Shown here: positions 1-64,000 of the stretch, one piece after another
Numbering within the stretch: position 1 is the first letter of the stretch
Layout of the letters: every line of letters begins with the position of its first letter
NCBI GenBank assembly: GCA_021030905.1
Contig: JAGFMI010000025.1
Coordinates: forward strand, 434,001-498,000
Reading direction: 5' to 3'
Source: Pyrenula massariospora
Lineage: Eukaryota; Ascomycota; Eurotiomycetes; Pyrenulales; Pyrenulaceae
DNA: 64,000 nt
The notes under the pieces: model-generated
Seen by the model: the letters and a program-made list of their open reading frames with translations, nothing else
What the model was told of the DNA's origin: nothing
Database searches by the model: none
Made by a program: the position numbers and the translations under genes

Positions 1-552
1 AATGTACCCACGCAGATTCATTGTCTATCGAGCCGGTCAGCAATGCCGTCACGTGAGTCTGCGCGTATAGTAGGCATTACTATGTCGCAACCTACCGAGC
101 TAAACAACTCGAAGACGTGCGTGAGACCTTTGCGACGGTGCTATAGACAGCGACGGTGGAAGTCTAATGGAGGTGTGACCGGCGTTCCTTCCTCTTTCAT
201 TGACGATCGTGAGGGAAGGGAAGGGAAGGAACGATGCTGCTCAGGCAACGATGGCTGCCGGCTCTCAGGCGCTCTTTCCTCTCGTCCCCGGCTTTGTTGA
301 GCATCGGCGGCGTTGAGGGTTTTGACTCGCATTCTTCGCTTCTTGTACATACTACTATGCATTGCGCCGATTTGTCCTGAGGACTCTCTGGCCAGCTCAT
401 CAAGCTTGTCTTCTTGGTACATCCTTAGAGCATATGGCGCACGTCGCTCTCGAAGTAATCACACTTTCTTCCACAAATCTTTCTTAGTGCCTGCGACTTC
501 GTATGATCGTCTCTATGCTTCATACTGTCCTTAAACACAGGCATCATCTTCA
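1..552. other. Upstream intergenic region
   Basis: No gene recognised. Short overlapping ORFs exist on both strands (for example about 93 codons on the minus strand at 141-422) but none has protein-like composition or a family motif. The last about 50 bases before the ATG at 553 are the likely 5' leader of the next gene. A CACGTG hexamer lies near position 50. Confidence 0.5.
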
Positions 553-2655
553 ATGGCCGCACAACCTGGTCAACCCGGCCCTTCACTCAATCCTCAACAA
601 CCCTCCTACTTCACAGCATGGAGTCTTCATGAACAGAGCCGCGAGAAACATAGCTCTGGAAGCGCAGAAAGCAATTCAGCAAAGCGATCTGGTAGTTCCC
701 CACACGTAAGTCCGTCTACACGTATCTCCACTAGACAAGAAAGACGAAGCCGCACGAGAAGCGATTCCATCGGCGCCGTGATCCCCGCGGTTGTACCTAG
801 TGCTCCTACAAGTCATTCCGCACCGGCGACGGCTTTGTCGAGTATTGATGAGATAGACCGTACTATCGCCGATCTTTCACATACTCTAGCAAGTAGCCCA
901 ACCGTTGGTAACAGCTCTAAAAACTCGTCCGGTAGTCGGAAGATTGGATTGCTTCGTGGGGTCTCTCACCGAGCGACGCTTTCGAAGACTGCTACTCGCG
1001 ACTTCTCGGTAGCGCCGTACCGCCCACCTCTACGCACTGGTATAAGCGAGCCTCCACCCCGTAGGAGAAGTCTTCGCAGAACTTTGACCGCTCACAAGGC
1101 TGCCGCAAGCTCAAGAACTGATACCAAGGGCCATACAACTGATCAAAAGAGTGCTGGAGTAAGGGCCTTTTCTCGGATATGGAAATCAAAGATCAGGCCA
1201 CAGAAGTCTCGAGTTCAAAGTCCGAAGCCTCTTCGACCACCCCCACGGCCATCTGGTAGTGATCGTCATAGCTCTGGAAACATTGTTACACTTGAGTCAG
1301 ACTTCAGAAGACTTACAGCACATTTAGATCGCTCCACTGAAGAGTCGACTCAAAGTACAAATACGCGAAAGCCAAGCACACAAAGCAACAAGGCGCATAT
1401 ATCCACGGCGGTCTCGCAATTTCTACCTAGCCGTCAAGATAGGGGAAGTAGGCGGAGACTGAGTCTTATCCGCAATGCCAGCACAGCGGCGACTGATCTT
1501 GGCTCTGGGGAATCCAGACGCCAGAGCAAAAGGGTTTACCTTAGCAACAGCAAGGCCGCTCGAGTATCGTCAGTGGCCTACAGCCACATCAGAGACCCAA
1601 CTTCACGGATGCTTGAGAGAGTAAGCGCCGTGCTCGAAAGCATACAGGTCGACTCACACACAAAGGCTGCCTTATCCCCCGGTGAATTGGCGAATCCAGG
1701 AGCCTTTACTTGCACACCATCTGCTGCAAATGTACCTAAAAGCGATTATTTCCAAAGAACGAAGGTCACTCAAGGGCAGCCCCCGAGCAAAACCAGTTCC
1801 AATCAGTCCCCGGCGAGACCAGTTTACCCTCTGGATCCGGCCCGCCTGGCTTCTTACTCTCATATTCTAGACCTTCCGGACACTGCCAGAAGCTTTGAAT
1901 CTCAAGACCTATCTTACACATCAAGTCTCCTCGAGCTTCGCCTCGGTGCCATGCCATATAACTCACCGGCGCCAAATGCCACGTATAAGGTAATTTTTGG
2001 ACCTTTCTGCCACGGTGGAAAACAATAAATGACTGGAGAACATTAGGCTCGTGTCCGCGTCTCAGACAATCCCCCTGCATGGCAGACCCAAGAATTCATG
2101 AAGATTGACATCTCCGAAGAAGGCGGCACATCCTATCTGCCTTCTGAAGCGCGCCGCATCCCAACTCCCAGAGGCAGCAGCAGCACTCTCAGCAGTGGTG
2201 GCACCAGCGAGCATGGACGCTTCATCCGGAACACGGATCGGTTCTTTATCGAGGATACGGCTAATCAGTACGTTGCGGGGCCGGATTCGATGAATACGGC
2301 GTTGTATCGGGAAGGGTCTCGGAATTTTGGGTACAGGAGCAAGGCTTTCTTGGAGGAGCAGGCGAGAGTTCCGGATCATTTGCCGAATAGTGTGCTTTGT
2401 CCGGCAAATGAAAGGTTTTGGAGGGGAAAGGATAAGAGGGGGATGTGTACGATGCATGGGTGGCCAAAGGACGAAGGGTGGATGGAGGGATTGGGCGGGT
2501 TGGATGGGGGTGGAAGTCGGCAGGATGTTTTGGTGAAGAGTAAGACAGAGATGGCCATTGTTGAGGACGAGAAGATCAAGGCGGATGGCAATACGAACGA
2601 GCACCACCTCGAATCGGAGAGGGAAGAGGAGAAGAAAAAGATTGCACCGTGGTGA
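553..2655 (+). CDS. Ser/Arg-rich fungal protein of unknown function, two exons
   Basis: Exons 553-1989 and 2047-2655 are joined across a 57-bp intron (GTAATT donor, TTAG acceptor, phase 0) to give 681 aa. The join is supported because the first-exon frame runs into stops inside the intron while the second exon is open upstream of its first Met, starting ARVRVSDNPP. Residues 1-430 are low-complexity, rich in Ser, Arg and Thr, and probably disordered. The C-terminal part has more order, with Cys pairs in LCPANERFW and GMCTMHGWP, and ends in a Lys/Glu-rich tail. No signal peptide or membrane segment is seen. I do not recognise a family; the Cys/His segment could be a conserved fungal motif. The sense strand changes from C-rich to G-rich around 2240. 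An additional upstream exon cannot be excluded. Confidence 0.7.
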
Positions 2656-4639
2656 GCGAGGTGTATGGCATGTAATCAATAGGAGGCTGCCAGTATTCGG
2701 TATATTAGGTAGGAGGCCGTCAGTATGAAAAGAATACATATTGCGAATGGTGAGAACTCTCCTTTTCTAACTATCTAAACGCGACTAATTGCTCAACCTC
2801 GGAAAGAAGTGCCAATCGTGCTTCTTTACTCTTGCTTGATGAAAAACTTCCTGGGAACCGTATTCACTCTGAATTTTATGCCTTTCATTTCCCATACCCA
2901 ACGCCAAGAGCAGCATCTTCATGGAGTCCTTATCCCCTTGAGATCTTGAATTTGCTGTAGTCTTTTCAAACAATCACTGAAACCATGATGATCAGGGCTC
3001 CCTTATATCATCAAGCCCTTGATTGATGCGGAAGGGTCAACTTTTTCTGGGCTTTTAAGTTGGTCTGCTGCGGTGAGACTGTGTACTTGGAGGGACGTTT
3101 GACTAAACGTCATCGTCATTTACCGTTTTATGATGCATTGTCCTGTGGAGATATTTTGCTGCGTTGAGACAAAAAGGCGTCTGCATCTTCATGTTTTGCT
3201 TCCCCATTTCCTTGATCTGTTGCTGCATGTACGGCATACATTATCTGAAGCTCAAGTTCGCGGACAGTTAATCTACGTGCAGAAATGCCATTGGAGTTTA
3301 GGTATCTTTGTAACCGTGGCGCAAGTTAGATCATTCGCGGCTTCTTCATATCGTTTGGTGCTTTTACCAGCTCAATCAAAGCTTGAACTTCTAGTCTAGA
3401 GCTCAACACGCATTTGTATACCGCTCGTACATTCAGACATTTGATTGTAACACCTTACCCAACTTCCTACCTTTGCTGTAGTAGAATTGGGTTAGGCGTA
3501 CCAAATTCATGCGGCTGGCTGAGGGTTCTCGGGCGGCTCACACCCCTGCATTGGATGTGGATAGAAGTCGTGATCAACCAGCCAAACGCGGATGGACGGA
3601 TGGCAAGTTGATCAGCGTTTGATCTGAAGAAACGGGAATCGATTGGGATGGTCAAACGATATGGCTGAAGGCTGAAGGCTGCAGTGACTTACCAGAAATG
3701 GGTAGAAAGGTTGGCTACTTCGCTTCAACATTTTCGGTCTAAGTCAAGGTGGAGCCAAATTCAAAATTTGCAACATCACGAAAGCGTCGATCCCGTCAAA
3801 GAAATTAAGTAGACCGGGTCCGTTTCCATGGCATTTTCGACGTGCATATCCTATTGAACCACAAAACGACACTCTGTCTGCTCGCTCCATTGTCTACCCT
3901 GTACATATGGCGGAGAATTGTAAGGACTGTGCATGAAGATCAGCCCCAAATGTGCCGAGCCGCTTCTTTTCGTGGTAGATGGAGATGGCTTTTTCTGAGT
4001 CATGCATTGCAGTGATATTGGTCTGGACTATTCCATATCAGTAGTACAGATCTCGTTGGCTAACCTTTTGGGCGCCATTGATCTGCAAGGGCTAAGCTAG
4101 GAGGCCTCTTTTGGGAGCAGAAGCCCAGCCTCCACCCCCGAAGAAGGAATCTACTCCACATAAGCTAGCTAAGCCTACCGGCGCCACCATTCAGATCGAC
4201 AGGGCATCACACAGATCCTCCGATCACACCGGTTACAGCCTGCACTCCTCGCAAATGCAAGCGAATCTGGAAAGGTCTGGACACGAAAGTCTACAAGCAA
4301 CCAAGCCAGGTCTCAACACCTGTTCAGCTACGCCAAAATTTCAGCAGCGCCACCAAAGTTGAGGGACAGACCGACTCATGATGAGCATGAAATCATTGAT
4401 GTGCAATTGCTGGAACCGTATTCACGAGGCCAATCAATAATCAGAGATGCTTTCGTCACATCTGTCAAGTGCTTCATTGCACGTCCCGCGCATGCGCTGC
4501 AATGAGCTATTCTGGAACCCCAGGCTCCTGAGTTGGACTTCAAAAATCGAGCCCCTTGTTTCCGCTCCCTTGATTCACAGAATAGCTACTTCAGATATCT
4601 TTTCGCTGTACACTTCGAGCTATAGATACTACCTTAGCC
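2656..4639. other. Intergenic region
   Basis: About 2 kb without a supportable gene. ORFs of 60-90 codons occur (3130-3399, 4111-4362 on plus) but have no recognisable motif. The 4111-4362 frame is rich in Ser, Gln and Lys and could be a remnant. The last about 60 bases contain TATAGAT at about 4620, close to the ATG at 4640. Confidence 0.45.
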
Positions 4640-7114
4640 ATGGAAAGTCGATCAGACCACAATTCCTACAAGTATCAATATGCACGATACGTTGCTCGCG
4701 AGGAACTTCGCAAGAAGATCAGTCTCCTCCTGGAAAAAGGTGCCAAGGGCAAAATTCCTGGTATTCCACCTGTTGGAGACCCTAAAAACGCAAAGTTGCG
4801 TGACATTGCACGGGGCCAACAAGTCACAATTGGCCAAGCCCCTGAAAAGGATGGCGAGTTCAAGATTGGCATTGTCGGGGCTGGCTGCGCCGGTCTGTTC
4901 ACCGGCCTAATCATTGATTATCTCAACAAGGAGTCGAAAGGAAAGCTCAACATCAGCTACGATATCCTAGAGGCTGCTGGCCCGGAGAGACTTGGTGGAA
5001 GGTTATACACATACAAGTTTTCTGAAGGCAAGCACGATTACTACGACGTTGGCGCTATGCGGTTTCCTAATAATGACATCATGGAAAGGTAAGTCGTGCG
5101 ATATTGATCTCTACCGTCCTTATTCAACATTTTTCTGATGCGACTTCAGGACATTCAAACTGTTCGACTTCCTTGGCATAGAAGAGCGTTCGAAAAAGGA
5201 AGAGATATCGGAAACGAAAGAGACATCGGAAAAGGCAAAGCTGATCCCCTACTACCTCCAGGATCAAGAACCTCCTAATGGAGTTTGCCCAAGCTATTAT
5301 AACGATGTCCGCAAAGTTGGTAAATTTGCTCAATATGCCAGCGGTCACATTCTCACCAAGGGTGATCCTTTCCGTGTCAATGAGTGGCTGCCACCAAACG
5401 ATTCTCGTCGAATTCCAGAGACGTAAGCCAGTTCAGATACTCCTGTCAGTTAACGCTGACTGTGATTCAATAGCCTCATGATGCTTGATCCGACAATGGT
5501 AGTCGACGAGATAATCAAGCCATTCAAAGTGGCGCTTCAGAATGACTTGGACAAAAAGCGAAACCCAGACAACAAATCCGTCGCGAACGAGAACACAGAC
5601 GGTGGTTGGGACCTCCTTTCAAGTGCTGACTCTATGTCTACTCGCGAATTTTTCCGGGCGTAAGTGTCCAATCCGCGGCGATATTTTGAAGGAAGGTCAA
5701 GCTAACAGAAACGAGCATCGATATCCCAGAGCTAGCAGAGAAGGGAATCAAAGGCCCTGGTCTCAACTTCAACACCATAGAATGGCTTGAAACTTTTGCC
5801 TAGTGAGCGAAATCTCATTGTTGACTAGTTCGACCTCTAACTCTTCCTAGTGCGACTGGCTGGTACAACCAGTCACTGTCTGAGACAGTACTTGAATCAC
5901 TGGACTTTGATACACCTGGAAAGCATGACGTCTGCGATAAAGATGATTGGTTTTGCATTGAGGGCGGCACGCAACAAGTGGCTACGCTAATGGCCGAAAA
6001 GCTCACTGGATCCAAGCCGCAATTTCATCGACAAGTCACGGCGATTAAAACTGACTTAGAGACGGGGTCAATTGGTCTCAAGATCAAGCATACCGATTAT
6101 CCAGATCCCACTACTGAGGAGCGCAATTACTTTACCGTGTTCAACTCGACGACTCTCGGTGCGCTTCAACGGATGGATCTGACTGGAGCAAATCTCCTCT
6201 ACGGGACCAAGCAAGCCATTCGCTCCCTAGCATACGGAGCTTCCTGCAAAGTCGGGATGAAGTTCAAGACAGCCTGGTGGATGAAGCCACCTCACAATAT
6301 TAAGCGAGGCGGAATCGGTAAGACAGACCTTCCGCTTCGCGTGTGCGTATATCCATCCTACAGCGTCGGTGATGAGACAAAGGATCCAGCTGTTCTTCTC
6401 TGCTCGTACACATGGGCCCAGGATGCACAGCGAATTGGGACTCTTATTTCTCCAACCTCGCCTAGCGGAGAGAGCGAGCTCAAGGAGGTCTTGTTCCACA
6501 ATCTTGCATTGCTCCACGCCTCGGACAAAATGCCCTATGACGAAGTCCTAGCACTTTTGAGGGACCAATACATCACGCACCATGCATATGACTGGTACCA
6601 AGATCCAAATATGTCAGGTGCATTTGCCTACTTCGGTCCCGGACAGTTCTCCAACATGTGGCCCGAGATTATGAAGCCCAACGGCTGGCTGTTTCTCATC
6701 GGCGAGGCCGCCTCTGCGCATCATGCCTGGATTGTTGGCGCTCTGGAGAGCTCAGTTCGTGCAGTCTATCAGCTGCTAGAACAGCTCCATCTTGCACAAG
6801 AGCATGTCGAGTCTTCGCCAACGAATGATCCCAACTTCAAAGGTTATATCGAGGCGATAGAGCTCCTGAAGAGAAAAGACCCAAAGTCGCCATTTGCTGG
6901 GTTACCGCGTGAGATACCACTTCGTCAAGCTGGGACTCGGAAGGGAGCTGAGCTTCAGGATACTCCAGAGGCGGAGAATGTGGACATGTCTTTCGTGGCT
7001 GCCCAGTGTATTGAGAGTTTCTATCAGCTCTTGGTGGACATCGCAAAGGAGAAGGATGGCCAGGAGACATTACGAAGGCTAAGTTGGCTTTCTAAAGCGA
7101 AAGTAGTTGCATGA
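4640..7114 (+). CDS. FAD-dependent amine oxidase, L-amino-acid-oxidase-like
   Basis: Five exons are inferred: 4640-5088, 5150-5422, 5474-5659, 5716-5802 and 5851-7114, giving 752 aa. The introns start GTAAGT, GTAAGC, GTAAGT and GTGAGC. A dinucleotide-binding fold is clear at residues 80-85 (GAGCAG inside FKIGIVGAGCAGLF), followed by ERLGGRLYTYKF and DVGAMRFP, which are FAD-contact motifs of the flavin monoamine oxidase family. WLETFAYATGWYNQS and FCIEGGTQQVA are typical of the fungal L-amino-acid-oxidase branch. The C-terminal block FLIGEAASAHHAWIVGALES is the second FAD-contact region. The expected reaction is oxidative deamination of an amino acid or amine with release of hydrogen peroxide. 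No signal peptide is seen, so it is likely intracellular. The third intron needs a GAG acceptor at 5715 to keep frame; the better-looking CAG at 5706-5708 would shift the frame to a stop at 5788-5790. Confidence 0.88.
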
Positions 7115-7255
7115 CGTAGACGGCGAATGACTGCCGCGTCGACCTAGCTCGAGACGTAGCCCGCATTGAGGCTGAAACTGGCATGAGATCGTGGACGGCT
7201 CAACATCGTCGATTTGTTGAAGGCTATGGTGTCAAAAATTTTACATAGAAACCAG

Positions 7256-7261
7256 AATAAA
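7256..7261 (+). terminator. Possible polyadenylation signal AATAAA
   Basis: AATAAA lies about 140 bases after the stop codon of the amine oxidase gene. Spacing is plausible for fungal 3' ends; function is inferred only. Confidence 0.35.
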
Positions 7262-9267
7262 GTCGACTTTGGCTAGCCGAGGCTTCAGTCGATTCGCATC
7301 ATCCTCACAGGGCAACCTAACGCATTGATGAGTGAGCTCACATTCTACCCATTCATAGCCTCCACACGATGAACGTTTGAGCATCTCAAGACTTTACTTG
7401 AGCTCTAGAGCTCACGATCAGACCATCAGTGATCAAATTTTAGACTTTCTCGGAAGTTATATGGAAGAAATCCTTGTACATGCAACAGAAGGGACGTCCC
7501 TTCGATCAATGATGTTATTTGCGTAATGGGTGTCCTAAATTCGTCGGTCTTGAAGCCTCTGGATCGTTGTAGTTACCCTCCATCACTCCACGCTTCTCTT
7601 ACCTAGCGAAATATGTCTATTATCCATTTTATGTCGAAGAAGTAATCGACATGGGTTGGATCAGCTTAGTCCTCATAATGAACACCTTCAATAGCTTAAC
7701 CGACAAAGAGATATGCTTTTCGCAGCTTAGCTCAGCTTTTATTAGCGCGAAATACGATGAACGGCTTTTCCCTCACAGGAATAGACGAGAACACCGCTTT
7801 TTAGAACCGTCAAACCATCTATCTGCTCCCTCGTCGTATGAACCAAGACTCCTTACTAGCGTCTTTCTTGTCTGGGTATGCTTCCTGGCCTGGCGCTCAA
7901 TATCGAGACGTCCATTCGTCTCATGCCAGGCTTCCTCCACGCTCACCGTTGATCAAGATCCACCAGCAACAAATTGCTTCCTATCTGAAAGAGAACACCA
8001 CGATAACATTTTTTCCGTCGATGTGCGCCTTCGTCGCCGTTGTTTGCTTCTCTATCTTCCACTTGCAGAAAAGAGAGGCAAATCCACTGCCCAAGGTGCC
8101 AGATCTCTAGCTTCTTTCACAGCGCACTTTCCGAGAGAAATATTAGGTTCCGGTGAAAGTCTAATGGTGCCGACATGCAGCTGCAATGCGCCTATTCGTA
8201 GCCCGCTTAAGCGTGTCACCTTGCTGAGGGTAAAGCATGGACTCGAGGTGAACATCTTCGCCCAGTGCTCGGAGTGGTGTTGCACGGACCCTTACAGCCT
8301 CACTGCACCCTTAGCATAGATTTGAAGGTGAAACGATGGCTACTGCTTGCGAGGTACTGCAGCAAGAGGGTAGAAAGGTGGGGCAACAAGCCACTCCGAA
8401 GGGATGACTACATAGGCCTCCAACACCCCTAGGAGATAGTCGACAACCAGTTTCCTCACTTTTTCTAACACAGGATCAATATAAAATTGATTGCCAAGGC
8501 TACTGATTAAGGGAAGAAACCACGAGAGGATCTATTTTATCTTCTACAAATTGGCGCACTGTTCAAAGGTCTCTGAAACTTTCTAGGTTGTTAGAATTGT
8601 TTTTTGCTAGAATGAACAACAGCACGGCTAGCTACTTGTACATCTTGGTACTACCGTTGCTAAGTCGGGACGACAAGTTGACTCAACTTAGTTACATCAC
8701 ATCCTGCGCCTAAGCCGAGTTCTCCAAGTTTCTTCAATGATCAACCCCGTTTTCGCAAACAAAATGCCGCGTTTGCTTTTTACCTTGAGAAGAGTCCGCT
8801 TGTTTTGACCGGAAAAATCCATCGGCATCAATCGATACAGACACGTCTTAGCTTCAGTCTCTGGCCTACGACCGAACTATCACGACCACCTCGTCTGAAC
8901 TGCAATGCCAGCTTCCTCTCCGTACGACGCTGACGAAATCAATGGATCTCACACGTGGCACGCTAAATTAGGTACAGTTCATCTCTTGCAGCTACAATTT
9001 TTGGCTCTTTGAAAGATGGATGGGCACATGAAGGACCTAAACGCACACACAACTACACGCTTCTCAGAATGTGGGTCCTACGAAGGGCCGCTCACAACTA
9101 TTTTGTCCTATCTCTGGGCCTGAATGAATTGTAACTGCACCTGATGCATGCCTAAAGAAGGTGGCTTATAAGAATTGACCTTGTTGGGCGGAGCTGGTGG
9201 GATCGAGCTGTCCCTTCTATGTGACAAAAGTTGGCTAGAAGAATCCTGACAGGCGACAGGTTAATGG

Positions 9268-9273
9268 TATAAA
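9268..9273 (+). promoter_or_regulatory. Possible TATA box (TATAAA)
   Basis: TATAAA lies about 145 bases before the ATG of the small secreted-protein gene, with a pyrimidine-rich stretch following. This is suggestive only. Confidence 0.3.
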
Positions 9274-9413
9274 GTTACAAGATGATGCTTGTTGCAAGAT
9301 TCCTTTCTTTACTTTCTTGACGATTTTCCGTCTATCTCCTACCTTTGCCCTTGGAATATTTAAGTCACATTTTTTGAAGCTTGTTCTATTTGCTACTGCT
9401 TCTTCCAGGTACC

Positions 9414-10231
9414 ATGGCGTTCAACCTATCCCACTTCTTCCTCTTGTTCTTCGTTGTTCTCTCACAAATGAACACATCTGCCTGCTCCATCTTTCTAAAT
9501 GATATCATTCTCCGTGAATCAACCCTAAAGAGCCTCATTGGTCCCAGAGCAGAACCAAACAATGCGATCAATTTCAACACAACGGCCCACATGAGCTCGC
9601 AAAAGGTTATCGTCGGCGACGCAAAGGACCTATCTTCCAAGCTCACCAAGGCCCTCCAAGCGATCTGCCCGGACGGCTTCTGCTCTACCAGAACCGAAGA
9701 CTCACAGACCATTGAAGGCATTGAGTATGTCGACCACAGCACCAGACAGTTTGGCAAACTCACAGTCAGTGTCAACGACGCCATGGTGTCTAATCAGACT
9801 TAGATCGATGGCCTCATCTAGCTCGTCGTGACGACCATCGCTGAGAGTGCCAAAGATACCGACTGCGGGTATGAATATTACCATGAGAAGTGCCAGAGGG
9901 TTAGTCCAGGACCCGGGGCGGATAGTTTCAACTGCGAGAGCGGCGATGTGTTCGTTTGCAGCGCCGTCGATAGCGTGCAGGCTGTTATCCGGCATATTGC
10001 AGACGATAGCCCGGTCGCGTGGCTCACGGTGAATTTTTGAAGTTTGACACGGGGAAGAAGCCATTCAAATGTGATGATTTTCAGAAGGCCATTTCGGGAG
10101 CTGTAGGTTTGATGGGACATAAATTGGGTGAGGACGGGGAGAAGGGCGGGAAGAGGCAGCTTGAACCCGAAGACGTGCTGGGGGTTGTGGATGCAGTCTG
10201 TGGCTTAGTTGACATGGTAAAAGGAACGTAG
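9414..10231 (+). pseudogene. Broken gene for a small secreted Cys-containing protein
   Basis: The ATG at 9414 (ACCATGG context) begins MAFNLSHFFLLFFVVLS, a clear signal peptide with cleavage probably near the Ala-Cys that follows. The same frame continues past TAG codons at 9801 and 9819 into a convincing Cys-bearing segment (DCGYEYYHEKCQ, FNCESGDVFVCSA). Near 10036, in a T-rich run, the reading moves to another frame (KFDTGKKPFKCDDF ... VCGLVDMVKGT) and ends at 10229-10231. The reconstructed product would be roughly 270 aa with pairs of cysteines, like a fungal secreted or effector-type protein. I recognise no family. Both nonsense codons could come from CAG by C-to-T change. Introns spanning the stops were considered, but no GT-AG pair fits. 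Sequencing error could mimic the frameshift but not both TAG codons. Confidence 0.6.
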
Positions 10232-11858
10232 CCCTGTGGTGGGCATGATTGACGGGAAGATCTCGTACACAAGTTTCGGGTCTGGGTGATAGCTAGAGCT
10301 GGATTCGGCTACCCTGTATATGTTGATTATATGGCATTTGGACTAGACACCTCTCTGGGCGTTCAACACGTTCATACGGGCAGCATCCATCAATTTGATT
10401 GTCGTATCTCCAAGAACAAAGACCCAAATTACGTCTCCTCGCTAATTCACAGGGCTTTTACCGTAGACATTGGGGAGTTTGCTACTGTGCATTCATAAGA
10501 CGCGAAGCAAGCGGTAACAATCTCCACATAACTTCTCACATTAAGACTTGCCGCCATCCATCACCTTTATTCCCTCAATCTAAACTAGCAGACCCAAATG
10601 CGGACCTCTGCTGCCCTGACCTTAATACCAATCCAAGTCACATGGTCTACCCTACCCGTGACTCCTAACAATGAGAAAATCTCACTTCTCCTTTGCACCT
10701 GCCTCCTCCACTGTAACCGCAAAATTCTGGCTTCCTATGAAAATTCTTGTCATCTCCTTGCGCCACACTAAGTATCTACCATCATCACCCTCGATGTCTG
10801 TGCCTTCATAAAGCGAAAGACGCCGTCATAGAGCCCATCTTGTCTTCAACGCTACGCCACAAATATCGATTTCTCCACACTTTCAGCTACGCAGTGAATC
10901 CACATACCGCATTATCTGCGCAAGGTAAGACACTATGACGTGAGATGTGTCGAGCTTGCACGGCCCACACAACGCTCGCCTACATGGGACTTGTTAGACA
11001 TCCTACTACTCCGACACTCACTGTCTGGCTAAGTATTTCCTCTCTACCTCCTTGATAGGGCCGGGTACGAGTAGCAATGCCCACATCCTAAGATTGAAAT
11101 AATAGACGAGGACCCTTCCGATTCTCCGTCACAGAGTAAAAGCGTAGACTCACCAGGTACGGGCGAGTGCCACCTCTATCCATGAAGCCTAGAATAGGCA
11201 GCTCAGAAGCTTATAAGCTGCTTGGCTTCGAAGTCTAGTACTACCATGCCGCCTGGTGCAAAATCCTTCAATCTCAACAGCCTACCGTGTGTCCCTTGCC
11301 CCATGAAATGGCGAGTCCGCCGTCTGCAGCTCTCGGATCCGTCCAGGCACTGTACAATTAACTTGTAACTACCGAGTAGGCTACGGCTATCTCAATTTCT
11401 TTCTCACAATCTACTCCGCGCTCCGAGATTACGTGGTGGCCACTGTGAGTAGCGGTTGGGTCTGTCACGGTCGCTGTGCCCGACGATTAGAAGACGGACT
11501 TATCTAGATTTCACGGATTGTTTTGCGCCAAAGGAGAAAAGGCGAGGCTGGTCTGGGCTTTCGCTCTGTGGCCAGTGGTAGGTAGGTGGGTCGGGTCCGC
11601 GTCTATTGTGCAGGTATAGTTCCTGAGAGTCTGTATTGTTGCTGCGGAGATAGGTTCTGAACTGCTTTGTTTTTGGTGTTTGGAGGTGTGGGTATGTAGG
11701 TCCCATTTTGATATTGCGCGTCGAGAACCGAAGGGAGGGGGGGTGTTTCCGTCAGCGGCTCGACGGGGCTGCCTATGTTTAATGGGAAAAGTGAACAGCA
11801 TAGTTGAGAGGACGTGAGGATGGGAAAATGGGGTGTGTTACTGCCGCCGCCGATTCAA
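10232..11858. other. Intergenic region
   Basis: No gene recognised. Short ORFs (for example 96 codons on minus at 11511-11801) have random-looking composition. Confidence 0.45.
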
Positions 11859-11859
11859 T

Positions 11860-12385
11860 ACCGACGGCCGTCAGCCTGGGGCTCGGGAGGCTTTTCAGAG
11901 AATGCGGCGACGGTGTATGTTGAATATCCCGGTGAGGGTGGGTTGTATCTCAATAGCAAATGGCCCCATTGATGCAGTGTCAACGGCCACCAGCTTGTGA
12001 ATAAGGATTCTGTTCGGATCGACGTGGTCGGGGTTTTTGTGAACATCGCTATGGGCGCAGGCTCTGTCTCAATGGTCAAAAGTTCATTCAATGCAACGTC
12101 GACGGCCTCCGGCCGATGGGTCAGAGCACTCTTTGAACTATGCGGCTAAACGACGTATGAAATATCGCCGCGGCGGCGGCGTTAATCTGAACGGTAATCA
12201 GTTCCGCCACTGCTGTACCGACGGCCTCCAACCCGTCGCAAAGGGCCCATCTCTGGGCTCTGCGGCTAATATTGATGTCTAATATCGCCTACCTGCAGCT
12301 CCTTTCTCAACAGCAACCAGTCCTGCTGCCACGACGCTGACGACCTCCATACCGTGGTTCCAGGCTCACTCCTGCACCCGACAGA
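11860..12385 (+). repeat. Decayed tandem array of about 120-bp units, formerly coding
   Basis: Units begin near 11863, 11974, 12098, 12218 and 12338, each opening with a variant of CGACGGCCTCC (CGACGGCCGTC, CAACGGCCACC, CGACGGCCTCC twice, ACGACCTCCA). Shared blocks recur downstream: CTCTG...TGCGGCTAA, AATATCGCC, and TCTCAA.AGCAA or close forms. Translating the best local frame gives related peptides: GLYLNSKW, RLCLNGQKFIQCNVDGL, GVNLNGNQFRHCCTDGL and SFLNSNQSC. This suggests an ancestral module of about 40 aa with a C-x-N-G ... C-x-x-D-G-L pattern. Stops and frame changes between units mean it is no longer translated as one protein. Confidence 0.55.
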
Positions 12386-13967
12386 GCTGCCAGTCAACTC
12401 CTGCATTTCCCTCTTCGGGTTCCAGGGAGGTAGAAGATATGTATGTATCGTAGTAGACTTGTCAAGGCGTTTGCGTAGATAGCGATAGACACAAAAGTTA
12501 CAAAAATAAAGACTGAAGTTCTCATGTAAAGAGCACGGTCCGGCCCTTGAAACGATAAGGCGCGAAACAATTGTTGCAATCTCCCTAAGCCTTGGTGAGA
12601 TGTCTCACTAGATTTCCGACTCAGCGGAGCTTTGAATGGCAAAGATGGCATTAGAGACGCGCTTAGGGTCGGAATTACGGCAGTATGTTGCATCCATCAA
12701 CTTCTTCAGTTAAGATTCCGATTAGAGCAGAGACTAAGATCCTACGGAAAAACGGTTTAGGGCTGGAGTCTTTGACAGCGCAGCAAAGATATGGTAATGA
12801 ACCCCTTTCGCTCAGCGAGCTTGATCGCTCAAACACGCTGGAACTGTCGAGATGGGGAGTGGGAACTGTGGTTATCATAGTAATGAATAACCGCGTCTCC
12901 TTTTCGTGAAAATTTTCGCCTTCGAGAGAAAAGGATCCTGAGGGTGGAGCTAAAAACTTGAAAGGGGCCAAAACGGTGGCCGACGCCGAAGCTTGGCCTC
13001 CGAGAAGCGAACTTTTCGTTTTAAGGCTACCCGACCGCCAGAGATCTTCCTTAGCTGGAGAATGTTAGACAACTCCGATGACCTGAGGTAATGGAAGCAC
13101 TTTGTCTTGCCGTCGGTGGTCCCGGTTAAACATCATCTTCACAATCAGTAAGTCCATAGATCGACAAATGCTGATAATTAAACCACCGCCGACAGGGTTT
13201 CGTGTGCACCGCACCCAATGCTTCTAACAAGCCCATTGAAAACCCTGTCAACAATGACTGCTACGGTCTCGTTCTCGTTCTCGGTCGCGTTGCCCAGTTC
13301 TGCCCCACCACAAGGCATACTCGATTGACCTTCGGCGCGGTGCCACAAGACTCCTGAAGATCGTGAAACGCTGTCCATGCTCATTGCTTAAACCTGCCCG
13401 TTGCAGGCTGTAGAGCCGTCGATGATTCCGTCCTTCCCTGGTTAGGACAGCTGCTACTACATCCTTGACTCTGGGTAGATAGTGGCGCAGTAATCACTAA
13501 TAACGCTACTCTCGCTGAAGAATCCTAATGCATACAGGTACTCATCACTTCTGCGTTCTAGCGGAGATAGAAACGTTGGCTGCTTGTCGAATCCGTGGAT
13601 CACAGAGGCCACTGATGCCCATTTTTAGCATACTCAATACAAGCCTCTCATCAGACACAAAGTCATGCTCCCTCTGTACATGTTGTTGAATAAATCACCA
13701 TTCTTTCGAAGCTTCCCTTTCTCGTACTGGTCATTTTCAGACCATTAAGAACGTTCGTTCATAAGCCTATTTCATCCTCCATCATTCTAGTTTCCTATTT
13801 GGATTGTCAGATCTATCTTCCAAACGATACCTCCTTTCGTTGTTGCAAAAATTCTTGAGGGAAATCGCTGCTAGTCACATATGAGCATGAGGCATCATAT
13901 TGATATTTTCTGAAAGCCCTCCCACAGCCCGGATACGACTCGCATTTGCACCACGTCAGGCAACAAC
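12386..13967. other. Intergenic region
   Basis: Two overlapping minus-strand ORFs (12394-12693 and 12675-12971, 98-99 codons) were inspected; neither shows a domain. Nothing else is supported. Confidence 0.45.
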
Positions 13968-15026
13968 ATGTCCATTTCAACGAGTTCCATTGCTGTCAGG
14001 GGTCTAGTTTTCGTATTGTTCTGCCAGGCCTTGGTAGTCATATTTCGATCTGGGCTTCGATTTGGGAGTTTCTCGGCCTCCTCTCTGCGATCGTCTTCGG
14101 TGTCAGAAGCGTCTCAATCCCACAATCTGACGTCTACTTTAGTAGTTAGCAGTACAAAGTCTGAAGACACCACTTGGATCAGCCGGGAGCTCCCTGACAT
14201 GTCGACAGCAATCTATATTGCGGATGACCCACAGGCGGTGTACCATCCCCCTATGAACAAAGGCCATGAAACCATGCAATACTTGACCTACATTATCGAC
14301 CATTATTTTGGCCTTCCGGATATCTCAATATTCGTGCATGCTCATCAATTCTCATGGCATAACAACATCATCCTAGACAACGATATGGCGGAGATGATCA
14401 AGAACTTGAACTTAGACTATGTCTCAAGAGTCGGGTACTTCAACTTACGCTGTCATGAGGAGCCTGGTTGTGATGGGCACATTGACTTAAGAGCCATGGA
14501 GCCGGATAAATACATTCCAGAGCAAATTGCCTTCCACGAGACTTGGAGAGAGCTACACGGCAACCTGACGATGCCCGATAATCTCGGAGCTCCTTGCTGT
14601 TCCCAATTTGCAGTCACGCGTGAGAAGCTGCTCTCGATTCCGTTGGAGCGGTGGGAATTCTATCGCAACTGGCTCATCAATACCAATCTTACAGACGGTA
14701 TTAGCGGTCGGATCTGGGAGTTCACATGGCACTTCATCTTGACTGGAGCAACTGAGCTATGTCCAAGCGTCGAGAGTTGCTACTGCGAGGCATATGGGAT
14801 CTGCTTCGGTTCAAGAGAAGCCGTAGATACCTATATACTCGCGAAGGACGTGGATTGGCTGACCAATGAAATCAAAAACTCGTTGAAGAGGAAAGGTGAT
14901 ACTGAGACGCTGGAGGTTCTCAACGGTCACTGGTCAGCATCGACACAACTGCAGTACGGACACCGACTGAAGGATGCTAAGAAGGTTGGGAAGGAAAGGT
15001 CGAAGAAACTGCCTAAGGGGCCCTAA
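13968..15026 (+). CDS. DUF3431 family type II membrane protein
   Basis: A single uninterrupted exon encodes 352 aa. Residues 10-27 form a signal anchor, followed by a Ser-rich stem, which predicts a type II membrane protein with the main domain in the Golgi or ER lumen or outside the cell. The region from about residue 80 matches the fungal DUF3431 pattern: a Tyr-rich strand, GLPDISIFVHAHQFSWHN at 115-132, conserved Cys residues (CHEEPGCDG, APCCSQFAV, CPSVESCYCEAYGICFG) and an acidic/aromatic C-terminal part. Members are often described as glycosyltransferase-like, but no activity is established, so none is claimed. The C-terminus is Lys-rich. It stands alone, with a decayed gene downstream. 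Confidence 0.85.
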   Translation: MSISTSSIAVRGLVFVLFCQALVVIFRSGLRFGSFSASSLRSSSVSEASQSHNLTSTLVVSSTKSEDTTWISRELPDMSTAIYIADDPQAVYHPPMNKGHETMQYLTYIIDHYFGLPDISIFVHAHQFSWHNNIILDNDMAEMIKNLNLDYVSRVGYFNLRCHEEPGCDGHIDLRAMEPDKYIPEQIAFHETWRELHGNLTMPDNLGAPCCSQFAVTREKLLSIPLERWEFYRNWLINTNLTDGISGRIWEFTWHFILTGATELCPSVESCYCEAYGICFGSREAVDTYILAKDVDWLTNEIKNSLKRKGDTETLEVLNGHWSASTQLQYGHRLKDAKKVGKERSKKLPKGP

Positions 15027-15842
15027 TTACGGAGCCGAGATTGAAACGTATTTGGTCGCATATTGGACATCACATCAAGCGTGTATTAAGGAGCGTAGTA
15101 ACAAATAAAGTCGGTTCGTCTATCTACGCGTATACTCAGGCGGCAAAAATATAAGCTAACATAGTCACGCATCCTGGCGCAGCCGGGAAGTGCACATGTG
15201 TGGTATTTCGTAGAGACTGACGGACGACCTATCATTGCAATCCACGCACCGGATCAAGACTGATTATTTCAAGACCTGGAGCTATCTGCAGAGAGAGCAT
15301 GGACTAGGCCTAGAGAATCCACTTTTAAAACTGAGATCCAGCGCAAGGACACGGCAAGACGCGTGCCGCTCACCTCCCGCTAAGTTAATCAAAAGAATCA
15401 AGCCGCGGAAGAGCACGAGAAGGTGCATATACTAGCAACAAAACGCAAAATAGTCTAGCAAGAAACGCGTGCAATCGTCGTTAGAACTAATCATTGACCC
15501 GGAGCATGGCTGTCTTGGGGGCGGAAATGATTGGGCTTGGCGAGCAAACATTTTTGGTAAGCTTATGCGTAATTCCGTATTACCCGGCGGCTCGCTGCTT
15601 TGGTCTCGTCCTGTGTCCGAAACTTTCTTCACTCCGCTCTTTTTTGGTGTTCGTCTTCTCGTCTTCCTCTTCTCGTCTTCCCATCTTCTTCCCAATTTTC
15701 AATGAAGTGAAACCTGCCGTGACATAAGGAGCCCAATGATAGTGATGTGATACATTTCCTTTAAAAAACTAACCTTGAGATGCGGCATAGTTAACCACGG
15801 ATTGGATCGATCCTGTACGCCAATTGCTTTTCCTTCGTAAAG
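15027..15842. other. Intergenic region with polypyrimidine repeat
   Basis: Contains the 3' end of the DUF3431 gene. Around 15645-15690 there is a CT-rich tract with repeated TCTTCTCGTCTTCC-like words. No gene is supported. Confidence 0.45.
15104..15109 (+). terminator. Possible polyadenylation signal AATAAA
   Basis: AATAAA about 80 bases after the stop of the DUF3431 gene; placement is typical of fungal genes. Confidence 0.35.
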
Positions 15843-16985
15843 ATGCGTTTGCCCTTCCATGTCGAACACATCAGCTTTATTATTCGCCTTCCAATCTTCT
15901 CGAAATCCGCAAGAAGTTTGGTCCTAGGTCAAAATAGCTTCAGCAAGCCGAATCAGATGCCACATCCGATCTCGTAAAGAAGGAGGTCGAACACAAAATC
16001 ACCGCGGTCACAGATAGCGAATATTGCCGCAGGGGTTTCTTCGATGGACGATTTAAGAAGGCCACCGGCTTCAATCTTGTCCCAGATGTTCCTCTGACTG
16101 ATTTCAAACTGGTTCTGGCGGTCTGTAAAGATATGGAGCTTGGCGTCCCCTCTTTCGCAGCGGTCTTTTTCGCAGTGAGAAGACCCAGCATACGATAAGC
16201 CCATAGTTGCCTAAGTGGGAAGCTCTGAAGAGTGTCATATCCGGAGAGAGATTGAAGGATTGCAAGCTTACCATGTCAAGTCCAACATGGTAGCATCTTC
16301 AATTACCCAGTCACCTCGCTTACTCTCCTTTAGTATATTCATCATATGAAGCTTTTTTGCAGACCCCACAGCGGTATATCGTATGAAGCACCAAAGACTG
16401 TACCATGCAGGTCTTCGCTCTGCCCAAATCGACGACCAAGTTCTCACATTCTTCTTCGATGGCTCATTCCTTAAAACATTTCAAGCTCGCGGCAATAACC
16501 CTGCAGAATTCTGGGATTTGTACGCCAAGGCCCATATCGACCGCGTCAAACATCGTCCTTTCGGCCTTCATGTCACCGTTTCTCTTTGTTGTTGAGACTG
16601 GGGCAACGTCTCATTCGTTGAAGGCTCCTACGAGCGCAACGTGGAAAAGCTTGTCATCGCCCTTCAATACAATACGTTCTTCCTGGAATTCTATGGTCCG
16701 CGTGCTCAGGATTCTGCACCCCTCTGGCCCCTCCCAGCGGAGAAGATGTTTGTGCTGGGGCTAGTCAGCACCAGGTCGCCTGTGATCGAGGATGTGAGCC
16801 ATCCTGTTGGACGGGTTCATGAAGCTGCTGCGTAAGGCTGATACTAGGCGGGTATGCCGGAATATGTCGGTGTCAGTCTTCAACGTCCATTCGCCCGCGA
16901 CTGAAGTGTTTATGGCATGGTTTACTGAGGAGACTTTGTGAAAAAATTGAACTTGGTGAGAGAAGTTGCTTTTCATATCTGGCCG
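15843..16985 (+). pseudogene. Decayed MetE/UROD-like (cobalamin-independent methionine synthase C-terminal type) gene
   Basis: Pieces of one protein can be read in changing plus-strand frames. They start with MRLPFHVEHISFIIR at 15843, resembling the PFR-x-EHIGSLLRP start of fungal MetE-like proteins. Next come ITAVTDSEYCRRGFFDGRF and VPDVPLTDFKL near 15995-16125. Then LYHAGLRSAQIDDQVLTFFF and DLYAKAHIDRVKHRPFGLHV near 16390-16570, SFVEGSYERNVEKL near 16610, and EKMFVLGLVSTRSP near 16740. The tail near 16860-16985 recalls LSPQCGF and the final helix. The AQIDD segment is the family's substrate-pocket motif. Several in-frame stops and at least three frame changes show it is dead. The missing H-x-C-x-GN Cys-containing zinc motif is expected around 16570-16610, where the sequence is scrambled. 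Minus-strand ORFs here are shadows. Confidence 0.68.
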
Positions 16986-18357
16986 GAAGGTAAACAAGAG
17001 ATCAACTTTCAGACGGCAACTTACTTACGAAAGACTGCAGCGCGTTCTTTTCTTCACATCGTCGTCTGCCACTTTCGCGCGGAAGATCAAGCCCCCACGA
17101 GAATTGGTTAGACTGTTTTGCGAAGACCTGGCTCTTAGTCGCTGGCCAAATATTCCCATTGCCAGAATACCTCCACAATCTCTTTACCGTATGCTTTTAC
17201 CCTGCTCAACATTGGACATCGGCCTTCTGGTCAACCTTTCATGCCATTTATGGTTCACAATAAGCATTGGACTTGCTCCATTCGTTTCTTAGGCAGGCGG
17301 TATCGATGACTGGTTCTCGATGCTACAACAGTCTTTCGATTAGTCTAATGATTTGATAGGGAGTATAGCTGCAGATGCGTCTCATTTTCGGATGGCTTTG
17401 TCCAGCATGTATCTTCATGGCCCAGACCTCGCAACGTTACGTAGTCAGAATATTAGGTCAAGCCTTAAGCCGTGTCTGTCGTGAGACGTATACCGAATTC
17501 CAGCGCGACGAAGTCTAATCTGGCATGAGTATCGAGTGGTGAGGCTGTACTTCGGGGGCAACGTTATCAAGGTGTTGAGGTTCTCTTCCGATATTTGCTC
17601 GACTGACAGTGCGATGTCGCCATCGAGTCCAAGGGAGCCGTTCATCTCACAGCATTGCCGTGTCAGTATTTTAATTCCTATATGATGCTCTTTCTATTTC
17701 TTCTTAGTATCTCCTGCGGGCCCGACGCCTTCTTTCTATGTTCAAGACTGATTGGAAGGTCCTAGCTGCACAAAAGGCCTAGATTGTTAGCCCGAAGTCA
17801 TCAATCTTTGTGTACGAAAAGAGGAAAGAAACACAATACTAAGTGTATGTGGCCTCATCTATTCTTCCCAGAAACTAGCTGACTCTGAATAACAGCGCAG
17901 ATCGGCTTGGGTCTAGGCATACAAGCATGCCCGCCATTAGCATGCACTGTCCTGCCAAATCTGGTGGTTGACCGACGGGTTATTCGTATCGGATTGATCG
18001 CATCAGCGGAAATCTATTGATCAGAATAACAAAGAAGGCAGAATTCCATGGAAAACAAGGGTATCCGCGGTCCCTAGAGTATCCTTTGATGCGCAGAGTA
18101 CAAACATTCGCCTGCATTATCGTCTCCTACTCTGACCGATATGTTCCCCACCAATCACGCCGCCCCCTGTGGATCTTGGCATTGATTCATTCAACGCTAC
18201 GGCCCTAGCCCTTTTGCCTTCCGATACCGCCGCAGCATATAGGTCGGTGTGCCCTTCAGACTACTTATATCTCTCCTCCCCTACCGATTGATACTTTTCA
18301 GCCCTTCCACCAAACCATATCTGCAACCTTTTTAGCTCGTGATCGAACAAGAAAACC
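16986..18357. other. Intergenic region
   Basis: A 108-codon plus ORF overlaps the start of this stretch (16966-17292), with a hydrophobic end, but no family could be recognised. The 3' part is the promoter of the CCCH gene, with TATATCT and a CT-rich stretch at about 18265-18290. Confidence 0.4.
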
Positions 18358-20688
18358 ATGGCAGCAGGAGCTGCTGAGCTTTCAAAGCTTGGGCAGACTG
18401 CTCCCTCGATGTCGCTCTTCAATTCTTCTAGCAAGTCAACTCCGCTTCGCAAGTCAGCGGACATACTACTCGATGAAGACACGCCTCACGGCACAGCACC
18501 GTCCCTGGTTCTTATACAATCTGCTCTGCTAGCTCTTAACGAGGCATGCCGTGGCATCGGAAAGGGCCATTTGTACTACACCAAAGCAGCAATATTCGCC
18601 CAAGGGACAACAGGATGTGTCTGCGATGTTGTTTTTAATGGTAGAGCGTGGAACGACGATGAAAAGAATGAGTGGGATAGCTGGGACGGAAAAGCACGAC
18701 TTAGAAGTGCTGATGCAGGTATCCATCCTCCCACCATCCCACTCTGTTGCTGTTGACCCACAAGATCTTCCTACCAAAGCAAGCATCATAGATCTGCTAA
18801 TTACTTTTGACAGAGACATGCCCACCCCCTCCCTATGGAGTCATGCCAATCACGGTACATTTCTCAACGTACAAGCCAGTAGTCAACGTGACGCAGGATT
18901 CAAAAGTTCAGGAAACAAACGAGGTCGCCAGCGAACAAACTAGTTTCCCAGAAATCACTAGATCTGACGAAGAAGTATGGGAAAGTGAGAAACACATACC
19001 AAACCATCACCAGAAACCTCTTACTGCACGTAGTAGAAAGCATTTTGCTACTGATGGAGCCAACGGCTCGGACGAGGAAGATGCCTTTGATATCCAAGCT
19101 TTCGAGCGCGACTGCGGATACAACTCTGTCTACGGCCACGGTTCTTATATCGCTGGCCGTGGTGATAGCGGCACAAAGTCGGAAGAGAATGTCTCGAGCG
19201 CTGTTTTAGACTCAAGTCTGTCTGCCTCACTCGCCACTTCTCACAATCCTGTTGATCCCTTTGCGCGCCTTCTTCCAGCGGAGTTTTACAAATCAGCTCA
19301 TGGACAAGCAATACAAGAATCTAGTAGTCGGCATACTACAACTCATCTTTACAAGAGGGTGACTGCCCAAAGCGCCGATAATGGTTCAAAAGATGCTTCG
19401 GATCGCGATTTCAAAGCACCGGGCGAGAAAACAGGCGATCAAGAAACAAAGGATAACGTGGTATCACAGTCATTGCCACTGCAGCTCCCAGACACTCACT
19501 TGGACTCTACGTCCGACGAGGCAGTCGCAAGGTCTGGAAGACGAAGGGTATTTCAACACATTCTTCAGAACACTCTAAGACATAACGACTCTTTGACTGA
19601 TACACCAAATCCTCAAATGGCTCAGCCGACTCAGCGACCTCCAGCGTCAGCGATGGAGCCAAAACCCTCACAATTTATAGCAACACAGCAGTTCCCAGCT
19701 CAAAACGCGCAGAATAGCCGCCGAAGTCTCATTTCTACCTCCCCCATATCGTCAAGACATCACCAGAAGGTATATTGCACTCATTGGATACAAAAGGGCG
19801 AGTGTAATTGGATCGGAACCGGCTGCAAGTATATACATGTAATGCCTTTGGAACTTAGAGAGCTAGAAAGCATTGGGTTCAACGATATACCGGCTTGGTA
19901 CCGCCAACGACACAATCTCTGTTCGCTAAGATCTGTCCATAACGGGTCCGCTTCTCATTCTGATTTGGAGTTATGGCGCTCACATATATTGGAGAAAGAT
20001 TGGAGAAAGGAGGTGGAAGAACAACGATCTACGAAAAAATTGCCATCGTTAAATGAAGAACGAGCAAAACATTCGGCTCCGCTCGCGTTACGTCCTTTTC
20101 CGTCGTCATGAACCTCAGCCATCTACAGTCGTGGGCAGTGATAATCAACGCTCGAAACCACGACCAATGCCATCAATGATTTCAGTCGGTACACAGACCT
20201 CCCCCTCAACGCCACGACCAATGCCATTAACGATCTCAGTGGGCACACAGACACCGTCCTCGACACAACCGGCGACTGTCAGTGATGATGTACTGCAGCT
20301 CGTAGTGCCAAAGGAATCTTTTGGCACATACCACATCGTCTTCATGAAATCCAGAACACCGCCAGCCGGCTCGCCTATCACCCCCTGCCCCGCGCTCCTT
20401 ATCCCAGGAAGCGACCCCTCTGACAAGTCCCGCTTCCAGGAAACTTCCTCTTTCGAGCAGCAGTCTAGAACATTCACGTACACGCCCCATCTGGAAACTG
20501 CTACGACGTCCTTCCCCAATGCGGCAAGGGAAGATCAGCCACCCGACGAGTATCTTGCTGCACACACCTACACTGACCTCGAGGAGCTCGTGCATAAATT
20601 GAACGAAACATGGGACATCGGCGAGAGATACGAGGATTTATGGACGCGGTTTCAAGCGACGATGGATGCGGGTGAGCGTGAGAAATAG
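18358..20688 (+). CDS. CCCH-type zinc-finger protein
   Basis: Exon 1 is 18358-18718. A 95-bp intron (GTATCC ... GACAG, phase 1) leads to exon 2 from 18814. Exon 2 in its own frame stops at 20111, giving 552 aa. A second open frame (20053-20688) continues with protein-like sequence, and I include it as the probable true C-terminus. It is reached through a weak-donor intron (for example 20048-20138) or a one-base frame error near CCTTTTCC at about 20094. One CCCH finger is clear at about residues 441-460: C-X8-C-X6-C-X3-H in YCTHWIQKGECNWIGTGCKY followed by IH. Similar fungal fingers bind RNA, but no target is known. The long middle is Ser/Gln-rich and probably disordered. The extension carries a duplicated ISVGTQT block. 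Confidence is high for the gene and low for its 3' structure. Confidence 0.72.
20158..20265 (+). repeat. Two tandem 54-bp coding repeats
   Basis: Units 20158-20211 and 20212-20265 both begin CCACGACCAATGCCAT and differ at a minority of positions. They encode two copies of RPMP-x-x-ISVGTQT in the extension frame of the CCCH gene. Length divisible by three and substitutions that keep the peptide support this frame being translated. Confidence 0.75.
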
Positions 20689-21379
20689 ATTGGTATGGGT
20701 GTATGGGACAAGCTAGAGGAATTGGAGAAGTTTACAGTTGAAGAGGACAGAAATTTGATGAGGAGCGAAGGTCAACTAGCGACTTAGTCGCAGAGTACAC
20801 AGGGAGGTTGAGCCTGCAGGCTAGAAATCATCTCCATTACTACAGCAGAGCTGGTTGTCAATGAGAGAGGCACTACGGCCGCAGCAGTTTTTGCATGTAT
20901 TTTAGCTGCAGAATCTAGAGATAGGTTCTTTTACCGGCCGGAGGCCGTCGATACTCTACAGAATTTCCTTGCTTTTGATTCCCCGATGAATTGTAAATGT
21001 AGCGTCTATTTCTTACTAACAAAGACAACCCGACCATACTGCAGAAATAGCTCTACATAGAGTGGCAAATCTTAGGCAAGCAGAAGTAGAGAAGGATACT
21101 CAGGGACTCACGGTCTTCAAAGCAACTTGGTCTTCACGCACAATTTGACGCTACACTACATAGCCGGATCCGGAGGAAGAGACCATCTCGAAAGACGATT
21201 AAAATGGGAGACCTGTCTTTAGGAGAATGACTCTAGGGTTCATATCTACTGTCATTATTTGGTGTAAATAAAGAGGAATTAGGTTCTAATTGACTCCAAA
21301 AATAATCGAGAGCTCGCTTAAAAGTCGCTACTTGACCGCCACTTTTCCTTCCAAGATACATAAGACCAGAAACGTTCTT
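20689..21379. other. Intergenic region between convergent genes
   Basis: Holds the 3' ends of the convergent CCCH and membrane-protein genes. No ORF of note. Confidence 0.5.
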
Positions 21380-23773
21380 CTATTTTCTTTTCGACCCCTT
21401 TCTTTTGTTCTTGCTTTTCAGAGTCGGTATTGAACTTCCTTTGGTGTTGGCTTTGGCTTTTGAATCTTCCTTGCTGTCACTATTTGGAGTTCCTTCGGTA
21501 CCGGCTGCGACTGTCTCTTTTGCTGATGCGGCTGCTTCCCTATCCGCAGCTTCTACAACTTCGTTGACAATGTTGTCATAAACCTCGTCTACCGCGTCTT
21601 CCATGTCCTCGTCGGTGTTTTCTTCTCCATCCTCTGCCGCAGCGTCATCTGGCGTCGCCTCGTGGATCTTGTCCGATGCTTTATCTTCTACCTTGTCGGC
21701 ACTCTTTTCTCCGGTTGGCGTCGCTTGTGCATCCGGAGTCGCATTTGCTTCTACCGGCGGAACCTTACCATCAGCTGATGATGTTGTCTCACTTGGCTTC
21801 CTACCTGCAGCATCAGATTCTTTCAAGCCTGGAGTTTTCGGTTCGCTAGCGGGAGAAGCTGGCTTTAAGGGTTCCGGTGCTTTGTCGTCCTTTGTGTCAA
21901 CAGCGGCAGGATGTTTGATTGCAGGATCGAGAGGGGATTTGGGACTCTTCGGTGCACCTGTTGGGGATGACGTTGTAGGCGCCTCGGGTGCCTTAGCCGT
22001 CGTCTTGGGTTCTTCAAGCTTGTCACCCTTGCTTGAGGCGTCGACGCTGGGTTTCTTTGGCGGTGTCGGATCTTTCGGGCTAGGCGTTGACTGCGAGTCG
22101 CTTGAGTGCTCTGCGTTACTTGAGGGGGTTTTTGGCGACGAAGGACCCGCTGATATTGGTGGAGATTCGGTTTGTGGCTTTTGTGAAAATTCCGATGACT
22201 CTGAATTGCTCGGTGCTTGTTCGCGAGACTCTTCTTCTCCACCTGTGCCCTCTTTACTTTTTTCTTTCGGGTTTCGCTTGAGCCAAGAGGGCAATCTTAA
22301 CCAAGAAGTGGTCTTAGGCTTGTCATCCTGACTTTCGGTTTTCTCATCCTGATTTTCAGTTTTCTCATCCTGACTCTCAATTTTCTCATCCTGACTCTCG
22401 GCCTTCTTATCAGGTATCGGCGTTTCTGGAATCTCTTCTTCAGCGCTCAAATCCTTCGTCGCCTCCTTCTCCTTCTTGGACCATGGCCAGAGCCACGTAA
22501 GCACGCCAAACGGTTTTGACAAACCTCGTTTGGTTAAACCCTCCTGGCTCTCCTTTGCTATCTCGTCCATTTGCGCTCCATCCTTCGGCTCTTCGTTCTG
22601 GCTCTTCTTCCGCGTCAGTAGCTTTGTAATCCATGCCCAAGCTTTCCGTGCTGCCTCCGCAATACCCGGAGACAGTTCTACCCACGCCCATTCGAAAAAC
22701 ATCACCACTTTTTCGTAGAGCCACCATGATATCCACAGTACTAACCAACACAACAACGGCGTTACTAGAACTATCATCAACGTCAACCACAAAATAAATG
22801 GGTACTGCCTCAACCCTGACCAGACGCCGGATATAGGAGCCAGTTCCGTCAAGAACACGAGCCACGGAAAAGTCTCGGCCGGAAGACTAGTCACCCACTC
22901 AACGGCATAAAGTATAAGATGGAAGACCAGGAACTTCATGAGCCACCAAGTCCGTTTAAAACCGGAGTCGAGCCATCCTTCAAGTTTCATGTACTTGATA
23001 TGCCATGACTTGTCCGGACCTCTTCCGCGCTCGTAGGTCTTGGATAAGACCCAGAACATTAGGTCTTGTAGCCATGCCTGGATTTGGTAATACCATATAC
23101 GTTCCACGTCTTGAAAAAGATACAATAGGGAGAATTCCATCAAGGCCACAGCACCGGATGGCCGGTATATTGTCGGCTTGGTAAGAATGACGCGACCCGT
23201 TTCGACGAAACTGCAAAAGAGGGAACGGAAGATTGTGTTGTAAACGAATGCGACGGGAAGATAGGTAGCTTCCTCAAGGGCTTTGAGACCCCATGGTACG
23301 GTCCTAAACATTAGAACAAAAAAAATCAACCAATAGACGAAGGTTGATGGTTGGATTAGTGGGTTCTTGAAACAGGATTTGAACCGCGTTAGAGCAGATG
23401 CTGGCGGCGCCGAGATGGATGCCACGTCTAAATTTGGCTCTGCAGATGGCTTGGTGGTAGAATTTGGTGTCCGGGGCGGAGGAGCTTCTGGTGCAGAACC
23501 TGAGGGTCCCGTTTTGACAGATGTTGAAGGCTTGGTGTCGACGGGTGACTTTGTGCTCTCCTTCTTTGAAGATTCTGGTTTGGAGATTGATGGAATTTGC
23601 TTCGTGCTTGGAGGCGGGTCAGCGTTTTGCTCAGAGGTGGAGAGCTCCGGCTTGGAATCAATCGAGGAATTGGTTTTAGTGGGCGACTTCGGCGCTGGAT
23701 CCTTTGGCGTCTCCGGCTTTGAGGCGGTGGACTCTGGCTGAGTGCTTGCGGAGGGATCAGAATCGGTAGCCAT
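21380..23773 (-). CDS. Multi-pass membrane protein with long disordered ends, function unknown
   Basis: One exon encodes 797 aa from the ATG at 23773 (MATDSDPSAS). An in-frame ATG at 23914 would add 47 residues, but that addition looks non-coding. Residues 1-130 are Pro/Ser/Thr/Lys-rich. Hydrophobic segments follow at about 143-163 (TFVYWLIFFVLMF), 278-295, 298-315 and 325-352 (FILWLTLMIVLVTPLLCWLV), with a Trp-rich amphipathic part after them. The C-terminal half is again low-complexity, acidic/Lys/Pro-rich, and ends in a basic tail (KSKNKRKGSKRK) that resembles a nuclear-localisation or lipid-contact patch. Near residues 458-484 a seven-residue unit ESQDEK-x repeats about four times. I recognise no family. 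Its mid-section could anchor it in the ER or nuclear envelope; this is inference. A long antisense ORF at 21603-22331 is a composition shadow. Confidence 0.78.
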   Translation of the reverse strand: MATDSDPSASTQPESTASKPETPKDPAPKSPTKTNSSIDSKPELSTSEQNADPPPSTKQIPSISKPESSKKESTKSPVDTKPSTSVKTGPSGSAPEAPPPRTPNSTTKPSAEPNLDVASISAPPASALTRFKSCFKNPLIQPSTFVYWLIFFVLMFRTVPWGLKALEEATYLPVAFVYNTIFRSLFCSFVETGRVILTKPTIYRPSGAVALMEFSLLYLFQDVERIWYYQIQAWLQDLMFWVLSKTYERGRGPDKSWHIKYMKLEGWLDSGFKRTWWLMKFLVFHLILYAVEWVTSLPAETFPWLVFLTELAPISGVWSGLRQYPFILWLTLMIVLVTPLLCWLVLWISWWLYEKVVMFFEWAWVELSPGIAEAARKAWAWITKLLTRKKSQNEEPKDGAQMDEIAKESQEGLTKRGLSKPFGVLTWLWPWSKKEKEATKDLSAEEEIPETPIPDKKAESQDEKIESQDEKTENQDEKTESQDDKPKTTSWLRLPSWLKRNPKEKSKEGTGGEEESREQAPSNSESSEFSQKPQTESPPISAGPSSPKTPSSNAEHSSDSQSTPSPKDPTPPKKPSVDASSKGDKLEEPKTTAKAPEAPTTSSPTGAPKSPKSPLDPAIKHPAAVDTKDDKAPEPLKPASPASEPKTPGLKESDAAGRKPSETTSSADGKVPPVEANATPDAQATPTGEKSADKVEDKASDKIHEATPDDAAAEDGEENTDEDMEDAVDEVYDNIVNEVVEAADREAAASAKETVAAGTEGTPNSDSKEDSKAKANTKGSSIPTLKSKNKRKGSKRK

Positions 23774-24513
23774 GACGATGATGATAGATCGGACCAGAGA
23801 TACAAGGTGTGGTAAGTGAGCTAGATGAGCTCTCTCGAGCACTAGAAGTATTTGTTGACAAGCTCCCGCTGCACTATCAGAATGGACTTTTAGAAAATAA
23901 GCTGGATATTTCACACGGGAAGAGAAAGAAGAGTGGGAAGTGGATCATTTTTGACTAGAATGCCACCATATTCGTTGCATGCAGATAGACCTGGATCTGG
24001 CAGCTTCACTAATGCGGGCATATAACAAAGAAAATTCAGCACAAAACACAAGTCGAAGTAGGCAAAAATCAATTTCCCAGCTATTCTTTGTTGCAGCCAC
24101 CCGTTAGCGCACGTAATTCCTTGTTCCGGATCCGGTAATCACTTTCGCACGCACGTGACTGGCAGCAAGCCCGGGCCACATTCCAGACATCGTCGCATGC
24201 CTTATTTTAGTTAAAGATCCCTCTATCTTCGGGTGCTGATGACTTGGTAAGATGAGCGATGCAATGCGAGTTTCTAATGCACACGCATTTTGAAATGAAG
24301 AACTGTCACTGTCAAAGAAGCTAAATGTTAGAAGAGAAGGAAAAGAGGTGGGGAAAATGCCAAATTTTCATTACGATAACAATGAAGATCCAAGGACTTA
24401 CCTGATTACCCACGAGATTACGAATAACCACATCTCTAGCCATCCCTCTTAGGAAACCTGACCTAATCTAGCAACACTGCCCGATCCCAAAATCCTCACC
24501 CATCCCCACCACC
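23774..24513. other. Intergenic region
   Basis: Upstream region of the membrane-protein gene and downstream region of the next minus-strand gene. Nothing else seen. Confidence 0.5.
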
Positions 24514-24936
24514 TCACAGCAAATGCCCCTCCATCCCCCTCCGCCACCCATCCCTCTTCCCCCTCTGCCACTCCATGATATCCTCCCACACCCACCCCGC
24601 CGCCCTCCCCTCCTGCACAGCCCACCACCACACCTCCTCCCCAACATCCGACCCCATCACTCGCACCACTACTGCGATCCACAGCCGCGCCGTTACCACA
24701 GCGAGAGCCGGGAGCGTAAAGTGCATGAGATACGCGACGGGGGAGGCGAAGAAGGCAGTGAGGATCTGCAGGAGGAGTTCTAGGGGGAGGAGGATGAGGG
24801 TGAGGGGGAAGGGGAGGATGGTGGGGGAGGGGAGGGCAAGGTAGAGGGCGGCAAGGAGGAGGGCTGAGAGGGGTTTGTGGGTGGTAAGGAAGTTGAGAGT
24901 TTGGGCTGGGTCGGGGGAAGAGATGAAGGTCGCCAT
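24514..24936 (-). CDS. Small hydrophobic membrane protein A
   Basis: A 140-aa product starts at the ATG at 24936 (CAACCATGGCG context). A longer in-frame start at 25041 (MADKYSS) is possible. Residues about 25-90 form two or three hydrophobic helices (PLSALLLAALYLALP, LTLILLPLELLLQILTAFF, LPALAVVTARLWIAVVV). The tail is Trp-, Glu- and Arg-rich (EEVWWWAVQEG, WEDIMEWQRGKRDG). No known family recognised. It heads a run of three similar-sized minus-strand hydrophobic proteins. The sense strand is C-rich in the first half and G-rich in the second, changing near 24715. Confidence 0.6.
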   Translation of the reverse strand: MATFISSPDPAQTLNFLTTHKPLSALLLAALYLALPSPTILPFPLTLILLPLELLLQILTAFFASPVAYLMHFTLPALAVVTARLWIAVVVRVMGSDVGEEVWWWAVQEGRAAGWVWEDIMEWQRGKRDGWRRGMEGHLL

Positions 24937-25389
24937 GGTTGTGGGGTTTGGGTGTTTGCTTGTTGGTGTATGTGGATCGTAAGTTGGGTGCTGGGAGGTT
25001 GTGGATGTAGAGGGGAGGGCGGAGGAATATTTATCGGCCATCAAGTCACTGTGGGCCACGAAACTAATGGCAGCTTGTGGAAAATGGGGAAATAAAAGGG
25101 AGCGAGGTCTGTCTCCTTGTCTGAAGTACAATGTCGTTGTGAGATTGGATGTCTGAGGGAGGCAAGGTGAGATTGCGGCAGAAGCCTTGTAGCATACTGA
25201 TCAGGAAAATATAGACGGAGAGATAAAGGACTAAATACGGTAGGAGCAACAGAAACAATTAAATCGGTGAAGGATATTTCGACTAAGATCTAAGAACAGT
25301 AAGATTGAAATATACCAGAAGAACTTTCCGCTTACACGTGATGTCTGCGATTAGACAGGCGAGCTAGCTCGCTACTGCGCACAATGATA
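24937..25389. other. Intergenic region
   Basis: Contains the upstream region of protein A, including a CACGTG at about 25336. No gene supported. Confidence 0.45.
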
Positions 25390-25773
25390 CTACTCAATCT
25401 TTCGTTTCCACATCACCCCTCCCCCCTCCATCCTACCCAGACTATCATACCCACAGACTGCCCTTCTTCTCTTCACTTCTTCTTCCTTCAGCCAGCCAAC
25501 CCAGCTGTATCCCGTCATGCACATACAGCCAAACATGACCAGTCGAACGAGCAGCCAGCAGATCGACTGCGGGCTGATTGGATCCATGAAGAGGCTATCG
25601 ATAATATCCACAGGGAGAGACACTGGAAGGATTAGGACATGAAACAGCGCGCGGAAGATGGTCAAGCCTGTTGAGCGGGCTAGGAGGTGCAAGATCGTGA
25701 TGGTGAAGGCTAATTTTAGAACTTTGCGACTGGAAGATCGGATCATCGATGCGGTGGATATTGTTTCCGTCAT
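25390..25773 (-). CDS. Small hydrophobic membrane protein B
   Basis: A 127-aa single-exon ORF begins MTETISTASM at 25773. Hydrophobic helices lie around residues 18-35, 38-58 and 70-90. The middle one ends in ILPVSLPVDIID, a motif that resembles PSIYPVDFII in protein C. The C-terminus is basic. No family recognised; the presence of two like-built neighbours is the main support. Confidence 0.5.
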   Translation of the reverse strand: MTETISTASMIRSSSRKVLKLAFTITILHLLARSTGLTIFRALFHVLILPVSLPVDIIDSLFMDPISPQSICWLLVRLVMFGCMCMTGYSWVGWLKEEEVKRRRAVCGYDSLGRMEGGGVMWKRKIE

Positions 25774-26288
25774 AGCTTGCTGAAGTTTACAAACTATTAA
25801 GGTAAGATGCCGGGAAGGCTTGGATAAAAGTTGATGGTGCTGGCCGTCATAAGTGAATTTATGTGGCGTAAAGGTCGAAATGAGAACAGAGGATTCGGGT
25901 CATTGTCTGTTGGAAGGGCCGTGCGAGACAAAGAACAAAGTGAAACGCTATGAATGGTATTGTCTGGAAAGCTGCAGAGCTCTGCGAATGTGGCAGTCCG
26001 CAGGCTGGCGTACGAAGTCGTTAATCTATTGGGGATATATCTGAGATCTCCAATCCAACTGTTAGGACCTGATAGTCGGAGGGACGGATGCATCTCCGCT
26101 AAAAGGACGTTTATTGTAAAGACACGTAAGCAAAGCTCCTATTATATATAGACGAACCTTTGAAGGGTTTGATTACAGAGGAGAATAATGAAGCAAGCGG
26201 CAGGGTAAAGATCAAGATGGATCAAGTAAATTTAGTTGTAAAGAGTTTGGCTTGATTATACTTAGCGTTATTTCGTCGAAGACTGACC
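25774..26288. other. Intergenic region
   Basis: A 98-codon minus ORF (25797-26093) lies here but looks non-coding. Nothing else seen. Confidence 0.45.
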
Positions 26289-26696
26289 TTACCTATCAAA
26301 CTCATCCGAGTATTTAGGGGGCTTGTCCATAAAAAACCCCGCAAGCTCCATGTTCCGATGCAACAGCTTTATCTCTTCATCACTTACCGTTTCATCCGCA
26401 AGTCCAATTTCTTCGTCGTGCTCTTGTCTGGCTTGCCGCCAAACAGTAAACTGTCCATAGAGGTACCCTATGACGGAGATCCAGAGAATAACAATGCATA
26501 CTATAATTATGAAATCGACGGGATATATGGAGGGATAGAGCAGGAGGACAAATATAAGTTCAGTCAAGCGATGGAGATGCATCCAGGGCGGTCTCAACGG
26601 GGTGGTAACGACAGTGATATTCGTCAAGAATTCGAAAATCCATAGATTGAAGAAGAATATGAGAATGTCAAACAAAATGCACTGAGGACCGCGCAT
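26289..26696 (-). CDS. Small hydrophobic membrane protein C
   Basis: 135 aa from the ATG at 26696 (MRGPQCILFD); the frame stays open upstream to 26888, but the extra part looks like leader sequence. Predicted helices: FDILIFFFNLWIFEFL, LTELIFVLLLYPSIYPVDF and IIIVCIVILWISVIGYLYG, followed by a charged cytosol-like tail with an acidic EIGLADETVSDEEIK segment and PPKYSDEFDR at the end (a PPKY that could bind WW domains; inference). It shares the P-x-x-x-P-V-D-[IF]-I block with protein B. Function unknown. Confidence 0.58.
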   Translation of the reverse strand: MRGPQCILFDILIFFFNLWIFEFLTNITVVTTPLRPPWMHLHRLTELIFVLLLYPSIYPVDFIIIVCIVILWISVIGYLYGQFTVWRQARQEHDEEIGLADETVSDEEIKLLHRNMELAGFFMDKPPKYSDEFDR

Positions 26697-29323
26697 CTTG
26701 AAGACGAATTTAGGAAACAGGTTCAAGAAGCTTCCAACACGGGCGAGCGTTAAACGACTGTAGCAGGAAAAAAGTAAAGCCGAATCCGAGCTGAGGCAGA
26801 CGGGAGGTGCTGATTCGTGGGAAGCGTCATTTTTTGCTCTTGTGTTGCACAAAGACTTTGATCCAACCCCATACCGATCTTGATTCAAGATCTGCCTTCA
26901 CGATGCCGAGAGAGGTGTCATTACTGTAGCAGAAAAACAGCATGACCGCATCTGACACGAAACGCACAGAGCAAGGACACTTGACTCCTTGATCTATCTT
27001 TCTACATGGTCTCGAGGCTGCCGAAGTGTCTTAATGATCCAGACGATATAATCACTATAACAGCTATTTCTAACCTTCATCCACAAATATCTTCTAATAC
27101 TAGCTGCTTTCATATTCTCCACTCCGTAAGGGCAAGCTCTGATGACAATTTCCCCACCAGCTCCACATTCAGCAGCGGCAGCCTGCGCGCCTTAGATTCG
27201 TACCTCGGCTGTCCTCTTACGAAGAGGTCACAACATTGTATAGCCTTTCAGGATGGCGTCCAGGTAGTCAGATACTTCATTCTTGACTTAGCGGTGTGTG
27301 GCACACCGTTCGAGGACTCAAGACTCAGGTCGCCCTTGCGAGTCGACCATCAACCCGACACTTGACCAACTTCGGCCCTACTTCCTAGACTTGCGATTGT
27401 CGTCGTACAGTCTGAACATTCAGCGCGCAGAAACTCACCGAGAGCCGCGGCTGTTTACAAACTCAAGGCCTCCTGCGGTCGCCTTTTCGGGCGAAATTGC
27501 CTAAGCCTCTGTAGACCTCAGCTCGACAAGGACATGCCGCTGACTGTTTCCAGCATCGATCCGCGATAGAGAATCAAAATCATCTGCAGACGATTAGATA
27601 GCTTTTTGAGTATGATTCTTAATGGGAAACTTACTACTTCAGCATTGCCTACCGCCGCTTATCAATGGCTAGAGGGATCATGTAGTGAGTTACAGTTCAA
27701 TTCGAGGACTCGACCGACGAAGGCACTGGCGCCTAGGTGATGAAGATGTGCGGGTTTTCCAATTATGACACGCTAAAAGTGCCAGCCTCCGGCACAGCCG
27801 GACGGGGCTGACTGGTGTCGTACCAGAGGCGAGCGCTCCTACCTATCGCCTCACTTGATAGGCGAACGTGCAGATTTCTTGAACCGCCGAGAGTGGCTTC
27901 CCAGAGTGTTGGGACAGTCCTCGAACATGTGCTGTTCTCGCTCATTTCAAGCAACAATAATCGATGCCCCGTACTCGTGCGGGAGTCGTTTGGGAGACCT
28001 CCTATATTGTTTCTTCCGGCTATACCATGTTCTAGTGTTTTTTGGAGACTGGTCCTACTTGCAATCCTAGTTCTCTCTTCCTTTCGTAGTGTTTACTTTT
28101 CGCTGATCATCAGCTGCGATTCTGCCCTGCATAAATCCCTCAGATCCTTGCCGTTCCTATGCACACCATTACTTTTCGGATAGTATCTGATTAGCATCAC
28201 AACTGTTTTCAATGCCTTTGTTCTATTCAAATCCATATTATTTTCACCATGCGAACACGATTGCACGCTTGATAAGTTGGTGCTCAATCACGCGGGTTAA
28301 ACAAAATAGCCCGGATCGTGGCCATATATGCGGTAAATTATGGATTGAAATTTATGTGATGGTAACATCATTATACATCTGAAGCAAAATGTCTATTGTG
28401 AACTGTTTCGTATTTATTACGGCCCTGCCCGGTTATTATTGTGACCTGTGTAGCGTGACGGAACTACGATGCTAACCTGTACGGTAAAAATCACCGACCA
28501 GATCCAAGTACAAAGCTGCTTGAAACGCCATAGCCGACCTAGGCTGCTGGACAGAGAAGTCACTATCTTATCGTTCTGACTGTCAAATGATAGATACATA
28601 GACCCTAGCTTCTGTTGTTGGGGGCGAGAACCCGCAGGCGCCTCTAACAGCTTCTTCGTGGGATGTGGAAATGGCATGCACACTGTTGCTCATTACTTCT
28701 TCGATCAGCAGAGCAGCTGCAGGTGCTTTCGGCCGAGCGCAATCACATCGGTCTTGAACACCTATTCTCGTGCCAGATTCCTCCAAATCATCCGAAAAGG
28801 AAAAGGAGAATGAGATGCTGGAAAATGCCAGTCACGAAGTTTGGCAGGAAGGGGATTAGTAAGAGTACGGAGATGTTCTTCTAAATATCGATCTTTGAAG
28901 CACGTTTTGTTGAGGCCGTTACGCACACCGAAAAGGGCGCCAACATCCCTGTAAACCTGCTCGCCAAGGCCAACGAGACAATGATGCTGTCGACTGTAGT
29001 CCTTTTCTAAGGCCTTGGATGCCTGAATAATCCTGTGGCGAAAAGGTCTGATAATTTTAGTGTTTCGCGGTTCGTCTCTGGCGGCATGCAGGGGAAGCTC
29101 TAGCGATCTGTCAGACTCGCACCGCAGCCCCGAGACCATCGCCTGGCGTCGGCGTCTGCATAATTTGGCCGTCAACACCGTCGACACCCTCTTCACATTG
29201 TTGACTCCTGCATTTCTCGAACGCTGCTAGGCATCACGAGCCGAGATTCCACGGGCAGCTGCACGAGCTCAGGAGCATGGAAACGGGGTGTGCCGCAGAT
29301 TTACCGACCGCCACAGACACACG

Positions 29324-29338
29324 GCAGCAGCAGCAGCA
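29324..29338 (+). repeat. Short CAG trinucleotide run
   Basis: Five CAG units in non-coding sequence. Confidence 0.7.
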
Positions 29339-32300
29339 ATGTCGCCAGCCGAGCCGCCCCCTGCGCTCCCACGTGGTGTGGCGTCGACGTTGGTCCGCGT
29401 CGACGCAATCATGCCACATGGCTCCATGGGTCAGCATTTCGAGGCCAATGACATGCATCGCAGCGTATGGCAGCGAAATTGGCACGAGTTCCAACCGCCC
29501 AGATCCTGCTGCTAGTCAAAGACTATGTACCCCTTTTGCGCCCTCACGTGGTCAGGCGTGCCCGGTATTATCACCCAGGGGTCTCGCTCACCGCGCCCCG
29601 CCTGCACCGCATCCATGTTGGAGTGATGAACGATCAGAATCCACAATCGCAGATCGCCCATTGACCGCTACTTTACAGCGAGCAACACGTGGAATTTGCA
29701 CGTTGACGAAGCCGCAATAGCCGGCTTCCTGCTCGAATGATACAGCGTCGACCCGCCTCGGATGCGGCCGATAGCCCTAAGGATGGACATCAATTGAACG
29801 GTGCGTCGCGCTGGAGGCAAAAAAGACCGGCGTCAAATTATATCACGCAGTATTATGTTTGGATCAGATGACGCTGGAGCTCGTTCGCTTCCCTAGAACA
29901 CCTGCTTAATCACGAGCGGTCTCAACCAACCCACTGGTGAACAATGTCGCTGACGGTGTCGCCCCTTGTAGCTGGATGCATGCGGGAAATTGTCGACCGG
30001 CAGCGTGCCAGGAGCTCTGATTCTTTGATTACCTCGGTGTTGCAAGCTTGTCGCATCGCAGTCAAGGGTCTTGCCCGCTGACGTGCGTCTGAAGGCGCGC
30101 GTGGCAATAACCCCCAAAGTTACTCCAACCGTTGAGTTTCAGGTGCAGAAATTTGCTCTGCTTTCCTGTGTAATGATGGGTCGGATCCGAGAAAATATTT
30201 TGTCTCACAAGCGTCGAAGCATCCAAGGCCCATGGCTCATCGCGTTCATCCCTGGAAAGATCCATTGAGCGTCGCGCCGGCTTCACGCCCGGCCTTCCTA
30301 CTCTGGGATTAAGCTTGCCCGTCGCGACAAGTCACTTCCTCACGATGCTTCAGATAGGACAATTTTTCTCGAAGCATTCGAGATCTGCGTATCCGCGTTG
30401 TGCGGCTCCACAGCTAACAAGTGCTCGAAACGCCAGACTCTATTTGGTCCTCATGTGCAGTCATTCTATTGCCGGTTAGTACTGTCCATTCTGCTGGAAG
30501 AGAACCCGACTGGAACTTCCATTAGGAGCAATCTTAGCTGCAGTGCCACCGCAGCGACCGCACGGAGTTGCTCGCCCATGTTTCAATTTGACGCATCCTA
30601 CATTATTCCAGCGACCCGGTACGGCGGAACGAAATTTGCGCGCCGTGAAAGCTGCAGAAATTCCCTCCCCCAGTAGGCCTGCAAAAAGATGCTCCCATTA
30701 AGCTTTCCCGGGTTTCATCCCGAGCACAGCATTAGAACTAGCCGTCAACGTTGAATTGATCAATTTCTAATTTCAGCAACTACAGGCAAATAAAGTACCT
30801 TGTGTCGTTAAGCTTAATAACGACATCTGCTGAACTATGTGGTCGGGCAGCAGATCATTGGGATTGCAAAGCTACTTTGGGACCCGGGCTGGAGACCTCT
30901 GCCTGCTCATCCGGCTTAGCTCTGAGGAGAACCCTGTAAAGGGGTCCCTTTGTTCGACCTGTCTACACTTTTGACTGGAAGAAAAGATTCAGAGCACATA
31001 CTACAACTCGACAAGCGAAAGGATCGCCATTTCCCAAAGGACTGTGGGTTGCACAAGTATGACTCGAACAACACAGCCACCAGGGCATCCTGGGATAATG
31101 TTCTGACTCGTCGGTGGTTGGCCAAAAGACACCCCGCGAGAAGTGGTCTTGACGGCCGAATGGACCAAAAAAGAAAATACGTTCAACCGGCATGTGATCT
31201 TTACCGTGCCGATGCGAAATAATCAAGCGCGAGGGGCTCTTCAGATATTCTGTAAATGTGCTGGTCTGCTGGTGTATCTGGTGTATCCTGTTGATTGTTA
31301 GCAATCAACGCTAGCGTCGGTATCTGGTACTATTGATAAGAGCAAGATCTGAGCTAGGAACGTTCGACAATGAATATTCTAACGATCTCGTCGATTTGGG
31401 AATGCCCTCTACATGAAAAAGCTGTTTCAACCGACGATAAACTTAAATCGTAGGATCTAAGCGCTGCTGGTTTGCAAGGCTCAGTGATGGAAGCCTCGAA
31501 CGAACTCCGGCTTGGGGATCACGAGGCGTTTCGGTTTTACTAAGCGCCTGGAACAATGGCCTACGCATGTGGACTCATTACTAGCCAGCATATAGGAGCA
31601 TCTCAAATCGAAAATTGAGTACCTTGATTATGACCCGATTTCAAATATGAAAATGTGCTGCGATCGTCAGGTCCTAGCATGCACGAACTCTAGTTTCATC
31701 GGCCTCTCAGACGCGTCAGGGACAGACTCGAAAGTTCGTTGAGTGCAAAGCTAAGCCTTGGAGGCTGCAGAATCAAGTCCCTATTAGGTGAGGGCTCCTT
31801 TTTACCACTAATAGGCGTCAACGGAGCTAAACCTTGTTCCGCAGTTGGCAATCTGTGTGGCGCCAATTACCTACCACTCTCCTGGAACCCTCGATCTCTT
31901 TTGTTGCAACTTGCAAGCCTCGAGAAGGCGCAGCCGGCTGGTAGATGCTCCGGCATTGTGACAAAAAACAGTCAACAGCGACCATACGACAGCCGCCAAG
32001 CTTGTAAAACTGGTCGATGTGGTACATGATTGCCAGTTCGTGGAGAAGGGAGGCTTGATCGAGAAAATTCCTGTGGGCGACTCAGACGTTTGCCACGGCC
32101 ACCCCTGGAGACGCCCCCCCGGTCGACACGTGGAGGATCTTACTGCATCGGCCCACGATATCCGGAACCCTGGTTGGGCCAGCGACACCGCTGCACCGCC
32201 CTAGGCTCGGAACGGTCATTGCAGAACAGAGAGCCTTGGGTTCTAAGGCTTGGGAAGTTGACTTCCGGCGCGAAGCCATCGCAAAGACTCAAAGTCGCTG

Positions 32301-32457
32301 GAGATGGCAGACTGAAAGGCAATGTACCTGGTTGCGACCAAACTTTCGGCATGAACGTGCTGACTGGGAGCTGACAGGCTTGTCTGGGTACTTCTTAGCT
32401 GTCAGTGGTGGGCTCGCACGTGTTCGGGTAAGGCGAATGTTCGCCGCATCGTAAGAA

Positions 32458-32478
32458 TCATCATCATCATCATCATCA
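32458..32478 (+). repeat. TCA microsatellite, seven units
   Basis: Seven perfect TCA units in the gene-poor stretch; a potential length polymorphism. Confidence 0.85.
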
Positions 32479-33818
32479 ACGATGGAAGCTTGGCGGCACC
32501 GCGTCAACTTGTCACACCACCAGGCATAAGATCCGCCTTTTTCGGCTGCCGATGCTATGACCCCCTCCCAGCCTACTCGCTCCTCACCATCAACCCTCCG
32601 CTGAAATCCTTCCAGGCAGATCGTGGGGACTGTTGCCCTCACTACTGCTTATGGCAAGAGCGTCACTCCGAGACTCGGCCGTGATAGCCACTGCTGGTCG
32701 CTGCACTTCCATTCCAATTGCGGCGATCCTTCACTACCAAGCCTCGTAAGGTTTCTGACTCAATGCAGACCGCAATAATAAGGGGAGGCGGATTACTCCG
32801 CACCCAGTAGCGCGACAATGTCTCCGTAGTAAAGTGAAGCTCCAGGAATCGTGCATGAATTGGAGTAAGGGCAGGCGTGGAATTATCGTGGTGTGCCTTC
32901 GCCGAGCGGAGTGCCGTTTGGGAGCCCCAGCATGACAAAAACAATGCACGGGGGCGCATTGGGGGGAGGTGAAGGGGCGAGCGTGCCACTAGAGCGTCGG
33001 GCTTTTCCAGAAGCACGCATAGCAGCTGCTTTAGCCTTGGGCGGCCCCCCCCTGTGCTGCCACGTTTTCCTCGTGCCACAGGGAAGCCAAACAGGGGCCT
33101 TGCAGCCCACGGCGAAGAAGGTGGAGAGCGCCTTTTGGCCACTCACGGGCGCAGCCTGCCCCCGAATCCCACTCTTTCCCAAGCCTAATTGTCGCCCACA
33201 GGGGTGCGGCCACCCTAATCTGCCGTCTAGCCCAATGCAATTCCTGCCCCCTCATCTCACACCCGCAGTCGGAGCCCACTCACGTCAACGCTGGGCCACC
33301 GACTGCATGTTCCACCATCCTCCCTCTCTCGCGCTGGACACCCCCCCTCCCAATGATTCTTCCCAAACCATCCGCCTAAAAAAAGTCGCCATTCTTTCAA
33401 ACATGCGCCGGTGATATCCACATGCTTAGGAGCTATCTTATTTTCAAAACTCCAACTTCTCACCGACCGCTCTCCCGGCATCCCTGCGCCAACGTCAGGC
33501 TTGCCCTTCCTTGCCGCCAAACACGCTCATCCTCTCCTCGTTGATCTTTCACCCTCTCCCTCCCATAACATAAGGCTCCACCTTGATACACACGCACCCT
33601 TGCACCGAACTGGTATCGTTCCTCGGCCATTCTTTTCAGGAGCCTTCCCCTCTCCGGCTCTGACGGACCAGGGCCTCGTGTGGACCGCCTGCTGCTCCAG
33701 CGTGACCAGGTCTATCCTAGACCGTCAGTCTTATTGACAGGAGAGGGTTTCCGTCTAACACCGATTCTGTAACTTCATCTTTCTGCCTTCCGTCGATCGA
33801 AACTAGCATTTTTTGGTG

Positions 33819-35774
33819 ATGAACGGTCTACGGACTCTCCAACGACAACCTCATCCCCTGGTGCCAGAAATACCATATCCCTCACCTGATTCTTCCTCAT
33901 CCGACTCGTTGAGAGCCAACCGACACAGTCGTCGCTCTTTGGCTGCGCTAGCCAGAGACAAGACTTCAACATATCTCGCCTCGATTGGCAACCCAACGCT
34001 TCGGTCAAGCCCATCGTCAGGAAGTATTCGTCGCAGTGAACAGCCATTACTGCAGGAATCACAGCAAAACAGCATTCCTCGGGCATCAACTCAAATTGAG
34101 CGGTCACCCCAATCTCCTCCGGCTGAAACACAAAACGATCCATTCAGCAACATGCATCAAACATCATCGAGGTTGTTGAGGATGACAGACGAAGAGCGGC
34201 CCTTCACGAGAGACTTCAAGGATCTCTTCTCTACATTGATGGTCAGCCTGCCACTATCGGCCCACCGAGTGGGCTTCCGTCGGGTCGAACACACCTTCAC
34301 TAGTGAAGAAGCAATAAACAACCTCGGTTCTTTGAAATTCTCACAATCAAACCGCATGCCGGATCCGAAAGACCCTTCGAGGATTGTGACGACAACAACC
34401 ACCACGACCTTTTCCATGGCGAAAGAGATGGCAAAGTCGGTCTGTCAAAGATTTCTCGAAGCTAGATTCGTTGAATCGGGTGATGGGAAATTGGTCAAAG
34501 ATTTTCCAATGAAGGGACCCGTTTGGCAGATGACACCCAAAGGCGTGCATGTATTGCATCGCTTCTGCCAACGTAACGGCATCAACTCCGAACACATTGA
34601 ACCGATCTTGAAAAAAGACAGCATGCATTTGGTTATCCTCGAACGAGATGTGAACACAGACAAACTGAATCAAGACCGGGGTACGGTAGAAGTCATTTTT
34701 AGACGCTTTGCAGGCGAAGACGGGCCCAATGTCAAGTCCAGTATATCTACCTCCGACTCTGATTCACTGAATGATTATAGCACCGGCATGGTTGGAGTCA
34801 AGATGGCCAAAGAGAGGCGAGTCCTCGATCGGACAGTCTTGAACTCTTTCACCGGCAAGGCTGCTACCGATTGGCTGATGGATTGTTGCACGACTATTGA
34901 TCGACGCGAGACTTTTGAGATGTGTGAAATGTTCATCAAACATGGGTTGATGTGGGTCGTAGTTGAGGACAAAGTGTACATCCATCAAAATCCAAACGCG
35001 ACGGTATACCAACCTACGAAGAACGCCATCTACGCTGTGACCGACCGAGGGCAGCGAATCTGCGGGTGGATCGCACGAGACAAGGCGGTTGCGGTGGACG
35101 AGAAGGGCAAGGTTGATTCGCGTGCTGGTCCGAGGGATTCTAACAACAATCGTCTCAACCATATCTTGAAGGATGCTGCGCTGAGGCTGCTTTTCAGAGA
35201 GTTTCTACGCCACTCGCTCTGCGAAGAGAATCTGAGCTTCTACCTTGACGTGACCGAGTTCACTGCGACATATCATCAGCAAGAGAAAGCGAGAGCATTT
35301 ACCAAGGCCGATACAGTAAGGGAGACTTTGGCCGCAGCCTACGGTAAGTTCTAAAGCCGGTCAAGGAAGAGCACGACTAATTCGCAGCAGGCTTATACAA
35401 CGCGTTTCTGGCTCCAGGCTCGCCGTGTGAACTCAACATTGATCACAGCCTTCGCAACAGTCTTGCAGGACGGATGACAAGAGCTGTCGGGCCAGACGAA
35501 TCGATGACCAAGAGTTTGCGAGAAGTGGTCGAATTGTTTGAAGTAGCCCAAAATTCGGTCTTCAAGCTCATGTCCAGCGTATGGTTGCCCACCTCCGTTT
35601 AATGATTTTGTGCCACTAACCTTCCTTCAGGACTCCGTGCCAAAGTTCATGCGAGAATCTAGATATCAAAACATCCTTCGTGAACACAATTTCGACACGA
35701 CGGTCAATGGTAGAGCCTATTCTCCAACGCCTGCCGTTCCTGAAAGGTCAATGAGTCGGTCTGCCAGAGGGTGA
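33819..35774 (+). CDS. flbA: DEP-domain RGS protein, FlbA/Sst2 type
   Basis: Exons 33819-35343, 35391-35578 and 35631-35774 give 618 aa. Introns are 47 bp (GTAAGT ... GCAG) and 52 bp (GTATGG ... TTCAG). The first ATG is at 33819. Residues 1-120 are Ser-rich. A DEP-like region spans about 125-250 (FTRDFKDLFSTLM ... QRFLEARFVES) and a second DEP domain lies at about 340-395 (FTGKAATDWLMDC, GLMWVVVEDKVYIHQNP). The RGS box starts at about 447 (LRLLFREFLRHSLCEENLSF) and continues across both introns through LREVVELFEVAQNSVFKLM to VPKFMRESRYQNIL. This order is that of Aspergillus FlbA and yeast Sst2, GTPase-activating proteins for heterotrimeric G-alpha subunits that damp pheromone or growth signalling. 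The symbol rests on architecture; orthology is inferred. Confidence 0.92.
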
Positions 35775-37176
35775 ACGGATCAGCTTGATTTGGATAAGCC
35801 GGTTCAGCGACTTTAAGCAAGCTTTGCCGGGATGTGAGCATCGCATTGGACTACACTATGGCTGTGGCTGCGCGACCTCCGCCGAGAGGCTTTTTGCCCG
35901 ATTGCCGGTCAGTCCCGTTCAGAATCACCGCCAAATCAGACGTGCCTCCACACCCGTGAATTCCAACATCCACACCCAGACTCGCTATTCCGAACTCTCC
36001 GAATTCAAAAAATCGGCTCCACAGTGGCTTCGCCGAGAAGCCATTTTTCCTTCATGCAAATCTACGTTTCGAGAGTGTCTGAAATTCTACCATTCAGGCT
36101 AAAACGTAAAGGCAATCTCCAATTGTCTAGAATGGGTCCAACCCCACGCTACGGTCTACACAGCATGGACCGCATTTCTCTTGGTTGGGCACTAGGCGTT
36201 CTATGGAGGATTCTTCTGGCTTTGTCTCGATCACAATTTCCTCTTCGACCTTGCAAGGATGTTATGATGTTCATTTCTGGAATGGTAATTAAGAAGAGCC
36301 GGTCCCACTTGGGACAGCTCCCAAAGGTGGTCGTTTTCGGCATTGTTGATGCCTACATGTTTTTGCACTCTACAATTTACTATCGTTTGTCTTCATTCCC
36401 ACTTCGGTATGGCATGGCTTGTGGCGTTGGGATAGAATTGTGGCGACAGATTTTGTTTACGTTGAAGCACATTGACGCATTGTCTCCGAGGGGGACAGGT
36501 TCGGCAAAGATCCGTGTTAGCATTTCCGCCTCCTTTTTTCTGTTTTGCATTTTGAGACGGGAGGTTGGCTGGATATTACGCATGCGTCGGTCATTTGAGT
36601 CACGATGTTGATGCATTTGTATTACAATGCATCGCCCTGCAAGGAGTTAAACAGTTCGCTACTACCTCTGTTCCACCAGTAGAGGATCAAAGAATGTATT
36701 GAAGATAGTTACACCATCTTTTCCTGCTGAAAGTTGACGATCTCTAGATGAATGATCTGAGGAACAGGACAATCATCGGTGGTATAAAGCTGCTCATAAG
36801 CTGACCCTCGCGCGGTAAAATGAAACGTGAATTCATCATTGTTCTCCGTGAAGGATAGTTGAGTCAATTAGGGTAGAATTCGACATCCCAAAGCATCTAA
36901 GTTTGTTTCTAGTGCCTACCACTATGAATGATTTAAGGAATTATATATTTTAGTATTATCCTTTATCCCGACGGCAGAAAGAAAAGTTCTTACTTGATGA
37001 AGAATTTCGTACTTGCATCAACGGCCTTCCTCGCCTGCCGTAATATTTTCACCATCAATTCCCAGCATCATCTTTGTCCTTTCTTCTAAAGAGTTATCTT
37101 ACCTCAATTGAGGGGCTCTTTACCAGCTTATTATATCCTTCACCGGGCTTCTTGTCTAAAACTTACCATAAGCACC
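35775..37176. other. Intergenic region
   Basis: A 195-codon plus ORF (36024-36611) is present but overlaps the likely 3' untranslated region of the RGS gene, has no recognisable domain, and is not called. AT-rich sequence around 36900-37000 precedes the Cdc73 promoter, which has TTATATCC at about 37131. Confidence 0.45.
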
Positions 37177-38706
37177 ATGGCGACCGCCGACCCTCTCCTC
37201 GCTCTCCGCTCCGGGATTGCTTCCTCCAACCTCCCGGTACTCACAACATCCTCCACCCCGTCTGAAGCTCCTTCACGCCTAACAGAAGACCTCGCCGTAG
37301 CGACACACCTATTCTTCTCCTCTTCATCGCCGATATGCCTTCCCCTCAGCGCCCCTACGCGCTTCACCTCCGGCGGCTCTCCGGTGGATCTCCGCTCCAT
37401 ATTCTTTGCTTGGCAGAAAAAGGATGTTGCGATATCCGATTACATTGTCGATGTGCAGGATCTTGAAACCCGGCTTGCCGCGATCGCTCAAGAAACAGGG
37501 CAACAAGATGTGGCAAAGGTGCGGAACTTGGTGTTTGTCGAGCGGTTGGATTTGATTACCTGGCTCGAGGGCGCAAGTGAGGAGAGCGAGTATATCACAC
37601 CGCTTGAGGGGGTTACACAAGATGGCGCAGCAGGCGCGGGAGATGTCACTATGGGAGGGACCAAGGCGGCGGATATTGCGTCGGGAGCTGCTGGAGGGGT
37701 GGGGGTTGTGCCGAGTGCTGGGGCGGGAGGGCAGACCACAACGACGACTGCTGGAGTTGGAGGGATCGCAGGGCGGCCAGTCAAAGTTATTGATGCAAGG
37801 TTACAAGAGATTTACAACGGAGAGAGGAAGATGGGAGACCGAAATAGCGTGCTGAGGGGTGTAAAGCCAACGGTATGTTGGTTCTAGTCCTGCTTTGCCC
37901 CGACGAGTCAGTCCTTCTGCCTCGACATCAGCTAATTGATTGCTATACAGAACTTCTCCCACGTCCGCAAAAGCGCTGAAGCCTTCCTCGGCCGCCACCG
38001 CCGTCCCCAACCCACCCGTCCGGGCCAACCACCCCCCTCGACCAAAGGCGCCCCTCCCCCCTCCGCTCGAAACCCATCAGCACCAACGCCACAAAAGCCG
38101 CTCACCACCCGCTCCCGCATCGACCCGATCATCCTCCTCTCCCCCTCCGCCTCCTCCCTCCTCCGCCTCTCCAACATCAAAACCTTCCTCGGCTCCGGCC
38201 TCTTCGTCCCCGCCGACCACCCCACCCTCGCCACCAACACCTCCTCCAACCTCCTCCACATCCAGCGCCACCTCCGCAGCCTCGACGCCGACCGCGGCCG
38301 CCCCTTCCGCTTCATCATCGTCGACTCCCCGGACATGTTCAAGCCGGACTACTGGGCGCGCGTGGTCGCGGTGTTTACGACGGGGCAGACGTGGCAGTTT
38401 AAAGGGTACAAGTGGCGGGACCCCGTGGAGCTGTTCCGGCATGCGCTGGGGGTTTATGTGGGCTGGGAGGGGGAGCCGGTGCCGAAGGAGGTGCGGGCGT
38501 GGGGGAGGGGGGTGGTGAGCTTTGGGGTGCAGAGGTGGGATGAGCGGAGTCATGCGAAGGCTATTCAGGAGGGCGGGGAGCAGGCGGGGGTGGGGGTGAG
38601 GTGGAGGGATCGGGAGGTGGTGGAGGGGATTTGGGCGAGGATCGAGGAGGGGATGCGGGGGAGGGGGTGGCCGAATGTTAATGTCGGCGGTGGTGGCGGG
38701 AAGTGA
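37177..38706 (+). CDS. cdc73: Cdc73, Paf1 complex subunit (parafibromin family)
   Basis: Exons 37177-37872 and 37951-38706 (78-bp intron, GTATGT ... ATACAG, phase 0) give 483 aa. The start is ACCATGGCG at 37177. Residues about 198-232 hold the conserved core (GRPVKVIDARLQEIYNGERK, then MGDRNSVLRGVKPT), continued after the intron by NFSHVRKSAEAFLG. After a Pro-rich linker comes the Ras-like C-terminal domain: DPIILLSPSASSLLRLSNIK, PFRFIIVDSPDMFKPDYW, RVVAVFTTGQTWQFKGYKW and LFRHALGVYVGWEG. Cdc73 joins the nuclear Paf1 complex, which assists RNA polymerase II elongation and histone modification. The second exon changes abruptly from C-rich to G-rich sense strand near 38345. The C-terminus is a Gly run. 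Confidence 0.95.
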
Positions 38707-39983
38707 GGTCGAGGGTGGGTGCTGTTATGATGTGTTGTTTGAGCGCGGTAGCGTGGCGTTGGATTGGTGCAATGGGACGAGCGGCGTGGGATTGACTAGC
38801 ATCTTTGGACAGGCTTAACCTCCGACACAGTATTTGACTTGAGCCTTTTACAAAAATCCCACCTGCTGTTACTCTTCCTTTAGTCGGACTCAACGTGCTC
38901 CCTCAGAGTCTAGTCCCCCTCGTTACTGTAATACGCACTCTCCCCCTTGACCAAATAACCTTAGAACACACAAATGTCCCGCAGCTCTAGAGGTGACTGC
39001 TCACGACGCGATGCCCCCTACCAAGACATGGTATCTCTGCGCGCAACAACTCGGGCAGAGAGATCTACCTAGCCAGGCTCCAGGCTTGGCTTGGGTATCC
39101 TCAAAGTCCCTCCGTACTTGGCAAATACGTCACAGCTTGGCCCTGCAGCACTTCCGCCAGCACCTCCATTTACAACAACCTACCGCGGCGCAGCACCCTG
39201 AACCATCACGATATGCCACGATACACGGCTGCAAAGCGCCAGTTCCGGAAGTCCTCCGCGGAAAAGCTTCGGTTGTGTTTTTGAGAAGTGTGGAAGACGG
39301 GTGGGCTAGAGCTTCGATTCGATTCGACTGGATGTAGACATCACACGCCAACGGAGCGCACGACTCCTGGCCATTGTCGGTCGCCTTATCCAGATCGCAT
39401 CCAAGTACACCTTAACGCTTAGGAGGATCCTGAAAATCCTGCCAGTCGACCTGAGGCTTTTGACGAAGCGGCCGGGACTGGATGGGTCATGCTGAAAAAA
39501 AAAAGGCTCGCTTGGTCGGCGTCTGGGCGTGGCCCTATCGACCTACCGTCCCCTGACAAAGCGAGGGAGTTTCAGCGGCTAGGTGACGGGCGTGTCCACG
39601 GTGGAGACGTTTGGAGGGAGAGGCGGGAAGCCAGTCGATTTCTCAGTCATGTCGTTTTTCGGGGCCAAATCATGCGGCGCATTTCCCATGTTTCATGGAA
39701 GCGCTTAAAGCTTGTACGTGACAGCAGGCCAGCGCTCCAAGGGCTTTTCTTCGAAGATGTGGTGGACATAAAGGGTGGCTGCTCGTCATGCGGAACGTCT
39801 GGATCTAATCGTCCTTGGATGAATGAAGTAACTAGTCCGCCAACCATATCGACGCTAGCTGGATTTTGTATGGCTGATGTAAGTTACGAACTGCGCGGGA
39901 TATCTTTGGATACTGAGATTTAGTGAGACAAAAATACCCCGGCTCTGACTCGACGGGACATCATTTGTTGGGACAAGAACAGG
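38707..39983. other. Intergenic region
   Basis: ORFs at 38993-39337 (114 codons) and 39489-39923 (144 codons) on plus show no domain; the second is fairly charged but otherwise unsupported. Nothing else seen. Confidence 0.45.
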
Positions 39984-40340
39984 ATGTCGACGAGTTCCGG
40001 ATTAAGAGGAACGTGTGAAGTTTGTGGGCATCGCAACAACGAGCACAGCACCGCCCCTTGCCCCGTGCCTCGATGCCCAAACCGCTGGAAGCGATGTCAG
40101 GTCTCAGGCGGATGTTTTCGAAAATCGAACAACTGGACATACCGGATGTGCTACGGATGCCATGATCATCCCGGCGTTCGTGACCGCCTGAATTTCGGCG
40201 GCCCAAGACAGAGAGATGTCAATCGTCGCCAGAAACAACGCTATAGGGACATGGGGGATGCGGGAGGGGATACTTCTGGGGGAGAACAAAGCAGTAGCAG
40301 TGCATGGGCCAGTAGTAGCCCTGCTCCTGGTACTGCTTAA
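39984..40340 (+). CDS. Small Cys-rich, probably zinc-binding protein
   Basis: 118 aa in one exon. Cysteines cluster in residues 11-60: TCEVCGHRNNEHSTAPCPVP, CPNRWKRCQVSGGCF, MCYGCHDH. With His residues between them this could form one or two zinc-binding knuckles. The rest is Arg/Gln-rich, then a Ser/Gly tail. No signal peptide, so cysteines are unlikely to be for secretion. I do not recognise the family. It lies tail to tail with the next minus-strand gene, only about 70 bases apart. Confidence 0.58.
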   Translation: MSTSSGLRGTCEVCGHRNNEHSTAPCPVPRCPNRWKRCQVSGGCFRKSNNWTYRMCYGCHDHPGVRDRLNFGGPRQRDVNRRQKQRYRDMGDAGGDTSGGEQSSSSAWASSSPAPGTA

Positions 40341-40408
40341 TTGATGCTCCGGGATCTTGCCATTTGACTGTCCCCAACGGTTAGAAGCACAGTTCACACC
40401 ATTGAAGG

Positions 40409-42415
40409 CTATTCAACCTCAGCAATCCATTTTAAAACACTTTCCTGGTCTAGCGTAGGAAGTTTTTCCTCCTCGAGTGGATCACTTCTCCCACCATCAT
40501 CAAATGGGTCGACGATCCATGGATGCTTCTGAAGTTCGCGGATCGCTTCGAGGCTACCCATCGTTCCGTCATCGAGCCATAGGCCATCTTCGTTGTGCCT
40601 GTGCCAGTTGAAGAGGCGGGATGTTGCGCTCCATGATAGCTCATCCGCGATTTTCTGTGCGTGAGGTTCAAATCTGCAAGTCAGGTTTTAGATTTTGGAC
40701 CCGCGAATTCACTCAAAACTTACTTTTCCTGCTCACATTCTGGGCCAGCCTGCTGCCAGTGCCGCAGAGGGAATGTCGGTGGGGTATCAAGCCGATTTTG
40801 CGAGCTGGCTGGCACTCTCTCCCCTGAACGTAGAACCCAATATATTCTCCACGAGAGAGGCCGGTGTCTGTGTGCATAGTGCTGCCTGACTTCAAGGCTG
40901 AGGTTGTCAGTTCTAGCCGACCCAAAGGGAGGAGCTGGGGTCCATGGTACCGATGCCTCCGGTCGACAGAAGTATGAAGTGCTGAATTCGCACGAACGGT
41001 CCACTGTTTCCGCTGAATTGCTAACATAGGGAACCTGAAGGAATGACTGAATAGTGTTGGTCCAAAAAGCAGCAACGAGGCAGATTGGTGGCAGACTTTG
41101 CAAAGCCATGGTGAGCATAGGCGTCGCCTGGCCATTACGCACAATGGCTTTCCAGAAGAGCGCAAGGTGCGGCGCCCTGTCCGATATCGCGTTTACCAGT
41201 CTTCGGTAATCAGTATCTGTCAGAAGCAAGGCATTTGTGATACCCAGGGATACTGCACCGACCAAATTGCACGGAACACGAGGCTCAAAAAAAGCACTGC
41301 ACAATAAGGAATCCAAAGCATCTCGTGTGGAGCTGAGCTGCATACACTTGTCAAGAGACCTGAATAGTATTTCGGATCTCGCATTCCTCACTCTAGATGG
41401 AAGTCTAGACTCAGCAATCACGATGGGCTCAGCAAGCCTCGGTGAGGGTGCATTACGCGACATAAGCAACAAGATTGTGGCGAGCCCGATGATATACTCC
41501 TCTTCGAGGTCCTCAGAGGCGCAGAATTCAACTAGGATATCAAATGCCACAGAGGAATTCGGTAGAACTTGAATCATGTCGCTGCTTTACCATTCACTGG
41601 CTTAGTAACTCCACCAGACAAGATTGAGAGGGAGAATCAATGTACCTTGACACTTTAGAGCTCTCCTTTCGCAGCATCCAGGGTGCGTAGAAGGTCCCCT
41701 TACTATGTTCCACTTGAGCCACCCAGCGGCTCCCGATGGTCAAGCCCCAGAAGCTAGCTGTAATCTGTTCGCCTCGCTCATGCTTCAGCGAGCTCTTCTC
41801 GCCAGCATGCTGGAGTATCTCTACCCAACGGCAGGAGAGAATATAGGACCAAGCAAGGGTGATACTGGTGAGATACCCTGATCGAGATCCGGGAGAAATA
41901 GATGGAGTGATCAAAGTCGCATCCTTGGCTTTATATGTCATCGACACCGGGAATCCAAGACATTGGATATAGTCTATGGTTTTCCGGCTCTGGTCACAGG
42001 CTAAATCCTCTGTTGTTACTAGCTGTAAGGTAGCTCGTAGCGTGAGTGGGGATCCAGGTCTGCCTTTCAGATCAATACCTTTTGGAGGGTTGTGAAGGAA
42101 CTCCGGGACTCGTTGCAACATATTCAAGAAAGCATCTATGCAACAGGGGTCGGAGGTATCGCTAGGTATAGTCCTCGAGGCTGCAGAGCGCCAGGAGTTG
42201 AAACTGGATTGATGTATCGTATTAAACTGCGACGTTGAAGGGCAGATGCCATCGCCGGGGTACCATTCCCCATAATCGTCATCACTTGTGGTCTTCTCGT
42301 CAGAGTAGTAGCTGCCATGTTTGGAGTCTCCTGACAGCTCAACCTGTTCAGAGAGCGTTGAAGCTGGCGATGGACAATGCGATGGCCGAGGGTCAGTTGA
42401 GCGCTCAGCACTCAT
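40409..42415 (-). CDS. Fungal protein of unknown function, three exons
   Basis: Exons on the minus strand are 42415-41620, 41567-40724 and 40673-40409 (634 aa). The introns are 52 bp (GTCTGG donor, TTACTAAG branch-like site, TTCAAG) and 50 bp (GTAAGT ... TTGCAG), phases 1 and 2. The third exon reads KFEPHAQKIADELSWSATSR and ends KWIAEVE. An in-frame ATG at 42541 would add 42 residues, but a TCACGTGA element at 42480 suggests that stretch is promoter. The N-terminus is Ser-rich and acidic. The body has mixed helix/strand character with Trp and Cys but no motif I can name. It is divergently arranged with the F-box gene. Confidence 0.65.
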
Positions 42416-42479
42416 CGCATCAACGCTTTTGCTGGGTTTATTTTCCTGCCAGCGGTAAAGTCGGAAAGAACAATTGAAG

Positions 42480-42487
42480 TCACGTGA
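42480..42487. promoter_or_regulatory. Palindromic TCACGTGA element
   Basis: A perfect TCACGTGA palindrome lies in the about 420-bp gap between two divergent genes. Such sites are bound by basic helix-loop-helix factors (Cbf1 type) in fungi. A role here is inferred from position. Confidence 0.45.
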
Positions 42488-42832
42488 TCCTAGAATGGCG
42501 GCGGGCGCTAATTTTCTGGTGAAGCCAAGACTGATGCCCAAGGATTACTTTACGTCTTTTTGGACCATCTCAAGAAAAAGGGAGAAAGAGAAAAAAAAGC
42601 AGAGTTGAGGAACGGGGGCCGATTGTTGTCCCGCAGGTTTTGCACCAAATTATTTGTTGCCAGCCTTTTAGAAGATTTTCCAACGTTCTCTCTAAGCTAA
42701 AATTAAAGAGCACGCCGCGCTGCAAACAGGTTCTGTCTGCTTTCTGTGTCATACTGTAGGTTTCATGAAAAGCTGTCAAGAATAAAAGACCTACCCAATT
42801 TAACAAGAGTTGTCAATCTGAATAATATCAAA

Positions 42833-44921
42833 ATGTTGCAAAAGCTGTCGTTAGAGCTCCTCACCCTCATTCTTGAAGACGTGGGTTCCCCCAAACGAAA
42901 CCATTTCCGGTAGCTAATGCCTCCAGATTACCGCACCAGCCGACCTGAGAAGCCTCGCGTTGGTTTCGAAAGCGATCTACCAACATGCTATTCCCTGCCT
43001 ATACCACTCAATCACAATCCGCGCACGGGATGAGTGGAACCTCGCGGATCTGGACTGCTCCATTATTCAAGGCGCACGGAATTTCATGTTTGTGAGAGAC
43101 TTCACCGTGACTGCACCTTTTCATGAAGTATTGAGGAGCCGCTGCTTCGAAGAAGAAGGAGCTGAGGACGAGGAAGAGAGCGATGAAGACGAGGAAGAGA
43201 GTGATGAATATGAGGAAGAAAGTGATGAAGATGAGGGAGGTCTCGACGAAGTTGAAGTCTTTAGGATTCTTGGCGAGCTGCCAAGCGGGAGCGATGACGA
43301 AGATGCTGTCGGTGATCTTGTAAACACTTACCGGTGTGACGAGGTTTCCGATAATAATAACAATCTAGCGGTCGCGACTCACCTACCGGAACCGAGACGA
43401 CAAGCGAACAATGATAACCCAAGTTCTGAGCATAGTCTTAAGACTGTGAACCCAGAACCAACGAGCCATGGTGAGTTTATGAAGGCTCTAGAATCGCATT
43501 TGAGCCCCATTTTGGACAAGATTCCTGAGGGCAACCTTCAAAATTTCAGGTTTGTCGTTCTCCTGCTTTTCGAAAACTGCAATCTGATATTTCGTTAGTT
43601 GGGACTTGGGAACATGCATCCCGGCTGAGATAGCTAGATACCTTTCACAGAAGCAGGCTCAAATCGTATCTCTCACAGTTCTGGTTGATATTACCTGTTC
43701 CGGACTGTATCGTTATAAGGAGTGTGATCACCTACGAGGATTCAGTCAGCTACGAAGTATATCATGGAACGTCTGGGATATCGCAGGATTGGAAGCTCTT
43801 GGCTCGATTCTTAGCTCCAGCACAGCCCATTTGCAAGAGCTTAAAATTGACAACGGCTCTCCAGGATCCTCATCTCCTGTCATGGAAAACCAACTCGCCA
43901 AGCGAGTTCTGAGGTTATCCTCAGAAGAGAGTCTTACGTTGTTTCCTAACCTCGAAAGTCTGTCGCTAATCGGTGTCTCGCTTGGACGTAATGTCCAAGG
44001 CATCGCTTCTACATTCGATATACCTCACCTAAAGTCTCTGAAGCTACATGATTGCAGTGAAACGATGGAAATGCTACAGATGCTGACGAATCCTTGCGAC
44101 TCGGCTCGCATGAGATCTTTGGAAATTGTATTGACTGGTCGTTTCATCGAGCAACGAGATCCCAAACCCTTGATGTCCTTCCTGGAGTCGTTCAAGGGTC
44201 TGCAGGATCTCTTCATTTTCTACCCGGAGCAATGGATGACCGCCGTTGATTATCCTAATTCATTGTCTAATCACCACGCATCCTTGAGGAGATTGATTCT
44301 TCAGCATTCAGGTTTTTATCGTGATTCGCCGCTATTTGACGATATCGCTACCGGTATAATTTCCAATTTACCAGCGATGAAGAAATTGGAATGCCTCGGC
44401 TTCGTCTTCGACGAAATGCGCCTTGTGAGTTCAATGGTTCCCGTCCTGTGTTTTCGGAAGTCTTTGTTTCGCAAATTCTAACTAAATTTAAGCCATCCAT
44501 TCAAAGCCAACTTACACAAATCCACCCACGTCCTCGGCTTAAATTCATCCATCTTCGGGTGGCAGGCTGGGCCGTTTTCCCAGATATCCCCGAAGATAAT
44601 CATGAAAGAAGAGATTTCGAATTCAAGCGCGACATTTCTAAGGTCCACGAATTCGCAGACTGGGCTTTCGCACCGGACGGCCTCCCATCTCTGGAAATAC
44701 TTGCGTATGGAGATTTCTCCTTCAATGATCGCCAACCGAACATTCTTTTCTGCCGCTCTTCCGGCACCACCATAGTAGAGAGAGGCGTAACCGAGACACC
44801 ATCGCATACGCCACGCTTTCGTGAGCTGACGCCGCAAGACGAAAGACTATGGCGGCTCGTTTCAGATAACAAAGATTTTCTGGAAGCTTGCCCGGAGGAC
44901 CGTCTGATGCATCAATGGTGA
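42833..44921 (+). CDS. F-box-like protein with acidic insert
   Basis: Exons 42833-42880, 42927-43549, 43599-44424 and 44493-44921 give 641 aa. Introns are 46, 49 and 68 bp, all with GT-AG ends and CTAAT/CTAAC-like branch sites. The tiny first exon encodes MLQKLSLELLTLILED. Joined to ITAPADLRSLALVSKAIYQH it forms the classical fungal F-box start, which would bind Skp1 in an SCF ubiquitin ligase. CLYHSITIR follows as usual in these proteins. Residues 91-120 are an Asp/Glu run made of repeated ESDED-like units. The C-terminal two thirds show leucine-rich-repeat-like spacing (LEALGSILSSSTAHLQELKI, FPNLESLSLIGVSLG, HLKSLKLHDCSE). The target is unknown. The 48-base first exon would be missed by simple ORF calling. 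Confidence 0.82.
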
Positions 44922-46317
44922 TTCAGAAGACCCTCCTCCACACCACCATCTTGTTCCAGCGCATCGGCTATCGAGATCTCTCCGCCGCACGGCACCAACC
45001 ATCTATCCGCGGGAAGGACGCCCGGCTGCTTGCTAACTCTGGGGCGCGCCATGCGCCTGATGCTGAACCCCCCGGCGGCCGCTACGCGGCTGGTAGGCAT
45101 GCGCAATGTGCCTGCGATGCGCCGCGTCCCTGGCTGGCTGATAGGTTCCAACCCGGGAAAGGTGGTTCAGAACACTAAAGCGCAAACTTGGTATCCCCGC
45201 CTCACTGACTTTCTGTCAAACTCCTTCCCGCTAGGAAACATTAGCTTCAACAGATTCCGGTGGGCGTTGGCCGCGACTAACTCGTTCCTTCTCCGCGACG
45301 TCCTGCGTCTCCCTCGGGTCTGTCCGCGAACGTTACAAGGATACTTCCCCCTGCTTTTTGGTGCCGGGCGTGATCAATCTAGCGGCGTGACGTAAGGGAA
45401 CTAACTTTGACAACTTGGGTGCTGTGGAGGTCTCGCCTTGTACGCGCTGGCCGTCGTGGTGGGAGACTGTGGCGGCGCTTTGGGGCCGACTTGCGACAAA
45501 TGGTGGTCATAATGCTGAATGGACTGCGTGAAAAGTGTCAACCATGTTCTTTGAAAGTGGTGGGTGGGCGCGTTATATCTAGACTTTGTGCTTGCCTGGT
45601 GGATTTGGGTCTCTCCTGTTCCTATGGTATGGCATATGTTGCGCTGATAGGGCATATACGTATGCCCGTCAGCATTGCGGTTGCTGGCTGTGCCTGCTAG
45701 GTCTGACGCTTGTTCTGGGTCGGGATGATGTCTGGAGTCGTGGTTCTGGGAGTTGAGCCTTGAGAGGGACGGATCTATGGATGGTCGTGGTGATGTGAAT
45801 ATGCAGGTAAGAGGCTTATGGCTTGGGACTCGGGTATTTGTCTCGAGCCTAAAATTCAGTTTGTTTGGAAGAATGGCGTATCTGTGTATGGCCTGTTTGT
45901 ATTGTCAAGAGATAGACTTGAATATCTCGTTTAAACCGATCACCTAGCCGGCATAGGTTCTGTAATCGATTTGCATATCTTCCGAACATTCCATGAATTA
46001 GGTGAATAGTGACAGGGGAGGATCGATGTTGACATTTTGGTGATTTCTGGAATTATTTTGCATGGGTTATGCGAAACCTTTTGGCATTACTTCGCTTGCA
46101 TTGATGTTACTCGCTCAGATATGGTTTTAAGCTCTACGATATGTATATCAATGAAATCGTACTGATATCTCGGCTATGCGCGGGCGAGAAAAGGGAAGCG
46201 GCTGCCGGAGTGTGAATGTGATGGGCCCGGGCACGGATGATAGAACAGACAGTTACTGGTCTTGCTGATAGCTGGCGTCACCGACAGACATTTTGAATCT
46301 ATATGGTGGCTATGATA
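44922..46317. other. Intergenic region
   Basis: ORFs of 97-121 codons (45030-45395, 45407-45700) look random. The plus strand changes from C-rich to G-rich near 45400, like the switch inside several genes, but no coding frame spans it. Confidence 0.45.
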
Positions 46318-48614
46318 TTAAATAATCTGGCTGGATGCTGGTAGACCGGCCAGAGCTTTTGTGCAACACGGTAGACAGCCACCTTTACGGATATATAGCT
46401 TAGGCCAATGACCCCCACGAGCTGCTGCAATTGTCGCCACGCAGCGCCCGACATCGTCCTCTCGGAAGGGCCAGATAATGCATTCGGGGACTTGGGCCGA
46501 CGTAATCGAATGCACCAGGATATACCAGCCCTCCTGGACGACAATGCATGGAATTACAAGCTCCTTTTGGCACGTTTGCTTGTCGCATGCGACTACACCG
46601 GTGTTCGACAGCACGAGTTCCGTAAGATAACCCGGACGAATGGTTGTCAATGTCCCCTCCTGGGCCACAGCCTCGTAATAGAAACCTAAAGCGGATCCTC
46701 CTGGGACCTCGCGGACTAATGCTTTGACTTTGATATTGTCATCTCGGAACTCTGCTGGGGGAGTGATGGTTCTCGGACCCAACTTGGCTCCTGGAAGCTG
46801 AGGCTCAAAGGCTGGTCGAAAGTCCATGACCTGATTGTATTCTCGATCTCCTCTTTGTATGCGTCCCGGAAGAACATGGATGCGCCTCAACACGGCTGCA
46901 TCGCAGCTCAAGCCCTGTAAAGCTTCGATATAGCAACAAATACCATTGAAACTGGACGCGACCTCAATAGGCTCGGCACTCGTTTCGCCAATAGTCGGTG
47001 AGCGTCCCGTAAAAAGACAATGAGCGTTTTCTAAATAGGCACTGGGTGTGGAGACCTGGCTACCTCCAAAGGTATTTTTTTCCAAACCCAAAATCTTTTT
47101 AATGTTCCGTGAGATGTAGGGGTGGATGAAAGGCTAAGCCGTATATCGAGATCACAACGCTGGCCAAACTTTTGCAGTCCAGTGATAGTTGGATTTAGAG
47201 TGTCATGTATTGACAAACTGGAGACAAGCCGAACCAACGAAGCTATGGTCGCAGCTGTAGTTAGAAGGCAACCTCCGTCGCCACTAAATCCTTGATACTC
47301 GAAAGAAGATTTTGGGTCACCTTTGTTATCGCAATAAGAACAGTCACAAAGTCGTACTAATGAGCTGATTGCCTCTTCTAAGTCATAGAGAGCTTGTTTA
47401 CAGGTTCGATTCAAAGCTCTCGTCATAATTATACTCAACTCTTCGATGCGTCCAAGCTCGGGAAAGATACTGCCAACGCTTTCGACAAATCCTTGACCAT
47501 AAGCGGTGTCCGTGAAATCTGCAAAACAACAACCTTGAAACTCTGATTTAGCATCTGTCTCTCCTTTTGCAATTGCAGCATAGAGCCTCGAAGCACTTCC
47601 AAGAAATCCTCCCAATGACCGAGGCAGCTCAATGAGTTTTGGAGCTGTGTTCCAGAAGACTCGCTTCAGACAGCCATCCCAGGGAGTTCGGACGTGTAAT
47701 CGTAGACTGCGTCTTGGCTCATCAGGATTGAGTAGATTTTCGGGATCCCTGAGCACAAAGGTTGTTGATGAAATTTTGAGTTGAGAGGAAAGTTGGTCCG
47801 TTGCGCTATATCGGATAGTGACTTGTGCCGTCTCACGATTGGGAGCATCCTGGTAGATAAGCGACCCCCGATGATCTTCAACGTGCACAGTGAGGTTAAG
47901 CAACCACTGGGCGAATGCTCCCAGAAATGCCCCGCTGATACCGCCAATTAATTCAATTTGTTTGATATTACCCCGAGAGACTTGAAACATGTGATGTAAG
48001 GCGGAAGCAACATCTTCCGCCGCCGATCTCGCGCCTTTAGGGCCTTCAATAGACGTCGCCAATTGTAGCAGACGTCGTAAGTCCCCTAACATCATGTCTC
48101 CTATTTCTCCAAATGGAGTAGCAGCAACCACACCAGCGCATGCGGTTGCAAGAGCATTGAATTGTGACATTGAGGGTTGGCAATTCTCTGGAAACTTTTC
48201 GCGTTCCCACAAAGCTGTTAAAAATTCTGCGGCGAATGGTACATCCTGCATATCGACAAGGCAAGCACATAAACCTATCAGATTGACGCCAACCTTTGTT
48301 TCAGCGAGCACATTTACGAAACTTCGGTAGCCAAATCCGTAATAAAGAAGCTTTCCGTACCCAAAAACGCCATTCAATTTCTTGAGGACGACATCCATGT
48401 TCTACGTTCCTCTCTTACCAACTTCGAAACGGCTTCCCAAGGCTAGCCCTCCTGCGACGGTGACTGGCTGTACACCTACTGCTGAAAGTCGCTGCAACAC
48501 CGAAAGCGATGCAGAGACTGTGGTGTTGGCGAATGCGACCCAATCAACTTGGCCTTGCTGGATGAAACTGGGACTTGTCGAACCATCTTCGACTTGCAGA
48601 GATTGTAAAGACAT
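46318..48614 (-). pseudogene. Disrupted fungal-specific gene of unknown function
   Basis: From an ATG at 48614 a frame reads MSLQSLQVEDGSTS ... GQVDWVAFANTTVSASL ... GGLALGSRFEVGKRGT, then hits TAG at 48404-48402. It continues in the same frame NMDVVLKKLNGVFGYGKLLYYGFG for about 430 residues. Near 47130-47080 the reading moves to another frame (IHPYISRNIKKILGLEKNTF) and runs to 46318. An intron (for example a 92-base GTCTCC ... CTTAG) could explain the second break; nothing explains the TAG except a nonsense change, for instance from CAG. The whole would be about 760 aa, with Cys motifs CDCSYCDNKG and CDKQTCQKELVIPC. If the TAG is real, translation could still start at Met 48398. I know no function; it lies next to HET and NLR genes. 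Confidence 0.6.
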
Positions 48615-49522
48615 TTCGATAAGCTGGGCTCAAAAGGCGCTAAGAGCAGTCCTGATTAAGAGGATAGAAGGAAAGAATGGGGATGCTTGGATCAAAATTT
48701 CATATCGACGAAGCCAAACAGAATAGCAAGTGGTGAATGGTATAAGGCTGACCTAGAAGACGCTTAAAGCAATTATGTTCAGGATGCGCTAGGTAAAATT
48801 CTTGGCACACAATTGGTCGAAGCTGAGTCGCAGGGGCTGAGCGCTTCGTACCGGGCTCGAATGTTGGCCATTTCCGACTGAAAGGATAGCTAAGGGAATT
48901 TGAAGAGCCCAAAGAAGATCATTCAGATCTGAAACTCGATCATCTACTCCAACGTATGAGCTATCTAACTTGATAGTAAGCTGTGGTAGCCTGTGTGCTC
49001 TGTCCTACATGGTATTTGGTGCTAACTCCTGATAGATATTCGACATACAAATTTGTGTAGCGAGGTACCGCCAAACCTTTTGCACTATATTAGAAGAGGA
49101 GTCTTTGCCGTTTACTACCCAGACCTACCGTCACACCTCGAGCCCGGGACCACAAAGGGAGGCACACGTGCTAGTATGCTCATATGACGTAATTTTGTAG
49201 ACGGGCAGTTGGTGCCGTATCCACCAGCCTGATGCTTCCATCAGCAAGATGAATGCCCGATAAGAAGCAAGAGGAATTGATAGCTTAGACAAGACTAGCT
49301 TTAGCACTTTTCCGCTAACGTCGACGGAAATCTTAATATCAGCCTTTACCGTCACATGAAAAACCAAAGCCGGGCAGGATTGGATCACAGGACAATCAAC
49401 TAGCTGGCTTTCAGCCTCATATACTACCATCTGGATCGCCTGACAAAACCAAGCCAAAACTCTATTCGTCTTCCTTAGTTCCTCGCTTGAGGGTTAGATT
49501 GCGACTGTGATGCTGGCAAAAG
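48615..49522. other. Intergenic region between divergent genes
   Basis: A 108-codon minus ORF (49131-49457) was inspected: hydrophobic but without a domain. Nothing else supported. Confidence 0.45.
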
Positions 49523-51352
49523 ATGCACAAGACGTCCAGTGATCCAGTTCGAACAACCGCTACAAAAGCTTATGAATACCAAAGGCTCGGGGGCTCTGGA
49601 ATTCGACTTCTCCATGTGTCTGGTTGTCGTCAGCAAATACCACCATCGCACAGCCAACTATCAATTGAAGATTGGTAATTCCAAATGTGTACCTTTGATA
49701 ACTTTGCATGCGTCCCTACCTACAACACTGTCTCATACTTTTGGGGCGACAACTCGCGCCAATGGGCTCTGACTCTTCAAGATGGAACGCAAATCGGGAT
49801 TACGAGGTCAATCCGAGTCGCTCTTCCGCATCTTTGCGCCCAATGCTCGACGACGTATCTTTGGATCGATCAGCTTTGCATCAATCAGGATAATACCCAG
49901 GAGCGTAACCAACAGGTTCAAAATATGGGGCGTATATACACGGAAGCTCACTCTCTAATCATCTGGCTTGGCTTACCAGATGATACAACGCAAGATCTCA
50001 TTGAAATGGACTTATGCAGTATCGATGACCGACAAGGACCAAGTTTCGACTCGAAAAGAGCCCTAGACATGCTTGAATCGGTATGCATGACTGGAAACCA
50101 AGCTAGGGAACTTTCAAGGCTGTTTGGACGACCATGGTTTTGTCGTGCCAGGATCTTCCAAGAATTTGTATTAAGTCGTGACCGAGTGGTCTTGATAGGA
50201 TCTCATATTCTTAACCTGAAATCGGTGACTACACTTGCTAATGGATTAAATCATCAGGATGAGAGCGCGCCCTTATTTTCACTAATTAGACTTGCAAACA
50301 GATCCCGAAATCTTCGAGTGTTGTCCACCTGGGCGGATTTATGGCGCACCGATTATCGGTTCGACCTCGATAAGCTGCTGTATTCAATTCCCGGGTCCTT
50401 TGCAGCATCCGATCCCCGAGATCTCATATATGCATTTGTTGGACTAACAGTTTCCGCCGGAGGTCAAAGCTTTGGAATTGTCCCCAACTATAAGGAAGCG
50501 CCATGGGAGGTATTTGCCGCTGCAACAAAGGCGATTTCTCGGGAGAGAGAAAACTTAGAATTTTCCAAAATGATAGGCTCATCTAACGTCGACATTCCAT
50601 CTTGGGTTCCAGACTGGTCCTTGCACGGTCGTATATTGCACACTGGATTCTTGGAATTAGATCAAGACGTTTTAGATGCATCAAGTGGGCGAAAATACTG
50701 TGAAGATCCAAAGGGACGACCGTTGAACGAACTAAGGATTGAAGGGCGAATTATTGATAATGTTGTGGAAGTTGGATTTGAGGTTGGTCGGATGCGGAGT
50801 CGGTCTCGAGATACAATAGGCCAGCGTGTGCTGGACTCCTTACCGGGAAATGAGTTCATCAAGCATATGGAGTTGCAGAACCTTCTCTTAGATTGTCCGC
50901 GCGGTCTATTGAAGGAAAGAATTTTTAGGGCCTAACTTACTAATGGACCTCGGGGGCTTGAGCTCTCGGCTGAAGACCTTAAGAGTTGCCTGGCTACATA
51001 TGAACATCTTGTCGACCCTGCTAATGTTTCCATTCTCAACGAATTCAGTGATGAAATTTCTGACACCTATCCCGAAATTTTCCGGAAGCTTTGTCATCTC
51101 TGGGAAATGAGTGCCCCATCACTCAGTGGCCAGCTTCTGGTGACCGAGACAGGTAGACTCGGTATAGGACCACTCCACGCGGAGATCAATAGCTCTATCA
51201 TCATTGCTCATGGCTCCAAAACTCCTCTTGTGGTTCAGCGGAATGCAGCCGGAAAGTATGAACTTCAAGGGCAGTGCTGTTTGGAAGAAGCAATGTTTGG
51301 AGAGGCTTGTACCTGGGCCGAGGAAGATGCCGATGAATTTGTGCTTGTGTGA
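49523..51352 (+). pseudogene. HET-domain protein pseudogene with two in-frame TAA codons
   Basis: One plus-strand frame spans 610 codons from the ATG at 49523 (MHKTSSDPVRTTATKAYEYQ) to TGA at 51352, broken only by TAA at 49676 and TAA at 50933. Before the first stop it reads GSGIRLLHVSG, the usual strand ahead of a HET domain. After it come the HET motifs TYNTVSYFWGD, LWIDQLCINQDNTQERNQQV, MGRIYTEAHSLIIWLG and RPWFCRARIFQE; in the last, Arg replaces the usual Trp. After the second stop, LTNGPRGLELSAEDLKSCL and a C-terminal block (GRLGIGPLHAEINSSIIIAHG, YELQGQCCLEEAMFGEACTW) match the regular tail of HET proteins. HET domains trigger cell death after fusion of incompatible strains. A 72-base intron (50904-50975) could hide the second stop, but no intron can hide the first without removing the HET motif. 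Confidence 0.75.
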
Positions 51353-52796
51353 AACCTTACTCGTATAAAATCGTAAGATATATAGTTTTGTACATCACAA
51401 TTGTAAGGACAGACCAGTCTGATCCAAAAAGCTTCATTTCTCCGTAGATTGATTTTGATAGCTAGTGTCGCATATCTTACAAAGGCCAATCTGCCTGGTA
51501 GACATGAAACTCGATAGACGGACTTGTTTCCTGGAATGTATTGATTAGCCATGAAATTTGAGGATATCGTTGAGATTTTCCAGACATCATAGTCCCTTAA
51601 ATACCGTGGGTTCTTCGCGGCAAAAAGTATGTCGATTTCAAGCTTCACGCAGCGAGAAAGTGTACACAAAAAAACGGCGTATAGATCGAGATTTTATCAC
51701 TGCTAAAACTCTTCGGACATTCTGCTGCTGCTATTTGGATTTGTACTGTAATATTGTGCTCGCGCGAGAATGTCATCAGCGAATCTATATTGGTGGTACA
51801 GCAAAGTTCACAGCTTAGTGTTTCGTCATCCTGAGAGCACTGCAAGCAAAGATGCTAATTATCATCGAATTTCTCCTTGGACTGAGACTAGGATCTGATT
51901 CTAAACTGGTAGGTTGATTTAGCGATTGAGAAGTAGAAATTGGCTGAAGATTTGACCCAATTTGGCGGACGAAAATCTTTGTGAGAACATATTTGTCATC
52001 GGGTTGCTTGGAGCATGCGTCGTCCCTCTTTTTAATTGGATGGCAATAGGTGACGGCCCAGAGGCGGAGGATTGGCGGCGGCGCACCCAGCGCAATGCGC
52101 AACACCGAAGAACCGAATCGGTAGATCGTAACTAGACCATAGACGAATGAGGGTAACATTGAATGCTGCGTGCGATAACAGCGTCAAACGAGGCTATGAA
52201 TTGCTGTCGGAACGCTCGGAGTTTCATACACGGGCACTTTTCTTGATGCGAAACCTCTGTGCATTGATTTCAGAGTTGACCACGGCTGCCTTTTTCGTTT
52301 CATCAGGATGACTCCTCGGAGTGTCCCGTTCGCATTGCGCGAAAATCGTGTGACCTTCGGGATGCTAGGAGCGAAACTATCGATAACGCTTGTGGTCTCC
52401 GAGACAAATGAGCCCACGCCACATGCACCAATATGTTGGCACTACAAGCTTGGTGCAATGTATACCCCGGCTCGCGGGCGACAACCGCAAAACCTGCCTT
52501 TTTTAGGGGAGACCGGCAGTGGCGGCCAAGGCGGCTTTCCTGATTGGAGAGTACTTTCTGGTTGCTTTGCCCCTCACTCGTGCTTCGATCACCATGAGAC
52601 CCCAGAACCTGTCTTTTCTGCCTTTTTCTGAGTCTGCCTTGCCTCTACTCTGCCTTGCTTGCAATCAGGCCTGCCTTCCTACGAAATCGTTGACACCTAC
52701 GTGGCCGTCCTGTATAGCACACATAGATCGCTAGTACGTTCATAAGTGTCGCTGGCGAGATTGAAAGTTAAATTTCGGTCCGAAAGCCACGCGTCG
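51353..52796. other. Intergenic region
   Basis: Short ORFs on both strands (134 codons on minus at 51265-51669 overlaps the HET tail) show nothing. The 52308-52734 plus frames look non-coding. Confidence 0.45.
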
Positions 52797-55700
52797 ATGA
52801 CCATCGCTTCTCAGCAACTGCTACCTGGATCGCGTCGAGCAGCAGTAGATGAGAACGCACCGGGTCCCTCGCTCAGCGATGGCACGTTACAACAGGACAA
52901 CGTAGAAACTCAATCATCTATAAAATGCTGGAATTGCAGAAAGGACCACCAAAAGGTGACCAAAGTCTTATCTAGTCAGAAACAGCAGTGCTAAACTGTG
53001 TTGGTAGTGCGATCGGAGCAGTCGCGACGCGACATGCACGCGCTGTATACAGAAGAATTATACGTGTGGAAATGACCAGGAATCGTCACAGAAAGGAGGA
53101 CGCCGCAGAGTTCTGACTTTCTTGAAATGCGAACAATGTCGAACAGCGAAAGTCAAGGCAAGCATCCAGTCCTCCTCATACAACGCCCTAATACAACAAA
53201 GCATTTACTAAACTGACGTGACCAGTGTGATCCGGCAGAGAGAGCGTGGCCTGATGTCAAATGTGATAGGTGCAAGGAAAAAAATCTTCCCTGCTCAGAA
53301 CCTCTGGAACGGCCGAAAAAGAGATCGCGTCAAACGGAGATCGTTCTCCAACCGGCTGCATCGCAAAACCATGTGTCAAACACTTCAAGAATGTCAAGCG
53401 CACTGATTCAAGGAACACCAAGCCCACAGCAGTCAAATACGAGGCTCGAGTCGGAAACACCCGCACTGTCACTAGAGTCACTTCCGCATCAACCTTTTGG
53501 GACCACCTCAGAAAACGGCACCAGAAGTTTAGCTTTTAACGATCATCGCCCAGAACAAGCATCTCTTTGTCCATCCGGCGATACGCTGCATCAACCGAGC
53601 GCCACTATTCCTTCAGAGCCATGGACACCGACAGAATCGCACTGGATGGGGGATATGGATCGTGTGTTTTGCCCACAAATCTACAGAATTTCCATTAAGA
53701 TAACTTGAACACAGGGACCCGGCACTCTCGAGATGTGGCCTCCAGCAGTATACTTGAGTCTTTTGGGGGTAACCCTGAATCTGTATTTGAGTACTACATC
53801 CCCAAATCTCTTTGTATGTAGGTGCTAATCATGATATTGATAAAGTATTGTCGTAGTTCATGGCCTCAATGCATATAATTATCGATCTTGGACGGCTCGA
53901 GGTCCGCACAGGACCTGGCTGAAGGATTTCCCGCCTAGTAATGAGCTATTTTCCCTTGCTCGCTTGTTCATCTTTGAATATGACGCTAAGGCAACATTCA
54001 TGGGCTCCAATACCCGTGCCTTGATAGATGAAACCGCGGATATTCTGTTGTACAAGCTGGCAGAAGCAAGATCAAAAGATCCAGCTAAAAGTTCTCAACC
54101 TTTAATTTTTATGGCTCATAGTCTCGGCGGGTTAATTGTCAAGTCAGCAATGTCTCAGATCGTCAAAGATAGACGCTATGCGGAAAATCTGGAATCGGTT
54201 TGTGGAATAATATATTTCGGTGCCCCAACTGGGATCACAGAAACGGAGAATAGGGCTTATGATGAAAAGACTTCTGTCCTAGCCAAAACTTTATCGAAGG
54301 CTTCGGAGCTTAATGCGCATCTTGCGGCCGAATATGATTCAAGGGCTTGGATGAAATTCTTAGATCTACCCACTCTGAACTTTTTGGAATCTCGGGAAGG
54401 GACGAATCTGGAAGCCAACTTTGGCCCTTCGAATTCTAGTTCAGCTTTCTGGGAAGGACGGAAATTGAATGTTCAATTGGATGCGGACCATATTTCGATA
54501 TGCAATTTCGAGGAGAAAACCTTGGAAGAGCAACATACCATACTCGAGGATATGAAAGGCTTAGTTTTCAGAGCTTTAAAGTTTAAGCAATCACGGAAGC
54601 TGGACAAGTTGCGGAATGCACCTTTCCTCTGCCCACCCAATAATAATCCCTACACTATTAATCGAGATCAAATCATGGACTGCCTTACACGAGCATTTTC
54701 TGCTGCTTCAGGGGGTGGCGAACATACAAGTGGAAACACGCCTCGAGGCAACATTATTTCGCTGTATGGTTTGGGGGGTGTTGGGAAGACGCATATTGCC
54801 AACCAATTTGCGCACAATGTCAAAAAACGATATCCACAAGTAGCTGTCTTCTGGATTGATGGAAGTAGCCATGATTCATTTCATCGGAGCTACGAAGCCA
54901 TTGCGGACAAGTGCGGCATAGCTGCTTCCAACGAGCTCACTTGGGCCGATATGTCTTCAAGAACTCTGGAATGGCTCCAGAGCGTCTCAAATATGAAATG
55001 GCTGTTAATAATTGATAATGCGAACAATCCAGAGGACTATTTTGGAGCAAGGAAGTCCAATGGCATAAAGGGATCTAACGAGGCTGCCAATACGGGAGCA
55101 GGAGAAGAGGATGTGAAAATACCTTTAGGGGAACTCATTCCTCGCTGCGGACAAGGCTCAATATTGGTGACTACACGAAATAAAGAGACTGCTCTGAAAT
55201 TCTCTGGAGAAGATGTTATTCAGGTCCCTTCGTTTCACTCGAAAGACTCTGTTGAATTACTCCGAGTTCTAATCAAGGATAAGAGACCTTCTGACACAGA
55301 GCATGTCCTCCATCAGCTCGCTGATGCACTAGAACATTTGCCACTGGCCTTGGTACAAGCTGCCGAGTACATTGATAAATACTCGTTTTCCGTTGCAGAA
55401 TATCTCCAGGTCTATAACGAAGGGGATCGGGCAGCGTTTCGGCTTCTAAGCTTGGCCATTGAACGCAACAGTCTTAGAAATCATTGGCAAACCTGCATAA
55501 CCTGGGTTTGGATGGATTGTTTTGATCGTATTGAGGAAAGCTCCCCTCGGACGGCTGAACTGCTCAAAATCTTAATCTTTTTCGGCTGTGAATCTGAGAT
55601 TCCTGAGTTCCCTTTGATGGAAAAGGAAGAGAGCCTGTATGATTTTAGAGAATCAATCGGTACGCTGGCAGCATATTCATTTATCACTAAGCAGCCTGAT

Positions 55701-57344
55701 AAATGCATTCAAATGCATCGGTTTACACGTTTGATTGGTAGGGGTTGGCTCGTGAAAAAAGACAACGATGAGTTCTCAAGAAATGGTGAGGAGGCTGCAA
55801 AACGTCTGGAGTACTGTTTCGAGGAGGCGGAGAAGAGGGAAATGCACGGTCTAAGCGAGTTGAATTTACGACAGCTGTACGCCTCGCATGCGCGTACAGT
55901 CATCTCAGAAGGGCTGAGATATGCAAAAGACAAACGGTTGAAGTATCTTAACAGGCTCATTGAACTGCTCGGAGATTACTATATTGAACGAGGGAATTTT
56001 AGAGACGCAATCGATCTCTTCAAGAGCCACATTTCCCGGTGCGATTCAGCGTCTGAAGAGTCGTCGATAGCGGCCAACAAAAGTGTTCTCAATCTCGCAC
56101 GAGCGTTGATATGCTGTGGAAGATACGAGGAGGCCGAAGAACACTTGAATAATCCATCGTTGTCCAAATCAGAATCGCCAAAAGATCAGCAGTCACCCTT
56201 GCTCCTAATTCAAGAGTACAAGCTGCAGCTAAGGAATCGCCAGGGTTACGCTGAATTGGCAGAGTTTGCGGGGAAGGACCTCCTACGCCAAATTCTCCCA
56301 GATGGACACGTTCGTCATATTAACCTCGACCAAGCGACGGCAGAAGTCCGTAGCATCGAGCCTAAGCGAATACCAGAAGAGGTTCGTAGCATTCGCCGCA
56401 TCCTCTCTGTCCGCGCAGAAGTCGCAGTCGCCCTTCGTCAACAAGGAAAATTTGATGAAGCATTAAAAATGCAGAAGGAAGCTTTTGAGCAAGGTGCTGA
56501 TTTCCTTGGACTAACACACCCGGAAGTACTTGTGTTGATGGTTGATCTTGCGACTTCTTTCGCCACATGTGGAAATGAGCAGGGGGTGCAGGTTGAGCGA
56601 CTTTACGAAACTGCATGTGAAGGCTTGAAACGAGAGTGGACAGAGAGTCATCCGTCGACTATTAGTGCGAGTAGCATATATTCTTGGTACATGGGCTTTA
56701 AGGGTCGTCATGACCAAGCAGAAGAGCGTCTACGAGCGACTCTGTTGGTGGCCGAGAATAGTCTGGAATCCGACCACCCAGAATTAATGTTCGCCCGCAG
56801 CTTGCAGGTCCTTGCCTTGAGCCGAAATGGCAAAGATGATGAGGCAAGACAATTGGTCGAAAAGCTCTTCGAGACTAAGACGGCCGAGAAGCTCACTACA
56901 AAAGCAATCTCAACCGGTCTTCTAATGATTGCCATTCTTGCTAAATCAATGGACAATGGCATAAGGATGAGCAAAGCAAGGCTTTTCTTAAGCATTTTAG
57001 AACAGGCGATCATGAGACCCTGGATTCGAATCTTTAAGGACAAGGATTTCCACATCGACTGGAATCAAGAGGCAGTGAAGCTTCCAAGGTCGCGTACAGA
57101 CTGGTTGATGGACAGTGGATTCGAAGATCAGCCGCAGCCGACAATCTATCTCCCTCAGAAAGTTGCCAGAGACCTATTTCTCATCATCCAAGAATTGGAC
57201 CCTGCGAATGCGGAGGAGTTGTGGAGCAGGTCCGGAATAGCGAAGACAGTCGTTGACCTAGTAAAAGCAAGCCGTAGCGAGTCAACGCCTAGTGATGCGT
57301 ACTCTTTGGAGAAATATCTGGGTCAAAAAGCAAAAGCGGTATGA
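52797..57344 (+). CDS. NLR-like protein: two Zn2Cys6 modules, alpha/beta-hydrolase, NB-ARC, TPR-like tail
   Basis: Inferred exons 52797-52955, 53008-53157, 53226-53661, 53715-53813 and 53857-57344 give 1443 aa. Module 1 has Cys44-X2-Cys47-X6-Cys54-X8-Cys63-X2-Cys66-X6-Cys73; module 2 has Cys94-X2-Cys97-X6-Cys104-X11-Cys116-X2-Cys119-X6-Cys126. Both match GAL4-type binuclear zinc clusters. A Ser/Thr/Pro-rich linker follows. A lipase-like alpha/beta-hydrolase comes next (HGLNAYNYRSW, then AHSLGG with nucleophile Ser370). The NB-ARC shows P-loop GLGGVGKT at 586-593, Walker B WLLIIDNA at 663-670, SILVTTRN at about 716-723, LEHLPLALVQAA at about 773, and MHRF at 901 in the MHD position. Helical TPR-like repeats fill about 1005-1330 (GRYEEAEEHL, GKFDEALKMQKEAFEQ, GRHDQAEERL). 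By analogy with fungal NLRs it should sense a ligand, oligomerise and trigger a response. Exon edges around 53814-53856 are least certain. Confidence 0.85.
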
Positions 57345-60064
57345 TAAGGCCGTGATACTCGGCATGTCTACTCGAAGGGCTCTCAGCTGTGCCTACAGCA
57401 CACGCTTTGACCCTTAAGCTAACTATAACGTGAAAATCTAAAGATTGCCATTGTCCATCTATATCAGGTGCAAATCCATATATTATATATTAAAGGGTAT
57501 GTATTGTTCACGCATAATAGTTTTTAATCAACTGCAATAGGATTATGTGATTCCAAGGTCATCTAACTTTCTCTACAAAATTTTAATTAAGAAGCACCAC
57601 TGCAGAAGTTTCAAACCCCTTATTCATGTCATATTCTGCGGTACAGCTCCAGCAATCAGAGGTCATTCATGTCTGAAACCTCTGGCCATACGTATGTTAG
57701 GACTATTCAACGTCGACAGAGGTCCAGGAAAAGTGATTTGTTGTACATGAATCACGCACTTCTCAGTAAATTACAACACATTAGGCTTTATTTAAACTTT
57801 TCACTTAGTCTTTAGGAAATACTTAATGTGATCAATTGTGAATCTAGATCTCTAACCGAGGTCGCGATCAGTCTCTTTCTCTTTCTTCTTCTCTGTTTTT
57901 TCCCTTCATTCTCTTCCTCCCCTTCTCTCCCTCTTCCTAATATTTGCACAGACGAGGAAACGTACGCAACTGGTACAAATGTTGAAGCAATATCACCAAC
58001 CGATATGAGAATTGATAAAAAGTTTATCTGTTTTTACAGTGTATTGAAAGATAGGATTCAAAATGTTGAAGGATCACTTGTTATCATGTTGGACAACAAC
58101 CAAGACCACGTGCTATGACCTCGTCTACTTATAATTTCAATGTTTATCTATTTGGTGAGCAAGTGTGGCGCAATGCAACAAAGATTTGACCAAAGAGAGC
58201 GAAACAAGGTAGACTAAGGTCCATCATCCATTCCATAGCCAAATAGCGACTTGATCATTAGCTGTCCCTTTGTCAAAAAGACTATCGCCATTTAAGTTAC
58301 CTAGCGAAGCGAGGGTGAACCACGTCGAATCAAAACGAAGGAGAAGAAGAAGACGAAAATAAAGAAAGAGTAAGAAGAAAAATTCCGTGTGCTTGTTCGT
58401 ACTTCGTATTCGGCGAACGACCGACCTAGGAAATCGGTCTTGGCATTCAATGATACGCCATAGCGCCAAAGGTCTAGCAGCATCTATGAACACGTTTTGG
58501 TCTCTTCTTTGTTCTGACGAGAGATATTATCGCTGGCTTGAATTGGCAATAAGTACCGATGTGGTGGGTCCCTGGTAGATGGTGAAGATTACCAGATTGA
58601 CTAACCCGGGTCCAGCGGCGCCTATGATCCGGCAGTCTTCTTGCACTTGGTCTCGGCATTGTCGCAAACGGAATTCCGAGGGAGCGGGATGAACTCTTCC
58701 TTCTCTGGCCAATTTTGCATTAAAACCTGTTTATCTGGTCGGTGTAGTCGCACAGAGGTGACTACGGAAAGGCCTGCAGATAGCAAGTTCTCTGCCAGGG
58801 CAAGGCTGCAAATATGAGAGGTCGCTCTGCTCCGAGGATGCCACGTCGCGCAGATAGCACCCACTTTGCCCCGGCATGGTGTGTCGCGATCGCCATGGAC
58901 CAACGGCTCGCGCACGTCGAGTTCGCGGCACTTGAGAACATCGCCACGCTTGATCGCGAGTAGCAGTTTGTGGAACGCGGTGAACTTACTAGATTTGTTT
59001 CTTTGATTCCGGTCTACTATTCACCGTTTACAGAAGCAAGTGAGAAATTCTTCTACAATGTCCTCCTCCCCACCCTCATCATTTTTCTACCTACCTTGGG
59101 GACGAATTCCTAATGTGTTGAAGCAAACAAGGTCCTGGCTGTGTTTGGGAGTACATGCAGACCTGAGTATGCGGACGATTCCCAGAACATATTTGCTTTT
59201 TTCGGTTTCTTCTTTTCGGGCATAGCGCACATAGCGGCTGCACTTCCATCAGGATCCAAGTTTCCGCCCGTGCTCTTGAATCAGACGAGCCTCACTGGAT
59301 GCTGAGACCAGCGAACACTCAACCTGATGAATAACATCTCCAGCGCCTGCAAAAAATATCGAATGCTCTAGCCTCTTGGTCGTGTGGTATGGGACCTCTA
59401 TTGCCGGCGAACCAACAAGATTCAAGTGGTCTCCCGGCGATACACTCTCTTCGACACTGGACTTTTCGTATCTACGCGAGAACTCGCTTGCCAAAGCACC
59501 GCAAGGGAGCATACGTCCTTTTGACTAGACGTCAATCGCAATGCACAGATTCTACAATCAGCGATGCCTGGTCAACGCCGATCACCAATCAACTTGCGGT
59601 GCCCCTCCCCTTCACGAGGTCAAGATGAGGAAACGCAATCTATTATTACTTGTCCGTTCCTCATAGACCCGACGCGCTAAGCGTTGCTACAAGTTTCCCC
59701 TCCCATTTCCCTCTCCTCCAATTTGCCGTGCAAGAAATCTGGATGCCCGACGGAGGTGCCGACTCCAGCGCTCTAAGCGACCAATCGATTTAGCGGCGTA
59801 TTGTCTTACTGTGGCCGATCGCAGATAGCGGTGCTCACGGATTCTCTTCCTCGATCCATATCTGTCCCGTCTCTCTTCCCTTCAATCCTCATCTTATCCG
59901 TCTCTTTCTTTCCTTCCATTGCTGGCATGCGTGATCGACACTTGTCCCCAACGTATGACACATTTTGGTCCTTGATCCAAGGGACCTGGTACACTTCATC
60001 ATCGTTTGTTTCAACCATTCGACACCACCCATATTTTTCCTGACTCCACGAGCACGTCAACACC
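57345..60064. other. Intergenic region of about 2.7 kb
   Basis: AT-rich 3' region of the NLR gene, then a polypyrimidine tract at about 57870-57940. Minus-strand ORFs at 58622-58915 and 59249-59512 are partly protein-like but lack motifs and overlap other open frames, so no gene is called. The last about 200 bases, CT-rich, are the promoter of the DUF2235 gene. Confidence 0.45.
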
Positions 60065-61913
60065 ATGTCGGGCAATGTCGCCAGTAAACAACATGAGAAC
60101 GCGTTGTCCCCTTCGCCGTCTCCGACACGTTCGAGTGTACGATCGAAAGTGCGTAGATCATCGGGCTCGAATAAAATTTTGATGATTGGATTCGATGGTG
60201 AGACTCTGACGTGAACTGTATTACCGCTTTTAGTAGTTGACTGTGACTTCCCAGGCACATTAATGGACAGCCTCAACGGCTCTCGTAGCACCATTGTTGC
60301 TGCTTTACCTAGTTTCATCCATAATGATGAAGGGGCTTTGGATCTTTATACTGGTGGACTAGGCACCGATGGGGGAAGAGTCGACCTGATTTGCGGTAGT
60401 AGGTTCTCATTTCTCTCACCTGTAGTAAGAAGGCGCTCACGAGACCAAGCTCTCTTCGGCAGGGGATTCAAGCGCAAGGTCATCGATGCCTACAGTGAGT
60501 TGTTCAAGCCATCAAATGTAGCTCTGGCTCACCTTGCTCAGGAACGCTAAGCGTGAACTATCGACCAGGTGACCGCATCATCATCGACGGTTACAGCCGA
60601 GGTATTATCTTCTTGTTGATAGTTTCTAACATGCATCCAAAGCTGAGTGATTCTAAGGAGCCTTCGCCGCTCGCGCGCTTGCAGCTCTGCTAGAGCTTCT
60701 AGGTCTCCCCAACAAGGATCTCGTTGCCCCGAGGCGCAAAGCAGTAATGCGAAAGATCATCAAAAAAATGGAACAACAAAAGTTATGGGATGCAGGGGTG
60801 GCAAATAAGATAAAAGCGCTAGGAAAGGGTCATTGTAGGTCATTTTGGATAAATCATCCTTGTTGCTATTTACTTACCAGTCGGAAAGGGCATCACTACG
60901 TTCCAATTGACGCGTTGTGCCTTTTCGACACCGTTGCAGCGCTTGGCCTGCCACGAAAGGGTATCGCCGGTCCATTTTCGAAAGCCGCGCAATGCTTGAA
61001 GTTTTCGCGAGATCACAGTGGTCTCGAGCGAAGACTACAACAGATCCCATCAAGTAAGCTTGTGCCCTATTTGAGATGATCTCCAGGGGCTGACGAGCGT
61101 CTATCAGATGTAAAACATGCTTACCAGGCTCTCGCAACTCAGGAGTGTCGTGCAACCTATAGCACACAACTAGCCACCGTCTCCCCAGTAGCACCAGATG
61201 ATCAATTGAGACAGGTCTGGTTCCCAGGGATTCATTCTGACATGGCTCAAGATAATTGTGAGCGGTGCTTGACGGATAACGTGCTCGCTTGGATCCTTGG
61301 GCGACTGCATGAAGACTTGAGGCTCAAGATTAACGAAAGTGCTCTCTTTGAACGTTTTCCTGCATGTGATCGGGATGCTCTTTCTCGTTGTTGCAAACCA
61401 TTATCATCCGAAACACCTTCCTCGGCATCGTCATCTTCAGTGTCGTCTTCAACATCGTCGTCGCTGCAGGTGGCTACTCCATCATCATCTGCGCCAGGTT
61501 CGCCCAGGCTGGCTTGTACCAATTGGCTGGGAAGACCTTTGAAGAAGATCGGTAGAGTGCGTAGACTCATCCATGGCGAGAAACCCCGCACTCCAGGACA
61601 CACCAGGGGCCGTACCATGGAACAGGTCAGCATTGCTGTCCGGCTCCGTGGGTACGGCCGTGATCAATCCGACAGCACCTTACTTCCAGGCTATCGCTTC
61701 AACTCTGATTGCCGAATGTATAGAAGGACCTACACGGAGCGGCGGTCAACCATTTTTGGCGGGTCAACTCTTCGTACGGACTCCACCAGTGGTTCATCGT
61801 TTTCCTCCAGAAGGTCCATGTCGCCGGCTGACACCGCTGCGCCTTTTCTGGAAGAGGCGACGCCGACTGCCTTGGAGAATGCGTTGCTCAGATATTCGGA
61901 AATTGCGACTTGA
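60065..61913 (+). CDS. DUF2235 family serine hydrolase (Tle1-like alpha/beta-hydrolase)
   Basis: Exons 60065-60197, 60255-60494, 60542-60601, 60658-61053 and 61108-61913 give 544 aa; all four introns are 47-57 bp with GT-AG ends. The family start KILMIGFDGT is created across the first intron. GGLGT (about 95-99) and NYRPGDRIIIDGYSRGAFAA with nucleophile Ser143 (GYSRG) are typical, as are DTVAALGLP with Asp235, the VKHAYQALA helix, and VWFPGIHSDMA with His319. Together these form a Ser-Asp-His triad. DUF2235 proteins are related to bacterial type VI phospholipase effectors; the fungal members are uncharacterised. In this copy the usual GGG-Y after HSD is replaced by QDNCERC. The C-terminal 170 residues are Ser-rich and probably disordered. 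It sits between an NLR-like and a HET gene. Confidence 0.85.
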
Positions 61914-62696
61914 GAAAAGGTTCGTCGAGCTTGACGGCGAGGATTCCTAGCCGATGCTGAGTGTCATCCCAGGCTGATAATAAAGCGACCGACTCGTTAG
62001 TGAAAGAGCGATGTAGGTAAGGATTGCTTTATTGTTAAACTATTGAGAGATGTTTCAGAATTCAACATTGAGAGGCGTCGGCGTTTGCTTTGGGGAATTT
62101 GGCTGGATGATACCTTTCCTAGGATGGAAATGTGCTTTTCATATTTCACCTTCTCTATTCCTTAATGTCATCGACAGGCAAGGAGGTGACATCGGTATCG
62201 CATCACAAGAGAAGATCAATGGGGGAGACAAGACGTAAACAGACAGAAGCCGGGGAACCATAGAACCCCGAGGGCTTCCTTATAACCCCCAACACCGTAC
62301 TTTTAATCCGTAGTCAGCCTCGTGGTGAAACCCTTCCAAACCCTCTCCTTTTTGCCTAAACACCGAAAGCTCTGCGCCTAATCTATTGCCTAGCCATCAG
62401 CCTTCCACATTTCCTGTTCATAGCTAGTGCAAGCCGAATCGAGGTTGCAAAGGCATTCTCGGGCTTCAACGCTGTCGCATAGTTGGTCACAACAGCGCCT
62501 TGGCTGCGAGGCTTTGGGGGCTTGTATGCCTATGGTGCGGGGGTTTAGGGGTTCTGGAGGGGGTGAGCCTTTGACGAGGCGACGAGGCTGCTGCGCCACC
62601 ACGGGTTGATTGCTGAACTCTGGGAATGAGGGAGGGAGTAGTGATTTTTGCTGCACTTGTAGGCTCTGCTGGACCAGCTGTTCTTCTTCGACCACC
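61914..62696. other. Intergenic region
   Basis: A minus-strand ORF at 62390-62704 overlaps the HET start codon and is judged a shadow. No other gene seen. Confidence 0.45.
61979..61984 (+). terminator. Possible polyadenylation signal AATAAA
   Basis: AATAAA about 65 bases after the stop of the DUF2235 gene. Confidence 0.4.
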
Positions 62697-64000
62697 ATGG
62701 CCACAAACGACCAGTGGCCAAGATACGACGACTATTCTCCTCTTGACCGCTCTAAAAAAGAAATCCGCCTTCTCCGCCTCCAACGGCTGCCAAGCGGCGG
62801 TCCTGTCACCTGTGAGATTATCCACAAAAGTCTAGATGAACAGCCGCAGTATGATGCTCTGTCCTATTATTGGGGAGCGCCGAGCGAGACCAAAGCGATC
62901 TATGTTAATGGCGCTGAAGTCCACGTTCGAAAGACGCTTTGCCGTTTTTTAGAATGCCTCACCGCTCGATTCAGCTCCCTTGTTGTTTGGACAGATGCCA
63001 TCAGCATTAATCAAGAAGATGTCGAGGAACGAAATTGGCAAGTTTCCTTGATGGGCGATATCTTTAGTCGCGCCGAAAATGTCTACGCATGGCTAGGCGA
63101 GGGTGATCCGGACTGCGAGTATGCCATGGACCGGATCCGAGAATTTGATGGACCGGTAAAAGACGACAAAATAATGACTGATCCAAATATTGGACCCTAC
63201 ATAGAGGAACTGTTTCTGCGGCCGTACTGGACCCGGATTTGGTGAGTTTATCTAAGTTTCAGTCATCAATAACATATCCATTCACTGAGACATTATCATA
63301 AGTATGACAATTTACTGTGTGGATAATCTAGAGTAATATGGATAGCTGACAGTGTAGGGTAGGATCGTTCAGGAGACCGTTCTTGCGCAAGCGTTATGGC
63401 TTGTCTACGGGGAGAGGATTGCTCCGTGGCAAAGCGTTCGAGATGCTTACACACGAAAGGATACCGACGAGCACACGGTACGACGTACCTTTAAGCGCGA
63501 TGCTATTATATCTATGAATGAAGCCGACCGTCGCTTCTCTCGGCTCCAGGCAGTCAAAAAGGTGCCTAGTTGTGAAGGTCGTCATTTATTCGACTTGGCT
63601 ACAATTTTCAAGGATTTGCGCTGCGTTGATCCAAGGGACAAACTATACGGACTTCAAGCTATAGCCACACCTGGGTCTCGCTTAGAAGTTGATTATAGCA
63701 AGTCAGTATCGCAAATTTTTCTCGACGCTCTATCAGCGCACACTTTTGAATGTCATTTATTAGGCCAAGGGCATAAAGCTCGCGAGATTGACTCAAGCGG
63801 CAGACCGTCTGACGCTTTCACGCTGGCCTCGGAACTGTGCTTGAGTTTTCCTATGCCTCTATCAGAACTTGAAGCCTTCTTAAAAGTCTATCCAGCACAT
63901 AACATGCTCTTAAGGTTGGACTATTACATATCTCCATGGGGCGAAAAACTAGATCATGAGATTGATAAACTGTTTTGTAATAGTGATGGTGAGCCAGAAG
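62697..64000 (+). CDS. HET-domain protein, 3' end beyond the window
   Basis: The ATG at 62697 (ACCACCATGGCC) opens exon 1 (62697-63241). A 121-bp intron (GTGAGT ... GTAG, phase 2, CTGAC branch-like site) leads to exon 2 from 63363, which is open to the window end. The join restores the invariant W-IVQE: RPYWTRIW continues as IVQETVLA. HET motifs are complete: IRLLRLQRLPSGG, YDALSYYWGAP, VWTDAISINQEDVEERNWQV, MGDIFSRAENVYAWLGEG. After them DLRCVDPRDKLYGLQAIA is the usual downstream block. Such proteins act in heterokaryon incompatibility by inducing cell death, often partnered with NLRs. Unlike the HET pseudogene at 49.5 kb this copy has no break in the visible 394 residues. Confidence 0.88.

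Follow-up and report, generated by a model that had tools for sequence, protein, structure and literature searches.

A candidate SesB-type fungal NLR with two predicted N-terminal Zn2Cys6 modules in Pyrenula massariospora

Introduction

Fungal NLRs are described as carrying a range of N-terminal output domains, comprising alpha/beta hydrolases, nucleoside phosphorylases, pore-forming and Goodbye domains, and amyloid signalling motifs (available portions of PMC4986451, PMC9815663). In the accessible part of a survey of Sordariales, NLRs with C2H2 or treble-clef zinc fingers are reported, 52 of 57 of them C-terminal, with the five N-terminal zinc fingers representing the sole N-terminal domain, and kinase domains are proposed to act as decoys (PMC12258605). 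Zinc fingers in fungal NLRs are already published for these other types; an example with Zn2Cys6, a domain that fungal transcription factors use very widely, was not found in the literature searched.

Here, we describe a locus (52797..57344, + strand) in a window of P. massariospora DNA, by which we mean the whole analysed stretch of 64,000 nucleotides. The locus likely encodes a SesB/NB-ARC/TPR NLR into which a module of transcription-factor type has been integrated, and which possibly serves as an AfsR-like sensor-regulator or as a bait.

Results

In the splice model used here, the locus yields a single protein of 1439 residues beginning at Met1, the first in-frame ATG downstream of the preceding stop:

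52797..52955, + strand: exon 1, residues 1-53, with Met1, C44 and C47 (first half of module 1)
52956-53007, + strand: intron 1 (splice model)
53008..53157, + strand: exon 2, residues 54-103, completing module 1 and carrying the first half of module 2 (splice model)
53158-53225, + strand: intron 2, GC-AG (splice model)
53226..53661, + strand: exon 3, residue 104 onward, end of module 2, PKKRSR and hydrophilic linker
53662-53714, + strand: intron 3 (splice model)
53715..53790, + strand: exon 4, linker into the hydrolase; frame and end uncertain, with several fused alternatives
53791-53845, + strand: intron 4 (splice model; alternatives exist)
53846..57344, + strand: exon 5, hydrolase, NB-ARC, TPR and stop (open frame 53844-57344)

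Intron 2 depends on a GC-AG donor, use of the GT at 53152 instead giving C-x2-C-x4-C. The exon 3 open frame carries module 2 and the linker and can be joined to the hydrolase; permissive enumeration returned 49 stop-free joins, all involving two introns. Intron 4 is not unique: with the position used here the join reads F-D-IVVVHGL, 53769-53856 comes out ahead on a simple site-strength score, and an alternative fused path runs through 53664/53714/53783/53845. Among 150 shuffles, 89 gave some path and 17 an equal or better one; by itself, the splice path beats chance weakly. The in-frame codon score of exon 3 was positive in all five sub-windows and the best of the frames in four, that of exon 2 was no higher than in its other frames, and exon 4 did not significantly resemble the corresponding part of the relatives (57 of 200 shuffled controls scored as high).

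An earlier note on this DNA, made from the letters alone, had read six-cysteine patterns at residues 44-73 and 94-126. Both are borne out in the spliced product, where each module, scored alone, exceeds the curated Pfam cut-off of 21 bits for Zn_clus:

52926..53067, + strand: Zn2Cys6 module 1, C44-C73, Zn_clus 28.5 bits, intron 52956-53007 directly before C54
53128..53294, + strand: Zn2Cys6 module 2, C94-C126, Zn_clus 24.5 bits, GC-AG intron directly before C104

On the whole protein, Pfam delimits two Zn_clus stretches (E 7e-7). Along with these scores, both modules show the six-cysteine spacing of the family, with cysteines at 44, 47, 54, 63, 66 and 73 (C-x2-C-x6-C-x8-C-x2-C-x6-C) and at 94, 97, 104, 116, 119 and 126 (C-x2-C-x6-C-x11-C-x2-C-x6-C). 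Both are interrupted exactly ahead of the third-cysteine codon, an intron position also found in four of eight other split Zn2Cys6 genes of the same genome, which argues that the modules represent real transcription-factor-type exons. An origin from chance cysteines was rejected on the basis of two full patterns above the Pfam cut-off, each with an intron ending before the third cysteine. A recent tandem duplication is unsupported, the module-module score of 78 being reached by 21 of 55 pairs among this genome's other modules.

Searches of the PDB gave a weak match of module 2 to LEU3 (E 0.0037) and a match to PUT3 (E 0.68). Module 1 (CRKDHQKC) resembles PUT3 (CRKRHIKC) and three of 11 other modules read in this genome in the H preceding Q-K-C, and carries D at a place where PUT3 and those three modules have a basic residue. 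The basic PKKRSR following module 2 (residues 133-138; 53313-53330), together with the K-x-K-C of module 2, is compatible with predicted DNA binding. The fungal_trans middle-homology domain, common but not universal in Zn2Cys6 transcription factors, was absent among the best 25 of 32 Pfam families (weakest of these E 0.081), and CGG pairs upstream of the gene were not enriched (24 vs 19.4 +/- 7.5). This genome contains at least 142 Zn2Cys6 matches. A closely related donor transcription factor was not found in it by a search that took exons singly and could miss a diverged donor; apart from the locus itself, nothing matched the zinc part better than E 0.02. A homology search with residues 36-142, using a tool that needs shared short exact words, returned 11 candidates, none at E <= 10. 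In all, ~273 residues, including both modules, precede the hydrolase, and the linker separating module 2 from the latter is hydrophilic and 72% disorder-promoting.

Downstream of the linker, the following features were delineated:

53846..54590, + strand: SesB-like alpha/beta hydrolase (limits approximate; alignment with relatives)
54120, 54387 and 54489, + strand: putative catalytic residues Ser366, Glu455 and His489, respectively, kept in the alignment
54738..55425, + strand: NB-ARC (limits approximate; Pfam 1.4e-10)
55884..56819, + strand: TPR region, kinesin-light-chain type (limits approximate; Pfam TPR_12 3.5e-17)

The order proposed in the earlier note, from zinc modules through hydrolase and NB-ARC to TPR, is supported by Pfam and, for the hydrolase, by alignment; the domain search suggested there recovered Zn_clus, NB-ARC and TPR clearly from the spliced protein, with DUF676 below its cut-off of 20.3 bits on the whole protein (16.5 bits) and at 20.4 bits for the excised domain. 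Weak in Pfam, the hydrolase is clear in alignment with 44 relatives. Features of SesB-like hydrolases present here include the H279-G-L strand, Ser366 in HSLGG, the acid Glu455 and His489, the last three being conserved in 40/44, 44/45 and 45/45 aligned letters, respectively; these would form the catalytic residues. The GTPH-x-G motif of SesB-like hydrolases is replaced by APTGI (54222-54236), with T402 and I404 at positions occupied by H and G, respectively, each in 41 of 45 rows. The closest relative, P0013, likewise lacks this motif (N and I at the two positions). The available sequence of P0013 breaks off within the hydrolase.

The NB-ARC domain scored 41.3 bits against a cut-off of 23.5, as expected of an NLR (STAND) protein, and comprises a P-loop (GLGGVGKT, 582-589), Walker B (LLIIDN, 660-665), TTRN (716-719) and an MHD-like MHRF at 897, with the P-loop Lys588 found in 44/44 and D664 in 44/45 aligned letters. 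TPR_12 reached 62.8 bits (cut-off 30.1), providing the C-terminal repeats typical of NLRs, and kinesin light chain 1 in the PDB matches this region (profile E 9.3e-55). The NLR profile also matches bacterial AfsR (positions 288-988, E 2.8e-21; PDB 8k60, 8jke). SARP DNA-binding and bacterial activation domains were absent among the best 25 of 32 Pfam families, NB-ARC-TPR alone being shared.

Zn2Cys6 modules occurred in none of the 132 proteins compared and in none of 37 hydrolase/NLR loci of this genome. The suggestion of the earlier note that the architecture was not known as described holds to the extent that no Zn2Cys6-bearing NLR was recognisable among these proteins or in the literature searched. 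One further locus, L020, was considered as another example and rejected: the half pattern found there sits in a frame other than that of the hydrolase, and a stop closes that frame. No relative with flanking sequence emerged from scans of prokaryotic genomes and viral contigs, and a search for repeats around the gene gave nothing. Upstream lies a neighbouring gene:

49679..51352, + strand: HET-domain gene, separate from the protein (Pfam HET 2e-26 on 49679-50932)

A second open frame extends this gene to 51352, 1.44 kb from Met1. The HET gene and the zinc-module NLR belong to the same het-type block.

Discussion

From the predicted exon structure, the zinc modules likely share one polypeptide with the NLR. 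An unlikely alternative is that the locus makes two products, a separate 263-residue double-zinc protein and an NLR starting at M159, M244 or M247 (exon 3), or at 53733 or 54000, which are joined never or only sometimes. In-frame methionines are indeed present within exon 3, and with intron 3 retained the zinc frame runs to a stop at 53706-53708, allowing such a protein; the ATG at 53733, followed by an intron at 53783-53845, also leads into IVVVHGL. Furthermore, the HGL motif lies at residue 6-111 in the 45 proteins where it could be placed, and the shuffle control of the splice path is weak. Conversely, only 24 bases separate this stop from the next ATG (53733), compared with 1.44 kb from the HET gene to Met1, leaving scant space for a terminator and promoter and hence little room for two genes; one exon 3 frame spans both parts with coding-like codon use, and a start at 54000 would remove the first strand of the hydrolase.

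If a single protein is made, the modules could serve as an integrated bait, copying a transcription factor targeted by a foreign or non-self protein, such that binding trips the NB-ARC and the hydrolase kills or signals; no transcriptional role would then be needed, as for the WRKY domain of plant RRS1. We regard this as somewhat improbable. Sensor or decoy roles of zinc-finger domains are discussed in the accessible part of the Sordariales survey (PMC12258605), an RRS1-WRKY bait is reported in plants (PMC8685902, in part), and absence from the 132 proteins is as expected for a young, lineage-restricted addition. Unlike the CHK-2 kinase case in that survey (PMC12258605, available portion), no close donor transcription factor was found in the genome by the search of single exons. 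The N-terminal position, the usual effector slot in fungi, also argues against a bait. The WRKY domain of RRS1 sits towards its C-terminus. It is very improbable that the modules serve as an ordinary element for protein binding or folding, or stem from a recent neutral fusion without a role: their restriction to this protein among those compared, the largely disorder-promoting linker and the unremarkable codon score of exon 2 fit either version, but the 12 cysteines are all retained at their proper distances, even though both modules rely on precise splicing.

The reading we tentatively prefer, at somewhat less than an even chance, is one gene encoding a SesB-type NLR to which a double Zn2Cys6 unit is attached N-terminally through a long flexible linker, with an AfsR-like transcriptional output. 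In favour of this reading, the NLR profile matches AfsR, a DNA-binding NB-ARC-TPR regulator. By analogy with other NLRs and AfsR, the TPRs would sense a ligand and the NB-ARC would exchange nucleotide and oligomerise, which may activate the hydrolase. The paired zinc modules on one chain, together with the basic stretch, might keep the protein nuclear and on CGG-type DNA, where oligomerisation could alter transcription of bound genes besides the hydrolase signal. That the NLR is a sequence-specific DNA-binding regulator, combining sensing, transcription and a hydrolase effector in one chain, is rather doubtful; promoter targets of such a regulator would perhaps be the flanking HET genes.

If one protein is made, fungi would gain either a directly transcriptional NLR or a plant-like transcription-factor bait. 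Should the fusion be confirmed, self/non-self sensing would be coupled to DNA or to recognition of the bait type, and the regulator reading, if true, would provide a eukaryotic counterpart of AfsR.

Among known systems, SesB-like/NB-ARC/TPR NLRs such as Podospora anserina Pa_2_10340 (PMC4986451, available portion) share the order of hydrolase, NB-ARC and kinesin-light-chain-type TPR. The likeness in the conserved Ser, Glu, His and P-loop comes from aligned relatives other than Pa_2_10340, and the present protein differs in its ~273 extra N-terminal residues with two Zn2Cys6 modules and in APTGI replacing GTPH-x-G. Like the zinc-finger NLRs in the accessible part of the Sordariales survey (PMC12258605), it would pair an NLR with a non-canonical zinc-binding domain, but here the domain is Zn2Cys6, in tandem, and precedes a canonical effector. 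GAL4-type factors (LEU3, PUT3) have the same six-cysteine pattern, whereas this protein combines two modules 20 residues apart with an NLR body and no fungal_trans among the best 25 of 32 Pfam families. RRS1 likewise carries a transcription-factor DNA-binding domain inside an NLR, differing in that this is a plant WRKY domain within a two-receptor system with RPS4 (PMC8685902, in part). AfsR and the large SARPs share an N-terminal DNA-binding part (predicted here), an NB-ARC switch and C-terminal TPRs; these regulators are bacterial and, in the available text of PMC10972967, lack a hydrolase and carry a DNA-binding part plus a bacterial activation domain where the present protein would have its zinc modules.

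Gene model and zinc modules

In the 37.8 Mb genome of Pyrenula massariospora (33 contigs), the NLR gene was modelled as five exons.

Exons of the NLR gene (splice model)
52797-52955, + strand, exon 1
53008-53157, + strand, exon 2
53226-53661, + strand, exon 3
53715-53790, + strand, exon 4
53846-57344, + strand, exon 5

Spliced, these encode 1439 residues without a stop; an alternative fused path (53664/53714/53783/53845) encodes 1437. Intron 2 (53158-53225) is of the GC-AG type and requires the GC donor AAG/GCAAGC, since use of the GT at 53152, just ahead of it, would break the cysteine spacing of the module. Were intron 2 retained, the product would end past module 1 and half of module 2; because the protein would then terminate within module 2, splicing of this intron could serve as a switch.

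All twelve cysteines named in the earlier note are present in the spliced product, forming module 1 (C44-C73) and module 2 (C94-C126). Pfam searches of the whole protein identified Zn_clus (two stretches, each module also passing when taken singly), NB-ARC and TPR; DUF676 fell short at 16.5 bits (cut-off 20.3), and barely exceeded the cut-off (20.4 bits) on the excised hydrolase domain, the kind of which is evident from alignment with 44 relatives. A Zn_clus profile search of the genome gave at least 142 matches, which do not include the window modules, both split by an intron. Eight of the 142 matches, those starting at profile positions 10-13 (approximately the third cysteine), were sampled for intron position: AG directly precedes the third-cysteine codon in four (L065, L067, L068 and L070), as in both window modules, and does not in the other four. 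Given this shared intron end, both window modules are built like ordinary Zn2Cys6 genes from their own genome.

Module 1 reads CRKDHQKC, near the CRKRHIKC of PUT3; its H is common to 3 of 11 other modules read in the genome, and its D is not shared. Module 2 carries K-x-K ahead of the third cysteine and PKKRSR downstream, and its best relative of solved structure is LEU3 (E 0.0037). No homologue was found with residues 36-142, spanning both modules, and the zinc part gave no further match better than E 0.02 in its own genome. Tandem Zn2Cys6 modules as such are not new, as the introduction of PMC10305253 mentions a transcription factor with two such domains.

One protein or two

The zinc modules and the NLR, known in this arrangement from one locus in genomic sequence, are probably fused in one protein. 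In exon 3, a single frame extends from module 2 across the linker (72% disorder-promoting residues); codon use in this frame is positive in all five 90-base sub-windows and, in four of them, better than in either other forward frame. The hydrolase must be preceded by an exon, because the first ATG of its frame (54000) falls inside the domain. Also in favour of fusion, the frame used in exon 4 contains a stop codon at 53696, beyond which it lacks an ATG. The ends of exons 1 and 2 fall on codon boundaries and that of exon 3 does not, so that skipping exon 3 would break the frame. The chosen intron 4 yields F-D-I-V-V-V-H-G-L at the hydrolase entry, where 9 of the 12 relatives covering this point in alignment A1 have D and three have S.

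Alternatively, the region may hold a zinc gene and a separate NLR gene; against this, a separate zinc gene would have its stop codon at 53708, with the next ATG already at 53733. The NLR may also start inside exon 3, at M159, M244 or M247. Counting against fusion, a permissive enumeration of joins gave 49 stop-free paths, each of two introns. When splice paths are scored simply by donor, acceptor and branch site, the real sequence attains 5.5, on a path that shares intron 3 with the model and differs in intron 4 (53769-53856). This score is reached in 17 of 150 shuffles and 89 of the 150 contain some path, so the open frame alone is weak evidence for fusion. Exon 4 showed no recognisable similarity to relatives (57 of 200 shuffles reach the real score), and its codon use is indifferent among frames. 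Codon use favours the proper frame in exon 1 and not in exon 2 (-0.02 vs 0.06 in another frame).

Receptor body and relatives

Hydrolase residues Ser366, Glu455 and His489 are kept, as are the P-loop, Walker B and MHD-like motifs of the NB-ARC domain, which suggests that the receptor body is probably functional. A profile of this body matches kinesin light chain across the TPRs, and the bacterial regulator AfsR over positions 288-988 (E 2.8e-21). The hydrolase GTPH-x-G motif is replaced by APTGI (54222-54236), and by NPNGI in the relative P0013, with Ser, Glu and His retained; such hydrolases possibly form a sub-branch with changed substrate or activity.

Homology searches, scoring just the 8000 candidates sharing most words, matched 12 proteins with the full-length query and 135 with residues 266-800 (best 120 of 135 examined). 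The architecture, which the earlier note did not know as described, was not met again: the six-cysteine pattern is absent from 132 retrieved relatives, some of them partial or bacterial, and PF00172 from the Pfam annotations of the matches listed from either search. The HGL motif of the first hydrolase strand, placed in 45 relatives, begins no earlier than residue 6 and no later than residue 111, preceded by three cysteines at most; here it begins at residue 275. P0013, the closest relative among the matches listed (53% over the queried region, 62% to exon 5 in alignment A2), begins inside the hydrolase and says nothing on the upstream zinc part. Within the genome, no second case emerged from 37 loci encoding a hydrolase or NLR, taken with flanks of 1.5 kb (L010-L038, L047-L054, which partly overlap); L020 alone gave a half pattern, which was spurious. 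Nine NB-ARC loci, screened for unsplit modules, had none, and the prokaryote and viral contigs scanned held no relative.

Surveys name SesB-like, HeLo-like, Goodbye-like, PNP_UDP, HET and patatin among N-terminal NLR domains (PMC4986451, PMC9815663); by term count, "zinc" and "Zn_clus" are absent from their main texts. Among the papers listed for Zn2Cys6 or zinc clusters with NB-ARC, NACHT or NLR, none was recognisable from its entry as describing the fusion; the relevant passages of PMC4859500 treat both domains separately only, and such terms also occur in PMC12134995, PMC6034849 and PMC8306183.

Genomic surroundings and possible function

The gene lies in a block of slightly reduced G+C (0.46-0.47 vs 0.48-0.54 leftward).

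Neighbouring genes (domain search)
49679-51352, + strand, HET-domain gene, upstream neighbour
exons between 60215 and 61910, + strand, Tle1-like phospholipase gene, downstream, apparently intron-split
from 62610 (62610-63999 within the window), + strand, second HET-domain gene, downstream

All three share the strand of the NLR, and the block is likely a non-self-recognition or incompatibility cluster.

The zinc modules may constitute a DNA-binding part of the NLR. CGG pairs are not enriched upstream of the gene; a CGG-T-CCG inverted pair is present at 52776-52782, 14 bases ahead of Met1. The main rival is that the modules would act as a decoy or sensor, mimicking a transcription factor targeted by a non-self protein. 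Sordariales NLRs bear 185 non-canonical domains, with zinc fingers among the three commonest types, and decoy and sensor roles are discussed by the authors (PMC12258605). For a putative DNA-binding module on an NB-ARC-TPR chassis, the closest functional parallel would be the large SARPs, in which, as described in PMC10972967, the DNA-binding part precedes NB-ARC and TPR.
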